This document shows, in pieces, positions 1 to 64,000 of a stretch of DNA of 64,000 nucleotides (the first letter of the stretch is position 1; the number at the start of each line of letters is the position of its first letter). The DNA comes from Pseudonocardia hierapolitana. GTDB taxonomy: Bacteria > Actinomycetota > Actinomycetes > Mycobacteriales > Pseudonocardiaceae. The stretch covers positions 7,254,001 through 7,318,000 of the forward strand of contig NZ_VIWU01000001.1 in NCBI RefSeq assembly GCF_007994075.1, given 5' to 3'. Under the pieces are notes generated by a model that worked only from the letters and a program-made list of their open reading frames with translations, was not told the DNA's origin and made no database searches. Both the position numbers and the translations under genes were made by a program.

Positions 1-29
1 ACGCGGTTCGCGACCGCTGAGTTCCCCCG

Positions 30-60
30 TTGACGCGGGATAAGTTCTGCCGTAGAACTA
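30..60 (+). promoter_or_regulatory. Promoter and 17-bp operator of the alpha-galactoside operon
   Basis: TTGACG (30-35) and TAGAAC (53-58) are separated by 17 bp, a good SigA-type promoter. The spacer and -10 are covered by a perfect inverted repeat, AGTTCT-GCCGT-AGAACT (43-59). A repressor bound there would block polymerase. The convergent ROK regulator at the other end of the operon is the obvious candidate, but that link is inferred. Confidence 0.6.
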
Positions 61-92
61 AGCCCGCCACGACGAGGTGAACGGAGCACGCC

Positions 93-2258
93 ATGACCCA
101 GCCCGCCGCCGACCCGATCCACCTGCGCGCGGCCGGGGTGAGCGTGATCGTCGTGACCGACGGCGGACGGTTGCCCGCCGTGCTGCACTGGGGAGCCGAC
201 CTCGGCGAGCTGACCGCCGCCGACCTCGCTCAGCTCGCCGGCGCAGGCGTGCCCGCCGCCGTCCCGAACGACCTCGACCAGGTCACGCGGGCCGGGATCG
301 TCGCCGAGCACGCCGCGGGCTGGAACGGCAGGCCGGGGCTCGCCGGGCAGCGTGCGGGCCGGGCGTGGTCGCCGCTCTTCACGCTCACCGACCTCGCGGT
401 GGAGCACACCGCCGGTGGTGGCGGCCGGGTGCGGGCCTCCGGCCGGGACGGCGAGGCCGGCCTGGCCGTGCACCTCGAGCTGGAGCTGTCGCCGTCGGGC
501 GTGCTGCGCCAGCGCGGCACCGTGGAGGTCCCCGCCGAGGCGGACGCCGAGCCGTTCGTGGTCGACGGGCTCGGGCTGACGCTGCCGGTGCCGCCGGTCG
601 CCACCGAGCTGTTCGACCTGGCCGGGAGGTGGGGCCGCGAGCGCGCCCCGCAGCGGGCCCCGTTCGTCGTCGGCGTCCACTCGCGGGAGAACCGTCGCGG
701 CCGCACCGGCCCGGACGCCCCGCTGATCCTCGCCGCGGGCACGGCGGGCTTCGGCTTCTCCGAGGGCGAGGTCTGGGCGATCCACGTGGCCTGGAGCGGC
801 AACCACGTGACCTACGCCGAGCGCCTCTCCACCGGAGCCGCCGTGCTGGGCGGTGGCGAGCTGCTGCTCCCCGGCGAGGTGCTCCTGCGGCCGGGCGAGT
901 CCTACACCGGTCCCTGGGTCTACGCCGCGCACTCCACCGGCGGCCTGGACGACATCGCGGCCCGGTTCCACAGGCTGCTGCGCGACCGCCCGCACCACCC
1001 GGCCAATCCGCGTCCCGTGGTGATGAACACCTGGGAGGCCGTCTACTTCGACCACGACCTCGACCGGCTCGTCGAGCTCGCCCGGGTCGGCGCCGACGTC
1101 GGCGTGGAGCGCTACGTGCTCGACGACGGCTGGTTCCGCCACCGCCGCGACGACAGCGCAGGGCTGGGCGACTGGTACGTCGACGAGGGCGTCTGGCCGC
1201 AGGGCCTGCACCCGCTGGTCGAGGAGGTGCGGCAGCGGGGCATGGAGTTCGGGCTGTGGGTGGAGCCGGAGATGGTGAACCCCGACTCCGACCTCGCCCG
1301 CGCCCACCCCGACTGGATCCTGCAGACCGGCGGGCGGATGCCGATCCCGTCCCGGCAGCAGCAGGTGCTCGACCTCGCGCACCCGGATGCCTACGCGTAC
1401 ATCCTGGAGCGGCTCGACGCGCTGCTCAGCGAGTACCCGATCAGCTACCTGAAGTGGGACCACAACCGCGACCTGGTCGACGCGGGGCACGGCCCACTCG
1501 GGGTGCCCGGCGTGCACGCCCAGACCCGCGCCGTCTACCGGTTGATCGACGAGGTGCGGGCCCGCCACCCCGGCGTCGAGATCGAGTCCTGCTCGTCCGG
1601 TGGCCTGCGCGTGGACCTGGAGATCCTGGAGCGCACGGACCGGATCTGGGGCAGCGACATGACCGACCCCCTCGAGCGCCAGCAGATCCAGCGCTGGACC
1701 GCGCAGCTGATCCCGCCCGAGCTGGTCGGCTCGCACGTCGCCGCCCCGCGCTCCCACTCGACCGCGCGCACCCACGACCTGTCCTTCCGCGCGGGCACCG
1801 CGCTCTTCGGCTCGTTCGGCATCGAGTGGGACGTCACGACCACCGGCCCGGAGGAGCGCAAGGAGCTCGCCGCGTGGGTGCAGCTCTACAAGGACGTCCG
1901 CGGCCTGATCCACACCGGCACGATGGTCCGCGCCGACCAGCACGACCCGTCGTTCGCCCTGCACGGCGCCGTCGCGCCCGACCGCGCCGACGCGCTCTAC
2001 GCGCTGGTCCAGCTGGCCACGCCGCTGACTTCGGTGCCGGGTCAGCTGCGGCTGCCCGGCCTCGACCCGGACCGGCGCTACCGGGTCACGGTCCAACCGC
2101 CCGGGGACCGCCCGGCGTTGCGGCAGCGACAGGCGCCGGACTGGGTCGCCCGCGGGGTCGAGCTCCCCGGCCGCGTGCTCGCCGAGGCCGGTCTGCGTGC
2201 CCCGGCGCTGAACCCCGAGCAGCTGCTGCTCCTGCGCGTGACGGACGTGACGTCATGA
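93..2258 (+). CDS. Alpha-galactosidase, glycoside hydrolase family 36
   Basis: This 721-residue enzyme should hydrolyse terminal alpha-1,6-galactose from melibiose, raffinose and related sugars in the cytoplasm, since no signal peptide is present. The GH36 layout is clear: an N-terminal beta-supersandwich, then a TIM barrel holding the nucleophile motif KWDHNR (Asp near residue 456) and the acid/base motif SDMTD (Asp near 522), with CSSGG just before the latter. Length matches the 700-750 residues usual for bacterial GH36. The ATG at 93 follows a GGAG-like site. The stop overlaps the next start as ATGA, so it is the first gene of a translationally coupled transport operon. Substrate preference is inferred from the family. 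Confidence 0.93.
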   Translation: MTQPAADPIHLRAAGVSVIVVTDGGRLPAVLHWGADLGELTAADLAQLAGAGVPAAVPNDLDQVTRAGIVAEHAAGWNGRPGLAGQRAGRAWSPLFTLTDLAVEHTAGGGGRVRASGRDGEAGLAVHLELELSPSGVLRQRGTVEVPAEADAEPFVVDGLGLTLPVPPVATELFDLAGRWGRERAPQRAPFVVGVHSRENRRGRTGPDAPLILAAGTAGFGFSEGEVWAIHVAWSGNHVTYAERLSTGAAVLGGGELLLPGEVLLRPGESYTGPWVYAAHSTGGLDDIAARFHRLLRDRPHHPANPRPVVMNTWEAVYFDHDLDRLVELARVGADVGVERYVLDDGWFRHRRDDSAGLGDWYVDEGVWPQGLHPLVEEVRQRGMEFGLWVEPEMVNPDSDLARAHPDWILQTGGRMPIPSRQQQVLDLAHPDAYAYILERLDALLSEYPISYLKWDHNRDLVDAGHGPLGVPGVHAQTRAVYRLIDEVRARHPGVEIESCSSGGLRVDLEILERTDRIWGSDMTDPLERQQIQRWTAQLIPPELVGSHVAAPRSHSTARTHDLSFRAGTALFGSFGIEWDVTTTGPEERKELAAWVQLYKDVRGLIHTGTMVRADQHDPSFALHGAVAPDRADALYALVQLATPLTSVPGQLRLPGLDPDRRYRVTVQPPGDRPALRQRQAPDWVARGVELPGRVLAEAGLRAPALNPEQLLLLRVTDVTS

Positions 2259-3193
2259 CCACGACGGCCGTGCCCGCCGCGGGCGCCCCCGCTTCCGGCG
2301 CCCCCGCGATCGCGCGCCGGGCGAGCTCGAACCGCGAGACCTGGGTCGCGCTGGGCTTCATCCTCCCGACGGTCTTCGGGTTCGTCGTGTTCTACCTCTG
2401 GCCGTCCCTGCGCGGGCTGGGGCTGAGCCTCACCGACTACCAGTTCTTCTCCGACACCTCGTTCGTCGGGCTCGCCAACTACCAGCGGCTGCTCACCGAC
2501 GAGACGTTCTGGAACGCCATGCTGGTGACGGTCTGGTACGTCGTGCTCAACATCGGATTCCAGACCGTGCTGGCCGTCCTGCTCGCGGTCCTGCTGCACC
2601 GGCTCACCCGCTCGGTCGTGATCCGCGGGCTCGTGCTGCTGCCCTACCTGGTGGCCAACGTCGTGGTCGCGCTGCTGTGGTTCTGGATGCTCGACGCGCA
2701 AATCGGGATCGTGAACCAGGTCCTGTCCTGGTTCGGGATCGGCCCGATCTCCTTCTTCGGCAGCGAGTCGTGGGCCATCCCGACGATCGCGTTCGTCAAC
2801 ACGTGGCGCCACCTCGGCTACACCGCGCTGCTGATCTTCGCGGGGCTGGTGATGATCCCGCGGACCCTCTACGAGGCAGGCCGCGTGGACGGCGCGAGCG
2901 AGTGGCAGATGTTCTGGCGGATCACCCTGCCGCTGCTGCGTCCGGTGCTCGCACTGGTGCTGGTGATCACCGTCGTCGGCTCGTTCCAGGTGTTCGACAC
3001 GGTCGCGGTCACCACGATGGGCGGGCCGGCCGACGCGTCCCGGGTGATCCAGTACTACATCTTCGACCTCGCCTTCGAGCGTCTGGACTACGGCTACGCC
3101 TCGGCGGTGTCGGTCGTCCTGCTCGTGATCCTGTCCGTCATCGCCTTCGTGCAGCTGCGGCTGATGCGGGCGAACGAGTCGGACCTCGCCTGA
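2255..3193 (+). CDS. Sugar ABC transporter permease, MalF/UgpA type
   Basis: A 312-residue inner-membrane permease of the carbohydrate uptake CUT1 class. It has a short cytoplasmic N-terminus, six predicted membrane spans, and near the C-terminus the EAA loop (EAGRVDGASEWQMFWRITLP) that docks on the ATPase. The ATG overlaps the alpha-galactosidase stop by four bases (ATGA), giving tight coupling. It would pair with the permease that follows. No ATPase gene is in the cluster, so a shared MsiK-type ATPase encoded elsewhere is likely, as is common for actinobacterial CUT1 systems. Confidence 0.92.
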   Translation: MTTTAVPAAGAPASGAPAIARRASSNRETWVALGFILPTVFGFVVFYLWPSLRGLGLSLTDYQFFSDTSFVGLANYQRLLTDETFWNAMLVTVWYVVLNIGFQTVLAVLLAVLLHRLTRSVVIRGLVLLPYLVANVVVALLWFWMLDAQIGIVNQVLSWFGIGPISFFGSESWAIPTIAFVNTWRHLGYTALLIFAGLVMIPRTLYEAGRVDGASEWQMFWRITLPLLRPVLALVLVITVVGSFQVFDTVAVTTMGGPADASRVIQYYIFDLAFERLDYGYASAVSVVLLVILSVIAFVQLRLMRANESDLA

Positions 3194-3203
3194 GGAGCTG
3201 AGC

Positions 3204-4142
3204 ATGGTCACCGTCGATGCCGACGTCACGGCCGCGCCCACCAGTCGCACACCCGGCCGCGAAGCAGGTGGCCCGACACCGGGCCGGGTGCTGGCATGGG
3301 CCTGCCTCGTCGTGATCATCCTGATCACCCTGTTCCCGTTCTACTGGATGCTGCGCACCGCGTTGTCGAACGGCACCACGCTCGCCACCGCGGGCAGCTC
3401 GTGGCTGCCGGTCGACTTCACGTGGGGTGCGTTCCGGCGCGTGCTCGGGCTCGCCACCCTCGAGGAGGCGCAGGCGGAGGGCGGCACCGGCTCCGCCGTG
3501 GACTTCTGGGTCTACCTGCGCAACTCCGTGCTGGTGGCGGGGTTGATCACGGCAGGGCAGGTGTTCTTCGGGGCGCTCGCGGCCTACGCCTTCGCCCGCA
3601 TGCGCTGGCCGGGGCGTGACCTCGTGTTCTTCGTGCTGCTGACGGCCCTGATGGTGCCTCCGATCTTCACGCAGCTGCCGAACTTCCTGCTGATGCGCGA
3701 TCTGGGGCTGGTCAACACCTACGCCGGGCTCGTGCTGCCGTTCTTCTTCATGACCCCGTTCGCGGTGTTCTTCCTCCGCCAGTTCTTCCTCGGCATCTCC
3801 CGCGAGATCGAGGAGGCGGCCCGGCTGGACGGCGCGGGCCACGTCCGCACGTTCTTCCGGATCATCGTGCCGATGAGCTGGGGGCCGATCACCACGCTCG
3901 CCCTGCTGCAGTACGTGCAGGCGTGGAACGAGTACTTCTGGCCGCTGCTCGTGGGCAGCGAGCGCAGCGTCCGCACCCTGACGGTGGCGCTCGGGGTGTT
4001 CCGCGCCCAGACGCCGCAGGGCAACCCGGACTGGCCCGGTCTGATGGCGGCCACGCTGATCGCAGCGCTCCCGGTGCTCCTGCTGTTCATCGCCTTCGGG
4101 CGCAAGATCGTCGACTCCATCGGCTTCTCGGGGATCAAATGA
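3204..4142 (+). CDS. Sugar ABC transporter permease, MalG type
   Basis: A 312-residue second permease of the same CUT1 importer. Its N-terminus has a disordered stretch of about 25 residues, then six membrane spans. The EAA loop reads EEAARLDGAGHVRTFFRIIVP around residues 195-215. The ATG is preceded by GAGGAGCTGAGC and lies 10 bp after the previous stop. Its stop overlaps the binding-protein start (ATGA). It would form a heterodimeric channel with the upstream permease. Confidence 0.92.
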   Translation: MVTVDADVTAAPTSRTPGREAGGPTPGRVLAWACLVVIILITLFPFYWMLRTALSNGTTLATAGSSWLPVDFTWGAFRRVLGLATLEEAQAEGGTGSAVDFWVYLRNSVLVAGLITAGQVFFGALAAYAFARMRWPGRDLVFFVLLTALMVPPIFTQLPNFLLMRDLGLVNTYAGLVLPFFFMTPFAVFFLRQFFLGISREIEEAARLDGAGHVRTFFRIIVPMSWGPITTLALLQYVQAWNEYFWPLLVGSERSVRTLTVALGVFRAQTPQGNPDWPGLMAATLIAALPVLLLFIAFGRKIVDSIGFSGIK

Positions 4143-5503
4143 AGCGCACCCGCAGGCTCACCGTCATCGCGACCGCTGTCCTCGTCGCGCTCGTACCGGC
4201 CTGCGCCGCGGAGCGTCCCCCCACGGAGTCCGGCGGGTGGGACGACACCGGTGAGGTCACCTACTGGATGTGGGACGCCAACCAGCTGCCCGCCTACCAG
4301 CGGTGCGCCACCGACTTCGAGGCCCGCAACCCCGACATCGACATCGCGATCGAACAGGTCGGCTGGGACTACTACTGGGGCCGGATGCTCACCTCGTTCG
4401 TCGCGAACTCCGCACCGGACGTGTTCGTCAACCACACGTCCAAGTACGGCGACTACACCTCCCGCGGGCTCATCGAGCCGCTCGACGAGCTGATCGCCCG
4501 CGACGGGCCCGACCTGTCCCAGTTCGTCGAGGGCACCGGCGACCTGTGGGTCGGCGACGACGGCAAGCGCTACGGCCTGCCGAAGGACTTCGACGCGGTG
4601 GGCATCTTCTACAACGCGACGATGGCCCGGGACGCCGGCATCACCCCGGAACAGATGCAGAACCTGACCTGGAACCCGCAGGACGGCGGCACCTACGAGG
4701 ACGTGCTCGCCCGCCTGACCGTCGACGCCAACGGGGTGCGCGGCGACGAGCCCGGCTTCGACCCGCGCAACGTCGCGACCTACGGCCTCGGCATCGCCTA
4801 CCCGCCGGGCGGCGGGTCGGGCCAGACGCAGTGGTCGTTCCTCACGGCGACGCTCGGCTGGGGCCACACCGACCGCCCGCTGTGGGGCACGCGCTTCAAC
4901 TACGACGACCCCCGCTTCCAGGAGACGATCGCCTGGTGGCGCAGCCTGGTCGAGAAGGGTTACATGCCGCCGCTGGAGCAGGCCGTCGGCAACGAGCTGT
5001 CGCAGCTGCTGCAGGCGGGCCGGGTCGCGCTGGTCACCGAGGGGTCCTGGAACATCAGCACGTTCGCGAAGCTCGGCGGCATCGAGATGGCCACAGCGCC
5101 CACGCCGATCGGCCCCCAGGGCTTCCGGTCCGCGATGACCAACTCGCTCGCCGACTCGATCGCGGCCGGCTCGCCGAACAAGGGCGCGGCCTGGAAGTGG
5201 GTGCGCTACCTCGCCTCGCCGGAGTGCCAGTCGGTGGTGGCGGAGGGCGGCGTGGTGGTGCCCGCGATCGCGTCCGTGGTCTCCACCGCCGAGGCGGCGA
5301 TCGGCGCGCACGGCCTCGACATCACCCCGTTCACCCGGCAGCTGCGCGAGGGAACGGCGTTCCCCTACCCGGCGGCCCAGCACGCGGCCGACATCGACTC
5401 GATCATGGAGACGGCGATGGAGCGGGTGATGGCGGGCAGCGCCGACGTCTCGTCGTTCACAGCGGCCAACGAGGAGGTCAACGCCCTGTTCACGCAGGGG
5501 TGA
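4139..5503 (+). CDS. Extracellular solute-binding lipoprotein of the sugar importer
   Basis: A 454-residue family 1 solute-binding protein. Residues 1-22 are a lipoprotein signal with lipobox LVPAC, so the mature protein should be anchored at Cys22 and capture sugar outside the membrane. The body has the two-lobe fold expected of CUT1 binding proteins (for example the NHTSKYGDY and GSWNIS segments). It is unusual only in coming last in the operon. The ATG overlaps the preceding stop. Its 3' end overlaps the convergent ROK gene by 14 bp. The ligand is presumably an alpha-galactoside, judging from the adjacent GH36 gene. Confidence 0.92.
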   Translation: MKRTRRLTVIATAVLVALVPACAAERPPTESGGWDDTGEVTYWMWDANQLPAYQRCATDFEARNPDIDIAIEQVGWDYYWGRMLTSFVANSAPDVFVNHTSKYGDYTSRGLIEPLDELIARDGPDLSQFVEGTGDLWVGDDGKRYGLPKDFDAVGIFYNATMARDAGITPEQMQNLTWNPQDGGTYEDVLARLTVDANGVRGDEPGFDPRNVATYGLGIAYPPGGGSGQTQWSFLTATLGWGHTDRPLWGTRFNYDDPRFQETIAWWRSLVEKGYMPPLEQAVGNELSQLLQAGRVALVTEGSWNISTFAKLGGIEMATAPTPIGPQGFRSAMTNSLADSIAAGSPNKGAAWKWVRYLASPECQSVVAEGGVVVPAIASVVSTAEAAIGAHGLDITPFTRQLREGTAFPYPAAQHAADIDSIMETAMERVMAGSADVSSFTAANEEVNALFTQG

Positions 5504-6725
5504 CCGCCCGCGCTCGGCCCAGCACGTGCTCCTGCACGGCCACGGCCGCTGCGCCGCGTGCCCACTCGGTGAACGGGAACGGCCGCACGTCGAGCCGCAC
5601 CGGGGCGAGGGGTGCCTTCCGGTTCTCTTCGAGGGCGGCGTCCAGCGCGGGACGGGCGGCCTCGACCAGGCCGATGCCGTCGCCGGTGAGGATCACGAGC
5701 TCGGGGTCGATCAGGTTGGCGATGTCGGCCACGAGCACCCCGAGCGCTCCCGCCGCCTCGTCGACGACCCGGCGGGCGGCGCCGTGGCCGTCGACGGCGA
5801 GCCGCAGCGCCTCGGCGTAGGTCACCGGTCTGCCGAGCGCCTGGGCGACGGCGCCGGAGACCGCGCGGGAGGAGACGAGGCCCTGCGCGCAGCCGCGGTG
5901 CCCGTCCTCGCACACCACCGAGCTCACCACCGGGCGGTGCCCGATCGACCCGCCGCCGCCGTGCGCCCCCTCCACCACGAGGTCGTGCACGACGATCCCG
6001 CACCCGACGCCCGCGCCGATCGTGATCACTAGCAGCGACTGCAGACCACGCCCGGCCCCGAACCAGTGCTCGGCCGCCGTGAGCGCGCGGACGTCGTTGT
6101 CGACGACCGCAGGCAGACCGGTGGCCCGGTGCAGCAGGTCGGCGAGCGGGACCAGCTCGTGCCAGCCGAGGAAGTGGGCGCGGGCGACGTCGCGGCGGTC
6201 GATCACGAACCCGCCGATCCCCACGCCGAGGCCCACGACGCCGGGGTGGTCGGCCTGCAGCAGCCGGGTTACGTCGGCGACCGCACCGACCACGGCCGCC
6301 GGATCCGTTCCGGGAAGCGGGCGGGTGTGCTCGGCGAGCACGGCTGCCCGCAGGTCGGTGACGACGGCGAAGAGCGTGTCCCCGGTGATCTTCACGCCGA
6401 CGAAGCGCTGGTCGGACGGCCCCACGTCCAGTGGCAGCGACGGCCGCCCGGTGCGCACCGGATGCTCCGGGCTGTCCTTCGGGCCGTTCTCCGGACCGCC
6501 CTCGACGAGCAGGCCCGCGTCCACGAGCGGGCGCGTGAGCCGGGTGAGCGAGCCGGGGGAGAGGCCCAGTCGGCGGGCGAGCTGAGCGCGGGGCAGCGGG
6601 CCGAACCGCAGGACCTCGACGGCGACCCGCTGGTGGCTGCCGTCGAGCGCGCTCCAGTCGGCGGAAGGCGGAGTTTGTTCCGCGACGGAAGTCACCGGAC
6701 GACGATAGCTGGCCCACGGCGGCAT
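5490..6725 (-). CDS. ROK-family transcriptional regulator
   Basis: This gene encodes a winged-helix DNA-binding domain at residues ~20-75 (QLARRLGLSPGSLTRL) fused to a ROK kinase-like sugar-binding domain with a DNDVRAL motif. The usual ROK zinc motif CxCGxxGC is altered here to CEDGHRGC, so metal binding may be weakened. It faces the alpha-galactoside operon and overlaps its last gene by 14 bp, so it is the likely repressor of that operon. The ATG at 6725 gives 411 residues. A GTG at 6695 would give 401 and is equally plausible, because neither has a strong ribosome site. Confidence 0.88.
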   Translation of the reverse strand: MPPWASYRRPVTSVAEQTPPSADWSALDGSHQRVAVEVLRFGPLPRAQLARRLGLSPGSLTRLTRPLVDAGLLVEGGPENGPKDSPEHPVRTGRPSLPLDVGPSDQRFVGVKITGDTLFAVVTDLRAAVLAEHTRPLPGTDPAAVVGAVADVTRLLQADHPGVVGLGVGIGGFVIDRRDVARAHFLGWHELVPLADLLHRATGLPAVVDNDVRALTAAEHWFGAGRGLQSLLVITIGAGVGCGIVVHDLVVEGAHGGGGSIGHRPVVSSVVCEDGHRGCAQGLVSSRAVSGAVAQALGRPVTYAEALRLAVDGHGAARRVVDEAAGALGVLVADIANLIDPELVILTGDGIGLVEAARPALDAALEENRKAPLAPVRLDVRPFPFTEWARGAAAVAVQEHVLGRARAVTPA

Positions 6726-6736
6726 CGCCGTGATTT

Positions 6737-8086
6737 TCACCCGAGGAAAACGCCATGGCCGGGCGTCAGGATGCCGGCCGGGTCGTAGCGCTGCCTCAGC
6801 GCGACGAGATGGGGCCACCGCTCGCCGTAGTGGGCGTGCCAGTCGGCGGGGCGGCTGGTCACTGTGCCGATGGGGTAGCGCGCGCCGCCCGCGGCGAGGG
6901 CGCGGTCGAGCATGCGGCGGTTGCGGCGCAGCATCGCTGCGCCATACCCGGGGCCTGCGTCCGGCGGTCCTGCCGTCATCACGGTGAACAGGTGGACGAG
7001 GTCGCTGCCGTCCGGTGCGGGCAGGCGCAGCGACGGGCGGGTGAGCGCTGCCCGGCGGTGGGTGTAGAGCAGCACGAAGCCGCCCACGCCCACGTCGGCC
7101 GGCGTCAGCTCGGCGAGCGTCGCGCCGACGACCTCCTCCACCCGCGAGTCGGGCAGCCACACGGTGAGCCACGGCTTGGGCAGCGCGTCCCAGCCGATCA
7201 GCTCCCGCAGCTCGGCCACGGCATCGTCGATGCGTGTGACGTGCTCCAGGTAGCCGGCCTCCCGGACCTCGGCACCGGGCGGAGGGTCGGGCGCGCCGTC
7301 GGCCGGGTCGAAGGCGAAGGCGTTCAGGTGGTGCACCTCGCCCGCCTCGCCCGGACGCCACCAGTCCCCGAAGACCTCGGTCGCCTCGCCGCCGCGTGCG
7401 AGGGCGCGCAGGCCGCCGAAGAACGCGGCCGGGTCGGCGTGGGGGAGCGACCAGCCCCGCACCACCGCCGGGGCCGGTACCAGGCCGACCGTGGCCTCCG
7501 TGATGATCCCGAACTGGCCGAGCCCGGCGAGCACGGCCTCGAACAGGTCGCGGTCGTCCGACGGCGAGCAGCGGCGCAGCTCGCCGTCGCCGGTGACGAC
7601 CTCCAGCTCGTGGACGTGGTCGACCTGGGCGCCGGTGGCGACGGCCGGGGGGATCCCGCCGACCGACAGCGTGCCGCCGACGGTGAGGCCGAGGTAGCCC
7701 GTCGCGGCCGGGATCGCGAGGCCGTGGCGGGCGGCCGCGCGGGCCAGCTCGAGCCAGGTGGTCCCCGCACCGACCGTCGCCCCGCCCGGGCCGAACGTGC
7801 GGATGCCGGCCAAGGCACTGGCGTCGATCACGACCCCGCCGGGCACGAGCGACTGCCCGCCCGTGGTGTTGCCCAGTCCGCGGGCGCCCACGGGGACGCC
7901 GTGGCGGCGGCAGTAGCGGACCATGCGGGCGACGTCCGCCGCGGAGCCGGGGCGCAGGACGGCGGCGGGCGGCCCGCTGCTGATCCGTCCGGCGTCCCCG
8001 GCGTAGCGCGTGCGCGTCGTGAGGTCGACGTGGAGCGAGCCGTCGAGCGGCGGGACGCCGCCGGGAAGGTCCGTCACACCGGCCAT
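6737..8086 (-). CDS. FAD-linked oxidase, cytokinin-dehydrogenase-like
   Basis: A 449-residue flavoprotein with the PCMH-type FAD-binding fold in the N-terminal half (around ARGLGNTTGGQSLVPGG and TVGGTLSVGGI). The C-terminal substrate domain ends in DPAGILTPGHGVF, which resembles the cytokinin dehydrogenase tail. Family members that bind FAD covalently carry His in a GHS motif. Here the corresponding segment reads GLGNT, so FAD is probably bound non-covalently. No signal peptide is seen. It lies 12 bp from the ROK gene on the same strand. The substrate is unknown. Confidence 0.8.
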   Translation of the reverse strand: MAGVTDLPGGVPPLDGSLHVDLTTRTRYAGDAGRISSGPPAAVLRPGSAADVARMVRYCRRHGVPVGARGLGNTTGGQSLVPGGVVIDASALAGIRTFGPGGATVGAGTTWLELARAAARHGLAIPAATGYLGLTVGGTLSVGGIPPAVATGAQVDHVHELEVVTGDGELRRCSPSDDRDLFEAVLAGLGQFGIITEATVGLVPAPAVVRGWSLPHADPAAFFGGLRALARGGEATEVFGDWWRPGEAGEVHHLNAFAFDPADGAPDPPPGAEVREAGYLEHVTRIDDAVAELRELIGWDALPKPWLTVWLPDSRVEEVVGATLAELTPADVGVGGFVLLYTHRRAALTRPSLRLPAPDGSDLVHLFTVMTAGPPDAGPGYGAAMLRRNRRMLDRALAAGGARYPIGTVTSRPADWHAHYGERWPHLVALRQRYDPAGILTPGHGVFLG

Positions 8087-8101
8087 CCTGGCCGGTCCGC
8101 G

Positions 8102-8956
8102 TCAGGTGCGGCGCGGTGTGGTGAGGAACTTCCGCAGCTCCGATCGGGAGACCCGCTTCTCGCCGGTGATCACGAAGTAGGCCATGCCCGCGTCGGACAC
8201 ATCGCCCTTCTCGGCCAGCTCGAGCCGGGAGTGCAACCAGTCCATCTCGGGGCCGAGGTCTCGCAGGTATCCCCAGTCGGACAGCTTGGTGGGGCCGAGG
8301 TTGCCGTTCTGGTCCGGGATCTGGACGCGCTGGCAGCCCAGCTCGATCACGTCGTCGTAGGAGTGGCCGCCGTGGTCCTTCTGCCCGTGCGTCTGGTTGA
8401 AGCTGCCGTCGCCGTGCGAGACGCACTTCACGTGCTTGCGGGCCGTGGGATCAGCCGCGTCGAGGGCCATCCACGTGGTCTCCATCGGCCCGGCGAGGAC
8501 GATGGTGAGCTCGTCGCCCGGCGTGGAGGCGTTGATCTCGGCGGTCAGCGCCGCGACGCCCGCGGCGAGCCCGGCGGGGTCGGCGCCGTCGTAGAAGCGG
8601 GAGGTGTCGAAGCCGAACCGCTCGCCCGCCCCCAGGACGCTCTCGGTCATGTTCCGGCGGTGCTCGGCGTCGGAGTCCCAGATGTGGTTGTTGTAGATGT
8701 AGTTCACGACGTTCTGCTGCAGCCCGGCGCTGGCCAGTATCGCCAGCGTCATGGCGGACGACGCCCAGTCGTCCTCGTCGTGCTGGTTGCCGTCGGCGGA
8801 CAGGGCGATGCGCCCGATCCGGTCGTCCTGGGCGGCCGAGACCGGCACCGCCGGCAGCACCGGCAGCACCGGCACGTCCGGCACCGGCGGCAGACCCGGC
8901 GCTGCCGGTGCGCCCACGAGCATCGCGACGGTGGCGGCTGCAGCCCAGAACATCAC
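8102..8956 (-). CDS. Secreted nucleoside-hydrolase-like protein
   Basis: A 284-residue exported protein. A hydrophobic stretch starts at the ATG (MMFWAAAATVAMLVGAPAA), followed by a Pro/Val-rich linker. The mature part begins with LSADGNQHDEDDW, an Asp-rich motif placed like the metal-binding DxDxGxDD of inosine-uridine nucleoside hydrolases. A later segment, LTIVLAGPMETTWMAL, resembles the GPLTN region of that fold. The motif is not canonical, so nucleosidase activity is not assured. A GTG one codon upstream is an alternative start. It lies 15 bp upstream of the FAD oxidase, and the pair may be cotranscribed. Confidence 0.6.
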   Translation of the reverse strand: MMFWAAAATVAMLVGAPAAPGLPPVPDVPVLPVLPAVPVSAAQDDRIGRIALSADGNQHDEDDWASSAMTLAILASAGLQQNVVNYIYNNHIWDSDAEHRRNMTESVLGAGERFGFDTSRFYDGADPAGLAAGVAALTAEINASTPGDELTIVLAGPMETTWMALDAADPTARKHVKCVSHGDGSFNQTHGQKDHGGHSYDDVIELGCQRVQIPDQNGNLGPTKLSDWGYLRDLGPEMDWLHSRLELAEKGDVSDAGMAYFVITGEKRVSRSELRKFLTTPRRT

Positions 8957-9038
8957 GCTCCGGATCTTGCTCGTCGCGGCGCGCGTTCGTGGCGTTTCCG
9001 CGGATCCGTGGTGCCGTCGGGTGGCCGATGATCACCCG

Positions 9039-10256
9039 TTAGGGGTCGCGCAGCACCGGGCAGCTCATGCACCGCGGCCCGCCGCGGCCGCGACCGAGCT
9101 CGCCGCCCGGGATGTCGAGCACCTCGATGCCGTTGCGGCGCAGGAAGCGGTTGGTGGTGACGGTGCGCTCGTAGGTCACCACCACCCCGGGCGCGACGGC
9201 GAGGGTGTTGCACCCGTCGTCCCACTGCTCGCGTTCCGCGGAGTGCACGTCCTGCACCGGGGTGAGCACCCGGATCGCCGGGAGGTCGAGTGCATTCGCG
9301 ATCGCGCGGTGCATGTCCTCGGGCGGGTGGTCGACCAGGTCCAGCTCCTTCTCGGTGTCGCCGGGCCGGATGGTGTACGCGGGCAGCATCCCGAGCCCGG
9401 CGTACTGGGTGAACGTCTCCGGGTCGACCATCGTCAGGACCGTGTCGAGGTGCATGAACGCGCGGGCCTGCGGCATCCGCAGCGCGACGATCCGGTCCAC
9501 GTCGCCCCCGGCGAAGAGCTGCCGCGCCAGCCGTTCCACGCCCTGCGGGGTGGTGCGCTCGGACAGGCCGATCAGCACCGCGCCACCGCCGAGCACGAGC
9601 ATGTCGCCGCCCTCGGTGGTGGCGGGCCCGTTGACCGCGCCCGCCGACCAGACCGCGTAGTCCGCGTCCGCGAAGAGCGGGTGCCAGCGGTAGACCGCCT
9701 CGTAGTGCACGGTCTCGCGCATCCGGGCCTTCTTGCGCATGCTGTTGATCGCGACGCCGCCGTAGAGCCACGCCGACGTGTCACGGGTGTAGAGGTGGTT
9801 GGGCAGCGGCTCGAGCACGAAGTCGTCGGCGTCGAGCACGTGGAAGGCGATGGAGCGCGGCTCCGGGATCCGGTCGAGCACCTCCCGCTTGGTGATCCCG
9901 CCGACGAGGTGATCGGTCAGCGTGCCGGGATCCATCGCGTCGAAGCAGTTGCGCAGCGCGTCGATGGCCAGTGGCCCGTACACCCGGTCGTCGAAGATCC
10001 GGTCGAGCACGTACTTGCGCGCCTCCGGGATCTCCAGCGTGGTGCGCAGCAGCTCCCCGAACAGGTACACGTCCACGCCCCGCTCCCGCAGGAGCGCGGC
10101 GAACCGGTCGTGCTCCTCCTGCGCCCGGGCCACCCACAGCACGTCGTCGAAGAGCAGCCGGTCCTTGTTGCCCGGCGTGAGGCGCTTCAGCTCCATGCCG
10201 GGCCGGTGCAGGATCACCTGCCGCAGGACGCCCACCTCGGAATCCACCCGGTACAT
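9039..10256 (-). CDS. arcA: Arginine deiminase
   Basis: A cytosolic enzyme of 405 residues that converts L-arginine to citrulline and ammonia, the first step of the deiminase pathway. The guanidino-modifying catalytic set is visible: TEGGDMLVLGGG, HLDTVLTMVD (catalytic His and Asp), and the C-terminal nucleophile segment GGPRCMSCP. The ATG at 10256 is chosen because AGGA lies 8 nt upstream. Another ATG at 10265 has poorer spacing. No carbamate kinase or ornithine carbamoyltransferase is adjacent. It is divergent from an Lrp/AsnC regulator with about 50 bp between starts, which suggests control by that regulator. Confidence 0.95.
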   Translation of the reverse strand: MYRVDSEVGVLRQVILHRPGMELKRLTPGNKDRLLFDDVLWVARAQEEHDRFAALLRERGVDVYLFGELLRTTLEIPEARKYVLDRIFDDRVYGPLAIDALRNCFDAMDPGTLTDHLVGGITKREVLDRIPEPRSIAFHVLDADDFVLEPLPNHLYTRDTSAWLYGGVAINSMRKKARMRETVHYEAVYRWHPLFADADYAVWSAGAVNGPATTEGGDMLVLGGGAVLIGLSERTTPQGVERLARQLFAGGDVDRIVALRMPQARAFMHLDTVLTMVDPETFTQYAGLGMLPAYTIRPGDTEKELDLVDHPPEDMHRAIANALDLPAIRVLTPVQDVHSAEREQWDDGCNTLAVAPGVVVTYERTVTTNRFLRRNGIEVLDIPGGELGRGRGGPRCMSCPVLRDP

Positions 10257-10307
10257 GCGGCACATCCTGCCGCTTCGCCGCCGATGCCGCGGGGGCACGA
10301 TGGGCGC

Positions 10308-10763
10308 GTGCAGCTGGACCGTCTGGACGAGGACATCATCGCGCTGCTGGTCGAGGACGCCCGCCGCAGCTACGCCGAGGTGGGGCAGCGGGTGGGCCTG
10401 TCCGCGTCCGCGGTCAAGCGGCGGGTCGACCGGCTGCGGGCCGACGGTGCGATCACCGGGTTCACGGTGCGCCTCGACCCGGGCGCACTGGGCTGGACCG
10501 TGGAGGGCTACGTGGAGCTGTACTGCCGCAACAGCACGGCACCCGGGGTGATCCGGGCGGCGGTGGACCGGTTCCCCGAGGTCGTCGACGCCAGCACCGT
10601 CTCCGGCGACGCCGACGCCGTGCTGCGGATCCTCGCCACCGACATGCGCCACTTCGAGAAGGTGCTCGAGCAGATCGGCGCCCAGCCGTTCGTGGCGAGG
10701 ACGAAGTCGGTGCTGGTGCTGTCGCCGCTGCTGCGGCGCTCGTCCACCCCGCCGCCGCACTGA
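10308..10763 (+). CDS. Lrp/AsnC-family transcriptional regulator
   Basis: A 151-residue regulator with an N-terminal AsnC helix-turn-helix (LDRLDEDIIALLVEDARRSY, then VGLSASAVKRRV) and a C-terminal RAM ligand-binding domain (STVSGDADAVLRI). Lrp proteins form octamers that sense amino acids. Its divergent placement next to arginine deiminase suggests arginine or a related amino acid as effector, which is an inference. The GTG at 10308 places the HTH at the very N-terminus as in family members. An ATG at 10284 would add eight residues. Confidence 0.88.
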   Translation: MQLDRLDEDIIALLVEDARRSYAEVGQRVGLSASAVKRRVDRLRADGAITGFTVRLDPGALGWTVEGYVELYCRNSTAPGVIRAAVDRFPEVVDASTVSGDADAVLRILATDMRHFEKVLEQIGAQPFVARTKSVLVLSPLLRRSSTPPPH

Positions 10764-10792
10764 TCGCAGGCCGGGCGTGGAAGGCTCGAGCC

Positions 10793-11029
10793 GTGAGCGT
10801 CCTGGTCGTCCTCATCGGTGGGGCCGAAGACGGCAGGCAGTTCCGCGTGCCGAACGACGATCCGATCGCGACCTCGGGGGTGCTGGCGCTGCCGGAGGTC
10901 GACGCGCCGTCTCAGGACGACCCCGTCGCCGACGAGGCGGCCCGGGCGACGTTCACCCTGCTGCGCTACCGCTGGGACGGCACGGTGCGCGAGGACGGCG
11001 CCCGCCGCTACCGGCTCGAGGGCCGGTAG
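10793..11029 (+). CDS. Hypothetical 78-residue protein
   Basis: A small ORF with codon use like its neighbours, starting at GTG. The product is acidic and soluble, with a beta-rich start (MSVLVVLIGGAEDGRQF) and no membrane segment or motif that I recognise. It lies 29 bp after the Lrp regulator and 49 bp before the sigma factor, all on one strand. It is probably real given its fit in the gap, but no function can be assigned. Confidence 0.45.
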   Translation: MSVLVVLIGGAEDGRQFRVPNDDPIATSGVLALPEVDAPSQDDPVADEAARATFTLLRYRWDGTVREDGARRYRLEGR

Positions 11030-11078
11030 CGTCCACGCGCCCTCCGCGGTGATGATGTGAGGAGCCAGAATTGGTGGC

Positions 11079-12095
11079 GTGAGCGAGCAGAGCGGGTCGA
11101 CCGCCGTCGAGGATCCGGATCTGGTTCGTGCTCGCGGAGGGGACGACGCCGCGTTCAGCCGGATCGTCGCGCCGCTGCGGCGGGAGCTGCACGCCCACTG
11201 CTACCGGATGCTCGGCTCCGTCCACGACGCCGAGGACGCCCTGCAGGACGGCCTGGTGCGGGCGTGGAAGGCGCTCCCGGGCTTCGAGGCCCGCAGTTCG
11301 TTGCGTTCGTGGCTGTACTCGGTGGTGACCCACGCCTGCCTGGACGCGGCGCGGCGCCGCGGCCGCCGGGCGACGCCGGTGGACCTCGGGCCGGCGAGCG
11401 ATCACGCCGTGGTCGACTCCGCACCGCGTGGCGACGTCGCCTGGCTCGAGCCGTACCCGGACGCGATGCTCGCCGACGCGCGCGTCGAGCAGCGCGAGGC
11501 CGTCGAGCTGGCCTTCGTGGCCGCGTGCCAGCACCTGCCGGGCAACCAGCGCGCGGCGCTGCTGCTGTTCGAGGTGCTCGGCTTCTCCGCCGCGGAGATC
11601 GCGGAGATGATGCGCACCTCGCGGGCGTCGGTGAACAGCGCCATCCAGCGCGCCCGTGCGGTCGTCGCCCAGAAGGTGCCGCCCCGCACCCAGCAGCAGA
11701 CGCTGCGGGAGCTGGACGACGCGCGGCTGCGCGAGATCGTCAACGGGTTCTCCGGAGCGTTGGAGCGCCGCGACACCGACGGCCTGGTCGCGTTGCTCAC
11801 CGAGGACGTCACCTGGACGATGCCGCCGCTCCCGCACTGGTACCGGGGCCTGCCCGCCGTCACCGACTGGGCGGTGCAGGTCCCGATGGGCTCCTGCGGG
11901 GCGTGGCGGCACCTGCCGACGTCGGCCAACGGCCAGCCCGCCGTGGCCTGCTACCTGTGGGACGACGCGGCCGGGGCGCACGTGGCGTGGGCGATCAACG
12001 TCCTCACCCTGAGCGGTGACCGGATCGCGGGGGTCACCTCGTTCCTCGGCCGCGAGCAGGTCACGGCGTTCGGGTTGCCGGCCGAGCTGCCCTGA
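11079..12095 (+). CDS. ECF sigma factor with C-terminal SnoaL-like domain (SigJ/SigG type)
   Basis: A 338-residue extracytoplasmic-function sigma factor. Region 2 (HCYRMLGSVHDAEDALQDGLVRAWK) and region 4 (LGFSAAEIAEMMRTSRASVNSAIQRAR) are clear. The last ~120 residues form a SnoaL/NTF2-like domain (ERRDTDGLVALLTEDVTWTM) typical of ECF groups that lack a classical anti-sigma factor and self-regulate through that tail. No anti-sigma gene is adjacent. The start is GTG with CAGAAT 7 nt upstream, which could be a -10 element giving a leaderless message. Confidence 0.9.
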   Translation: MSEQSGSTAVEDPDLVRARGGDDAAFSRIVAPLRRELHAHCYRMLGSVHDAEDALQDGLVRAWKALPGFEARSSLRSWLYSVVTHACLDAARRRGRRATPVDLGPASDHAVVDSAPRGDVAWLEPYPDAMLADARVEQREAVELAFVAACQHLPGNQRAALLLFEVLGFSAAEIAEMMRTSRASVNSAIQRARAVVAQKVPPRTQQQTLRELDDARLREIVNGFSGALERRDTDGLVALLTEDVTWTMPPLPHWYRGLPAVTDWAVQVPMGSCGAWRHLPTSANGQPAVACYLWDDAAGAHVAWAINVLTLSGDRIAGVTSFLGREQVTAFGLPAELP

Positions 12096-12181
12096 TCCCT
12101 CTCTCGGAGTACTGCGCTCGAATCGAGCGCGAACCGGGGCGAACACGCAGCGATGTTGCGTGAGATGGCAGGACTTCGCGA

Positions 12182-12220
12182 TTGTCGGGCGGCCGGACCC
12201 TTCCTACCGTGATCAACGTG
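12182..12220 (+). promoter_or_regulatory. Probable promoter of ddaH-rocD
   Basis: TTGTCG (12182-12187) and TACCGT (12205-12210) are separated by 17 bp. Transcription would begin near the GTG codons at 12209/12218, so the message may be leaderless. Confidence 0.4.
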
Positions 12221-13057
12221 ACCAGCGTCCTGCCCCGGCCGGTTGCGGCCGCCGAGCCCGTCGCCCGCCCCCGGCACTACCTGATGTGCCGGCCCGAGCA
12301 CTTCGAGGTCCGCTACGCCATCAACCCGTGGATGCGGCCCGGTCGGCCCGTCGACCGCGAGCGGGCACTCGCCCAGTGGGAGGCGCTGCGGCAGGCGTAC
12401 CTGGACCTGGGCCATCGCGTCGACCTGATCGACCCCGTCCCCGGCCTGCCCGACATGGTCTACGCCGCGAACGGCGCCACCGTCGTCGACGGGACGGTGC
12501 TCGGCGCGCGGTTCCGCCACCCCCAGCGGCAGGCGGAGGCGGCCGCGCATCGCGACTGGTTCGCCGCGGCGGGCTTCCCGGTCGTGGAACCGGAGTTCGT
12601 GAACGAGGGCGAGGGCGACCTGTTGGTGGTCGGCGACGTCGTGCTGGCCGGGCACGGGTTCCGCACGGACCCGCGCGCCCACGCCGAGGCGGCCGCCGTG
12701 TTCGGCCGCGAAGTCGTGCCGCTCGAGCTCGTGGACCCGTGCTTCTACCACCTCGACACGGCGGTGGCCGTGCTCGACGACGCGCACATCGCCTGGCTGC
12801 CCGCGGCCTTCACACCGGCGTCGCAGGAGGTGCTGCGGGCCCGGTTCCCGGAGGGGATCGTCGCAGGCCCGGCCGACGCCGCCGTGCTCGGCCTCAACGC
12901 CGTGAGCGACGGCCGCCACGTCGTGCTCCCCGCGCAGGCCACCGGCCTGGCCGCGGCACTCCGCGAGCGTGGCTACACGCCTGTGCCCGTCGACCTGTCC
13001 GAGCTGCTCAACGGGGGCGGCGGACCGAAGTGCTGCACGCTGGAGGTGCGCTCATGA
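12209..13057 (+). CDS. ddaH: Dimethylargininase / amidinotransferase-family hydrolase
   Basis: A cytosolic guanidine-modifying enzyme predicted to hydrolyse methylated arginine or a related guanidino compound to citrulline. Catalytic features are the NEGEGDLLVVGD segment, FYHLDTAVAVLDD (catalytic His) and the C-terminal nucleophile GGGPKCCTLEVR. The gene overlaps rocD (ATGA), a pairing common in actinobacteria. That coupling suggests the real role may be in arginine-to-ornithine catabolism rather than methylarginine clearance. GTG 12209 gives 282 residues. GTG 12218, just after a -10-like TACCGT, is also plausible. True substrate is uncertain. Confidence 0.85.
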   Translation: MINVTSVLPRPVAAAEPVARPRHYLMCRPEHFEVRYAINPWMRPGRPVDRERALAQWEALRQAYLDLGHRVDLIDPVPGLPDMVYAANGATVVDGTVLGARFRHPQRQAEAAAHRDWFAAAGFPVVEPEFVNEGEGDLLVVGDVVLAGHGFRTDPRAHAEAAAVFGREVVPLELVDPCFYHLDTAVAVLDDAHIAWLPAAFTPASQEVLRARFPEGIVAGPADAAVLGLNAVSDGRHVVLPAQATGLAAALRERGYTPVPVDLSELLNGGGGPKCCTLEVRS

Positions 13058-14289
13058 CGCTCACGCAGTCGGCGACGGCGGCCCACGAGGAGCTCGTCCG
13101 CGAGCACTCGGCGCACAACTACCACCCCCTGCCCGTCGTGCTGGCCGAGGGCAGCGGCGCATGGGTCACCGACGTCGAGGGCCGCCACTACCTCGACTGC
13201 CTCGCCGGCTACTCCGCCCTCAACTTCGGCCACCGCCACCCCGGGCTCGTCGCGGCGGCGCACCGCCAGCTCGACCGCCTCACGCTCACCAGCCGCGCGT
13301 TCGGCAACGACCAGCTCGGCCCGTTCTGCGCCGAGCTCGCGGCGCTCGTCGGGAAGCAGCGGGTCCTCCCGATGAACACGGGCGCCGAGGCCGTCGAGAG
13401 CGGGCTCAAGGTCGCGCGCAAGTGGGGGTACGAGGTCAAGGGCGTGCGGGAGGACCGGGCCCGGATCATCGTGGCCGCCGGGGGTTTCCACGGCCGCACC
13501 ATCAGCATCGTCGGCTTCTCCACCGACCCGGACGCCCGCGGCGGGTTCGGCCCGTTCACCCCCGGGTTCGACGTCGTGCCCTACGGCGACCTGGACGCGC
13601 TCGCCGCCGCCGTCACCCCGGACACCGTGGCCGTGCTGCTCGAGCCCGTGCAGGGCGAGGCGGGCGTGATCGTGCCACCGGAGGGCTACCTGGCCGGCGT
13701 CCGCGCGCTCTGCGACGCCGCGCGCGTGCTGTTCGTCGCCGACGAGGTGCAGTCCGGGCTCGGCCGCACCGGTCACGTGCTCGCGACGCGCGGCGCGGGA
13801 ACCGACGCGGACGTGTACCTGCTGGGCAAGGCGCTCGGCGGCGGGATCCTGCCGCTCTCGGCCGTGGTCGCGGACGACGAGGTGCTCGGCGTGCTCCGGC
13901 CCGGCCAGCACGGCAGCACCTTCGGCGGCAACCCGCTCGCCTGCGCGGTCGGCCGCGCGGTGCTGGGCCTGCTCGCCGACGGCGGACCGCACGGCGCGCT
14001 CGCCGCAGCGCGGCGGTCGGGTGCGGTGCTCCAGGCCCGGCTGGCCGACCTCGTCGGCCACGGCGTCGTCGCGGTACGCGCCGCGGGCCTGTGGGCAGGC
14101 GTCGACGTCGACCCGCGTCTCGGCAGCGGACGAGCCGTGAGCGAGGCCCTCGCCCGGCGCGGCGTGCTCGTGAAGGACACCCACGGCTCGACCGTCCGCT
14201 TCTCCCCACCGCTCGTCGTCACCGAGGACGAGATCGGCTTCGCGGTCGACGCGCTGGCCCGGTCGTTGACCGAGCTCACCGGCCAGTGA
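13054..14289 (+). CDS. rocD: Ornithine aminotransferase
   Basis: A 411-residue PLP-dependent class III aminotransferase that converts ornithine and 2-oxoglutarate to glutamate semialdehyde and glutamate. Visible motifs are NTGAEAVESGLKVARKWGY (PLP phosphate site), DEVQSGLGRTG, and the Schiff-base lysine in LLGKALGGG. It is translationally coupled to the dimethylargininase gene and so completes an arginine/ornithine-to-glutamate route with the nearby deiminase. Length and motif order match ornithine-oxo-acid transaminases closely. Confidence 0.94.
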   Translation: MTLTQSATAAHEELVREHSAHNYHPLPVVLAEGSGAWVTDVEGRHYLDCLAGYSALNFGHRHPGLVAAAHRQLDRLTLTSRAFGNDQLGPFCAELAALVGKQRVLPMNTGAEAVESGLKVARKWGYEVKGVREDRARIIVAAGGFHGRTISIVGFSTDPDARGGFGPFTPGFDVVPYGDLDALAAAVTPDTVAVLLEPVQGEAGVIVPPEGYLAGVRALCDAARVLFVADEVQSGLGRTGHVLATRGAGTDADVYLLGKALGGGILPLSAVVADDEVLGVLRPGQHGSTFGGNPLACAVGRAVLGLLADGGPHGALAAARRSGAVLQARLADLVGHGVVAVRAAGLWAGVDVDPRLGSGRAVSEALARRGVLVKDTHGSTVRFSPPLVVTEDEIGFAVDALARSLTELTGQ

Positions 14290-14338
14290 TCTTCCTGGAG
14301 TACTCTCGGCGGCGCCATCGGCCGAGGGGAGCACCGGG

Positions 14339-14611
14339 ATGATCGTCTTCACGATTCTGGGCTGGATCGTGTTCGGGTTGATCGCGGGCTTCATCGCCCG
14401 CGCGATCGTGCCGGGGAAGGACGACATCGGCATCCTGCGCACGATCATCCTGGGCTGCGTCGGGTCGGTGGTCGGCGGGCTGATCTTCGGGCTGCTGACC
14501 GGCGGCCTGCGCGGGTTCGAGCCCACCGGGTGGATCGGGTCGATCATCGGCGCTGTGCTCGTGCTCGTCGTCTACAACCAGGTCACCGGCCGCAAGCGCA
14601 ACCGCGCCTGA
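14339..14611 (+). CDS. GlsB/YeaQ/YmgE-family small membrane protein
   Basis: A 90-residue protein with three hydrophobic segments, Gly-rich like the transglycosylase-associated (GlsB/YeaQ) family: IVFTILGWIVFGLIAGFIAR, then a segment around GCVGSVVGGLIFGLL, then WIGSIIGAVLVLVVYNQV. Homologues are induced by stress in many bacteria, but their biochemical role is not settled. GGGGAG stands 7 nt before the ATG. TACTCT about 40 nt upstream could be its -10. Confidence 0.85.
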   Translation: MIVFTILGWIVFGLIAGFIARAIVPGKDDIGILRTIILGCVGSVVGGLIFGLLTGGLRGFEPTGWIGSIIGAVLVLVVYNQVTGRKRNRA

Positions 14612-14653
14612 ACCGGCCCGTCGACCGACGCCCGGTGGGGCGCCTCGCGCGGC

Positions 14654-15346
14654 TCAGCCCGTTCGGCGGAACGGCCGCCCTTCGGTGCCCGCGTCCGCCA
14701 GCAGCTCGGGGCGGAGCATCCCGAACAGCACGGTGAGTAGCAGCTCCGCGGTGACGTCGTCGGGCTCGTCCGGGCGGTTGATGCTGCGCAGCAGCAGCAG
14801 GTTGACGACCATCCCGCTGGCGTCGAGCGCACTCGGGAACGGGCGCAGCTCGCCCGTGCGCTGGCCGTGTTCGATCAGCGTCCGCAGCGGTGTCGGCACC
14901 GGCGCGAGCGTGCGCGGGTCGTCCTCGTCGTCCGGGTCCGGCGGGCCGCTCACCTTGATCGTGTACTCCTCGACGGCCGACCAGAAGGCCGCGGTGAGCT
15001 TGCGGTACCGCTGGCTGATGCGGGCCAGGGCCCTGATCTGGTCGTTCAGCGCGTCCACGACGGGGCGGCCGATGGCGATGTCGTGCTCGGCCTCGGACAG
15101 CAGCGGGCGCACGAGCGGGCCGTAGACGGAGCCCACGAGGACCTGCTTGGACGGGAAGTGGTTGTAGGCCGTGGCCGCGCTGACCCCGGCCGCGGCCGCG
15201 ACGTCCTCCATGCGCGTGTCGGCCCATCCACGGCTGCCGAACGTCGCGTCCGCAGCATCCAACAGCGCCCGTCGCGTGCGGTCCCGCTTCGTCCGTGCGG
15301 CGCGGGCGCGCGGATCCTCCGAGTCAGCGGGGGCGGAAGCTGCCAT
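14654..15346 (-). CDS. TetR-family transcriptional regulator
   Basis: A 230-residue repressor. The N-terminal HTH (RRALLDAADATFGSRGW, then VAAAAGVSAATAYNHFPSKQ) is typical. The C-terminal ligand domain has no recognisable specificity. The ATG at 15346 is preceded by TACGCT 7 nt upstream, suggesting a leaderless transcript. A longer reading frame upstream lacks support. About 50 bp upstream lies a perfect palindrome, TTGGGT-TGG-ACCCAA, the likely operator. No obvious target gene is divergently encoded, so its regulon is unknown. Confidence 0.88.
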   Translation of the reverse strand: MAASAPADSEDPRARAARTKRDRTRRALLDAADATFGSRGWADTRMEDVAAAAGVSAATAYNHFPSKQVLVGSVYGPLVRPLLSEAEHDIAIGRPVVDALNDQIRALARISQRYRKLTAAFWSAVEEYTIKVSGPPDPDDEDDPRTLAPVPTPLRTLIEHGQRTGELRPFPSALDASGMVVNLLLLRSINRPDEPDDVTAELLLTVLFGMLRPELLADAGTEGRPFRRTG

Positions 15347-15678
15347 TGAGCGCAGCGTAACCGCTTTCGGCTCGAATTGCTCTTGACTCCAACTTGGGTT
15401 GGACCCAAACTCCGTGCTTGAAAGTCGAACGACCTCGATCACCGCAGGGCACGGCGGGGATCGGGCGCCGGAGGGGAACCGGAACGGACGCCTGCAGTCG
15501 GGGGACGAGCGCAGGTATCAGCGAAGGGTCCGGGCGCTCCTCCACAGCATGGATCGGCACTGACGCTCTGCAGTAACACCGAGCATGACTCAGCACGATC
15601 GCAGTACGCGCCGCCCGGTCGTCCGGAGGGCGCGCAGCCGCCGGCGATGGCACCGCCGGCGCAGGGGAGGGGAACCCG
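15347..15678. other. Intergenic region between tetR and the sigma-factor leader
   Basis: No gene is seen in these 332 bp. They hold the tetR -10-like TACGCT (complement of 15354-15359), the palindrome at 15394-15408, and a TTGACT at 15383-15388 on the plus strand that has no convincing -10. Confidence 0.5.
15394..15408. promoter_or_regulatory. Candidate TetR operator palindrome
   Basis: TTGGGT-TGG-ACCCAA is a perfect 6-bp inverted repeat with a 3-bp centre, placed about 50 bp upstream of the tetR start. Position and size suit an autoregulatory TetR operator. Confidence 0.5.
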
Positions 15679-15771
15679 ATGTACGCGTCCGATCTGTTGT
15701 CCCATCATTTCCGCCGGCGCCACGGGGCAGCGTCCGGCACCACCCTGCTCGTCACGGCAGTCGCACGATGA
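15679..15771 (+). CDS. 30-residue upstream ORF coupled to the sigma factor
   Basis: A short ORF with an excellent ribosome site (GGGGAGGGGAACCCG then ATG). Its TGA overlaps the ATG of the following sigma-factor gene as ATGA. The peptide begins MYASDLLSHHFRRRHG and is basic and His/Arg-rich in its first half. Third-position G+C is about 76%, below the neighbours. It could be a regulatory leader peptide that sets sigma-factor translation, or a true small protein. I do not recognise the peptide. Confidence 0.55.
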   Translation: MYASDLLSHHFRRRHGAASGTTLLVTAVAR

Positions 15772-16526
15772 ACGCGCTCGCGGCGGTGACCCCCGACGTG
15801 ATCTCCACCGTCGAGGAGACCGACCGGACCGCCGATCAGGTTGCCGGCCAGGTCCTCGGGCAGGTCGTCGGGCAGATGGCGCCGCCCCTGCCGGACGCCG
15901 TCGTCCCGGCGCTCGGGCGCGCCGCTGCCGAGGCGGAGCCGCCGCTCCTGGAGAGCCTGCTGCGGGCTGCCGTGGCCGGCGAGCCCCGCGCGCGTGAGCG
16001 ACTGCTCGCCGAGATCCACCCGCTCGTGCTGCGGTACTGCCGGGCCCGCCTGGGCAGGCAGGAGACCCTGATGGGCTCCGCCGACGACGTCGCGCAGGAG
16101 GTCTGCCTCGCGGTCGTCAACGCGCTGCCGGGCTACACGCTGCGCGGGCTGTCGTTCCGCGCGTTCGTCTACGGGATCGCCGCGCACAAGGTCACCGACG
16201 CGTTCCGGGCCATCGGCCGCAACCGGTCCGAGCCCGTCGCCGACATCCCCGACACCCCGCTCGTCCACGACGGTCCCGAGTTCCACCTGCTCCAGGTCGA
16301 GCTCACCGAGCGGCTCGGGGCGTTGCTGCACCTGCTCACGCCGCGCCAGCGCGAGGTGCTCGTGCTGCGCATCGCCGTGGGGCTCTCGGCCGAGGAGACC
16401 GCGCACGCGGTCGGGTCCACGCCGGGCGCGGTCCGGGTCACCCAGCACCGGGCGCTCAACCGGCTGCGCCGCAAGCTCGTGGCGGCAGGGGTCGATGCCG
16501 GGGACGAGCACGACGACGACGAGTAG
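15768..16526 (+). CDS. SigD/ShbA-like ECF sigma factor
   Basis: A 252-residue group IV sigma factor. Region 2 reads RYCRARLGR...SADDVAQEVCLAVVNALPGY and is followed by FRAFVYGIAAHKVTDAFRA. Region 4 reads LSAEETAHAVGSTPGAVRVTQHRALNRLR. These match mycobacterial SigD and Streptomyces ShbA, the latter known to drive the principal sigma gene hrdB. The first ~65 residues form a low-complexity extension rich in Val, Gly and Gln, and the C-terminus is acidic (DEHDDDE). The ATG overlaps the stop of the 30-codon upstream ORF, so initiation likely depends on it. No anti-sigma gene is adjacent. Confidence 0.88.
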   Translation: MNALAAVTPDVISTVEETDRTADQVAGQVLGQVVGQMAPPLPDAVVPALGRAAAEAEPPLLESLLRAAVAGEPRARERLLAEIHPLVLRYCRARLGRQETLMGSADDVAQEVCLAVVNALPGYTLRGLSFRAFVYGIAAHKVTDAFRAIGRNRSEPVADIPDTPLVHDGPEFHLLQVELTERLGALLHLLTPRQREVLVLRIAVGLSAEETAHAVGSTPGAVRVTQHRALNRLRRKLVAAGVDAGDEHDDDE

Positions 16527-16649
16527 AAAGGCCGGGTCACCGACCCGTTCACCGGCGAGCCCTGACGGTGACGGGATGCGGGCGGGGAGTAACCTGAGGA
16601 GATCAAGAGCGGCGATCCGGTTGCGCCGCGCGGGATCCGGGGAGGCTTC

Positions 16650-17048
16650 GTGTCGGCTGGCCAGATCGCGGCGCTCATCGCCGCGGGGGCCTTCGTGGTC
16701 CTCGTTCTGCTGCTGGCCGTCCCGCTGCTGAAGCTCGGCCGCACGCTCGACGAGGCCACCATCGCCATCCGCAAGGCGCACGAGGGCGGCGACCCGATCC
16801 TGCGTGACGCGCAGACCACGTTGCACCAGGTGAACACACAGCTGGAGCGGGTCGACGGGATCACCTCGAGCGCGCGCACGGTGTCGAGCAACGTCTCGGT
16901 GCTGACCTCGCTGTTCACCGCCACCCTCGGCGGCCCGCTGGTGCGGGCCGCGGCGTTCAGCTACGGCCTGAACAAGGCGATCAAGGCCCGCCGCGCCGCG
17001 CAGGACGCCGGTGCCCACTCCCGGCGGCGGAGGGGGCGGCGGACGTGA
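16650..17048 (+). CDS. DUF948-domain membrane protein
   Basis: A 132-residue protein with one N-terminal membrane span (IAALIAAGAFVVLVLLLAVP), a long amphipathic helix (DPILRDAQTTLHQVNTQLERVDGI), and a basic tail rich in Arg. This matches the DUF948 family, whose genes are often found upstream of alaS in actinobacteria. It starts with GTG. The next gene has related features and is 70 bp downstream. The function is unknown and a structural envelope role is only a guess. Confidence 0.82.
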   Translation: MSAGQIAALIAAGAFVVLVLLLAVPLLKLGRTLDEATIAIRKAHEGGDPILRDAQTTLHQVNTQLERVDGITSSARTVSSNVSVLTSLFTATLGGPLVRAAAFSYGLNKAIKARRAAQDAGAHSRRRRGRRT

Positions 17049-17118
17049 GCGGGCTCGCGAGCTCACCGATGTCACAGCGCGGCCGCGAAGCGTCGCCCGA
17101 GCGCAGCGAGGGCGTGCG

Positions 17119-17442
17119 ATGAAGCGGCTCTTCTGGCTGGGGTTGGGGCTCGCCGTGGGGGTCTACGCCACCCGGCGGGCATCCGAGGCGGCCCACGCGC
17201 TCACTCCGGCCGGGGTGGGGGCCAACCTCGCCGACGGCCTGCGCGAGCTGGGCGCCGGGCTGGGTGCGTTCGGCGCCGAGGTGCGCGCCGGGATGACCGA
17301 GCGGGAGCGGGAGCTCGCCGACCTCGTGGAGCGCCGCACCGGAACACCGATCCCGGCGCTGAGCGACGCGTTCGCCGACCCCGAGCCTGCGCCTGCGTAC
17401 CGGCCTGCTCCCCGCGCGCGAGCGCGCAGGGCAGGGGCCTGA
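17119..17442 (+). CDS. DUF6167-like small membrane-associated protein
   Basis: A 107-residue protein with an N-terminal hydrophobic segment (RLFWLGLGLAVGVYA), an alpha-helical middle (GANLADGLRELGAGLGAFGAEVRAG), and a Pro/Arg-rich C-terminus. Small proteins of this type commonly sit between DUF948 genes and alaS in actinobacteria. ATG 17119 is chosen so that the membrane segment is N-terminal. No enzymatic motif is visible. Confidence 0.75.
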   Translation: MKRLFWLGLGLAVGVYATRRASEAAHALTPAGVGANLADGLRELGAGLGAFGAEVRAGMTERERELADLVERRTGTPIPALSDAFADPEPAPAYRPAPRARARRAGA

Positions 17443-17559
17443 CCGCGCTTCGTTCCACCGCGCGCGTCCCCCTGCCGTTCCGTGTCCCGTTCGCTGCGGG
17501 AGACTGGGCCGCGCCGCCTTGAGGACGCCTGCCTCCCGTTCGACCCTTGGAAGCCAACC

Positions 17560-20220
17560 GTGCAGACCCACGAGATCACCCGTCGGTTCACCGAACACTT
17601 CGTCAACGCCGGCCACACCCGTGTGCCCAGCGCCTCGCTGATCCTCGACGACCCGAACCTGCTCTTCGTCAACGCGGGCATGGTGCAGTTCAAGCCGTAC
17701 TTCCTCGGGCAGGTCCCGCCGCCGTACCCGCGGGCCACCTCAATCCAGAAGTGCGTGCGCACCGGCGACATCGACGAGGTCGGCAAGACCACCCGTCACA
17801 ACACGTTCTTCCAGATGGCCGGGAACTTCTCCTTCGGCGACTACTTCAAGGAAGGCGCGATCGAGCACGCCTGGAACCTGGTCACCGGCAGCCAGGACGC
17901 GGGCGGCTACGGCTTCGACCCGGAACGCATCTGGGTCACCGTCTACCAGGACGACGACGAGGCGATCGCGCTGTGGCGGCGCATCGCCGGGCTGCCCGAG
18001 GAGCGGATCCAGCGCCGCGGCGGCGACGACAACTACTGGGACATGGGCGTGCCAGGCCCGGGCGGCCCGTGCTCGGAGATCTACTTCGACCGCGGGCCGG
18101 AGCACGGCCGCGAGGGTGGTCCCGTCGCCGACGAGGACCGCTACCTCGAGATCTGGAACCTCGTCTTCATGCAGGACGAGCGCGGTGAGCTCTCCCCGAA
18201 GAAGGGGCACCCGCCGATCGGCAGCCTGCCGAAGAAGAACATCGACACCGGCATGGGCATCGAGCGGGTGGCCTACCTGCTGCAGGGCGTCGACAACGTC
18301 TACGAGACCGACCTCGTGCGGCCGGTGATCGCCCGGGCCGAGGAGTTCTCCGGACGCCGCTACGGCGCCGACCACACCGACGACGTCCGGTTCCGGGTGA
18401 TCGCCGACCACGCCCGCTCCGGCGTCCTGATCATCGGGGACGGCGTCACGCCGTCCAACGAGGGCCGCGGCTACGTGCTGCGCAGGCTGCTGCGCCGCAT
18501 CGTGCGCTCGGCCCGGCTGCTGGGCGTGCACGAGCCCGTGCTCGGCCCGTTCGCCGAGGTGGTGCGGGACGCGATGGCTCCGTCCTACCCCGAGCTGGTC
18601 ACCGACTTCGAGCGGATCTCGGCGGTCGTGCGGGCCGAGGAGGAGGCCTTCCTCGCCACGCTCACCGCGGGCTCGCGGATCTTCGACACCGCCGTGGCGG
18701 CCACGAAGCAGGCCGGCGGGAGCCGGCTGGCCGGGGACAAGGCGTTCCAGCTGCACGACACGTACGGCTTCCCGATCGACCTCACGCTCGAGATGGCCTC
18801 CGAAGCCGGGCTCACCGTCGACGAGCAGGGCTTCCGCACGTTGATGGAGGAGCAGCGGGCCCGCGCCAAGGCCGACGCCGCAAAGCACAAGGTGGGCCAC
18901 GGCGACGCCTCGGTCTACCGTTCCGTGCTCGACGCCGCCGGCGGCAGCGAGTTCCTCGGCTACACCGACCTCGTCGCCGAGGGACGCGTGGTCGGTCTCG
19001 TCGTCGACGGCGTGGGCGTGCCCGCCGCGGGCACGGGCACCAAGGTGGAGGTCGTGCTCGACCGCACCCCGTTCTACGCCGAGGGCGGCGGGCAGCTCGC
19101 CGACACCGGCTGGATCCGCGGGGACGGGTTCACCGTCGACGTCGAGGACGTCCAGTCGCCGGTGGCCGGGCTGGTCGTGCACCGCGGCACCGTGACCGCC
19201 GGTGAGGCCCAGGTGGACGCCACCGTCCAGGCCGAGGTCGACACCGGCAGGCGGGCCGCGGTGTCGCGGTCGCACTCGGCCACCCACCTCGTGCACGCGG
19301 GGATGCGCAAGCACCTCGGTGACGCCGCCGCCCAGGCGGGTTCGCTCAACGCCCCCGGCCGGCTGCGGTTCGACTTCACCTCTCCCGGCGGGGCCGTGCC
19401 GACGTCCGTGCTGACCGACGTCGAGGACGAGGTCAACGCCGTCCTGCAGAACGACGAGGAGGTCCGCTGGTTCGTGACCTCCCAGGACGAGGCCCGCAAG
19501 CTGGGGGCGCTCGCGCTCTTCGGCGAGAAGTACGGCGACAAGGTGCGCATCGTCGAGATCGGCGACTACTCCCGCGAGCTGTGCGGCGGCACGCACGTGC
19601 ACCGCTCCGGCCAGCTCGGTCTCGTGAAGCTGCTGTCGGAGGCCTCGATCGGCTCCGGCGTGCGGCGCGTGGAGGCCCTGGTCGGGCTCGACGCGTTCCG
19701 GTTCCTGGCCAAGGAGCACGTGCTGGTCTCCCAGCTGGCCGAGCAGTTCAAGGCCCGGCCCGAGGAGCTGCCCGAGCGCATCGGCGGGATCGTGGAGCGG
19801 CTTCGGCAGGCCGAACGGGAGCTGGAGAAGGTCCGCGCCGACGCGGTGCTCGCCTCGGCCGGCGCGCTCGCCGAGGGCGCCGAGGACGTCGACGGGGTCG
19901 CGCTCGTCGCGGTCGCCGCTCCGGAGGGGGTCGGCGGCAACGACCTGCGCGCGCTCGCCTCCGACGTCCGCGGCCGGCTGGGTGCGCGACCCGGCGTCGT
20001 GGCCCTGTTCTCCGCCGACGGCGAGAAGGTGTCGTTCGTCGTCGCCACCACGGCCGCGGCCCGCGACCGGGGCATCGCCGCCGGGAAGCTCATCCCGGCG
20101 TTCGCCCCGGCCGTCGGCGGGCGCGGCGGTGGCAAGCCCGACCTCGCCCAGGGCGGCGGGACGAACCCCGCCGGCATCCCGGAGGCGGTCACCGCGCTGC
20201 GTTCCGCGCTGCGCGGGTGA
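17560..20220 (+). CDS. alaS: Alanyl-tRNA synthetase
   Basis: An 886-residue cytosolic class II synthetase that charges tRNA-Ala. The N-terminal catalytic core starts at [14 protein letters not shown] and contains NPLLFVNAG-like and [15 protein letters not shown] segments. The editing domain carries the HSATHLVH (HxxxH) and ELCGGTHV zinc motifs. The C-terminal DHHA1/C-Ala domain ends with the Gly-rich [18 protein letters not shown] 17560 is chosen because the protein then begins at the conserved start. The stop overlaps ruvX as GTGA. Confidence 0.97.
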
Positions 20221-20642
20221 ACCGGGGGCGGTACCTGGGGATCGACGTCGGCGCCGTCCGGGTCGGGGTCGCGATCTGCGATCCGGGCGGCGTGCTCGCC
20301 ACCCCGCTCGTCACGGTCCCCCGCGACGCAGCCGGCGGCTCCGACCTGCGGGCGATCGCCGCGCTGGTGGCGGAGCACGAGGCGGTCGGTGTCGTCGTCG
20401 GGCTGCCACGCACGCTCACGGGCCGCGAAGGCCCTGCCGCGGAGGCCGCCCGCGCCTTCGCCGACGCGCTCGCCGGCGTGCTCGACGTGCCCGTCGAGCT
20501 GTCCGACGAGCGGCTCACCACCGTCGTCGCCACCCAGCAACTGCGGGAGCGCGGCGTGAAGGGCCGCAAGCAGCGGGCCGTGGTGGACCAGGCCGCGGCC
20601 GTCGCGATCCTGCAGGGCTGGCTGGACGCGCACCGCGGCTGA
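20217..20642 (+). CDS. ruvX: Putative pre-16S rRNA nuclease / Holliday junction resolvase-like protein
   Basis: A 141-residue RNase H-fold protein of the YqgF family, implicated in final 5' processing of 16S rRNA. The first acidic residue is in [28 protein letters not shown] and [10 protein letters not shown] follow, and the last acidic motif is [15 protein letters not shown]. The GTG overlaps the alaS stop. The order alaS-ruvX-mltG is conserved in actinobacteria. Confidence 0.93.
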
Positions 20643-20711
20643 TCCGGCCCGCCCCGGGGCCTGCGGCCTCATCCGGATGACCCGCCGATGCGGCGGCGTT
20701 CACCCGATGGC

Positions 20712-20717
20712 TACTCT
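20712..20717 (+). promoter_or_regulatory. -10 element for a probably leaderless mltG transcript
   Basis: TACTCT ends 8 nt before the GTG start of mltG. No ribosome site stands between them, so transcription would begin at or near the start codon. Confidence 0.4.
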
Positions 20718-20725
20718 CCGGTGTC

Positions 20726-22279
20726 GTGAACCCGGACGGATGGGACCACCGACGGCCGCCCCGACCCCCGGGTGCCGGCGAGCGAACCGGTTCTCACCCG
20801 GTCCCGCCGCCCCGGCAGCAGGGCAGGCCGCCGATCCAGCGGAACGGTTCGGGTCCCGTGCTCCGTCCCGGCCCGCTCCCGGAGACGAGCGCGCCCACCG
20901 TGCCGGTGCCCGTCGCGGGCCCCCGGATGCCCGGTGGTGCCCGGCGGCCCGGTCCGCCGGAGTCCGCCCAGCGGCCGGTTCCGCCCGAGTCCACCCAGCG
21001 GCTCGGTCCGTCCGAGGGCGCGGCGCGGCCGCAGAGCGGGCGGCGTGACCTGCCGCCGCCGCCCGACCCGCGCCCCGATCCCGAGCAGGCGGTGGACCGC
21101 CGCGAGGAACCGGCCGCCTCCCCGGTCGCGGAACCCGATCGTGTGCCCGGGAAGAACCCCCGGAAGAAGCGCAAGCGCGCCACGGTGCTCCTGCTCGCGG
21201 TGCTCCTGCTCGGCGGTGTCGCGGCGGGCGGCGTCTACTCGTTCGTCACCTGGTTCGCCGTGCCCGACTTCGAGGGTTCCGGCACCGGCGATGTCGTGAT
21301 CGAGGTGGAGGACGGCGACTCGACCAGGCAGATCGGCGCCGTCCTCGCGGAGAACGGTGTGGTGGCGGCCCCGGAGTCGTTCACCCGCGCGGCCGAGGAC
21401 GAGGAACGCATCCGCGCCGTGCAGCCGGGCTTCTACCAGATGCGCCGGCAGATGTCGGGTGCAGCGGCCGTGGCGATGATGCTGGACCCGGAATCCCGTG
21501 TCGGCGAGCTCGACATCCGAGGCGGCGTGCAGCTCGACGACACGCGGGCACCCGACGGCACGGTCGCACCGGGGGTGCTGAGCCTCATCTCGAAGGCCAC
21601 CTGCGCCCGCCTGGACGGGCAGGAGCGGTGTGTCTCGGCGGACGAGCTGCGCGCCGCCATGACCGACACCGACCCGGCAGCTCTCGGCGTGCCGGAGTGG
21701 GCCCTCGAGGGCGTCGCCGCCGCGGAGCCGCGGCGCAGGCTCGAAGGCCTGCTCGTGCCCGGCCGCTACGACGTGCCGCCCGGCGAGTCCGCCGTCGACG
21801 TGCTGCGCGGCCTGCTCGCCACGTCCGGGGAGCGGCTCGAGGCCGCCGGCCTGGTCGCGGGTGCGCAGAGCATCGGCACCAGCCCGTACGACGTTCTGAC
21901 GATCGCCTCGCTCGTGGAGAAGGAGGCGATCAACCCGGACATGCCGAAGGTGTCGCGGGTGATCTACAACCGGCTCGGCGCCGGCAGGCGGCTCGAGCTG
22001 GACTCGATGGTGAACTACCCCCTCGACCTGCAGGCGCTGCGCACCACCGCGGAGGATCGGGCGCGGCCGGGCCCGTACAACAGCTACGCGGTGGCCGGCC
22101 TCCCACCCACCCCGATCGCGGCGCCCGGCCGGGAGGCGATCGCCGCGGCGCTGGAGCCCGAGCCCGGCCCGTGGCTGTACTTCGTGCGGTGCCAGTCCGA
22201 CGGCACCTCCTGCTTCGCCGAGACGCTCGACGACCACAACGCCAACGTGCGAGCCGCGCGGCAGAACGGGGCCTTCTGA
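20726..22279 (+). CDS. mltG: Endolytic murein transglycosylase MltG
   Basis: A 517-residue membrane enzyme thought to cleave nascent glycan strands and set their length. A ~150-residue Pro/Arg-rich cytoplasmic tail precedes a single membrane span (TVLLLAVLLLGGVAAGGVYS, residues ~152-174). The outer part has a LysM-like region and the YceG catalytic domain, with the glutamate in ASLVEKEAINPDMPKV and the end motif PYNSYAVAGLPPTPIA. The long disordered N-terminus is typical of actinobacterial MltG. Start is GTG. Confidence 0.93.
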   Translation: MNPDGWDHRRPPRPPGAGERTGSHPVPPPRQQGRPPIQRNGSGPVLRPGPLPETSAPTVPVPVAGPRMPGGARRPGPPESAQRPVPPESTQRLGPSEGAARPQSGRRDLPPPPDPRPDPEQAVDRREEPAASPVAEPDRVPGKNPRKKRKRATVLLLAVLLLGGVAAGGVYSFVTWFAVPDFEGSGTGDVVIEVEDGDSTRQIGAVLAENGVVAAPESFTRAAEDEERIRAVQPGFYQMRRQMSGAAAVAMMLDPESRVGELDIRGGVQLDDTRAPDGTVAPGVLSLISKATCARLDGQERCVSADELRAAMTDTDPAALGVPEWALEGVAAAEPRRRLEGLLVPGRYDVPPGESAVDVLRGLLATSGERLEAAGLVAGAQSIGTSPYDVLTIASLVEKEAINPDMPKVSRVIYNRLGAGRRLELDSMVNYPLDLQALRTTAEDRARPGPYNSYAVAGLPPTPIAAPGREAIAAALEPEPGPWLYFVRCQSDGTSCFAETLDDHNANVRAARQNGAF

Positions 22280-22309
22280 CCCCACCCCGGCTGCCCCGCT
22301 CCGGACGGC

Positions 22310-23173
22310 TCACTCCGGTCTGCCGAAGAACCCCGGTGGGGGCAGCGGGGACGGCGTCGTCGACCCGTCGACGGGAACGGTGGCGTCGCGGGCGAACTGG
22401 CGCAGGTCGGAGCCGGCGAGCACCCGGGCCGGGAACGCGTCGCCGGCGGCCCGGCGGGTGAGCTCGTCGACCGGCAGCGGCGCCGCCGACGCGACGAGGA
22501 CGAGGTTGCCGAACCTGCGCCCGTGCAGCAGCTGCGGCACGGCGAGCACCGCGACCTCCGGGAACACCGCCTCTGCCGCGGCGACCTGCGTGCGGGCGAA
22601 GGCGAGCGACCCGCCGTCGGCGACGTTCGCGGCGTAGACCCCGCCGGCGGTGAGGACGGCGCTCGCGGCGCGGACGAACTCCACCGAGGTGAGGTGCGCG
22701 GGCGTCCGCGCGCCCGCGAACACGTCCAGCACCAGCAGGTCGACCGACCCGGCGGCCACGGTGGCGAGTGCGGCCCGCGCGTCGCCGACGGTGACCTCGA
22801 TGCCGGTGCCGTCGGAGGGCAGCCGGGAGGAGACGAGGTCGACCAGGCCCGCGTCCAGCTCGACCACCCGCTGCGGAGACCCGGGACGGGTGGCGGCGAT
22901 GTAACGGGCCAAGGTCCAGGCGCCGCCGCCGAGGTGCAGCGTGCGGAGCGGGGCGGTGGGCGGGGCCACGAGATCGGCGACGTGCGCCAGCCGGCGGACG
23001 TACTCGAACTCCAGGTGCGTCGGGTCGTCGAGGTCGACGTGCGACTGCGCGGTGCCGTCGAGCAGCAGGGTCCAGCCCTGAGGGCGGTCGGGGTCGCCGA
23101 CGAGCTCGGCCATGCCGTGATCCACCTCGGCCGTGACGACCGCCCGCGCCACCCGCAATTCCCGCCGCTCCAC
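22310..23173 (-). CDS. Spermidine-synthase-like methyltransferase-fold protein
   Basis: A 287-residue protein with a Rossmann fold resembling spermidine synthases: motif I LHLGGGAWTLARYIA, ELDAGLVDLV, then VTVGDARAAL and LLVLDVFAGARTP. The usual polyamine-binding aspartates are not clear, and actinobacterial homologues are usually annotated only as spermidine synthase-like. No membrane segments are present. The GTG at 23173 is chosen; an ATG about 20 codons downstream is possible. It is convergent with mltG (30 bp between stops) and occupies the place where aroE usually sits. Confidence 0.75.
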   Translation of the reverse strand: MERRELRVARAVVTAEVDHGMAELVGDPDRPQGWTLLLDGTAQSHVDLDDPTHLEFEYVRRLAHVADLVAPPTAPLRTLHLGGGAWTLARYIAATRPGSPQRVVELDAGLVDLVSSRLPSDGTGIEVTVGDARAALATVAAGSVDLLVLDVFAGARTPAHLTSVEFVRAASAVLTAGGVYAANVADGGSLAFARTQVAAAEAVFPEVAVLAVPQLLHGRRFGNLVLVASAAPLPVDELTRRAAGDAFPARVLAGSDLRQFARDATVPVDGSTTPSPLPPPGFFGRPE

Positions 23174-23267
23174 GCCCCGATCCTGCCCCGTCGGCGCCGC
23201 CGCTGCCCCGCCGGTGGATGCACACACGCCCGACAGTCCGAGCCGGGCGCCCGCGCCGGTCTCGCGG

Positions 23268-23296
23268 TTGTCCACCTCGCGTTCCGGCTGTCCACA
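23268..23296 (+). promoter_or_regulatory. Pair of DnaA-box-like nonamers
   Basis: TTGTCCACC (23268-23276) and CTGTCCACA (23288-23296) each match the actinobacterial DnaA box TTGTCCACA at 8 of 9 positions. They are direct repeats 20 bp apart in the 199-bp gap upstream of the prepilin peptidase. Chance occurrence cannot be excluded. Confidence 0.3.
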
Positions 23297-23372
23297 GTTC
23301 CGCGGCACCCGTCGACCGGCGGCGGCCGGGCGCGGAGCATCGAGGCAGGCACCCGGATGCGCTGGAGGGCTG

Positions 23373-24158
23373 ATGGCGATGGTGCAGGTGGGAACGGCGC
23401 TGCAGGTGGGAACAGCGCTCCACGAGTACGTCCTGCCGGGGAACGCGCCGGTGGGGGTCGCGCTGCCGATCGTGATGTTCGCCGCGGCCGGTGTCATGGC
23501 CGGTGGCGGGGCACGGGTGCTGCTGCGGCGGCTGCGCCGCGGCACACGGATCCCGCCGCCGAGGTGCGAGGCGGGGGTGGCGGCCCTGTGGGCGGCCACG
23601 GGGGTGGCGTGGTCGGCCGGTGCGGTGCCCGCGGTGTGGGTGCCCGCCGTGCTCGGGTTGGGTTGGCTCGCCTTCGCGGCCGGCGTGGTCGACCTGCGGC
23701 AGCGGCGGTTGCCGAACGCCCTCACACTGCCCGCGTTCCCGATCGCGCTGCTGCTCCTGCTGCCGGTGGGGCCTGCGGCCGTGGTCCGGGGCGCGGCCGG
23801 TGCGGCGGTGGCCGTCGCGGTGCACGTGGCGCTCCACCTCGTCGACCGGCGGGCGGTAGGGGCGGGTGATGTGAAGCTCGCCGCCCCGCTCGGTGCGGTG
23901 CTGGCGGCGGTGGCGTGGCCGGCGCTGGCGCTGGCGGCGGTGCTGGCCGCGTGCTTCACCGCGTTGCTCGCCGCGTTGCTCGCCGTGGCCGCCGCGATCG
24001 GCTCGCCGGTGCCCGCGGGGAGCCAGGTGCGGGCGCGGGCGGGGCCGGAGCGGCGGTGGCGTCTCGCCGGGCAGACCGTGCCGCACGGGCCGTCGATGCT
24101 CGCGGCCACCTGGGTCGTCACGGTCGCCCTGCTGGCACTGGGTGCGGGGTCCGGCTGA
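23373..24158 (+). CDS. Prepilin peptidase, A24 family
   Basis: A 261-residue polytopic membrane aspartic protease. Catalytic aspartates are in [10 protein letters not shown] and in the [12 protein letters not shown] (GxGD) motif. At least six hydrophobic segments are seen. The N-terminal methyltransferase domain of classical PilD is missing, as in archaeal/Tad-type enzymes, so it probably only cleaves class III signal peptides. GGAGG stands close to the ATG at 23373; the ATG at 23379 is better spaced and also possible. No pilin genes are nearby. It sits upstream of aroC, a common actinobacterial arrangement. Confidence 0.85.
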
Positions 24159-24183
24159 CCGGGGAGGTGAGAGAATCGCGATC

Positions 24184-25353
24184 GTGCTGCGCTGGATCAC
24201 CGCCGGGGAGTCCCACGGTCCTGCCCTGGTCGCCGTGCTGGAGGGCATGGTCGCCGGGGTCGAGATCACCACCAAGGAGCTCGCCGCGGAGCTGGCCCGG
24301 CGCCGGCTGGGCCACGGCCGGGGTGCCCGGATGAAGTTCGAGGCCGACGAGCTCGAGGTCATCGGGGGCGTCCGGCACGGTGTCACGCAGGGTGGGCCGA
24401 TCGCGGTCCGCATCGGCAACACGGAGTGGCCGAAGTGGGAGACCGTCATGGCGGCCGACCCCGTCGATCCGGAGTTGATCGCCAACCGGGCCCGCAACGC
24501 TCCGCTCACCCGCCCCCGTCCCGGTCACGCCGACCTCGCCGGCATGACGAAGTACGGCTTCGACGACGCGCGGCCGGTGCTGGAGCGCGCCAGCGCCCGT
24601 GAGACCGCGGCCCGGGTCGTGCTCGGCACGGTGGCGAAGGCGTTCCTGGCCCAGGCCTTCGACGTGGCGGTCGTGTCGCACGTGGTCTCGCTCGGCGCCG
24701 TCGAGGCACCGGAGGGGGAGGCGCCCGGCCCGGGCGACCTGGATCGGGTGGACGCGAGCCCGGTGCGGGCCTGGACGGACGAGGCCACCGCAGCGATGGT
24801 CGCCGAGGTCGACGCCGCGCAGAAGGACGGCGACACCCTCGGTGGCGTCGTCGAGGTGATCGCCTACGGCCTCCCCGTCGGCATCGGCTCGTACGTCCAG
24901 AGCGACCGCAGGCTCGACGCGCGGCTCGCGGGCGCGCTCATGGGGATCCAGGCGATGAAGGGCGTCGAGATCGGCGACGGGTTCCGCACGGCCCGGCGGC
25001 GGGGCAGCGCCGCGCACGACGAGATGGTGCCCGGCGACCCGGTGCGGCGCCTGTCCAACCGGGCCGGCGGCATCGAGGGCGGCATGACCAACGGCGAGCC
25101 GGTGCGCGTCCGCGTCGCGATGAAGCCGATCTCCACGGTCCCGCGGGCGCTGCGCACCGTCGACGTGTCCACCGGCGAGGCCGCGCAGGCGATCCACCAG
25201 CGGTCGGACGTCTGCGCCGTGCCGGCGGCGGGCGTGGTGGCCGAGGCGATGGTCGCCCTCGTGCTGGCCGACGCCGCACTGGAGAAGTTCGGCGGCGACT
25301 CCCTCACCGAGACCCGCCGCAACCTGCGCGGCTACCTCGACGCGATCGGCTGA
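24184..25353 (+). CDS. aroC: Chorismate synthase
   Basis: A 389-residue enzyme that performs the last shikimate step, converting EPSP to chorismate with reduced FMN. It begins [20 protein letters not shown], the family N-terminus. Later signatures include [11 protein letters not shown] and [18 protein letters not shown], with [17 protein letters not shown] near the end. Start is GTG. It heads the aroC-aroK-aroB-aroQ run, though a 574-bp gap separates it from aroK. Confidence 0.97.
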
Positions 25354-25359
25354 GGCACA

Positions 25360-25377
25360 CCGGGGACCGATCCCCGG
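25360..25377 (+). terminator. Hairpin after aroC
   Basis: CCGGGGA-CCGA-TCCCCGG is a perfect 7-bp stem with a 4-nt loop, 6 bp after the aroC stop. There is no T tract. It probably ends or attenuates the aroC message. Confidence 0.5.
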
Positions 25378-25470
25378 GCCTGGCCGACGGAGCTGTGATC
25401 AGCAGCCTGGTGCGAAACCGGTCGAATGGGGCCGTTCTCGCACCGAATCGATGATCACGGCCGATGGCGG

Positions 25471-25761
25471 TCAGTGCTCGGCGGGGTGATGTCCACCGCG
25501 GCCGCGGTGGGCGCCGGCGTGGAAGGCGGCGGCGCGGTCGGCCTGCCTGCTGAGTTCGCAGCGATCCGCCGAGGCGGTTCTGGTGGGCTCGGGAGCCGCC
25601 TCGGCGCCGAACGCGGCGAACGGTGTGCCGCTGCCGGTGCCGCCGGGCGTGCGCAGCTGCGGTTCGATGTGCGACTGGCGGCGCCGGCGGGGGAGCGGGA
25701 GCTGCTCGCGGGCGGGCGTGGGGCCGTCCGGCGGCGCGGGCGGGTCGTCCGGGTTGGTCAC
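25471..25761 (-). CDS. Hypothetical Pro/Arg-rich 96-residue protein
   Basis: This ORF lies antisense within the aroC-aroK gap. Its third codon positions are over 90% G or C, as expected for a real gene of this genome. The product is polar and low-complexity: TNPDDPPAPPDGPTPAREQ, then an RRRR stretch, and a His/Arg-rich tail. No membrane segment or known domain is seen. GTG 25761 is assumed; an ATG at 25818 in frame would add 19 residues. Function unknown. Confidence 0.42.
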   Translation of the reverse strand: MTNPDDPPAPPDGPTPAREQLPLPRRRRQSHIEPQLRTPGGTGSGTPFAAFGAEAAPEPTRTASADRCELSRQADRAAAFHAGAHRGRGGHHPAEH

Positions 25762-25927
25762 CGATCGCCCTCGCTGCGCGGTTCGCTCTCGCGGTGGGTC
25801 ACCGGCTGCTCCGATCATGCGGAATCGGGGTCCCTGCGCACGATATCCGATGCCCGGTGGGCCCGCCTCGGGGAGCTGCATACGTCCCCGCATCGGGTGT
25901 TCCGTCGCGGTCACTACCCTGGTACCC

Positions 25928-28096
<2,169 letters not shown>

Positions 28097-28324
28097 CCCG
28101 GGGCCGGCCGGGTGCTCGGACCGTTGCCGACGGCGGCCGGTGGTCCGGGCGAAATGATCGATGCGAGGGTGGGCCGAGTGCCTCCGCCGGGGGCGACTCG
28201 CCCGGCTCGCGTCAATCGCTGATCGTTCCCGCGCCGCAGCCAAGCGCTCTCCAGGGTGCACAGCGCGAGCTCAGATCGATCAAGGGGCCACGGCCGGTTT
28301 GGTGCGAGCCCCGGGCCGATGGGC
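28097..28324. other. Intergenic spacer between aroQ and the repeat
   Basis: Apart from the short CCCGG/CCGGG hairpin at 28097-28112, I see no gene, promoter or repeat in these 228 bp. Confidence 0.4.
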
Positions 28325-28428
28325 CTTCGGTGGCGCCGCACATTGTGCGGGCCCTGCAAATGCTGGGGCGGCGCCTTCGGTGGCGCCGCGCATCGTGCGG
28401 GGCCGCCCCTCACGCCTCAAGGGCGCCT
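28325..28428 (+). repeat. Left part of intergenic repeat copy A, interrupted by the IS110 element
   Basis: This stretch matches 54475-54604 of copy B except for about 25 extra bases in B. It holds two tandem variants of TGGCGCCGCGCATCGTGCGG, each able to form a hairpin, and the shared segment GGGCCCTGCAAATGCTGGGG. It ends in CTCAAGGGCGC-CT, the left half of the IS insertion site. Confidence 0.85.
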
Positions 28429-28445
28429 CAGTGTCAGGCTGAGGG

Positions 28446-28640
28446 CTGCTGCTGTTGATCGGCAGCGGTTAGGGTCCGGCCCTGATCACGTGGTGACTCT
28501 CAAGGGCGCTGCCACCGTTGGTTGGCTTGCCGCAGAACTGTCGAGCGTGGTCAGGGTTCGGGCCGGCTGGCCTGACTTGATAGAAGCGTGGGCTAGACGC
28601 CATCCCCTCGACTGAGGTGTGTCCGACCAGCCGACCCGAT
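28446..28640 (+). ncRNA. Predicted bridge RNA of the IS110 element
   Basis: Three structural parts occur in the order known for IS621. First a 5' stem-loop (28449-28454 with 28463-28468). Next a target-binding loop closed by an 11-bp stem (28480-28490 with 28546-28556, one G-U), with an apical hairpin at 28511-28526. Last a donor-binding loop closed by a perfect 7-bp stem (28564-28570 with 28627-28633), with hairpin GGC-TAGAC-GCC at 28591-28601. Guides: left target CTCAAGGGCGC (28499-28509, identical to 28416-28426); right target GCCGCAG (28529-28535, complement of core plus GCGGC); left donor ATAGAAGC (28580-28587, identical to 29732-29739); right donor ACTGAG (28611-28616, complement of CTCAGT at 28427-28432). 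RNA ends are estimates. Confidence 0.82.
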
Positions 28641-28686
28641 CCGGATGCCTGTCTCCTGATCTGGAAGGAAGGACACCCGGACGTTC

Positions 28687-29730
28687 ATGGTGGTCATTGG
28701 GATCGATCCGCACAAGCGGACCCACACCGCGGTCGCCGTCGACGAGGTGGGGCGCAAGCTGGGCCAGGTGACGGTCGCCTCCACCCCGGAGGGGTGGTTG
28801 CGGTTGTGGGCGTGGGCGGGCGGGTTTGGGCCGGACCGGCGGTGGGCGGTCGAGGACGGCCGCGGGGTGGCCGGGCGGCTGGTGCGCACCCTGATCGGGC
28901 ACGGCGCGAGCGTGGTGTGGGTGCCGCCCAAGCTGATGGCCCAGAGCCGGGCCAGCGCGCGCACGCGCGGCAAGTCCGACCCGATCGACGCGCTGGCCAT
29001 CGCCCGCGCCGCGCTGCGCGAGCCGGACTTGCCGGCCGCGCACCTGGATGAGGTGGCCGCTGATCTGCGGCTGCTGACCGACCGGCGCGAGCAGCTGGTC
29101 AAGTGGCGCACCCAGACGATCAACCAGCTGCGCTGGCACCTGCACGACCTGGACCCCGGCCTGGACCCCGGCGCCGGGCGGTTGAACAGTGCCCGTCAGC
29201 TGGACCGGCTGACCGCCGGGCTGGAGGCGCTGCCGGCGAGCGTGCGCCGCGACCTGGCGCTGGAGCTGGTCGGCGAGATCCGTCGGCTGCGCGAACAGAT
29301 CCGCCGGTTGGACAAGCAGCTGGGCGAGCTGGTCGTCCCGCTGGCCCCGACCCTGCTGGCCATCGTCGGGGTCAACGTGGTCACCGCCGCGAAGATCATC
29401 GGTGAGGTCGCTGGGATCTCCCGGTTCCGGTCCGCGGCCGCGTTTGCCATGCACGCCGGTGCCGCCCCGATCCCGGTCTGGAGCAGCAACCGGCCCCAGG
29501 TGCGGCTCAACCGCGGCGGCAACCGGCAACTCAACGCCTGCCTGCATCGCATCGTCATCGCCCAGCTCAGCCACAAACCCGAGGCGCGGGCCTGGCGCGA
29601 ACGCTGGACCCAGCGCCGACCCAACGCCACCGGCAAGGCGGCGCTGCGCGCCCTCAAACGCCACCTCGCCGACGTCGTCTACCACGCCCTGCTCACCGAC
29701 CACCGCCGCCAACTCCCAGCGACCGCTTGA
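28687..29730 (+). CDS. IS110-family transposase (bridge-RNA-guided recombinase)
   Basis: A 347-residue recombinase. The N-terminal RuvC-like domain has the DEDD set D7 (GIDPHK), E56 (VEDGRG), D98 and D101 (KSDPIDA); the spacings 49, 42 and 3 match those I recall for IS621. A coiled-coil linker lies at ~190-220. The C-terminal Tnp domain has LLAIVGVNVVTAAKIIGEV and VWSSNRPQVRLNRGGNRQL, where Ser266 or Ser267 should be the covalent nucleophile. ATG 28687 follows GGAAGGAAGGACACC. The stop codon overlaps a TTGACA -35 hexamer used after circularisation. The ORF looks intact, so the element may be active. Confidence 0.95.
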   Translation: MVVIGIDPHKRTHTAVAVDEVGRKLGQVTVASTPEGWLRLWAWAGGFGPDRRWAVEDGRGVAGRLVRTLIGHGASVVWVPPKLMAQSRASARTRGKSDPIDALAIARAALREPDLPAAHLDEVAADLRLLTDRREQLVKWRTQTINQLRWHLHDLDPGLDPGAGRLNSARQLDRLTAGLEALPASVRRDLALELVGEIRRLREQIRRLDKQLGELVVPLAPTLLAIVGVNVVTAAKIIGEVAGISRFRSAAAFAMHAGAAPIPVWSSNRPQVRLNRGGNRQLNACLHRIVIAQLSHKPEARAWRERWTQRRPNATGKAALRALKRHLADVVYHALLTDHRRQLPATA

Positions 29731-29732
29731 CA
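29727..29732 (+). promoter_or_regulatory. -35 half of the IS110 circle-junction promoter
   Basis: TTGACA overlaps the transposase stop. When right and left ends are joined over one CT core, 17 bp separate it from CAGGCT (28435-28440). Transcription would start near 28447, at the base of the first bridge-RNA stem-loop. Confidence 0.65.
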
Positions 29733-29741
29733 TAGAAGCTT

Positions 29742-30191
29742 CTGCGGCGTCGCTGCGCGATCGCTGCGCGACCCTTGACCCGTGAGCCTCTGCGGCCCCT
29801 CCGGGCAGCACGACGCGGGCAGGCCAGGGGCCTGCCCGGAGGGCGCGCGGCGACACCGAAGGCGGTCCGACGGCCGTGATCGAGGCTTCGGCCCGAAACG
29901 GGCGAAAACGACACGGGAACGCGCCGAACTGCCGATCATGCCGCCCGTGGCGCCGCCACAGGCGACTTCACACACCCAGTACGGACTTCACACAAGGCCG
30001 GCCTTGTGTGAAGTGGCCATTGGGTGTGTGAAGTGACTGTCGGTGGGGAGACAGGGCTCTGGTGATCGGCCCGAGGAGTGCATCAGCGTCTCCGCCGAGT
30101 CCGTGGTGTGCTGATCGGAATGATCTCCGCAGCTCACGCGCCCGTTCTCGGCCCACGCACCCCGTCAACCGGGTGCGTGGGCCGACACGGG
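29742..30191 (+). repeat. Right part of intergenic repeat copy A
   Basis: About 450 bp of non-coding sequence that aligns almost base for base with 54603-55062. Modules in order: GCGGCGTCGCTGCGCGATCG; hairpin GGGCAGGCC-AGG-GGCCTGCCC (29817-29837); a segment around AAAACGACACGGGAACGCGC; the 70-bp concentric palindrome (29965-30034); and a hairpin CCCACGCACCC/GGGTGCGTGGG near 30159-30182. No ORF is conserved between the copies, so it is not a decayed gene as far as I can see. Confidence 0.85.
29965..30034. repeat. 70-bp concentric palindrome in repeat copy A
   Basis: An inner perfect 30-bp palindrome, ACTTCACACAAGGCC joined to its complement (29985-30014), is nested in an outer inverted repeat ACTTCACACACCCA (29965-29978) and TGGGTGTGTGAAGT (30021-30034). 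Both share the centre 29999.5. The arrangement presents four ACTTCACACA boxes, two on each strand. Confidence 0.9.
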
Positions 30192-30220
30192 TTGCGCGAG
30201 CAAGGCCAGGTCGAACAGCT

Positions 30221-30451
30221 CTAGTAGCGCGGGTCCGTCGGGTGGGTGTGCGGGGGCGGGTACTCCGCCTCCCGCCGCACGACGGGCCGGGCCTGGCGGG
30301 CCAGCACGAGGCTCGCGACCAGGCCGATGAGGCCGACGACGGTCAGGATCCAGCCGATGAGCTCGAGGTCGATCCCGCCCAGGTCCACGCGTACGGCGAG
30401 GGCGAGGATCAGCCCGAGCGCGAGTAGCCCGATGCTCGTACCGATTCTCAT
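30221..30451 (-). CDS. Small two-span membrane protein, DUF6458-like
   Basis: A 76-residue protein with two hydrophobic helices (IGTSIGLLALGLILALAV and LIGWILTVVGLIGLVASLVLA) joined by an acidic turn, and a polar tail ending HPTDPRY. This matches a family of short actinobacterial membrane proteins of unknown function. It is divergent from the aminopeptidase gene. Its stop lies about 30 bp beyond the end of repeat copy A. Confidence 0.75.
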   Translation of the reverse strand: MRIGTSIGLLALGLILALAVRVDLGGIDLELIGWILTVVGLIGLVASLVLARQARPVVRREAEYPPPHTHPTDPRY

Positions 30452-30499
30452 ACTCCCGACTACCCCGCTTGCACCCTTGTGGACACATAGGGTGAAGAC

Positions 30500-31582
30500 A
30501 TGTCCTGCTCCGCCCGGCGGGCGGCCCTGCGCGCGCTGCTGCACGGCGCGGGAGTCGACGCCCTGCTCGTCACCGATCTGGTCAACGTCCGCTACCTGAC
30601 CGGCTTCACCGGGTCGAACGCGGCACTGCTGGTGCACGCGGGCGGTGACGGTGCGAGCCGCTTCTGCACCGACGGCCGGTACCGCACGCAGGCGGCGGCC
30701 GAGGTGCCCGATCTGGAGACGGTGATCGAACGCGCCTGCGCGGTCGAGCTGGCGAAGCAGGCGGCGGCGCTGGGCGTCGAACGGCTGGGATTCGAGTCGG
30801 ACACGGTCTCGGTCGACGCGCACGACGCGCTGACGGAGGCCGCGGGCATTCCGCTGGTCCGCGCTCCCGGCCTCGTCCAGCGGCTGCGGGCGGTGAAGGA
30901 CGCAGGCGAGGTGGAGGCGCTGCGTCGCGCCTGCGCGGTGGGCGACGCCGCCCTCGCCGAGCTGCTCGAGGCGGGCGGGCTGCGGCCCGGGCGCACCGAG
31001 CGGGAGGTCGCGCTCGACCTGGAGAACCGGATGCGCGCCCACGGCGCGAGCGCGCCCGCGTTCGAGACGATCCTCGCCGCGGGACCGCACTCGGCCGTGC
31101 CGCACCACCGGCCCACGGACACGGTGCTGCAGCGGGGTGATCTGGTGAAGCTCGACTTCGGCGCGCTCGTCGACGGCTACCACTCCGACATGACCCGGAC
31201 CGTCGTGCTCGGCAGCGCGGCCGACTGGCAGCGCGAGCTGCATGCGCTCGTCGCGGAGGCGCAGGCGGCCGGGCGCGCCGCGCTCGCCCCCGGTGCGGAG
31301 GTCGTGGCGGTCGACGCCGCCGCCCGCGGGGTGGTCGAGCGGGCCGGGCGCGGTGAGGAGTTCGTGCACGGCTTGGGCCACGGGGTCGGGCTGCAGATCC
31401 ACGAGGCGCCGTACGTGGGCCAGACCGGGACCGGCGCCCTCTCCGCAGGGATGGTGGTGACCGTGGAACCGGGCGTCTACGTCGCCGGCGCGGGTGGCGT
31501 GCGCATCGAGGACACGGTCGTGGTGCGCGACTCGGGCCCCGAGCTCCTCACCCACACCACGCGCGAGCTGCTCGAAGTCTGA
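30500..31582 (+). CDS. pepQ: Xaa-Pro aminopeptidase, M24B family
   Basis: A 360-residue cytosolic metalloprotease that removes N-terminal residues before proline. An N-terminal creatinase-like domain (TDLVNVRYLTGFTGSNAALL) precedes the pita-bread catalytic domain. Its metal ligands are in KLDFGALVDGYHSDMTR (two Asp), VHGLGHGVGLQIHE (His), VTVEPGVY and VRIEDTVV (Glu). TAGGGT (30488-30493) lies 6 nt before the ATG, so a leaderless transcript is likely. The gene upstream of efp is conserved in actinobacteria. Confidence 0.93.
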   Translation: MSCSARRAALRALLHGAGVDALLVTDLVNVRYLTGFTGSNAALLVHAGGDGASRFCTDGRYRTQAAAEVPDLETVIERACAVELAKQAAALGVERLGFESDTVSVDAHDALTEAAGIPLVRAPGLVQRLRAVKDAGEVEALRRACAVGDAALAELLEAGGLRPGRTEREVALDLENRMRAHGASAPAFETILAAGPHSAVPHHRPTDTVLQRGDLVKLDFGALVDGYHSDMTRTVVLGSAADWQRELHALVAEAQAAGRAALAPGAEVVAVDAAARGVVERAGRGEEFVHGLGHGVGLQIHEAPYVGQTGTGALSAGMVVTVEPGVYVAGAGGVRIEDTVVVRDSGPELLTHTTRELLEV

Positions 31583-31705
31583 CGGGTATCCTGGACCGCG
31601 GACGACGGCGCCGCTGCAGCGCGCCGCTTCATGGAGCAACCCCGGCGCGCGACAGCACCCGCGAATCCTGCGCGCCCCGCGACAGACGCAAGGAGTCAGG
31701 CGCAC

Positions 31706-32269
31706 GTGGCCACGACGAACGACCTCAAGAACGGTCTGGTGCTCAACCTGGACGGCCAGTTGTGGTCGGTCACGGCGTTCCAGCACGTGAAGCCCGGCAA
31801 GGGCGGCGCCTTCGTGCGCACCACGCTGAAGAACGTGCTCACCGGCAAGGTCGTCGACAAGACCTTCAACGCCGGCACCAAGGTCGACACCGCCACCGTC
31901 GACCGGCGGGACATGACCTTCCTCTACCGCGACGGCGCCGACTTCGTGTTCATGGACGGCGACACCTACGACCAGATCCCGATCCCGGAGACGGTGGTCG
32001 GCGACTCCGCCAACTACATGCTCGAGAACCAGAGCGCGATGGTGGCCCTCCACGAGGGCACCCCGCTGTACGTCGAGCTGCCCACGTCGGTGGAGCTGGT
32101 GATCTCCCACACCGACCCGGGCCTGCAGGGCGACCGATCCACCGGTGGCACCAAGCCCGCCACGCTGGAGACCGGCGCCGAGATCCAGGTGCCGCTCTTC
32201 GTCACCACCGGCGAGAAGGTCAAGGTGGACACCCGCGACGGGCGCTACCTCGGCCGCGTATCCGGCTGA
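31706..32269 (+). CDS. efp: Elongation factor P
   Basis: A 187-residue three-beta-barrel factor that relieves ribosome stalling at polyproline. The lysine at the tip of domain I is in [12 protein letters not shown]. Domains II and III run through [11 protein letters not shown] and [19 protein letters not shown] 31706 follows AAGGAGTCAGGCGCAC. Polyproline-rich proteins such as MltG in this window would be clients. nusB follows with a 1-bp overlap. Confidence 0.97.
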
Positions 32270-32703
32270 TGCCCGAGCGGCTGCAACGGGCGCGCACGAG
32301 GGCACGGAAGCGGGCCCTCGACATCCTCTTCGAGTCCGAAGCCAGGGGCGATGACGCCCTGGCCGTCCTCGCGCACCGCCGCGAGACCGACGACGCCCCG
32401 CCGGTGTCGGACTACGCCGCGATGCTCGTCGAGGGCGTGGTGGCCCACCGCGAGCGCATCGACCAGCTCCTCGCCGAGCACGCCGAGGGCTGGACGGTCG
32501 CGCGGATGCCGGCGGTCGACCGCACCCTGCTGCGGATCGGCGTGTTCGAGCTGCTCTGGGTCGACGAGATCGACGACCCGGTGGCGATCACCGAGGCCGT
32601 GGAGCTGGCGCGGGCCCTGTCCACCGACGACAGCCCGCGCTTCCTCAACGGCGTGCTCGGCCGCATCGCCGACATCGCCGAGCACCTGCGCGCCACCCGT
32701 TAG
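32269..32703 (+). CDS. nusB: Transcription antitermination protein NusB
   Basis: A 144-residue all-helical factor that with NusE binds boxA RNA in rRNA transcripts. The typical start ARKRALDILFESEARG is present, and the signature end VELARALSTDDSPRFLNGVLGRI is intact. The ATG shares one base with the efp stop. The stop overlaps the convergent UbiA gene by 4 bp. Confidence 0.96.
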   Translation: MPERLQRARTRARKRALDILFESEARGDDALAVLAHRRETDDAPPVSDYAAMLVEGVVAHRERIDQLLAEHAEGWTVARMPAVDRTLLRIGVFELLWVDEIDDPVAITEAVELARALSTDDSPRFLNGVLGRIADIAEHLRATR

Positions 32704-33719
32704 AGCACCGCTCCGACCGCCAGGCCGAGCACCAGCAGCGCGCCGGCCTGGCGCACGTGCACCCAGGCGAGCGCCGCGTACCACAGCGGCCAGACCGGGA
32801 AGCCGGGCGGCGGCCCGTCCGGGGGCGGGCGGCGGAACCGGGGCCACACCTTCGCCAGCCGCGGCAGAGCGAGCACCACGGCGAGCGCCGGCCACGGCAT
32901 GGCCCCCACCAGCACGCACAGGACCACCAGAACGTAGAAGGCTGCCATCATCCCGAGCGTCACCGCGCGGGCGCGGCGCTCGCCGAGGATCACCGGCAGC
33001 GTCCTGATCCCCAGCGGCGCGTCGAACGGGATCTTGTCGATGTGCTTGCCCATCAGCACCGTGGTGCACAGCAGTCCGTAGGGCAGCGACGCGAGCAGCA
33101 CGGGCCAGCCGATCGATCCCGTCGCCGCGTAGAAGGTGCCGCCGACCATGAGCGGGCCCCACACCAGGAGCACGTCCGGTTCGCCGAGACCGCGCTTCTT
33201 CAGCCGCAGCGGCGGCGCGGTGTAGGCCACGCTCAGCACGAGCCCGGCCAGCGCGAACGCCACCACCGGCCAGCCCCGCGCGAACGCCAGCACCACGAGG
33301 ATCACCAGGTCGGCGAGGTTGACCAGCACGATCGCGGTGATCAGCGTGCGCCGCGACACGAGGCCGGAGAGCACGGGGTGCGGCGCGTACAGGGCGCGGG
33401 GGTAGCTCGCCGTGTCGCTGCCGGCCTGCGTGTCGTACAGGTCGTTCATCAGGTTGTTCGCGACGTGCGCGAGCACGATCCCGACGACGGCGAGCGCGAG
33501 CCAGCGTCCGTCGAACGCCGGCCCCGGTTCGCCGACGGCGAGCAGCGCCGCCACCAGCCCCGAGACCAGGGTCATCGGCAGTACGGCTGCGCGCGTGACC
33601 ACGATCCAGCGGGTGATCACATCCACGCGGCCGTCCGGCGGCGGATTGGTGGTGCGCAGCGCGTAGGCCCAGGAGGACAGCCGCGACCGCTCCTGCGGGC
33701 CGGTGGTGGCCTCGCTCAC
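32700..33719 (-). CDS. UbiA-family prenyltransferase
   Basis: A 339-residue membrane enzyme with about eight or nine hydrophobic helices. The first prenyl-diphosphate motif is NNLMNDLYDTQAGSD (NDxxDxxxD), and the second acidic region is DKIPFDAPLGIRTLP. Family members attach isoprenoid chains to aromatic acceptors in quinone or other pathways. Menaquinone MenA is one option, but the acceptor cannot be told from sequence. The GTG at 33719 is preceded by TACGCT 6 nt upstream on its strand, again suggesting leaderless expression. Confidence 0.85.
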   Translation of the reverse strand: MSEATTGPQERSRLSSWAYALRTTNPPPDGRVDVITRWIVVTRAAVLPMTLVSGLVAALLAVGEPGPAFDGRWLALAVVGIVLAHVANNLMNDLYDTQAGSDTASYPRALYAPHPVLSGLVSRRTLITAIVLVNLADLVILVVLAFARGWPVVAFALAGLVLSVAYTAPPLRLKKRGLGEPDVLLVWGPLMVGGTFYAATGSIGWPVLLASLPYGLLCTTVLMGKHIDKIPFDAPLGIRTLPVILGERRARAVTLGMMAAFYVLVVLCVLVGAMPWPALAVVLALPRLAKVWPRFRRPPPDGPPPGFPVWPLWYAALAWVHVRQAGALLVLGLAVGAVL

Positions 33720-33853
33720 CCGGGGAGCGTACGTCGGTCGACCGCCCGGTGGGGGATCGCGCGGCCACCTACCGGTCGAAGTCCGGCCCGGGCTGTCCCG
33801 GCCGAACAGCCGTGTGACCGGGCGAGCGGACCGGCCGGGAGCGGCGCACCCGA

Positions 33854-34372
33854 TTACCGGATGAACTGGTCGACGAAGCCTGCACCGAGCCCGACCTTCT
33901 CGTAGTGCTCGCGGCACAGGTCGATGTAGTCGAAGACGTCGAACGTGCCGTCCGGCTTGCCGTCCTCGTCGAGCCAGATGAGCGGGCCGGTCACGTTGAA
34001 GGTGATGCGGGTCGGCTCCGCGGACTCGTAGGTGACGAGCGTGTGGCCCTCGCCGGGGGCCTCGTAGACGAAGTCGCCCGCGGTGGCGACCCAGTCGTGC
34101 TCCAGATAGCCCCACCTGCCCGAGATCGTGTACGCGAACACCTGGTGCGGGTGGTAGTGCCGGTTCACCAGGCCCGCGCCGCGCGCCATGAGCACGTCGC
34201 ACCAGCGGTTCTGGCTGGTCGAGATGAACAGCGGCCGCGAGCCGACCGTCTCCGACAGCGGGATGTAGTAGCGGTCGTCGTCGATGGGGCCGTCGGAGAC
34301 GTGCAGGTCGGGCAGGGCGCCCGGCCGGAAGACGTTGTCGATCGGCTTGATCTCGCGCCAGAACTCGGTCAT
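33854..34372 (-). CDS. Cupin protein similar to 2,4'-dihydroxyacetophenone dioxygenase
   Basis: A 172-residue single-domain cupin. Metal-ligand candidates are in NRHYHPHQVFAYTISG and further on GEGHTLV. The overall pattern resembles small non-heme iron dioxygenases of the 2,4'-dihydroxyacetophenone dioxygenase type, which cleave a C-C bond beside an aromatic ketone. The ATG overlaps the stop of the AraC gene (ATGA), so the two are coupled. Divergent to it is a Liv-type import and dehydrogenase operon, which suits a catabolic role. Substrate is inferred only. Confidence 0.65.
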   Translation of the reverse strand: MTEFWREIKPIDNVFRPGALPDLHVSDGPIDDDRYYIPLSETVGSRPLFISTSQNRWCDVLMARGAGLVNRHYHPHQVFAYTISGRWGYLEHDWVATAGDFVYEAPGEGHTLVTYESAEPTRITFNVTGPLIWLDEDGKPDGTFDVFDYIDLCREHYEKVGLGAGFVDQFIR

Positions 34373-35424
34373 GGCGGCCACGATCCGCCGGCGGGACGGT
34401 TCGGGCCTTTCCCAGCGTGCACGGTGCCCGATCCTGCGCGCACTGCGCGCGGGCCCGACCGCGCGTGCACCCCGGAACCGGTGCCGAGCGCGTGGGCCCG
34501 CCACTCCCGGGGCGGGCAGCCGTAGGCGGCCCGGAACACCCGGCTGAAGTGGTCGGGGTTCGTCATCCCCCACGCGCTGCAGATCGACTCGATCGTGTGC
34601 CCGGCGAGCGTCGGGTCGCCCAGGTCGCGCCTGCAGCGCTCCAGCCGCCGCTGCTGCACGAACCGCGACACCGAGGCTCCCTCGCGCTGGAAGAGCTTGT
34701 GCACGTAGCGCACCGAGATGAAGTGCGCGCCCGCGATCTGCTCCGGTCCGAGGCCCGGATCGGCCAGGTGCTGCTCGATGTAGTCGTGGATGCGGCGCAG
34801 CAGCAGCGCCGTCGGGTCGCTCGGCACCGCGGGCCGCCCGCTGCTGAACAGGGACCGCAGCAGGCCGACCATGCTGTCGGTCAGCGCGTCCGACTCGGCG
34901 ATGGACCCCTCGTCGAGCCCGTCGAGGAGCCCGGTGAGGAACGGCCCGACCCGCGCCGCCAGCCCGGAGTCGCCCGCGATGCGCATGGCCGTGCGCGCCC
35001 TGATGTGGTCGGCGTGCGGGCCGAGCAGGTACTTCGGGAAGTTGAAGACGATCAACTCGAAGGGCTCGTCGATGTCGATCGTGTAGGGCCGCGAGGTGTC
35101 CTGGGTGGTCAGGTCGCCGGGTACGAGCGCGCTCGCCCGGTCCTGCTGGCTGACGCGGCAGTTCCCGCGGCGGACGAGGTGCAGCTGCAGCTCCTCCGGA
35201 TCGCCCTGGCGGATGCCGCGGGGCGTGCGGATGCAGGTGTTCGGGTCCCCGGTCACCCGGAACGCCTGGATCGGCCCGAGCCGGTGCCCGAGCACCCGGC
35301 CGAAGAAGGGCGCGGCCAGCGATCGCTCGATCTGGAGCGGGAAGAAGATCTTCGACGCGGCTTCGTGCCAGCACTCGAACCGTTCGCCGGGCGGGACGCT
35401 GCGCGTGTCGACAAGAACGGCCAT
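34369..35424 (-). CDS. AraC-family transcriptional regulator
   Basis: A 351-residue regulator. An N-terminal AraC-binding-like beta domain (FECWHEAASKIFFPLQIE, then ELQLHLVRRGNCRV) precedes a C-terminal double HTH (RIHDYIEQHLADPGLGPEQIAGAH, FISVRYVHKLFQREG, HTIESICSAWGMTNPDHFSR). The C-terminus has a ~35-residue Arg/Gly-rich extension. ATG 35424 is chosen at the start of the ligand domain, with GAGGAGG upstream. It is translationally coupled to the cupin and divergent from the transport operon, so it probably controls both. Confidence 0.9.
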   Translation of the reverse strand: MAVLVDTRSVPPGERFECWHEAASKIFFPLQIERSLAAPFFGRVLGHRLGPIQAFRVTGDPNTCIRTPRGIRQGDPEELQLHLVRRGNCRVSQQDRASALVPGDLTTQDTSRPYTIDIDEPFELIVFNFPKYLLGPHADHIRARTAMRIAGDSGLAARVGPFLTGLLDGLDEGSIAESDALTDSMVGLLRSLFSSGRPAVPSDPTALLLRRIHDYIEQHLADPGLGPEQIAGAHFISVRYVHKLFQREGASVSRFVQQRRLERCRRDLGDPTLAGHTIESICSAWGMTNPDHFSRVFRAAYGCPPREWRAHALGTGSGVHARSGPRAVRAGSGTVHAGKGPNRPAGGSWPP

Positions 35425-35531
35425 CGTCGATCCGCCTCCTCGCGGTCGTCCAGGGCAATCACAGACGGGGGCCCTTCGCGGTGTCAAGGCGATGCCGTGT
35501 CGTGGAAACATCATCAAAGTGTGACGCCGGG

Positions 35532-35565
35532 TGAGCGGATGTCGCTCAGCGCGATCGGCATCCGC
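35532..35565. promoter_or_regulatory. Candidate operator between AraC gene and transport operon
   Basis: TGAGCG-GATGT-CGCTCA is a perfect 17-bp dyad (35532-35548). An overlapping wider inverted repeat pairs GCGGATG (35535-35541) with CATCCGC (35559-35565). Both lie in the 260-bp divergent region. A further TAGCGT at 35638-35643 could be the -10 of the operon. Confidence 0.4.
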
Positions 35566-35684
35566 GCAGGTGTGCACTGCTCCCGCGGTCCCGCGCACAA
35601 GTCCTCGCGGCCGCACACCGTGCTTCCCCCGCGTCATTAGCGTCCCGCCGCACCCGATCGCGACGCAGACCGAAAGGCGGGGCC

Positions 35685-37016
35685 ATGGCCGTTCCCCCGA
35701 GTGCTGCCGGGTTCGGCAGGCGCGACTTCCTGCGAGGTGCGGCCGCCGCGGGCGCCGTGGCCTCGACGTCCGGCCTGCTCGCAGCGTGCGGCGGCCTCGC
35801 GGGCTCGGAAGCGTCGGGCGGCAGCGGCGGTACGACGATCCGGATCGCCCACATCACCCCGCAGACCGGCCCCCTGGCGGGTTTCACCGCGCCGGACGGC
35901 TACCTGCTGGACCTCGTCCGCGCCGCTTACGGCGAGGGCGTGCAGGTCGGGGGCACGACCTACCAGCTGGAGATCATCACGAAGGACGCCGCGTCGGATT
36001 CGAGCCGGGCGGCGGAGGCGGCCCGCGAGGCGATCCTGCACGACCAGGTGGACCTCATCCTCACCGGCGTCACGCCGACCGTCGCCAACCCCGTCTCCGA
36101 CCAGGCAGAGGCCTCGGGCATACCGTGCATCGCCTCGCTGGTGCCGTGGGAGAGCTGGTTCACCGGCCGGGGTGGCGACCCTTCCACGGGGTTCCGGTAC
36201 ACGGTCTGCTTCTTCACGGGCGCGAGCGGGGAGATCCGGGCGGTCCCCCCGGTGTGGCAGCGGCTCGACTCCAACCACGTGATCGGGGCGCTCTGGCCCA
36301 ACAACGTCGACGGTGACACGTTCCGCGCCGCGTTCACGCCTGCGATCGAGCAGATCGGGTTCCGGCTGTCCGATCCCGGCCCGTACGCCGAGCCGGCGAG
36401 CGACTACAGCGCGCAGATCGGCCGGTTCCGGGCCGACGACGTGCAGATCCTCACCGGCGTGCCCGCCCCGCCGGACTTCGCGACCTTCTGGCGCCAGTGC
36501 CGGCAGAACGGGTTCGTGCCGCCCTACGCCTACGTGCACAAGGCGATCCTGTTCCCGGCGGCGGTCGAGGCGCTCGGTGACCTCGGCGAGAATCTGATGA
36601 CGAGCGCCTGGTGGACGCCCGACCTCCCCTACACCTCGTCCCTCGACGGGACGACCGCGAAGGCGCTCGCCGAGGGGTACCAGCAGCGCAGCGGCCAACA
36701 GTGGATGCAGCCGATGGGGTTCACCTACGCGCTCTTCGAGGTGGCGATGGCCGGGATCAAGGCGGCCGCCGACCCGAAGGACCGCGAGGCGCTCGCAGGC
36801 GCGCTGCGGACGCTGCGGACCGAGACGATCGTGGGCCCGCTCGACTTCGGCGCCGGGCCGGCCCCGAACGTCGCGTTCACGCCCGTGTTCCCCACCCAGT
36901 GGCAGCGCGGCACCGGGCCGTACCCGTACGAGCTGGTGATCGTGGACAACACGCTCGCCCCGGACGTCGCGATCACCGGGGACGTGAAGCCGCTCCCGGG
37001 ATCCGGAGCCGCATGA
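35685..37016 (+). CDS. Branched-chain-amino-acid-type ABC substrate-binding lipoprotein
   Basis: A 443-residue periplasmic-binding-fold protein of the Liv/HAAT class. The signal has a twin-arginine motif (GRRDFLR, R12-R13) followed by a lipobox LLAAC at Cys35, so it appears to be a Tat-exported lipoprotein. The binding core starts IRIAHITPQTGPLAGF. HAAT proteins of this type bind amino acids, amides or aromatic acids; given the nearby cupin and dehydrogenases, an aromatic or ketone substrate is as likely as an amino acid. First gene of a seven-gene operon. Confidence 0.88.
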   Translation: MAVPPSAAGFGRRDFLRGAAAAGAVASTSGLLAACGGLAGSEASGGSGGTTIRIAHITPQTGPLAGFTAPDGYLLDLVRAAYGEGVQVGGTTYQLEIITKDAASDSSRAAEAAREAILHDQVDLILTGVTPTVANPVSDQAEASGIPCIASLVPWESWFTGRGGDPSTGFRYTVCFFTGASGEIRAVPPVWQRLDSNHVIGALWPNNVDGDTFRAAFTPAIEQIGFRLSDPGPYAEPASDYSAQIGRFRADDVQILTGVPAPPDFATFWRQCRQNGFVPPYAYVHKAILFPAAVEALGDLGENLMTSAWWTPDLPYTSSLDGTTAKALAEGYQQRSGQQWMQPMGFTYALFEVAMAGIKAAADPKDREALAGALRTLRTETIVGPLDFGAGPAPNVAFTPVFPTQWQRGTGPYPYELVIVDNTLAPDVAITGDVKPLPGSGAA

Positions 37017-37750
37017 TCGCGCCGGCCTTCGAGGTGGAGCACGTCGCGCTGGCGTTCGGCGCGCAGACGGTGCTGCGCGACGTCTCGCTGGCCGTCGCCC
37101 CCGGCGAGGCGGTCGGGATCGTCGGGCCGAACGGTGCGGGGAAGTCGACCCTGCTCGACGTCGTCACCGGGGAGCGGCGTCCGGACGGCGGCCGGGTGCG
37201 GCTGTACGGCAGCGACATCGGCCGGGAACCTGCGCGCCGGCGCTGCCTGCTCGGGCTGGGGCGCACCCATCAGATCCCGCGACCGTTCACCGGCCTGACC
37301 GTGCTGGAGAACGTGCTGGTCGGGGCCTTCCGCGGGGCCGGGCTGCGGCGCCGCGCGGCCTACCGGGCGGGTCTCGCCGCGCTCGAGCGCACCGGCCTCG
37401 CCGACCGTGCCGACCAGCAGGCGGGCGACCTCGGGCTGCTCGACCGCAAGCGCCTCGAGCTCGCCAGGGCGCTCGCCACCGGCCCGGACGTGCTGCTGCT
37501 CGACGAGATCGCGGGCGGTCTCACCGCCCCCGAGACGGAGTCGCTCATCGCCCTGCTGCGCGAGCTGCACACGGACGGCACCACGATCGTCTGGGTCGAG
37601 CACGTGCTGCGCGCGCTGACCCGGGTGGTCACGCGCGTCGCCTGCCTCGCGGTCGGCGAGATCATCGCCGACGGGCCGCCGGACGCGGTGATGGCGGACC
37701 CGCGGGTGGTCGAGGCCTACCTCGGCCGACCGGGGGCGGTACTCCTGTGA
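37013..37750 (+). CDS. Liv-type ABC transporter ATPase (LivG-like)
   Basis: A 245-residue ATPase. Walker A is GPNGAGKST. The Q loop region reads TVLENVLVG. The signature motif is degenerate: DLGLLDRKRLELARAL replaces LSGGQ, which is often seen in LivG-like proteins as LSYGQ or similar. Walker B is DVLLLDEIAGGL. The ATG overlaps the binding-protein stop (ATGA). It would heterodimerise with the next ATPase. Confidence 0.9.
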   Translation: MIAPAFEVEHVALAFGAQTVLRDVSLAVAPGEAVGIVGPNGAGKSTLLDVVTGERRPDGGRVRLYGSDIGREPARRRCLLGLGRTHQIPRPFTGLTVLENVLVGAFRGAGLRRRAAYRAGLAALERTGLADRADQQAGDLGLLDRKRLELARALATGPDVLLLDEIAGGLTAPETESLIALLRELHTDGTTIVWVEHVLRALTRVVTRVACLAVGEIIADGPPDAVMADPRVVEAYLGRPGAVLL

Positions 37751-38460
37751 GCGCACTGCTGGAGGCCGACGGCCTCGACGTCCTCCACGGGCACCTGCAG
37801 GCGCTGCACAGCGTCTCGATCGGCGTCGACGAGGGCGAGACGGTGGCGCTCGTCGGCGCGAACGGGGCCGGGAAGTCGACGCTGCTCAGCACGCTCGCCG
37901 GGGCGCACCGACCCCGCAACGGTGCCGTCCGGTGGGCGGGGCGGGACGTCACCGCGCTGCCGGCCCATCGCCGCGTCCGGCTCGGCATGTCGCTCACCCC
38001 GGAGGGGCGCCGCCTCTTCCCGAGCCTCACCGTGGAGGAGAACCTGCAGGTCGGCGGTTGGGTGGGACGACCGGGGGCGTGGGACGTCGCGCGCGTCTAC
38101 GAGGCCTTCCCGCTCGTGGCCGGTGTGCGTGACCGGCGGGCCGATGCGCTGTCCGGCGGGGAGCGCCAAGCCGTGGCGATCGCCCGCTCGCTGCTCGCGA
38201 ACCCGCGCGTGCTGCTGCTCGACGAGGTGTCGCTCGGGCTCGCCCCGGTGATCGTCGACCAGCTCTACGACTCCCTCGCCGTGATCCGCGAGGAGGGCAC
38301 CGGTCTCCTGCTGGTCGAGCAGGACCTGCAGCGCGCGATGGAGGTCTGCGACCGCATGTACTGCCTGCTCGAGGGCCGGATCGTGCTCGCAGGGCGGCCG
38401 GGGGAACTGAGCCGTGACGACGTGGTGGCCGCGTACTTCGGGCTGCGGAGCGCGTCATGA
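37747..38460 (+). CDS. Liv-type ABC transporter ATPase (LivF-like)
   Basis: A 237-residue ATPase with intact Walker A (GANGAGKST), the LivF hallmark SLTPEGRRLFPSLTVEENL, signature ALSGGERQAVAIARSL and Walker B RVLLLDEVSLGLAP. GTG overlaps the preceding stop. It supplies the canonical ATP site lacking a perfect signature in its partner. Confidence 0.92.
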   Translation: MSALLEADGLDVLHGHLQALHSVSIGVDEGETVALVGANGAGKSTLLSTLAGAHRPRNGAVRWAGRDVTALPAHRRVRLGMSLTPEGRRLFPSLTVEENLQVGGWVGRPGAWDVARVYEAFPLVAGVRDRRADALSGGERQAVAIARSLLANPRVLLLDEVSLGLAPVIVDQLYDSLAVIREEGTGLLLVEQDLQRAMEVCDRMYCLLEGRIVLAGRPGELSRDDVVAAYFGLRSAS

Positions 38461-39317
38461 CGCAGGCACTCGTCCAGGGCGTCCTCGTCGGCGGGCAGTA
38501 CGCGCTCTTCGCCGCGGGGTTGTCGCTGATGTTCGGCGTGATGCGCATCGTCAACCTCGCGCACGGCGCGCTCGCCGTGGCCGGGGCGTACCTCGCCAGC
38601 ACCGCGATCGTGGCGCTCGGCGTGCCGGCGCCGGTCGCGATCCTGCTCGCGCTCGTCGTCATGGCCGGCGTCGGCTGGGGGCTGCAGCAGCTGGTGCTGG
38701 AGCGGACGATGCGGTCGGGCGAGTTCACGACGCCGCTGGTGACGTTCGCACTGTCGGTCGTCATCGGGAACGTGCTGCTGATGGTCTTCGGCTCGGACGT
38801 GCGGTCGATCGCGCTCGCCGGGCTGGAGACCGCGAGCGTGCCGATCACGGCCACGCTGTCCGTCGGCTGGATCAGCGTGCTGGTGTTCGCTGCGGCGGTC
38901 GTGATCCTCGGCGGGGTGCAGCTGTTCCTGCACCGCACGGTGGCGGGCCGGGTGGTACGGGCGGCCGCCGACGACAGCGCGACGGCCGCCCTCATGGGCG
39001 TGGACCACCGCGTGGTGTTCTCGGCCGTGACGGCGTTCGGCCTGGTCACCGCGACGATCGCGGGGGTCGCGTTCGGCGTGCAGTCGAGCTTCGACCCGCA
39101 CGCCGGCGTGCTGCTCCTGCTGTTCGCGTTCGAGACGATCGTGATCGGCGGGCTCGGGTCGCTGTGGGGCACGCTCGTCGGCGGGATCGTGCTCGGGGTG
39201 AGCCAGACGCTCGCCGCGGCGGTCGACGTGCAGTACTCCCTTCTCGCCGGCCACCTCGTGTTCCTGGCGTTCCTGTTCGTGCGCCCGCGCGGCATCTTTC
39301 CCGGGACCTGGCAATGA
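38457..39317 (+). CDS. Liv-type ABC transporter permease (LivH-like)
   Basis: A 286-residue permease with about eight hydrophobic segments. The family N-terminus LVGGQYALFAAGLSLMFGVMRIVNLAHGAL is easily recognised in pieces, as is IVIGGLGSLWGTLVGGIVLG near the end. The ATG overlaps the LivF stop. It would pair with the next permease. Confidence 0.91.
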   Translation: MTQALVQGVLVGGQYALFAAGLSLMFGVMRIVNLAHGALAVAGAYLASTAIVALGVPAPVAILLALVVMAGVGWGLQQLVLERTMRSGEFTTPLVTFALSVVIGNVLLMVFGSDVRSIALAGLETASVPITATLSVGWISVLVFAAAVVILGGVQLFLHRTVAGRVVRAAADDSATAALMGVDHRVVFSAVTAFGLVTATIAGVAFGVQSSFDPHAGVLLLLFAFETIVIGGLGSLWGTLVGGIVLGVSQTLAAAVDVQYSLLAGHLVFLAFLFVRPRGIFPGTWQ

Positions 39318-40363
39318 CGGTTATCCAGGAGCGGACCGCAACCCCCGTGGCCCCGGTCGTGCGGCTGGACCGGGTCTCGATCGCGGCCCTCGCAGGCGCC
39401 GCAGCGCTGTTCGTGGCCCTCGCCGTGCTGCCCTTCGTGTTCGCCGGGCCGGTCCAGAACGCCCTGACCACGGTGTTCCTGCTGGCCACGATGGCGTCGA
39501 TGTGGAACCTGCTCGCCGGTTACGCCGGCCTGGTGTCGTTCGGCCAGCAGGCGTTCCTCGGCGTCGGGGCCTACACGCTGCTCGTGGCCGTGAGGGCCGG
39601 GGTGAACCCCTTCGCGGCCGTGCCGATCGCCGCGGTGGTGTCGCTCGCCGTCGCGGTGCCGCTGTCGTACGGGCTCTTCCGCACGCGCGGCGCCTATTTC
39701 GCGATCGCGACGTGGGCGGTCGCCGAGGCGTTCCGGCTGCTCGTGATCACCGTCCCCGCGCTCGGCGGTGGCGAGGGGGCCACGCTGCCGCCGACCGGTC
39801 TGGACCCCGTGCTCCGCACCGCCCTGACCTACTGGACGGCCCTCGCCGTGGTGACGGTCTCGCTGCTGGGGATCTGGCTGCTGCTGCGCTCCCGGATCGG
39901 CCTCGACGCGGCCGCGGTGCGCGACGACGAGCAGGCCGCGGTCGCCGTGGGCGTGCGTGCGAGCCGGGCCCGCCGGGTGCCCTACCTGGTGTCCGCGGCC
40001 GGGTTCGGCGCGGCCGGCGCCGTGCTGTTCCTCGCCAACCTGCGGCTCGAGCCGGCGTCGATCTTCAACGTGAACTACAGCGCGAACGCGTTCTTCATGG
40101 CGCTGATCGGCGGCGTCGGCACCATCGAGGGGCCGGTGGTCGGGGCGCTGGTCTTCTACGGGCTGCAGTTCTTCCTCGCCGACCTCGGGGCCGCCTACCT
40201 CGTGCTGCTCGGCGTGCTCGCGATCGTCGTGATGCTGGTGGCGCCGGAAGGGCTGTGGGGCCGGTTCTCGCGGTGGACGGGCGTGGTGCTGTTCCCGATC
40301 GGATACCGGGTGCGCCCGGCCCGGAGACAACGAGTCCGGAAGCCAGGAGAAGGAGAGTCGTGA
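39314..40363 (+). CDS. Liv-type ABC transporter permease (LivM-like)
   Basis: A 349-residue permease with about nine spans. Characteristic segments are NLLAGYAGLVSFGQQAFLG, TRGAYFAIATWA and LIGGVGTIEGPVVGALVF. The C-terminus is basic (RVRPARRQRVRKPGEGES). It overlaps LivH by ATGA. The complete importer is thus SBP-LivG-LivF-LivH-LivM in one coupled operon. Confidence 0.91.
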   Translation: MTVIQERTATPVAPVVRLDRVSIAALAGAAALFVALAVLPFVFAGPVQNALTTVFLLATMASMWNLLAGYAGLVSFGQQAFLGVGAYTLLVAVRAGVNPFAAVPIAAVVSLAVAVPLSYGLFRTRGAYFAIATWAVAEAFRLLVITVPALGGGEGATLPPTGLDPVLRTALTYWTALAVVTVSLLGIWLLLRSRIGLDAAAVRDDEQAAVAVGVRASRARRVPYLVSAAGFGAAGAVLFLANLRLEPASIFNVNYSANAFFMALIGGVGTIEGPVVGALVFYGLQFFLADLGAAYLVLLGVLAIVVMLVAPEGLWGRFSRWTGVVLFPIGYRVRPARRQRVRKPGEGES

Positions 40364-41400
40364 TGCGGGCGGTGGTGACCCGTCGGGCCGGGGCGATGGA
40401 GGTCGGCGAGGTGGCCGACCCCGGCGAGCCCGGCGCCGGGCAGGTGCTGGTGCGGCCGGAGGCGGTGGGGATCTGCGGGTCGGACCTGCACTTCTTCACC
40501 GGCGAGCTGGCCACGCCGCCGGAGTTCGGCCCGCAGTTCCCGCGCGTGCAGGGGCACGAGTTCGCCGGTGTCGTCGAGGCGCTGGGCCCCGGCTGCCCGC
40601 CGGAGCTCTCCCTCGGGCAGCGCGTGGCCGTGCACCCGCTGTCCTCGTGCGGGCGGTGCCGGGCGTGCCGGATCGGGCGGGAGAACGCGTGCCCGGACTT
40701 CCGGCTCGTCGGGGTGCACGTCGACGGCGCGCTCGCCGACCGCGTCACGGTGGCGGCCGACCAGGTGTTCGGGGTCGGCGACCTGCCGGCGACCGTCGCC
40801 GCGTTCTGCGAGCCGATGTCGATCGCCGTGCGGGCGCTGGAACGGGGGAGGGTGGCGGCCGGGGAGCGGGTCGTCGTGCTCGGTGCGGGACCGATCGGCC
40901 AGGCCGTGACGATCGGCGCGCTCGACCGCGGCGCCCGGGTCCTGATCACCGACGTGGCCGGTGGACGGCTCGCTCCGGCGGCCGCCGCCGGCGCGGATGT
41001 GCTCCACGTCGGCGAGTCCGGCGCGGTGGCGGCGGCCGGGGACTGGTCGGACGGGGAAGGCCCCGCGGTCGTCGTCGACTGCACCGGGGCACCGGCAGCC
41101 ATCGCCGACGGCGTGACGATGGTCGCGCCCGCGGGCCGGGTGGTCGTCGTCGGGATCTCCCACCAGCAGGTGGCGCTCCCCGTGAACGCGTTCACGCAGA
41201 AGGAGCTCGACCTGCTCGGATCCACGGTGTGCACCGCGGCCGACTTCGCCGAGGCCGTTCGGCTGGTCGGGCGGCACCGCGCACACGTGGCGCGCCTCGT
41301 CACGCACCAGGCGCCCCTGGCCGAGGCTCCCGCCGCGGTGGAACACGCGCTGCGGCACCCCGGCGAGGTGCTCAAGCTCGTGATCCGGACGGGGGAGTGA
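40363..41400 (+). CDS. Zinc-dependent medium-chain alcohol dehydrogenase
   Basis: A 345-residue MDR enzyme. Catalytic zinc ligands are in GICGSDLHFF and QGHEFAGVVE. Structural zinc cysteines are in SSCGRCRACRIGRENAC. The NAD-binding motif is VLGAGPIGQAVTIG, with an acidic residue after strand 2 (ITDVAGG) favouring NAD. This resembles polyol/threonine dehydrogenases. Its ATG shares a base with the LivM stop and follows AGGAGAAGGAG. It presumably oxidises the imported substrate or an intermediate. Confidence 0.9.
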   Translation: MRAVVTRRAGAMEVGEVADPGEPGAGQVLVRPEAVGICGSDLHFFTGELATPPEFGPQFPRVQGHEFAGVVEALGPGCPPELSLGQRVAVHPLSSCGRCRACRIGRENACPDFRLVGVHVDGALADRVTVAADQVFGVGDLPATVAAFCEPMSIAVRALERGRVAAGERVVVLGAGPIGQAVTIGALDRGARVLITDVAGGRLAPAAAAGADVLHVGESGAVAAAGDWSDGEGPAVVVDCTGAPAAIADGVTMVAPAGRVVVVGISHQQVALPVNAFTQKELDLLGSTVCTAADFAEAVRLVGRHRAHVARLVTHQAPLAEAPAAVEHALRHPGEVLKLVIRTGE

Positions 41401-42152
41401 TGGGCGACCTGCTGGTGGGCAAGACAGCGGTGGTGACCGGGGCCGCGGGTGGGATCGGCCGAGGCGTCGCGCTGGAGCTGGCGCGCGAGGGCGCGGCCGT
41501 CCTGGTCTCCGACCTGGCCGGGGCGAGCGCGGGCGGTGAGGAGACCGTCGCGCTGATCGCGGCCGAGGGCGGTACGGCCGCCTTCACCCCGTGCGACGTG
41601 ACGTCGGCGCGGGACTGCGCCGCCCTCGTGGACACCGCCCTGGCGCGGTTCGGCAGGCTCGACTGCGCGGTCAACAACGCCGGGATCGCCGTGCACAAAC
41701 CCCTGGCGGAGGTGACCGAGGAGGAGTACGACCGCGTCCTCGCGGTCAATCTCAAGGGCGTGTTCCTCGGCATGCGGGCCCAGATCCCGGCGATGGTCGA
41801 GCGCGGCGGCGGCGCGATCGTCAACGTCGCGTCGGTGGCAGGCCTGATGGCCGTGCCGCTGATCAGCCCCTACACCGCGAGCAAGCACGGGATCATCGGG
41901 CTCACCCGCAACGCGGCGATGGAGTACGGGACGGCCGGGGTCCGCGTGAACGCGGTGTGCCCCAACGCCATCCGCACCCCGCTGATGGACGCATCGCCGC
42001 CGGACTTCGTGGCCGAGCTGATCCGCCCGCAGGCGATCCCGCGGGTCGGCGAGCCCGAGGAGGTCGGGTTCGCCGTGGCGTATCTGTGCTCGGACCGTGC
42101 CGCGTTCGTGACCGGCGTGGCGCTGCCGGTGGACGGCGGCTACGCGGCCTGA
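41400..42152 (+). CDS. Short-chain dehydrogenase/reductase
   Basis: A 250-residue classical SDR. Cofactor motif TGAAGGIGRG, NNAG at ~90, catalytic Ser in VNVASVAG, and YTASK (YxxxK) are all in place. The Asp in SDLAGAS favours NAD. The C-terminus VDGGYAA is typical. It is the last gene of the Liv operon, with a 1-bp overlap to the alcohol dehydrogenase. The stop lies inside the start of an array of 16-bp hairpin repeats. Confidence 0.92.
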   Translation: MGDLLVGKTAVVTGAAGGIGRGVALELAREGAAVLVSDLAGASAGGEETVALIAAEGGTAAFTPCDVTSARDCAALVDTALARFGRLDCAVNNAGIAVHKPLAEVTEEEYDRVLAVNLKGVFLGMRAQIPAMVERGGGAIVNVASVAGLMAVPLISPYTASKHGIIGLTRNAAMEYGTAGVRVNAVCPNAIRTPLMDASPPDFVAELIRPQAIPRVGEPEEVGFAVAYLCSDRAAFVTGVALPVDGGYAA

Positions 42153-42242
42153 CCGCGATCAGGCGCCCTGACGGTCAGGCGCCCTGACGGTCAGGCGCGC
42201 TGACGGTCAGGCGCCCTGACGGTCAGGCGCGCTGACGGTCAG
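42149..42242. repeat. Array of five 16-bp palindromic repeats between convergent genes
   Basis: CTGACGGTCAG occurs perfectly at 42168, 42184, 42200, 42216 and 42232, linked by GCGCC or GCGCG. A diverged sixth unit, CTGACCGCGATCAG, starts at 42149. Each unit can form a small hairpin in RNA. The first overlaps the SDR stop and the last contains the bldD stop. It probably works as a bidirectional terminator expanded by slippage. Confidence 0.9.
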
Positions 42243-42721
42243 GCGCTCGGCCGGGCCTCGGGTGGCAGGACGCCCCAGTCGATCAGCTGGTCGGTGAGCT
42301 CGCCGGGCGTCATGTCGTAGATGATCGACAGCGACCGCAGGTCCTCGGAGCGGATCGAGAGCACCTTGCCGTTGTAGTCGCCACGCTGGCTCTGGATCGC
42401 CGCGGCGTAGCGGGCCAGCGGGCCCACCTTGTCGGCCGGGAGCTGCTGCAGCCGCTCCAGGTTGATCACGATCTTGGTGGCAGGCTCCGACCCGGACGGG
42501 ATGCGGCCCTCGGGGAGCAGCTCGGCGACGGGCACACCGTAGAAGTCGGCCAGCTCGGCGAGCTTCTGCACGGTGACGGCGCGGTCGCCGCGCTCGTAGG
42601 AGCCCACGACGACCGCCTTCCAGCGACCGCCGGACTTCTGCTCGACGCCGTGCAGCGACAACCCCTGCTGCTGCCGGATGGCGCGGAGCTTCCCGCCGAG
42701 CGCCTTGGCGTAGTCGCCCAT
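42239..42721 (-). CDS. bldD: BldD-like developmental regulator
   Basis: A 160-residue DNA-binding protein. The N-terminal XRE HTH (KLRAIRQQQGLSLHGVEQKS, then RWKAVVVGSYERGDRAVT) is almost identical to Streptomyces BldD. The C-terminal domain keeps the c-di-GMP signature RGD (113-115), eight residues, then RSED (124-127), so a c-di-GMP-assembled dimer is expected. BldD represses sporulation genes in Streptomyces; in this organism the target set is unknown. Its place next to pyrR is the conserved one. Confidence 0.95.
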   Translation of the reverse strand: MGDYAKALGGKLRAIRQQQGLSLHGVEQKSGGRWKAVVVGSYERGDRAVTVQKLAELADFYGVPVAELLPEGRIPSGSEPATKIVINLERLQQLPADKVGPLARYAAAIQSQRGDYNGKVLSIRSEDLRSLSIIYDMTPGELTDQLIDWGVLPPEARPSA

Positions 42722-42877
42722 CTGGCGACCTCCTCACTTGCTGCTCGCTCGGCCGCGGGACCGAGCTGTTCCGGTGGTGCTGCAGACCCGGCACGCGGTC
42801 GGCGCCGGCCCTCGCGCCCCGAGTGGACCCCCCGCTACCGCGGCCACCCAGGGAACAATGTCTAGATACGGAGAGTA

Positions 42878-42906
42878 ATCATGCGCTCGCCCCGACAATC
42901 GGTCAA
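42878..42906 (-). promoter_or_regulatory. Promoter of bldD
   Basis: On the minus strand TTGACC (42906-42901) and CATGAT (42883-42878) are 17 bp apart. The -10 overlaps AGTAATCAT, which resembles loosely the AGTnA/TCAC half-sites of BldD boxes, so autoregulation is possible. Confidence 0.55.
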
Positions 42907-43155
42907 GTTGTCGTCCCTCTCCCGGTACCACAGTGGACCGAGACCACTCGAACGGCTGATCGAGCGTCCCCCGCCAGGCGTTACGCCCCCCGCGGCGAGT
43001 GCCTGTGCTTCGTGATGGTGTCAGCCGCACCATGACGGTGTGACGGGTGGGGTAGGTGTGGGTGTCGGCGGAGGGTACGGGGTGTGACATCCGCGATGCC
43101 GCGGCGCGCGAGCAAAGGTCTACGGACCTACCGCTGGTAGCGTCCAGGCGACCGG

Positions 43156-43190
43156 TTCCTTTAAGCCCGTCCGGTGAGGCGGGGAAGGAG
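43156..43190 (+). promoter_or_regulatory. PyrR-binding RNA element covering the pyrR ribosome site
   Basis: The segment around CCTTTAAGCCCGTCC, then GGTGAGGCGGGGAAGGAG, matches the anti-antiterminator-like motif recognised by PyrR in actinobacteria. It includes the Shine-Dalgarno GAAGGAG, 8 nt before the GTG. UMP-bound PyrR would thus block translation of the pyr operon, as known in mycobacteria. Confidence 0.75.
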
Positions 43191-43197
43191 AATCTCT

Positions 43198-43791
43198 GTG
43201 GCGGAAGACCGCCGCGGGGACCCGGCAGGCGCGAGCACTCCCGCACGGGAGCTGCTCGGCGCCGCCGACGTCGCCCGCACCATCGCGCGGATCGCGCACC
43301 AGATCATCGAGAAGACGGCCACGGGGGCCGGCGGCATGGCCGACGTCGTGCTGATCGGCATCCCCACCCGCGGTGCCGTCCTCGCGAGGCGGCTCGCCTC
43401 CGCGATCGCCGAGTTCGAGGGCACGCAGGTCCGGGTCGGCTCGGTGGACCCCACCCTCTACCGCGACGACCTGCGGCGGCGCCCGGCCCGCGCGCTGGAG
43501 GACACCGCGGTGCCCGAGGGCGGGCTCGACGACGCGCTCGTCGTGCTCGTCGACGACGTGCTGATGTCGGGCCGCACGGTCCGCGCCGCGCTCGACGCGC
43601 TGTCCGACCACGGCCGCCCGCGCGCGGTGCAGCTGGCCGTGCTCGTCGACCGCGGGCACCGGGAGCTGCCGATCCGGGCCGACTACGTCGGCAAGAACGT
43701 GCCCACCGCCCGCGACGAGCAGGTGCTGGTGCTGCTCGAGGAGATCGACGGGGCGGACGCCGTGCGCTTGCGGAAGGCGGTGCGGGAGTGA
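43198..43791 (+). CDS. pyrR: Pyrimidine operon regulatory protein PyrR
   Basis: A 197-residue RNA-binding regulator with the phosphoribosyltransferase fold. The PRPP loop is [23 protein letters not shown], and [15 protein letters not shown] is the N-terminal signature. It senses UMP/UTP against PRPP and represses the operon through the leader element; it may keep weak uracil phosphoribosyltransferase activity. GTG 43198 is set by the element's ribosome site. The stop overlaps pyrB (GTGA). Confidence 0.95.
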
Positions 43792-44732
43792 AGCACCTGC
43801 TCTCGGTGACCGACCTCGACGCGGCAGCCGCCACCGGCCTGCTCGACACCGCCGACCGGCTCAAGCAGGCGCTGCTGGGTCGGGAGGTGCGCAAGCTGCC
43901 CACGCTGCGCGGCCGGACCGTGATCACGATGTTCTACGAGAACTCCACGCGCACTCGCGTCTCGTTCGAGGTCGCCGGCAAGTGGATGAGCGCCGACACC
44001 GTGAACGTCAGCGCCTCCGGGTCGTCGGTGGGCAAGGGCGAGTCGCTGCGCGACACCGCGCTCACGCTGTCGGCCGTCGGCGCCGACTGCGTGATCGTGC
44101 GCCACCCGGCCTCCGGTGCGGCGCACCGGCTCGCCGGCTGGGTCGACCGGGACGCCGGGAAGACCGGCACCCACACCTCGATCGTCAACGCGGGCGACGG
44201 CACGCACGAGCACCCCACCCAGGCCCTGCTGGACGCCGCCACCCTGCGCGACCGGCTCGGCGGTGTCGCCGGGCGCCGGATCGGGATCGTCGGCGACGTG
44301 CTGCACAGCCGCGTCGCGCGCTCCAATGTCTTCCTGCTGGCCACGCTGGGCGCGGAGGTGGTGGTGGTCGCGCCGCCGACGCTGCTGCCGGTGGGCGTCG
44401 AGCAGTGGCCGTGCCGCGTGAGCCCCGATCTGGACGCCGAGCTGCCCGCCCTGGACGCGGTGATGGTGCTGCGCGTGCAGGCCGAGCGCATGCACGGCGC
44501 CTTCTTCCCGTCGGCGCGCGAGTACGCGATCGGCTACGGCCTGTCCGACGACCGGGCACGGCTGCTGCCCGACCACGCCGTGGTGATGCACCCGGGGCCG
44601 ATGGTGCGCGGCATGGAGATCTCGCCCGCGGTGGCCGACAGCCCGGCCTCGACGATCCTGGCGCAGGTCTCCAACGGCGTGCACGTCCGCATGGCGGTGC
44701 TGTACCACCTGCTCGCGGGGGCGCCCGAATGA
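43788..44732 (+). CDS. pyrB: Aspartate carbamoyltransferase catalytic subunit
   Basis: A 314-residue enzyme joining carbamoyl phosphate and aspartate. The carbamoyl-phosphate loop is [18 protein letters not shown], the second [14 protein letters not shown] loop follows, and HPTQALLD is present. There is no PyrI gene, so the trimer is expected to be unregulated or to associate with PyrC. The stop overlaps the ATG of a 51-codon ORF that leads into pyrC. Confidence 0.96.
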
Positions 44733-44884
44733 ACCGCTGCACCCCATTGCAGCAAGGCCACCTCCACGCAACGAGGTGGCATGAAGGTGACTGTGCTTTC
44801 CCCGGCGAGCCCCCGCCTTGCTCCGCCGCGGCGGTGGCTCCCCGGAAGTGCGTCTGGGCTGCAACCGGAACGGAGATCCTGTGA
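44729..44884 (+). CDS. 51-residue Cys-containing ORF bridging pyrB and pyrC
   Basis: The ORF begins at an ATG overlapping the pyrB stop (ATGA) and ends in a TGA overlapping the pyrC GTG (GTGA), so ribosomes could pass through all three. The peptide starts [17 protein letters not shown] and has four Cys. Third-position G+C is about 75%, well below the pyr genes, which argues for a coupling leader rather than a conserved protein. It includes a perfect hairpin CCACCTC/GAGGTGG (44759-44780). Confidence 0.4.
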
Positions 44885-46173
44885 CCGACCTGCTGATCAC
44901 GAACGCGCGGCCGTACGGCGAGGAGGCGGTCGACCTGCTCGTGCGCGACGGGGTCGTCACCGAGATCGGGAGCGACCTGGGCGCGGCCGACGGTGTCGAG
45001 GTCCTCGACGCCGACGGCGCCGTGCTGCTGCCCGGCTTCGTCGACCTGCACACCCACCTGCGGGAGCCGGGCGGCGAGGAGTCCGAGACGATCGAGACCG
45101 GCTCGCGCGCGGCCGCCCGCGGCGGCTACACCGCGGTCTTCGCGATGCCGAACACCGACCCCGTCGCCGACACCGCGGTCGTGGTGGAGCACGTGCGGCG
45201 CCGCGGCGAGGAGGTCGGCCTGGTCGACGTGCACCCGGTCGGCGCGGTCACCGTCGGGCTCGAGGGCGTCAAGATGGCCGAGCTGGGCACGATGGCGCGT
45301 TCGCGCGCGCGGGTGCGGATGTTCTCCGACGACGGCCGCTGCGTGCACGATCCCGTGCTCATGCGCCGGGCCCTGGAGTACGCGTCCGCCCTCGACGTCG
45401 TGATCGCGCAGCACGCGGAGGACCACCGGCTCACCGTCGGCGCGCAGGCGCACGAGGGTGTGGTCGCATCGAGGCTCGGGCTCGCCGGCTGGCCGGCCAC
45501 CGCCGAGGAGACGATCGTGGCGCGCGACTGCGCGCTCGCCCGGGAGGCGGGGGCGGCGCTGCACGTCTGCCACGTCTCCTCGGCGCGCACCGTGGAGGTG
45601 CTGCGCGCGGCGAAGGCGCAGGGCGTGCGGGTGTCGGCCGAGGTCACGCCGCACCACCTGCTGCTCACCGACGCGGCGATCGCGGGCTACGACCCGGTCA
45701 ACAAGGTCAACCCGCCGCTGCGCACCGGCGAGGACACGAAGGCGATGCGGGCGGCGCTGGCCGAGGGCGTGATCGACGTGGTCGGCACCGACCACGCCCC
45801 GCACGCCGCGCAGTACAAGGACACCGAGTGGGCCGCGGCGAAGCCGGGGATGCTCGGCCTGGAGACGGCGCTGTCGGTGGTGGTGCACACGATGGTCGAG
45901 CCGGGCCTGCTCGATTGGCGCGGCGTGGCGCGGGTGCTCTCGGAGCGCCCCGCGGAGATCGCCGGCCTGCCCGACCACGGGCGGCCGATCGCGGAGGGCG
46001 AGCCCGCCACGTTCGCGCTCGTCGACCCGGACGCGGTCTGGACGGTCCGCGGCACGGCTCTGCAGAGCAAGGCGACCAACACCCCCTTCGAGGGGATGCG
46101 GCTCCCCGCCGCGGTCACGGCCACCGTGCTGCGCGGGCGGATCACGATGCGGAACGGGGAGGTGCAGGCATGA
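44881..46173 (+). CDS. pyrC: Dihydroorotase, class I
   Basis: A 430-residue amidohydrolase closing carbamoyl aspartate to dihydroorotate. Zinc ligands appear in [15 protein letters not shown] (HxH), in IAQHAEDH, in HVCHVSSA and in GTDHAPHA. Class I enzymes often bind PyrB. The GTG lies within the end of the 51-codon ORF, and GGAG stands 6 nt before it. Its stop overlaps carA. Confidence 0.96.
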
Positions 46174-47278
46174 CGGCGATTCTGGTCCTGGAAGACGGGC
46201 GGATCTTCCGCGGCGAGGCGTACGGCGCCCGCGGCGAGGGTCTCGGCGAGGCGGTGTTCACCACCGGCATGACCGGCTACCAGGAGACGCTCACCGACCC
46301 GTCCTACCACCGCCAGATCGTGGTGCAGACCGCGCCGCAGATCGGCAACACCGGCTGGAACGACGAGGACGACGAGTCCCGCGGCATCCAGGTGGCCGGC
46401 TACGCCGTGCGCGACCCGGCCCGCACCCCGTCGAACTGGCGCTCCCGCCGCTCCCTCGAGGACGCGCTGCGGGAGCAGGGGATCGTCGGGATCGCGGGGA
46501 TCGACACCCGGGCCCTGGTGCGCCACCTGCGCGAGCGGGGCGCCATGCGCGCCGGGATCTTCTCCGGGGCCGCGCTCGCTGCCGACGAGGAGCTCGTCCA
46601 GCGCGTGCTCGCGAGCCCGCCCATGGAAGGCGCCGACCTCTACGGCGCGGTGACCACCCGCGAGCCGTACGTGGTGCCCGCCGACGGCGAGCGGCGGTTC
46701 CGCGTGGCCGCCCTGGACGTCGGGATCAAGTTCAACACCCCGCGCATGATGGCCGCGCGCGGCATCGAGGTGCACGTGCTGCCTGCGCACACGTCGATCG
46801 GACAGATCGAGGAGCTGGCGCCGGACGGGTTCTTCGTCGCCAACGGCCCCGGCGACCCGGCCACCGCCGACGCACCCGTCGAGTTGACGCAGCAGGTCCT
46901 GCGCCGGCGGATCCCGACGTTCGGGATCTGCTTCGGCAACCAGATCCTCGCCCGCGCGCTCGGCCGCGGCACCTACAAGCTGCGCTACGGCCACCGCGGC
47001 ATCAACATCCCGGTGGTCGAGCACGCCACCGGCCGCGTGTCGATCACGTCGCAGAACCACGGTTTCGCCGTCGAGGGCGAGGCGGGGGAGCGGTTCGACA
47101 CGCCGTTCGGCGCGGCCGAGATCACCCACACCTGCCCGAACGACGGCTGCGTCGAGGGACTGCGGGCCCTGGACGTCCCGGCGTTCAGCGTGCAGTACCA
47201 CCCCGAGGCGGCGGCCGGCCCGCACGACGCCGCGGACCTGTTCGACCGGTTCGTCGAGCTGATGAGGGAGAACCGCTG

Positions 47279-47279
<1 letters not shown>
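46170..47279 (+). CDS. carA: Carbamoyl-phosphate synthase small subunit
   Basis: A 369-residue glutaminase subunit that feeds ammonia to CarB. The N-terminal CarA domain has [16 protein letters not shown]. The class I amidotransferase domain has the nucleophile in [15 protein letters not shown] and the catalytic His/Glu in [13 protein letters not shown]. The usual GHQ after the nucleophile is GNQ here, a common variant. The ATG overlaps pyrC. Serves both pyrimidine and arginine synthesis. Confidence 0.97.
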
Positions 47280-50562
<3,283 letters not shown>

Positions 50563-50566
<4 letters not shown>

Positions 50567-51399
50567 CCCCCTTCGGCGCCCGGCTGGCCGCCGCGGTGGG
50601 GGAGCGTGGGCCGCTGTGCGTGGGGATCGACCCGCACCCGGCCCTGCTCGCCTCATGGGGGCTCACCGACGACGCCGACGGGCTGGCCCGGTTCACCGAG
50701 GCCTGCGTCGCCGCGTTCGCGGGGCACATCGCCGTCGTCAAGCCGCAGTCGGCGTTCTTCGAGCGGCACGGGTCGCGCGGCATCGCGGTGCTGGAGGAGC
50801 TCCTCTCCGCGTTCGCCGGCACGCCGACGCTCACGATCCTCGACGTCAAGCGGGGCGACATCGGCTCGACCATGGACGGCTACTCCGACGCCTACCTCGG
50901 CGTCGGCGCGCCGCTCGGGGCCGACGCCGTGACGCTCTCGCCGTACCTCGGGTTCGGGTCGCTGTCGTCGGCCCTCGACACGGCCGCGGACGCCGGGCGC
51001 GGGGCGTTCGTGCTCGCTCGGACGTCCAACCCGGAGGGCTCCGAGGTGCAGCTGGCCGAGTTCGGTGGGCGGAGCACGGCCCAGGCGGTGGTGGACGGCG
51101 CAGCGGCCCGCAACGCAGCCGGTATCGACAGCACGGGGGCTCCGCTCGGCGACATCGGGGTGGTGGTGGGCGCGACCCGCGAGCACGGCCTCGATCTCTC
51201 CACCCTGAACGGCCCCGTGCTGGCGCCGGGCCTCGGCGCCCAGGGCGCAGGCCCGGGGGACATCGCCGCGATCTTCGCGGGCGTCCGCGGCCTCGTCCTC
51301 CCGGCGGCGGCACGCTCGGTACTGGCGGCAGGCCCGGCAGCCGTGGCCCTTCGAGGCGCGGCAGAGTCGTTGCGCGACGAGCTGGCCGCGGCGGTCTGA
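50563..51399 (+). CDS. pyrF: Orotidine 5'-phosphate decarboxylase, type 2
   Basis: A 278-residue TIM-barrel enzyme that decarboxylates OMP to UMP. The type 2 signature [22 protein letters not shown] holds the catalytic Lys-Asp pair, and [12 protein letters not shown] precedes it. The GTG overlaps the carB stop. pyrD, which lies between carB and pyrF in Streptomyces, is absent here. Confidence 0.96.
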
Positions 51400-51917
51400 C
51401 GTCCCTTCACACCACCAGCCGTCGCTGCTGGGTGTGTGAACTCGTCCGTTCGGCCCACGAGGAGCGCGCTGACCCCGCGTCCGTCGACGTGCCCCCGCCG
51501 ACCGGGCTGCGTGCGGGTGTGCTGCGCCGGTGGGCGGATCATTCGGCGCGTCCAGGCACCCGCCGACAGCGGTACTGCGCAGCTCGGCGCGCCCGGACTA
51601 CTGATCGTCGCGAGTGCTCTCCGCTCACCCGGAGGGGCGGATCGGGGCCGGCGGCCGCCCCCCGGGGGTTCGCGCCGCGGGAGCACGCAGGCGACGGTCG
51701 GCCCGGTGCGCCGAGCGGGCGGGTCGAATCCACGTTCGGGCGCTTTCGCGTGGTATCACCCGGACGGGTGGGGTCCGTGGGAGAACCGGCAGGTGGACCC
51801 CCGTTTCCCTTTCATGGCCGGGCGTGAGTACGTTCGGTGGGAGCCGCGGGCCGGGGCCCGCGACGGTGGTGAGGATGCGCCTGATTACAGGCCGCACGGA
51901 GAAAGACGGAGGAGACC
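51400..51917. other. Intergenic region between pyrF and mihF
   Basis: No convincing gene in 518 bp. A long imperfect hairpin sits right after pyrF (51406-51440), and a perfect dyad CGCGGGCC-GG-GGCCCGCG is at 51845-51862, upstream of mihF. The long leader of mihF may be regulatory, but I recognise no known motif. Confidence 0.45.
51406..51440 (+). terminator. Hairpin after pyrF, related to the ACTTCACAC palindrome
   Basis: TTCACACCACCAGC (51406-51419) pairs with GCTGGGTGTGTGAA (51427-51440) at 12 of 14 positions. It lies 7 bp after the stop and resembles the arms of the 70-bp concentric palindrome. No T tract. Confidence 0.5.
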
Positions 51918-52232
51918 GTGGCCCTTCCCCAGCTGACCGAGGAACAGCGTGCTGCCGCCCTGGAGAAGGCGGCTGCGGCGCGCCGGGCCCGGGCCGAGCT
52001 GAAGGACCGGCTCAAGCGCGGCGGGACGACCATCGGGGAGGTCCTGAAGCAGTCGGATACCGACGAGGTGCTGGGCAAGATGAAGGTCTCGGCGCTGCTC
52101 GAGGCCATGCCGGGTGTCGGCAAGGTCCGGGCGGCTCAGATCATGGAGCGGCTGGAGATCGCGCCGTCGCGCCGGCTGCGTGGGCTGGGCGACCGGCAGC
52201 GCAAGGCACTGCTGGCCGACTTCGAGTCCTGA
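51918..52232 (+). CDS. mihF: Actinobacterial integration host factor mIHF
   Basis: A 104-residue nucleoid protein. An N-terminal Ala/Arg helix ([21 protein letters not shown]) leads to the H2TH-like DNA-binding part [20 protein letters not shown] and the basic tail [15 protein letters not shown]. Known homologues bend DNA and affect development in Streptomyces and are essential in mycobacteria. GTG 51918 has GGAGGAGACC just upstream. gmk follows after 38 bp. Confidence 0.96.
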
Positions 52233-52270
52233 GATCGGCGACAGTTCCGGGCTTTGAGAGACTGAACACC

Positions 52271-52885
52271 GTGTCGGAAGGCGTGCGGAGGGGACGGCTG
52301 GTCGTGCTGGCCGGCCCCTCCGGCGTCGGCAAGTCCAGCGTGGTCGACGCGCTTCGCGGCCGGTTGCCGGAGTTGTTCTTCAGCGTCTCGGCCACCACGC
52401 GCGACCCCCGTCCGGGCGAGGTCGACGGCGTGCACTACCGCTTCGTCGGCCCGGCCGGTTTCGAGGAGCTCATCGCGCGCGGCGAACTGCTCGAGTGGGC
52501 CGAGATCCACGGCGGCCTGCAGCGGTCCGGCACCCCGCGCGAGCCCGTGGAACAGGCCCTCTCCGCCGGGAGGCCGGTGCTCGTCGAGGTCGACCTGGCC
52601 GGTGCCCGCACGATCAAGGCGGTGCTCCCGGAGTCGGTCACGGTGTTCCTGGCGCCGCCGTCGCTCGCCGAGCTGGAACGGCGTCTGCGCGGTCGCGGCA
52701 CCGAGTCGGAGTCCCAGTTCCGGCGCCGCCTGCAGACCGCCCGCGAGGAGCTCGCGGCCTGCGACGAGTTCGACGTGGTCATTGTCAACGCCGATCTGCA
52801 GGACGTCGTTTCCCGGTTGGTAGACTTGCTGGTCGGTGCGGGCGATCCCGCTGCACGGCCCTTCCCCCAGGAGTCTTCTTCGTGA
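52271..52885 (+). CDS. gmk: Guanylate kinase
   Basis: A 204-residue kinase converting GMP to GDP. The P-loop is [12 protein letters not shown], the GMP-binding region has [19 protein letters not shown], and the lid follows near [16 protein letters not shown] 52271 matches the family start. The stop overlaps rpoZ (GTGA), a conserved actinobacterial order. Confidence 0.96.
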
Positions 52886-53163
52886 GCATGCCGCTGACCG
52901 GTGTTGTCGCCGGTTCCACGCCCGAGGGCATCACCAACCCCCCGATCGACGACCTGCTGAACCAGGTCAGTTCCAAGTACGCGCTGGTGATCTACGCCGC
53001 CAAGCGCGCCCGCCAGATCAACGACTACTACTCCCAGCTCGGCGAGGGTCTGCTGGAGTACGTCGGCCCGCTCGTGGAGCCGGGCCCGCGCGAGAAGCCG
53101 CTGTCGATCGCGATGCGTGAGATCCAGGCCGGCCTGCTCGAGCACACCGAGGGCGAGCAGTAA
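52882..53163 (+). CDS. rpoZ: RNA polymerase omega subunit
   Basis: A 93-residue subunit that helps assemble beta' into RNA polymerase. The family core [29 protein letters not shown] is present in pieces, and the C-terminal [15 protein letters not shown] is intact. GTG 52882 overlaps the gmk stop and is 9 nt after CAGGAG. The ATG two codons on is an alternative. Confidence 0.97.
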
Positions 53164-53165
53164 GC

Positions 53166-54380
53166 ATGCCGCTGCCCCGGGTCCTGCTCGGGGTGGCCGG
53201 CGGCATCGCGGCCTACAAGAGCGCGGAGCTGCTCCGCCGGCTCACCGAGACCGGCCACTCCGTGCGGGTGCTCCCCACACCGTCCGCGTTGGAGTTCGTC
53301 GGCGCAGCCACCTTCGAGGCGCTGTCAGGTCAGCCGGTGCACACCGGCGTCTTCGTCGACGTGCCGCACGTGCCGCACGTGCGGCTCGGCAAGGAGGCCG
53401 AGCTCGTCATCGTCGCGCCGGCCACCGCCGACCTGATGGCCCGCGCCGCCGCAGGTCGCGCCGACGACCTGCTCACCGCATCTCTGCTCACCGCCCGGTG
53501 TCCGGTGCTGTTCGCGCCGGCCATGCACACCGAGATGTGGGAGCACCCGGCCACGCGCGCCAACGTGGAGCTGTTGCGCTCCCGCGGCGTGGTCGTCATG
53601 GAACCGGCCTCGGGCCGGCTGACCGGGGCCGACACCGGCCCCGGCCGGTTGCCCGACCCCGCCGAGATCGCCGAGCTGGCCCGGCTGCTGCTGGAACGCG
53701 GCGACGCGCTGCCGCGCGATCTCGCAGGCCGCCGCGTCGTGGTGTCGGCGGGTGGCACGCGAGAAGCCCTCGACCCGGTGCGCTACCTGGGCAACCGCTC
53801 GTCGGGGCGGCAGGGCTACGCGCTTGCGCGGGTGGCGGCGCAGCGGGGCGCGCACGTCACGCTCGTGGCGGCGCACACCGCCGACCTGGGCGACCCGGCC
53901 GCCGTCGACGTGGTGCGGGTCGGGTCGGCGTTGGAGCTGCGCGACGCGATGCACGCCGCGGCCAAGGGCGCCGACGCGGTGGTGATGGCCGCCGCGGTGG
54001 CCGACTTCAGGCCGGACGCGCTCGCGGCACACAAGATCAAGAAGGACGGTTCGGAGCCGCCGCCGCTACGGCTCGCGCTGAACCCGGACATCCTCGTCGA
54101 GCTCGTCGCCGCGCGGGAGCCCGGGCAGGTCGTCGTGGGCTTCGCCGCCGAGACCGGCGACGAGACCGGCGACCCGCTGCACCACGGCCGGGCGAAGCTC
54201 TCCCGCAAGGGTTGCGACCTGCTCGTCGTCAACGCCGTCGGCGACGGGCGTGCGTTCGAGGTACCCGACAACGCCGGGTGGCTCCTGGGTGCCGACGGCA
54301 CGGAGCTGGAGCTCGAGTCCGGCTCGAAGGCGCTGCTGGCGTCCCGGGTGTGGGACGCGGTGGCCACCCGTCTCGCCTAG
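53166..54380 (+). CDS. coaBC: Bifunctional phosphopantothenoylcysteine decarboxylase/synthetase
   Basis: A 404-residue flavoenzyme for coenzyme A synthesis. The N-terminal CoaC half has GVAGGIAAYKSAELLRRL, the FMN-binding APATADLMARAAAGRADDLL, and PAMHTEMWEHPATRANV. The C-terminal CoaB half, from ~190, has VVSAGGTREALDPVRYLGNRSSG, AAAVADFRPDALAAHKIKK and a CTP-binding end. It starts 2 bp after rpoZ. metK normally follows directly but is here displaced by about 2 kb. Confidence 0.96.
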   Translation: MPLPRVLLGVAGGIAAYKSAELLRRLTETGHSVRVLPTPSALEFVGAATFEALSGQPVHTGVFVDVPHVPHVRLGKEAELVIVAPATADLMARAAAGRADDLLTASLLTARCPVLFAPAMHTEMWEHPATRANVELLRSRGVVVMEPASGRLTGADTGPGRLPDPAEIAELARLLLERGDALPRDLAGRRVVVSAGGTREALDPVRYLGNRSSGRQGYALARVAAQRGAHVTLVAAHTADLGDPAAVDVVRVGSALELRDAMHAAAKGADAVVMAAAVADFRPDALAAHKIKKDGSEPPPLRLALNPDILVELVAAREPGQVVVGFAAETGDETGDPLHHGRAKLSRKGCDLLVVNAVGDGRAFEVPDNAGWLLGADGTELELESGSKALLASRVWDAVATRLA

Positions 54381-54474
54381 CAGCCGCTCCGGCCGCCGGC
54401 GTTCCGCGGAACGCACCCGCGTCCGTGATCAGTGGTTCCCGCGGAAGTCTGTCGGCTGAGGGCGACCGGCGGTT

Positions 54475-55062
54475 GGAGCGGTGGCGCCGCGCATCGTGCG
54501 GGCCCTGCAAATGCTGGGGCAGGGCCTTCGGTCGCACCCCTCGACCAGGGCCTTCGGTGGCGCCGCGCATTCTGCGGGGCCGCCCCTCAGAGCTCAAGGG
54601 CGCCTGCGGCGTCGCTGCGCGATCGCTGCGCGACCCTTGACCGCTGAGCCTCTGCGACCCCTCCGGGCAGCACTACGCGGGCAGGCCGGGGGCCTGCCCG
54701 GAGGGCGCGCGGCGCCACCGAAGGCGGCCCGACGGGCATGATCGAGGCCTCGGCGCGACAACGGTCGAAAACGACACGGGAACGCGCCGAACCGCCGATC
54801 ATGCCGCCCGTGGCGCCGCCAACAGCCGACTTCACACACCCAGTACGGACTTCACACAAGGCCGGCCTTGTGTGAAGTGGCCACTGGGTGTGTGAAGTGG
54901 CTGTCGGCGGGGGCGAGGGCTCTGGTGATCGGCCCGAGGTGTACATCAGCGTCTCCGCCGAGGTCCGTGGTGTGCTGATCGGAGCGATCTGCGCCGCTCA
55001 CGCGCCCGTTCTCGGCTCATGCGCCCCGTCGACCAGGTGCGTGGGCCGCGACGGGGCGCAAG
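54475..55062 (+). repeat. Intergenic repeat copy B, uninterrupted
   Basis: This ~590-bp non-coding element matches copy A (28325-28428 plus 29742-30191) over its whole length, with differences scattered at roughly one in ten to fifteen bases and about 25 extra bases near 54523-54550. Across the IS110 target it reads CTCAAGGGCGCCTGCGGC without a break, so it is the empty site. Both copies stand between housekeeping genes. Confidence 0.88.
54829..54898. repeat. 70-bp concentric palindrome in repeat copy B
   Basis: Inner perfect 30-bp palindrome at 54849-54878 and outer 14-bp arms at 54829-54842 and 54885-54898, all centred on 54863.5. The palindromic arms are identical to copy A, although bases between and around them differ. 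That suggests selection or gene conversion on the dyad. Confidence 0.9.
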
Positions 55063-55120
55063 AGTGCACACCGGGTGCGTGACGGGCGGGGAGATGCCCA
55101 TGACGTGCCCGTGGGACCGG

Positions 55121-55240
55121 CCTGCTGGCGGCGCCGCGCGCCCCATCGGGCAGGCCCCCGGCCTGCCCGCAACTGCTGCCCCGCACGATGCGTGGCGCCG
55201 CCAGCAGGCCTGTCGCCATCAGGCCTGTCGCCATCAGGCC
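55121..55240. repeat. Nested inverted repeat with 15-bp tandem duplication
   Basis: CCTGCTGGCGGCGCC (55121-55135) and its perfect complement (55194-55208) enclose a second perfect hairpin, GGGCAGGCC-CCC-GGCCTGCCC (55148-55168). That inner hairpin has the same arms as one in repeat copies A and B. Directly after, CAGGCCTGTCGCCAT occurs twice in tandem (55205-55219, 55220-55234) with the start of a third copy. Confidence 0.85.
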
Positions 55241-55506
55241 TTCCGCCAGCAGGACCGACCGAGAGCCAGCAACCCTTCGACGATCACCGCGAGATGGACG
55301 TCGTGTTCAAGCACGACACGTCCCCTTGGTCGCTGCTGACCTTCCCGACCACGAGGGCGCCAAGGGCGCGAAGCCGTCCGCGCATGGACGGCGAATCCGC
55401 GGGGCGGGCGCGGCTGCGGGTCCGGGGGTACCCGGCGCAGCCCGCCCCGCGGAGCACGGGGTTGGTGGCCGCCGCAGGCTGTGCGGCCGGCGGCTCGACC
55501 GGCGAC

Positions 55507-56145
55507 TCAGCCGAGCAGGCCGCCGATGCCGCCGGAACGGGGCGCCTGCTGCCGGCCGGGCTCCTCGGACTCCTCGGGGTCCTCGGTCTCGGCCGGGTCG
55601 GCGGAGTCGGGCGAGTCGCTGCTCTCGTCCGCCGCGCTGCCACCGGCGCCGCTGCCGCCGGAGCTCCCACCCCGGGAGTCGCTGCCGTCGGAGTCGCCGC
55701 CGTCGGAGCCGGAGCCCTGCGTTCCCCGGCTGCTCTCCCTGGCGTCGTCGGCCGAGCGGCGCGCGCGACGGTCGTCGGAGTCCTCGGTGTCGTCGTCCTC
55801 CGAGTTGGTGGCCCGCGCGGCGGGGGCAGGGGCGCGCCCGTTCACGGAGATGTACTCCTGCGCCGCCCAGCCACCGAGGTTGGCGAGCCGCAGGAAGCCG
55901 TCGCGGGCCTCGGCGACCTTCACCGCGGTGCCCTCCTCGCAGAGCGCGACGATCCGGGAGGTCGTGTCGGGCTCGGCGCGGACGTTGACGTTCTTGGTGC
56001 ACCTGCCGGGCTGCTCGGCGCTGGGGGTGGCGGTGGCGGTGCCGGAGAGCAGGGCGACGGCCGCGGTCGCGCTGACCGCGATCACCGCACCGACGACGGC
56101 GGTGGCGCGGCCGGGTCGGTCGAACAGCGACTTGGGGGCCTTCAT
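55507..56145 (-). CDS. Secreted SH3-domain protein with disordered Ser/Asp/Gly tail
   Basis: A 212-residue exported protein. A basic start and hydrophobic stretch ([21 protein letters not shown]) form a signal or anchor, followed by a single bacterial SH3 domain at ~48-100 ([24 protein letters not shown], with two Cys that may pair). The last ~110 residues are low-complexity, acidic and Ser/Gly-rich, ending [12 protein letters not shown]3b domains often bind peptidoglycan. The ATG follows GGAGGAAACCTGATC. It interrupts the usual coaBC-metK adjacency. Confidence 0.85.
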
Positions 56146-56198
56146 GATCAGGTTTCCTCCGTAGAAGTGGGCCTTCGCAGGGGATCAACGAGCGTCTC

Positions 56199-56217
56199 CG
56201 TTACCGATTCGCTACCG
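56199..56217 (-). promoter_or_regulatory. Direct repeats upstream of the SH3 gene, MtrA-box-like
   Basis: On the minus strand CGGTAGCG and CGGTAACG occur 11 bp apart, about 55-70 bp upstream of the start. Two GTAACG-type direct repeats at one helical turn resemble MtrA sites found before cell-wall genes in actinobacteria. Function inferred. Confidence 0.4.
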
Positions 56218-56332
56218 AACGCAACATCACTGGATGGACTGACGGGCTGGGGGCGTGTCGTGCGCGATGTGACGTTCCGTGCTCGGCGGGCGACTACACA
56301 CGGCGCCTCCGTGGCCCGATGGGTGCGTCGAC

Positions 56333-56338
56333 TACGCT
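56333..56338 (+). promoter_or_regulatory. Possible -10 element of metK
   Basis: TACGCT fits TAnnnT and would give a leader of about 55 nt before the metK GTG. No clear -35 or SAM riboswitch is seen. Confidence 0.35.
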
Positions 56339-56400
56339 CGCCGGTCGGACATCGGGTGCGCGTGGGGACCCGAGCGAGAGAGATGCGGACGGAGTACGGC

Positions 56401-57603
<1,203 letters not shown>

Positions 57604-57610
57604 CCACCGC

Positions 57611-57640
57611 CCGTGAGTGGAACCTGGTGTCCACTCACGG
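57611..57640 (+). terminator. Hairpin between metK and priA
   Basis: CCGTGAGTGGA and TCCACTCACGG form a perfect 11-bp stem around an 8-nt loop, 7 bp after the metK stop. There is no T tract, so it may be an intrinsic terminator of the actinobacterial type or an RNA 3'-end stabiliser. Confidence 0.6.
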
Positions 57641-57668
57641 CCGCCGGAGGCGGAGTGAGCACGATTCG

Positions 57669-59705
57669 GTGAGCACCGTGGCCCGACGGGGTCGCAACCG
57701 CGGCGAGTGGCGGCCTGCCGCGGACCTGCCCGTGGCCCGGGTCGTCGTCGACGTCCCGCTCGCACACCTCGACCGTCCCTTCGACTACCGGGTGCCCGAC
57801 CACCTCGACGCCGACGCGGTGCCGGGCGTGCGGGTGCGGGTGCGGTTCGCCGGACGCCAGGTCGACGGCTTCCTGCTCGAACGGGTCGCCGAGTCCGCGC
57901 ATGCGGGGCGGCTGGCGTGGGTGGACAAGGTCGTGTCGGCCGAGCCGGTGCTCACCGCGGAGGTGGCGGCGCTGTGCCGGGCCGTGGCCGACCGGTACGC
58001 GGGTGTGCTCTACGACGTGCTGCGCCTCGCCGTCCCGCCGCGGCACGCCCGGGTCGAGGCGGAGACCCCGAAGGAGCCGGAGCCGGCCCCGCCCGCGGAG
58101 ATCGCCCCTGCCGGGTGGGCCCGCTACGCCCGCGGCTCCGCACTGCTCGACGCGCTCGCCGGCGGGCGGGCGGCGCACGCGGTCTGGCAGGCGCTGCCGG
58201 GGGAGGACTGGCCGCAGCGGCTGGCGGAAGCGGTCGCCGCCACCGTCGCCGCCGGGCGCGGGGCGCTCGTCGTGGTACCGGACCAGCGCGACGTCGACGC
58301 CCTGCACGCCGCGTGCGCCCAGCTGCTCGGTGCCGGTGGCGTGGTCGCGCTGACCGCGGACCTGGGTCCCGCCGAGCGGTACCGGCGGTGGCTCGCCGTC
58401 CGGCGCGGGCAGGTCGGAGTGGTCGTCGGCACGCGGTCGGCCGCGTTCGCCCCCGTGCAGCGGCTCGGGCTGCTCGCGGTGTGGGACGACGGCGACGACC
58501 TGCACGCCGAGCCGCGCGCGCCGTACCCGCACGTCCGCGACGTGCTCGTGCTGCGCGCCCACGCGGTGGGCGCGGCGTTGCTCGTGGCCGGGTTCGCGCG
58601 CACCGCCGAGGCGCACCTGCTCGTCGAGTCCGGCTGGGCGCGCGAGGTCGTGGCCGACCGGATCGTCGTCCGGGACGCGATGCCGCGGATCGCTCCGGTC
58701 GGCGAGTCCGATGCCCATCTCGTCCGCGACCCGGACGCGCGGGCGGCGCGGTTGCCGCACGTCGCGTTCGAGGCGGCGCGGACGGCGCTCGCCGCCGGGC
58801 GCCCGGTGCTCGTGCAGGTCCCGCGTTCCGGGTACCTGCCGTGGCTCGCGTGCGGCTCCTGCCGGGAGACCGCCCGGTGCCGGCACTGCGCGGGGCCGCT
58901 GGGCTTCACCGGAAGGCCTGCCGGGGACTCGGGTGGCGCGGAGCTGCCGCACTGCCGCTGGTGCGGGCGGCCCGAGACGGCGTTCCGCTGCCCGGGGTGC
59001 GGGTCGCGACGGCTGCGGGCCGGGGTCGTGGGCGCCGGGCGCACCGCGGACGAGCTCGGCCGGGCGTTCCCCGGCACCACGGTCCGCGCGTCCGGGGGCG
59101 GCGCCCCGGTCCTCGCCACGGCGGCGCAGCTGCCGGAGCTGGTGGTCGCCACACCGGGTGCGGAGCCGCGCGTCCCCGGTGGCTACGGCGCCGCACTGCT
59201 GCTGGACGGGTGGGCGCTGCTGTCCCGGCCCGACCTGCGCGTGGCCGAGGAGACCCTGCGCCGCTGGCTCGCCGCGGCCGGGTTGGTGGTGCCGCACGGC
59301 GCAGGCGGGCGCGTGGTCGTGATGGCCGATCCCGAGCTGCCCGTGGTGCAGGCGTTGGTGCGCTGGGACCCCGCCGGGCACGCGGGCGCCGAGCTCGCCG
59401 GCCGGGCCGAGGTCGGCTTCCCGCCCGCCGTCCGGATGGCGTCGGTCGAGGGCGGGCCCACCGCGGTCGCCGAGGTGGTCGACGGGGTGCTCGCCGACCT
59501 GCCCGCGGCCGAGGTGCTCGGTCCGGTGGAGATCGAACCCGAGCGACCCGGGGACGCGGAGATGCGCGAGCGCGCGCTGGTGCGGGTGCCGCGCGCCCAG
59601 GGCAAGGCGCTGGCCGCCGCCCTGCACGCCGCGCAGGCCGTCCGCACCGCCCGCAAGGCGACCGACCCGGTCCGCGTCCGGCTCGACCCCGTCGAGATCG
59701 GCTGA
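57669..59705 (+). CDS. priA: Primosomal protein N' (PriA), helicase-degenerate form
   Basis: A 678-residue replication-restart protein. The N-terminal DNA-binding domain (ARVVVDVPLAHLDRPFDYRVP) and the zinc region with eight Cys (CGSCRETARCRHC ... CRWCG ... CPGCG) are kept. Walker A and DEAH motifs are missing: where GxTGSGKT should be there is only an Ala/Gly-rich stretch, and VWDDGDD stands in for the DEAH box. Actinobacterial PriA proteins are known to lack ATPase motifs, so it probably acts as a structural loader. Start GTG 57669 (or 57678). Confidence 0.92.
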   Translation: MSTVARRGRNRGEWRPAADLPVARVVVDVPLAHLDRPFDYRVPDHLDADAVPGVRVRVRFAGRQVDGFLLERVAESAHAGRLAWVDKVVSAEPVLTAEVAALCRAVADRYAGVLYDVLRLAVPPRHARVEAETPKEPEPAPPAEIAPAGWARYARGSALLDALAGGRAAHAVWQALPGEDWPQRLAEAVAATVAAGRGALVVVPDQRDVDALHAACAQLLGAGGVVALTADLGPAERYRRWLAVRRGQVGVVVGTRSAAFAPVQRLGLLAVWDDGDDLHAEPRAPYPHVRDVLVLRAHAVGAALLVAGFARTAEAHLLVESGWAREVVADRIVVRDAMPRIAPVGESDAHLVRDPDARAARLPHVAFEAARTALAAGRPVLVQVPRSGYLPWLACGSCRETARCRHCAGPLGFTGRPAGDSGGAELPHCRWCGRPETAFRCPGCGSRRLRAGVVGAGRTADELGRAFPGTTVRASGGGAPVLATAAQLPELVVATPGAEPRVPGGYGAALLLDGWALLSRPDLRVAEETLRRWLAAAGLVVPHGAGGRVVVMADPELPVVQALVRWDPAGHAGAELAGRAEVGFPPAVRMASVEGGPTAVAEVVDGVLADLPAAEVLGPVEIEPERPGDAEMRERALVRVPRAQGKALAAALHAAQAVRTARKATDPVRVRLDPVEIG

Positions 59706-59823
59706 GGGACCGACGCCGGGCCTGCGCCGTGCCCGCTGCGTGGCAGAATCGACCCCTCGCCGCCGCGCGTCCCGCTCCCGAACCGCCCGATCGCCTGCGC
59801 GGCGCCCTCCTGGAGGAAGTTGC

Positions 59824-60372
59824 GTGTCCGTCCTACCCGTCCGCCTGTTCGGCGACCCGGTGCTGCGCACCCGCGCCGCCGAGGTCACCACGTTCGACGC
59901 CGAGCTGCGCAAGCTCGTGGCCGACCTCACCGACACGATGCACGCCGAGGGCGGCGCGGGCCTGGCCGCTCCGCAGCTGGGCGTGGGGCTGCGGGTGTTC
60001 ACCTACGACTGCGACGGATTCGCCGGGCACCTGGTCAACCCCACCTGGGACGTCGTCGGCGACGAGGAGCAGGTCGGGCCCGAGGGATGCCTGTCGATCC
60101 CGGGCCTGCGCTGGGACTGCCGCCGGCACCTGCACGTCGTCGCGCGGGGCTGGAACATGCACGGCGAGCCGGTCGTCGTCGAGGGCAGCGAGCTGCTCGC
60201 CCGCTGCATCCAGCACGAGACCGACCACCTGGACGGCGTGTTGTTCGTCGACCGCCTCGACCCGGAGACGCGTCGCCAGGCGATGGCCGAGATACGGGCG
60301 GCGGAATGGTTCGGGGAACCGGTGCCCGAGGTGCGGCTGAGCCCGCACCCGCTGTTCGGGAAGGTCAGGTAG
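59824..60372 (+). CDS. def: Peptide deformylase
   Basis: A 182-residue metalloenzyme that removes N-formyl groups from new proteins. All three motifs are intact: [19 protein letters not shown] (metal Cys) and [12 protein letters not shown] (two metal His, catalytic Glu). GTG 59824 is preceded by GGAGGAAGTTGC. It shares one base with fmt, the enzyme that adds the formyl group upstream. Confidence 0.96.
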
Positions 60373-61301
60373 TGCGGCTCGTCTTCGCCGGCACCCCCGA
60401 TCCCGCGGTCCCGTCCCTGCGGGCGCTGCTGGAGTCCCCGCGCCACGAGGTCGTGGCCGTCGTCACGCGCCCGGACGCGCCCGCGGGCCGCGGCCGCAAG
60501 CTGGTGCGCTCCCCCGTGGGCCGGGTCGCGGACGACGCCGGCATCCCCGTGCTCACCCCCGCGCGGCCGTCCGAGCCGGAATTCCTCTCGCAGCTCGCCG
60601 AGCTCGCGCCGGACTGCTGCCCCGTGGTCGCCTACGGCGCGCTCGTGCCCCGCGAGGCCCTCGACGTGCCGCGGCACGGCTGGGTGAACCTGCACTTCTC
60701 GCTCCTGCCCGCGTGGCGGGGTGCCGCACCCGTGCAGGCGGCGCTGCGCCACGGCGACGAGATCACCGGCGCCACCACCTTCCGGCTCGAGGAGGGGCTC
60801 GACACCGGGCCGGTCTTCGGGGTCGTCACCGAGGAGGTGCGCCCCACCGACACGGCGGGCGATCTCCTCGGGAGGCTCGCGACGTCGGGTGCCGGGCTGC
60901 TGGTGGCCACGCTCGACGGGATCGAGGAGGGCACCCTCGAGGCCCGGCCGCAGCCGGCCGACGGTGTCTCGCTCGCCCCGAAGGTCACCACCGCCGACGC
61001 TCGCGTGGACTGGGGCGCCCCTCCCGTCGCGATCGACCGGCTGATCCGCTCCGTCACCCCGGAGCCAGGGGCCTGGACCACGTTCCGGGAGGAACGGCTC
61101 GGTCTCGGCCCGGTCGCCCGCGTCGAGGACGCGCCGGTACTGGAGCCGGGGGAGCTGCGGGCGGAGAAGCGACGCGTTCTCGTCGGCACGGCCGGGGCGC
61201 CGGTGCAGCTGGGCGAGGTGCGACCCGTCGGCAAGCGGGCCATGCCCGCCCCGGACTGGGCCCGCGGCGTTCGGATCGCGGCGGCGGAGCGGCTGACATG
61301 A
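60372..61301 (+). CDS. fmt: Methionyl-tRNA formyltransferase
   Basis: A 309-residue enzyme that formylates initiator Met-tRNA. Start [16 protein letters not shown], the folate-binding and catalytic segment [20 protein letters not shown], and [16 protein letters not shown] are conserved. The C-terminal tRNA-binding domain is complete. GTG 60372 overlaps the def TAG by one base. The stop overlaps rsmB (ATGA). Confidence 0.96.
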
Positions 61302-62773
61302 CCGGAACGGGCCCGCGCCGGGAAGGGCCGCGCCGACCCCGGCGCGACCGCGGCGCCGGCCCGCGGCAGTCCGGGCCGCCGCGCGGCCGGCAGGGCCCGC
61401 CCCGGCCGCCGGAACCGGACCCCGCGCGCCTCGCCGCCCTCGAGCTGCTCACCGCCGTGCGCACCAGGGACGCCTACGCCAACCTCGCCCTGCCCGCGAT
61501 CCTGCGCAGGCACCGCCTGCGCGACCGCGACGCCGCACTCGTCACCGAGCTGGGCTACGGCACCCTGCGCGCGCAGGGCCTGCTCGACGCCGTGATCGAC
61601 GAGTGCACCGACCGTCCGCTGTCCCGGGTGGAGCCCGGCCTGCTCGACGCGCTGCGCCTGGGCGCCTACCAGCTGCTGCGCACCCGGATCCCGCCGCACG
61701 CCGCCGTGGCCACCACCGTGGAGCTGGTGCGCGCCGAGGCGGGAAGCCGGGCGGGCGGGTTCGTCAACGCGGTGCTGCGCCGCGTCGGCGAGCGCGACGA
61801 GCCGGCCTGGGTGGCGGCGCTCGCCCCGCCCGCCGACGAGGACCCGGTGGGGCACTCCGCGTTCGCCCACTCCCACCCCCGGTGGATCGCACAGGCCTTC
61901 GCCGACGCGCTGGGCCGCTCGGCCGACCCGGCCGCCGAGCTGGACGCCGCGCTCGCGGCCGACGACGCGCGCCCCGCCGTACACCTGCTCGCCCGCCCCG
62001 GGGAGATCACCGCAGCCGAGCTCGCGCTCGTGACCGGCGGCGAGGAGGCGCCGTACTCGCCCTACGGCGTGCACCTCGGGCCGGGTGGCGGCGACGTCGG
62101 CGAGATCGACGCGGTGGCCGAAGGGCTCGCGATCGTGCAGGACGAGGGCAGCCAGCTGGTGGCGCTCGCCCTCACCCGTGCCCCGCTGGTGGGCGACGAC
62201 GCGGGCCGCTGGCTCGACCTGTGCTCCGGCCCCGGTGGCAAGGCCGCCCTGCTCGGCGGCATCGTGGCCCTCGACGGCGGCGCACTCGACGCCGTGGAAC
62301 CCAGCGAGCACCGCGCCGGCCTGGTGCGCCGGGCCACCGACGGGCTCCCGGTGACCGTCCACCAGGCCGACGGCCGCGCCGCGCCGCTCCCCGACGCCGC
62401 GTACGACCGCGTGCTCGTGGACGCGCCGTGCACCGGCCTCGGGGCGCTGCGCCGCCGTCCGGAGGCCCGGTGGCGGCGGCAGCCATCGGACGTGGCAGGG
62501 CTCACGGCGCTGCAGCGGGAGCTGCTCACCGCCGCCCTGCGCCACGTGCGCCCCGGTGGCGTGGTGGCCTACGTGACCTGCTCGCCGCACCTCGCCGAGA
62601 CCGCGGGCGTGCTCGCCAGGGTGCGCCGCGCCCACCCGGAGATGCAGCAGCTCGACGCGCGCGAGTACCTGCCCGGCGTTCCCGATCTGGGCGACGGGCC
62701 CACCGTGCAGCTCTGGCCGCACCGGCACGGCACCGACGCGATGTTCCTCGCGCTCCTGCGCCGCGAAGGGTAG
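61298..62773 (+). CDS. rsmB: 16S rRNA (cytosine-C5) methyltransferase RsmB
   Basis: A 491-residue enzyme methylating 16S rRNA at C967. A ~45-residue Arg/Pro/Gly-rich start precedes a NusB-like RNA-binding domain ([20 protein letters not shown]). The catalytic domain has [30 protein letters not shown] (catalytic Cys region) and [10 protein letters not shown] (second Cys). It is coupled to fmt by ATGA, a conserved arrangement. Confidence 0.94.
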
Positions 62774-62809
62774 CGCCGGCGCTCACGCCGGCCGTGATAG
62801 GTCTTGCCG

Positions 62810-63853
62810 ATGCGCCGACGAATCCCGGTGATCGTGCTCGCGGGCTTCCTCGGTTCGGGGAAGACCACCGTCCTCAACCACCTGCTCGCCCACAGCCTCG
62901 ACCTGCGCATCGGGGTGATCGTCAACGACTTCGGCAGCATCCCCGTCGACGCCATGCTCGTGGGCGGGAGCGCCGCGGGCGTCGTCCCCGTCGGCAACGG
63001 GTGCCTGTGCTGCACCAGCGACGAGGCCGGTGTAGGGCCGCTGCTCGACCAGCTCACCGGACCGGGTTCCGACATCGACGCGATCGTCATCGAGGCCAGC
63101 GGGATCGCCGAACCTGGGGCCATGGTTCGGCTCGTGCTCGGTGCCGGGAACCCGAACATCAGCTTCGGCGGGCTGGTCGAGGTCGTCGACGCCGCCGAGT
63201 TCGAGGGTGCCCGCGGCAGGCACCCGGCCCTCGACCGGCACGTCCGGCTCGCCGACGTCGTGGTCCTCAACAAGGCCGACCTGGTGGACGCCGGCCGCCT
63301 GACGCAGGTGCAGGAGCTGTGCCGATCCCTCAACGACCGGGCCCCGCTGCTGGTCACCCGGCACGGCGGGGTGGACGCCCGGATGCTGTTGGACGTCGAT
63401 GTGGTGCCGGGCCGGCAGCTCATGCTCGGCCAGGTCGACGCCGAGCGTCCCGCCGACCAGCACCACGACCATCTCCATGCCGCCTACGACGCCTTGACGT
63501 TCGCGACGGACCGGCCGGTCGATCCGCGCCGGTTCGTCGACTTCCTGCACCGCCGTCCGGCTGCCGCCTACCGGATCAAGGGGTTCCTGCACTTCGGCGT
63601 CAGCGGTCACCGGCAGCGGTACGTGCTCCACGCCGTCGGTCAGCACCTGCGGTTCGAGGTGAGCTCCTGGCCCGCGGGGCACCGCCGCGGCACCAGCCTC
63701 GTGGTGATCGGGTGCGGCATCGACCGAGACGCGCTGAGTGCCGAGCTACGCGCGTGCGAACGCGACGAACCCGCCGATCCCGACACGATGTTCGCGGTCC
63801 ACCGGTACACACCCGCCACCGTGCCCGCCGGTTCCGCCACCGGCGATGACTGA
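62810..63853 (+). CDS. CobW/COG0523-family GTP-binding metallochaperone
   Basis: A 347-residue G3E GTPase. Walker A is GFLGSGKTT, the zinc-binding CxCC motif is in GNGCLCC, and the guanine motif is NKAD. A His-rich stretch DQHHDHLHA at ~222-230 likely helps hold metal. The C-terminal CobW domain has KGFLHFG. Related ZNG1/YciC proteins deliver zinc to client enzymes. The adjacent peptide deformylase and rsmB give no firm client. No Zur box was recognised upstream. ATG 62810. Confidence 0.88.
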   Translation: MRRRIPVIVLAGFLGSGKTTVLNHLLAHSLDLRIGVIVNDFGSIPVDAMLVGGSAAGVVPVGNGCLCCTSDEAGVGPLLDQLTGPGSDIDAIVIEASGIAEPGAMVRLVLGAGNPNISFGGLVEVVDAAEFEGARGRHPALDRHVRLADVVVLNKADLVDAGRLTQVQELCRSLNDRAPLLVTRHGGVDARMLLDVDVVPGRQLMLGQVDAERPADQHHDHLHAAYDALTFATDRPVDPRRFVDFLHRRPAAAYRIKGFLHFGVSGHRQRYVLHAVGQHLRFEVSSWPAGHRRGTSLVVIGCGIDRDALSAELRACERDEPADPDTMFAVHRYTPATVPAGSATGDD

Positions 63854-63906
63854 CCGGCGAGACTGACCGGGGACGAACGCGTGCGGAGGGCCGCCCGCCC
63901 GCGGCG

Positions 63907-63912
63907 TACCCT
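63907..63912 (+). promoter_or_regulatory. -10 element for a probably leaderless rpe transcript
   Basis: TACCCT ends 6 nt before GTG 63919, with no ribosome site between. Confidence 0.4.
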
Positions 63913-63918
63913 CCTTGA

Positions 63919-64000
63919 GTGCACCCCATGATCGCGCCGAGCATCCTCGCGGCCGACTTCGCCCGGCTCGCGGACGAGGCAGCCGCGGTGGCGGGCCCAC
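63919..64000 (+). CDS. rpe: Ribulose-phosphate 3-epimerase, partial (N-terminus)
   Basis: The window ends 27 codons into this gene. The visible part, PMIAPSILAADFARLADE, is the conserved first strand and helix of ribulose-phosphate epimerase, including the catalytic Ser region. The enzyme interconverts ribulose and xylulose 5-phosphates. Placement after fmt-rsmB is typical of actinobacteria. GTG 63919 is preferred because of the -10 upstream; ATG 63928 is an alternative. Confidence 0.85.
   Translation, partial: MHPMIAPSILAADFARLADEAAAVAGP

Follow-up and report, generated by a model that had tools for sequence, protein, structure and literature searches.

The transposon locus

The window, i.e., the whole 64-kb stretch of DNA that was analysed, corresponds to positions 7,254,001-7,318,000 of the 8.86 Mb single-contig genome of Pseudonocardia hierapolitana and contains an intact IS110-group element at 28427-29742. 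Including this one, four near-identical copies of the element occur genome-wide, and seven more distant relatives with 33-37% identity to the window transposase were found at other loci. The transposase gene (28687-29730, + strand) is intact and encodes 347 aa, as read from its open reading frame and domain matches. The protein scores above the cut-offs of PF01548 (98.8 bits, cut-off 29), PF02371 (53.6, cut-off 21.3), and NF033542 (183.1, cut-off 140), and phmmer relates it to the transposases of IS621 (E 1.9e-9) and ISCro4 (E 3.9e-9). The combination of a long non-coding left end (LE, 28428-28686, + strand) and a short right end (RE, 29731-29741, + strand, 11 nt) is as known for the IS110 group.

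D7, E56, D98, and D101, assigned here by ourselves to the DEDD residues, are invariant across 12 aligned transposases. The candidate for the catalytic serine is S266, which holds the position given by the G--P----S motif of PMC11187229 and is followed by S, not G. At the serine position, as placed here, Thr is found in the L083 transposase, which has at least seven copies in genome G087, and Ala in the L088 transposase with two copies in G275; this is odd if both elements are active.

Insertion site and target repeat

In the alignment of the four genomic copies, the identical left end, including the whole LE, starts at 28427 and the right end stops at 29741. All four copies are bordered by TCAAGGGCGC, which is also present in 34 unoccupied sites. 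In the window, the left target half CTCAAGGGCGC lies within the host repeat at 28416-28426 (+ strand), and the core C with the right target half (TGCGGC) at 29742-29748 (+ strand) follows the left half without interruption in unoccupied sites. The genome contains the empty junction TCAAGGGCGC-CT-N-CGGCGTCG at 34 places, and the control at none. Before insertion, the left half therefore ran through a single C into the right half, and there is no target duplication, as the joined flanks equal the unoccupied repeat with a single C. A mutated right core in the window copy, suspected from the flank alignment, was dropped because the unoccupied sites put the right end at 29741.

With a 102-base query over the repeat, at least 40 genome matches were obtained, a lower bound given that 40 of the 121 candidates were scored, and some of these are the flanks of occupied copies. 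One unoccupied exact target site (0 mismatches) is situated in the window itself at 54593-54610 (+ strand); in the window search with up to three mismatches, the chance mean was 0.39 and 38 of 100 shuffles contained at least one site. Judged by its sequence, the target is a palindromic host repeat, and the target site appears to lie between genes, as read from open frames only. The preliminary description had named an intergenic repeat as the natural target, which, within this reading of the open frames, agrees with the 34 unoccupied junctions and with the location of all four copies in the same repeat. Exact copies of the repeat motif number 34 in the own genome, 33 in G169, and 17 in G307, and the motif was found in 94 of 390 family genomes.

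The target repeat often occurs in inverted pairs 609-657 bp across, resembling a MITE-like unit (seven units aligned). Most of these units carry the palindrome ACTTCACACAAGGCCGGCCTTGTGTGAAGT, for which 31 genome places were found with at most three mismatches. Inverted-pair repeats are located in the window at 28360-28427, 29742-30220, and 54593-54880, and at loci L013, L016, L028, L030, L038, and L060.

Architecture of the predicted bridge RNA

The predicted bridge RNA, with putative ends at 28446 and 28640 (+ strand), folds alone into three domains, i.e., a 5' stem-loop (28446-28468), a target-binding loop with its stem (28473-28564), and a donor-binding loop with its stem (28565-28634), all on the + strand. 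These domains correspond to helix 1, helices 2-3, and helix 4, respectively, of a structure written by hand for nine RNAs, and their order, a 5' stem-loop followed by two internal loops with the target loop first, matches the IS621 type. The stem-loop and the two internal loops that had been described for the left end are thus present both in the fold of 28446-28640 and in the nine-RNA structure. Folding of 28427-28686 yielded -121.4 kcal/mol (z -2.42), a modest signal when taken alone, with 4 of 200 shuffles being equal or better. In the nine RNAs 97.5% of the cells of the hand-written structure are paired, compared to a maximum of 43.6% in slid versions, a control that favours this structure due to its partial derivation from the same nine sequences. 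Six pairs are changed on both sides, a number reached by none of 500 shuffles (mean 2.5). RNAalifold proposed that the donor-guide region pairs with the initial 11 bases of the LE; this pairing was discarded since these bases lie upstream of the presumed transcript start.

A covariance model was built from the nine close RNAs; its match at 28448-28634 in the window (194 bits) is that of a training member. Outside the training set, L069 scored 178 bits, L087 98, L088 97, and L090 68, with weaker scores for others. The E-values run from 1e-23 for L087 to 3e-12 for L092, and noise sets in at about 0.02 and above. At E <= 0.001 the model matches 38 of the 390 family genomes, the own genome counted. 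A search of Rfam 15 gave no usable match, the single miRNA match at E 1 being far below the gathering score. Four other IS110-type loci of the genome (L005-L008) are weak matches to the RNA model with E-values of 0.002-0.011, near noise. In L069 of P. kunmingensis (1417-3000), a distance of 1.4 kb separates the end of the bridge RNA from the transposase downstream, and the intervening sequence, which is absent from close relatives, looks like something inserted.

Both internal loops contain guides. The left target guide (LTG) CTCAAGGGCGC at 28499-28509 matches the left target at 28416-28426 in 11 out of 11 positions, and the right target guide (RTG) GCCGCAG at 28529-28535 is the reverse complement of CTGCGGC at 29742-29748 (7/7). 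In the donor loop, the left donor guide (LDG) ATAGAAGC at 28580-28587 equals the right end at 29732-29739 (8/8), and the right donor guide (RDG) ACTGAG at 28611-28616 is the reverse complement of CTCAGT at 28427-28432 (6/6); all four guides are on the + strand. Past the LTG, the next guide base is a U, which faces the G of the core C pair. The four guide matches given in the preliminary description were all recovered, as was the U-G wobble that it had noted at the core C. The variable base N of the repeat is situated inside the RTG, which calls for G. This base is G in all four occupied sites versus 14 of the 34 intact sites, indicating a borderline preference (Fisher p 0.041).

Covariation of guides and targets

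When 390 family genomes were searched at the protein level, 37 of them, the own genome counted, had matches with E <= 1e-60. Alignment of nine close left ends revealed a conserved scaffold, variation on both sides of the first loop and a nearly fixed donor loop. For eight elements with transposases 69-100% identical to that of the window, the guides shift with the flanks. In an 8 x 8 test, in which guides and targets were read from the loci and two LTG registers were allowed for own as well as foreign pairings, own targets reached 7-9 of 9 for the LTG and 5-6 of 6 for the RTG, compared to off-diagonal means of 4.73 and 3.09, respectively. The total for the own assignment is 107 versus a permutation mean of 68.1, and this assignment is the unique best of 40,320. 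It is likewise the unique best of 362,880 after addition of a held-out ninth element, L069, which had been outside the covariance model and the first test. Besides L069, the 8 x 8 test omitted L086 as a near duplicate of L085, L169 as having no right end, and second targets of the same guides (L077, L074, and other copies). The eight elements are partly non-independent: L001 and L071 have a common LTG and repeat, L083 and L093 a common RTG, and L083 and L085 the eight matched LTG bases and the left target in common.

Scored singly, the LTG matched at 9 positions in 9, at 8 in 17, at 7 in 2, and at 6 in 1 of 29 copies, and the RTG at 6 positions in 6, at 5 in 19, at 4 in 1, and at 3 in 1 of the 27 copies with a right end. 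Weaker matches are given by the RTG of L076 (4/6) and the LTG of the decayed L169 (6/9). The LTG of L001 and L071 pairs in a register shifted by one base relative to the other elements, and all seven copies of G087 have an RTG mismatch at the target base that follows the core. Covariation with own targets or ends was read for LTG, RTG, and LDG.

In case of Amycolatopsis bartoniae (G169), a 73% identical element is associated with the same repeat motif and LTG and with an RTG calling for T; at the RTG variable base, T is present in 28 of 33 intact repeat sites of this genome. Its right junctions read CTTCGG in five of six copies and CTCGGC in L076. A decayed element fragment (L169) is located in the same repeat motif in G307. 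GAAAGCCACNTTCG occurs 655 times in G087, 296 times in G108, and 144 times in G145 (control 0), and also 128 times in G155, whose own element carries other guides. Altogether, the targets are abundant host repeats in five genomes, G000, G169, G087, G108, and G145.

The preliminary description had proposed to align left ends of homologues and to compare guides with flanks, and the guides indeed change together with the flanks. It had also named identical guides at unrelated targets as an argument against a bridge RNA. Such cases were sought, and four of four genome copies and five of six copies in Amycolatopsis bartoniae reside in the same repeat. The sixth, L074, lies outside the repeat, yet matches the guides with 8/9 and 5/6. 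The nearest counterexample is L235 of G155, where the right flank matches the RTG in 3/6 and the left flank the LTG in 8/9 positions.

The shared core

Comparison of the junctions of copies identifies C at 28427 (+ strand) as the shared core base, with the top-strand exchange probably directly after it. The base following C is T at the left junction in all of 29 copies, and T in 12, A in 8, G in 5, and C in 2 of 27 copies at the right junction. The 29 left ends were located by a motif that includes this T, and none of the 29 copies tried was lost thereby. G087 is illustrative: the unoccupied sites read CA in all 100 listed of 655, and the seven copies carry T on the left and A on the right. 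In 20 of the 27 copies the base after C is the one called for by the RTG, and all seven misses belong to G087. At the right end, L093 carries a G in place of the C of the other elements. A constant T on the left and a variable base on the right imply that the former is contributed by the element and the latter by the target, which places the crossover after C. Due to the CT at both junctions of the window copy, CT is the natural reading within the window; the CT core read previously was trimmed to a single C, visible only through relatives.

According to the accessible text of PMC11208158, top strands are cut after a CT core in IS621, CT cores are present in IS621 and its orthologues, and IS621 tolerates a change at the first core base and prefers T at the second. 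A CT core common to donor and target, as in the IS621 type, was not found here, the window target reading CT and the common base of the clade being only C. Considering these preferences, a non-CT core lowers the identity with IS621, not the mechanism. The CT at both window junctions and the cores of IS621 and orthologues (PMC11208158) would also suit a bridge RNA with an IS621-like CT core cut after T, if mismatch repair invariably returned the left junction to the donor T and the right junction to the target base. We regard this as rather unlikely: a cut after T would put the target base on the left top strand, but this strand has T in all 29 copies, even in those with another base on the right (A in 8, G in 5, and C in 2 of 27). 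A core of one C, with the crossover directly after it, is on the junction comparison the probable arrangement.

Donor guides and putative junction promoter

Out of 77 processed loci, right end and LDG were both found in 68, which include many copies or duplicates, and the heptamers match perfectly over seven bases in 64 of these. Among 17 distinct pair types, 14 are perfect and three have one mismatch. Because the search expression fixed part of the motif, the informative heptamer positions are the first, fourth, and seventh.

A candidate -35 box, TTGACA (29727-29732, + strand), overlaps the transposase stop codon, and a candidate -10 box, CAGGCT (28435-28440, + strand), is situated in the left end, both assigned by resemblance only. 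If the right end is joined to the left end, TTGACA is placed 17 nt before CAGGCT. Of 78 loci whose transposase stop could be read, copies and duplicates included, 75 have TTGACA within 40 nt of it. The joined ends of close relatives, rows with a mislocated left end excluded, carry CAGGGT, CAGCGT, CAGGTT, or CACGCT as -10 candidate, and TGGGGT in L071. By this arrangement, the joined ends may constitute an active promoter.

The left end could also do no more than attenuate the transposase mRNA or form its structured 5' untranslated region, with guide matches that are accidental or leftovers of insertion. The RNA does lie directly upstream of the transposase and would be part of its mRNA from a junction promoter, and PMC8450116, in its available part, reports that small RNAs and 5'-UTR structure control the ISPpu9 transposase. 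Guide bases, however, follow target bases while the scaffold around them stays fixed, and the donor guides follow the right end, which makes this explanation very improbable.

Sister elements at promoter-start sites

Sister elements comprise 12 copies 53-55% identical to the window transposase (L090, L091, L092, L095, L096, and L120-L126) and 10 copies 58-75% identical to L090 (L190, L191, L193, L194, L196-L198, L202, L205, and L206). These 22 were selected from 69 rows for having both junctions readable and a right end of AGGAG form. In all 22 selected copies, the right end consists of AGGAG plus four bases ending in AC, followed after exactly 2 nt by ATG or GTG, and these start codons open frames of at least 80 codons. 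In 21 of the 22, TANNNT and a further 3-6 nt form the end of the left flank; the distance from TANNNT to the start codon is 6 nt in 16 of the 21 and 5-8 nt in all 21. Left out were the copies of G026 and G544 (other sites), more distant rows, and six rows without a readable left end, which have a start codon at 2 nt in 6/6 cases, with a frame of 11 codons in L199. Also left out were L087, L088, and L119, with TANNNT on the left and without such a start codon on the right.

Inspected by eye and unscored, the sister LTG shows bases resembling TAGCGT or TACGGT, and the sister RTG shows the complement of GCATG. For one target gene, 19 uninterrupted orthologues were taken from 79 genomes with a match; 14 of them read TAGCGTGGCC-GC-ATG, i.e., the two flanks joined, and five are variants. 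From the spacing it appears that the sister target genes are leaderless and that AGGAG of the right end may serve as Shine-Dalgarno sequence. We are inclined to think, with some reserve, that one lineage was naturally reprogrammed between host palindromic repeats and the -10/start-codon junction of leaderless genes, with a one-C core sufficing, and that the sister element takes the promoter and gives a Shine-Dalgarno sequence.

TGTCGGTG-N8-TANNNT is present in several sister-clade targets (left flanks of L120, L123, L124, and L096); we take it to resemble the LexA-independent DNA-damage promoter motif of mycobacteria. Related elements have the recurrent flank GCACGCTCGCGG in G544 (L201, L207, and L210) and TCGCG or TCGTG in G026 (L192, L203, L208, L211, and L213), which apparently represent further reprogrammed site classes. 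IS900 inserts at start codons. None of the titles and abstracts found in the literature search dealt with leaderless-gene targeting by IS110, and start-codon targets are unmentioned in the accessible portion of PMC8141618 on IS900.

That the protein itself recognises palindromic repeats, with guides resembling targets through captured flanking sequence, would fit the clade copies of several hosts in abundant palindromic repeats, but is hardly credible given that the left guide and the right guide face each other across one internal loop and match different strands, that L074 is guide-matched outside the repeat, and that same-scaffold sister elements occupy non-palindromic promoter-start sites.

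Proposed mechanism and relation to known systems

The preliminary reading as an IS110 bridge RNA is supported by transposase family, architecture, covariation of target and donor guides, and unoccupied repeats. A bridge-RNA mechanism is therefore, on sequence grounds, very probable for the window element, and strong sequence evidence argues that the RNA steers its insertion site. The element would excise as a circle that joins RE to LE, so that TTGACA 17 nt before CAGGCT would act as promoter for expression of the RNA from about 28446. This RNA would bind the transposase, its target loop would pair with both strands of the palindromic repeat (LTG with the left half, RTG with core and right half) and its donor loop with the element's own junction. 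Catalysis by the transposase would then exchange strands beside the single common C, which is the presumed cut site, with no target base lost or duplicated.

By its sequence features, the window RNA joins the known bridge-RNA class with a core that differs from that of IS621. As in IS621, the RNA is situated in the long left end and has a 5' stem-loop, a target loop, and a donor loop, with split guides for both strands and REP or repeat targets (PMC11208160 and PMC11208158, parts available). IS621 also rebuilds a promoter across the joined ends, like the joined ends of the window element (PMC11208160, same restriction). Unlike IS621, the window element has a distant transposase (phmmer E 1.9e-9), a core of C instead of CT, an 11-nt right end, a candidate -35 box overlapping the transposase stop, and an actinobacterial host. 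The seekRNA of the IS110-type ISEc21 is alike with respect to the upstream non-coding region, an RNA whose short stretches match both target strands, the lack of target duplication, and natural redirection in its relative ISMch6, as given in the accessible text of PMC11187229. It differs in that donor guides were not found in that text and in that the window series comprises nine element-target pairs. ISPpu9, ISPpu10, and other REP-inserting elements share the insertion into REP elements, but differ in hosts and repeats, and the 2006 abstract names no RNA guide (PMC1525189, abstract). On the window element itself, no title or abstract was found in the literature search, ISfinder lying outside its scope.

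The close relatives form a natural reprogramming series, in which scaffold and donor loop hardly change and the target guides take many forms, with their targets known and empty sites available in the very same genomes. This allows direct tests of the guide rules and of the core requirement in an actinobacterial setting far from IS621. If only one core base is needed, the range of programmable sites would be wider.
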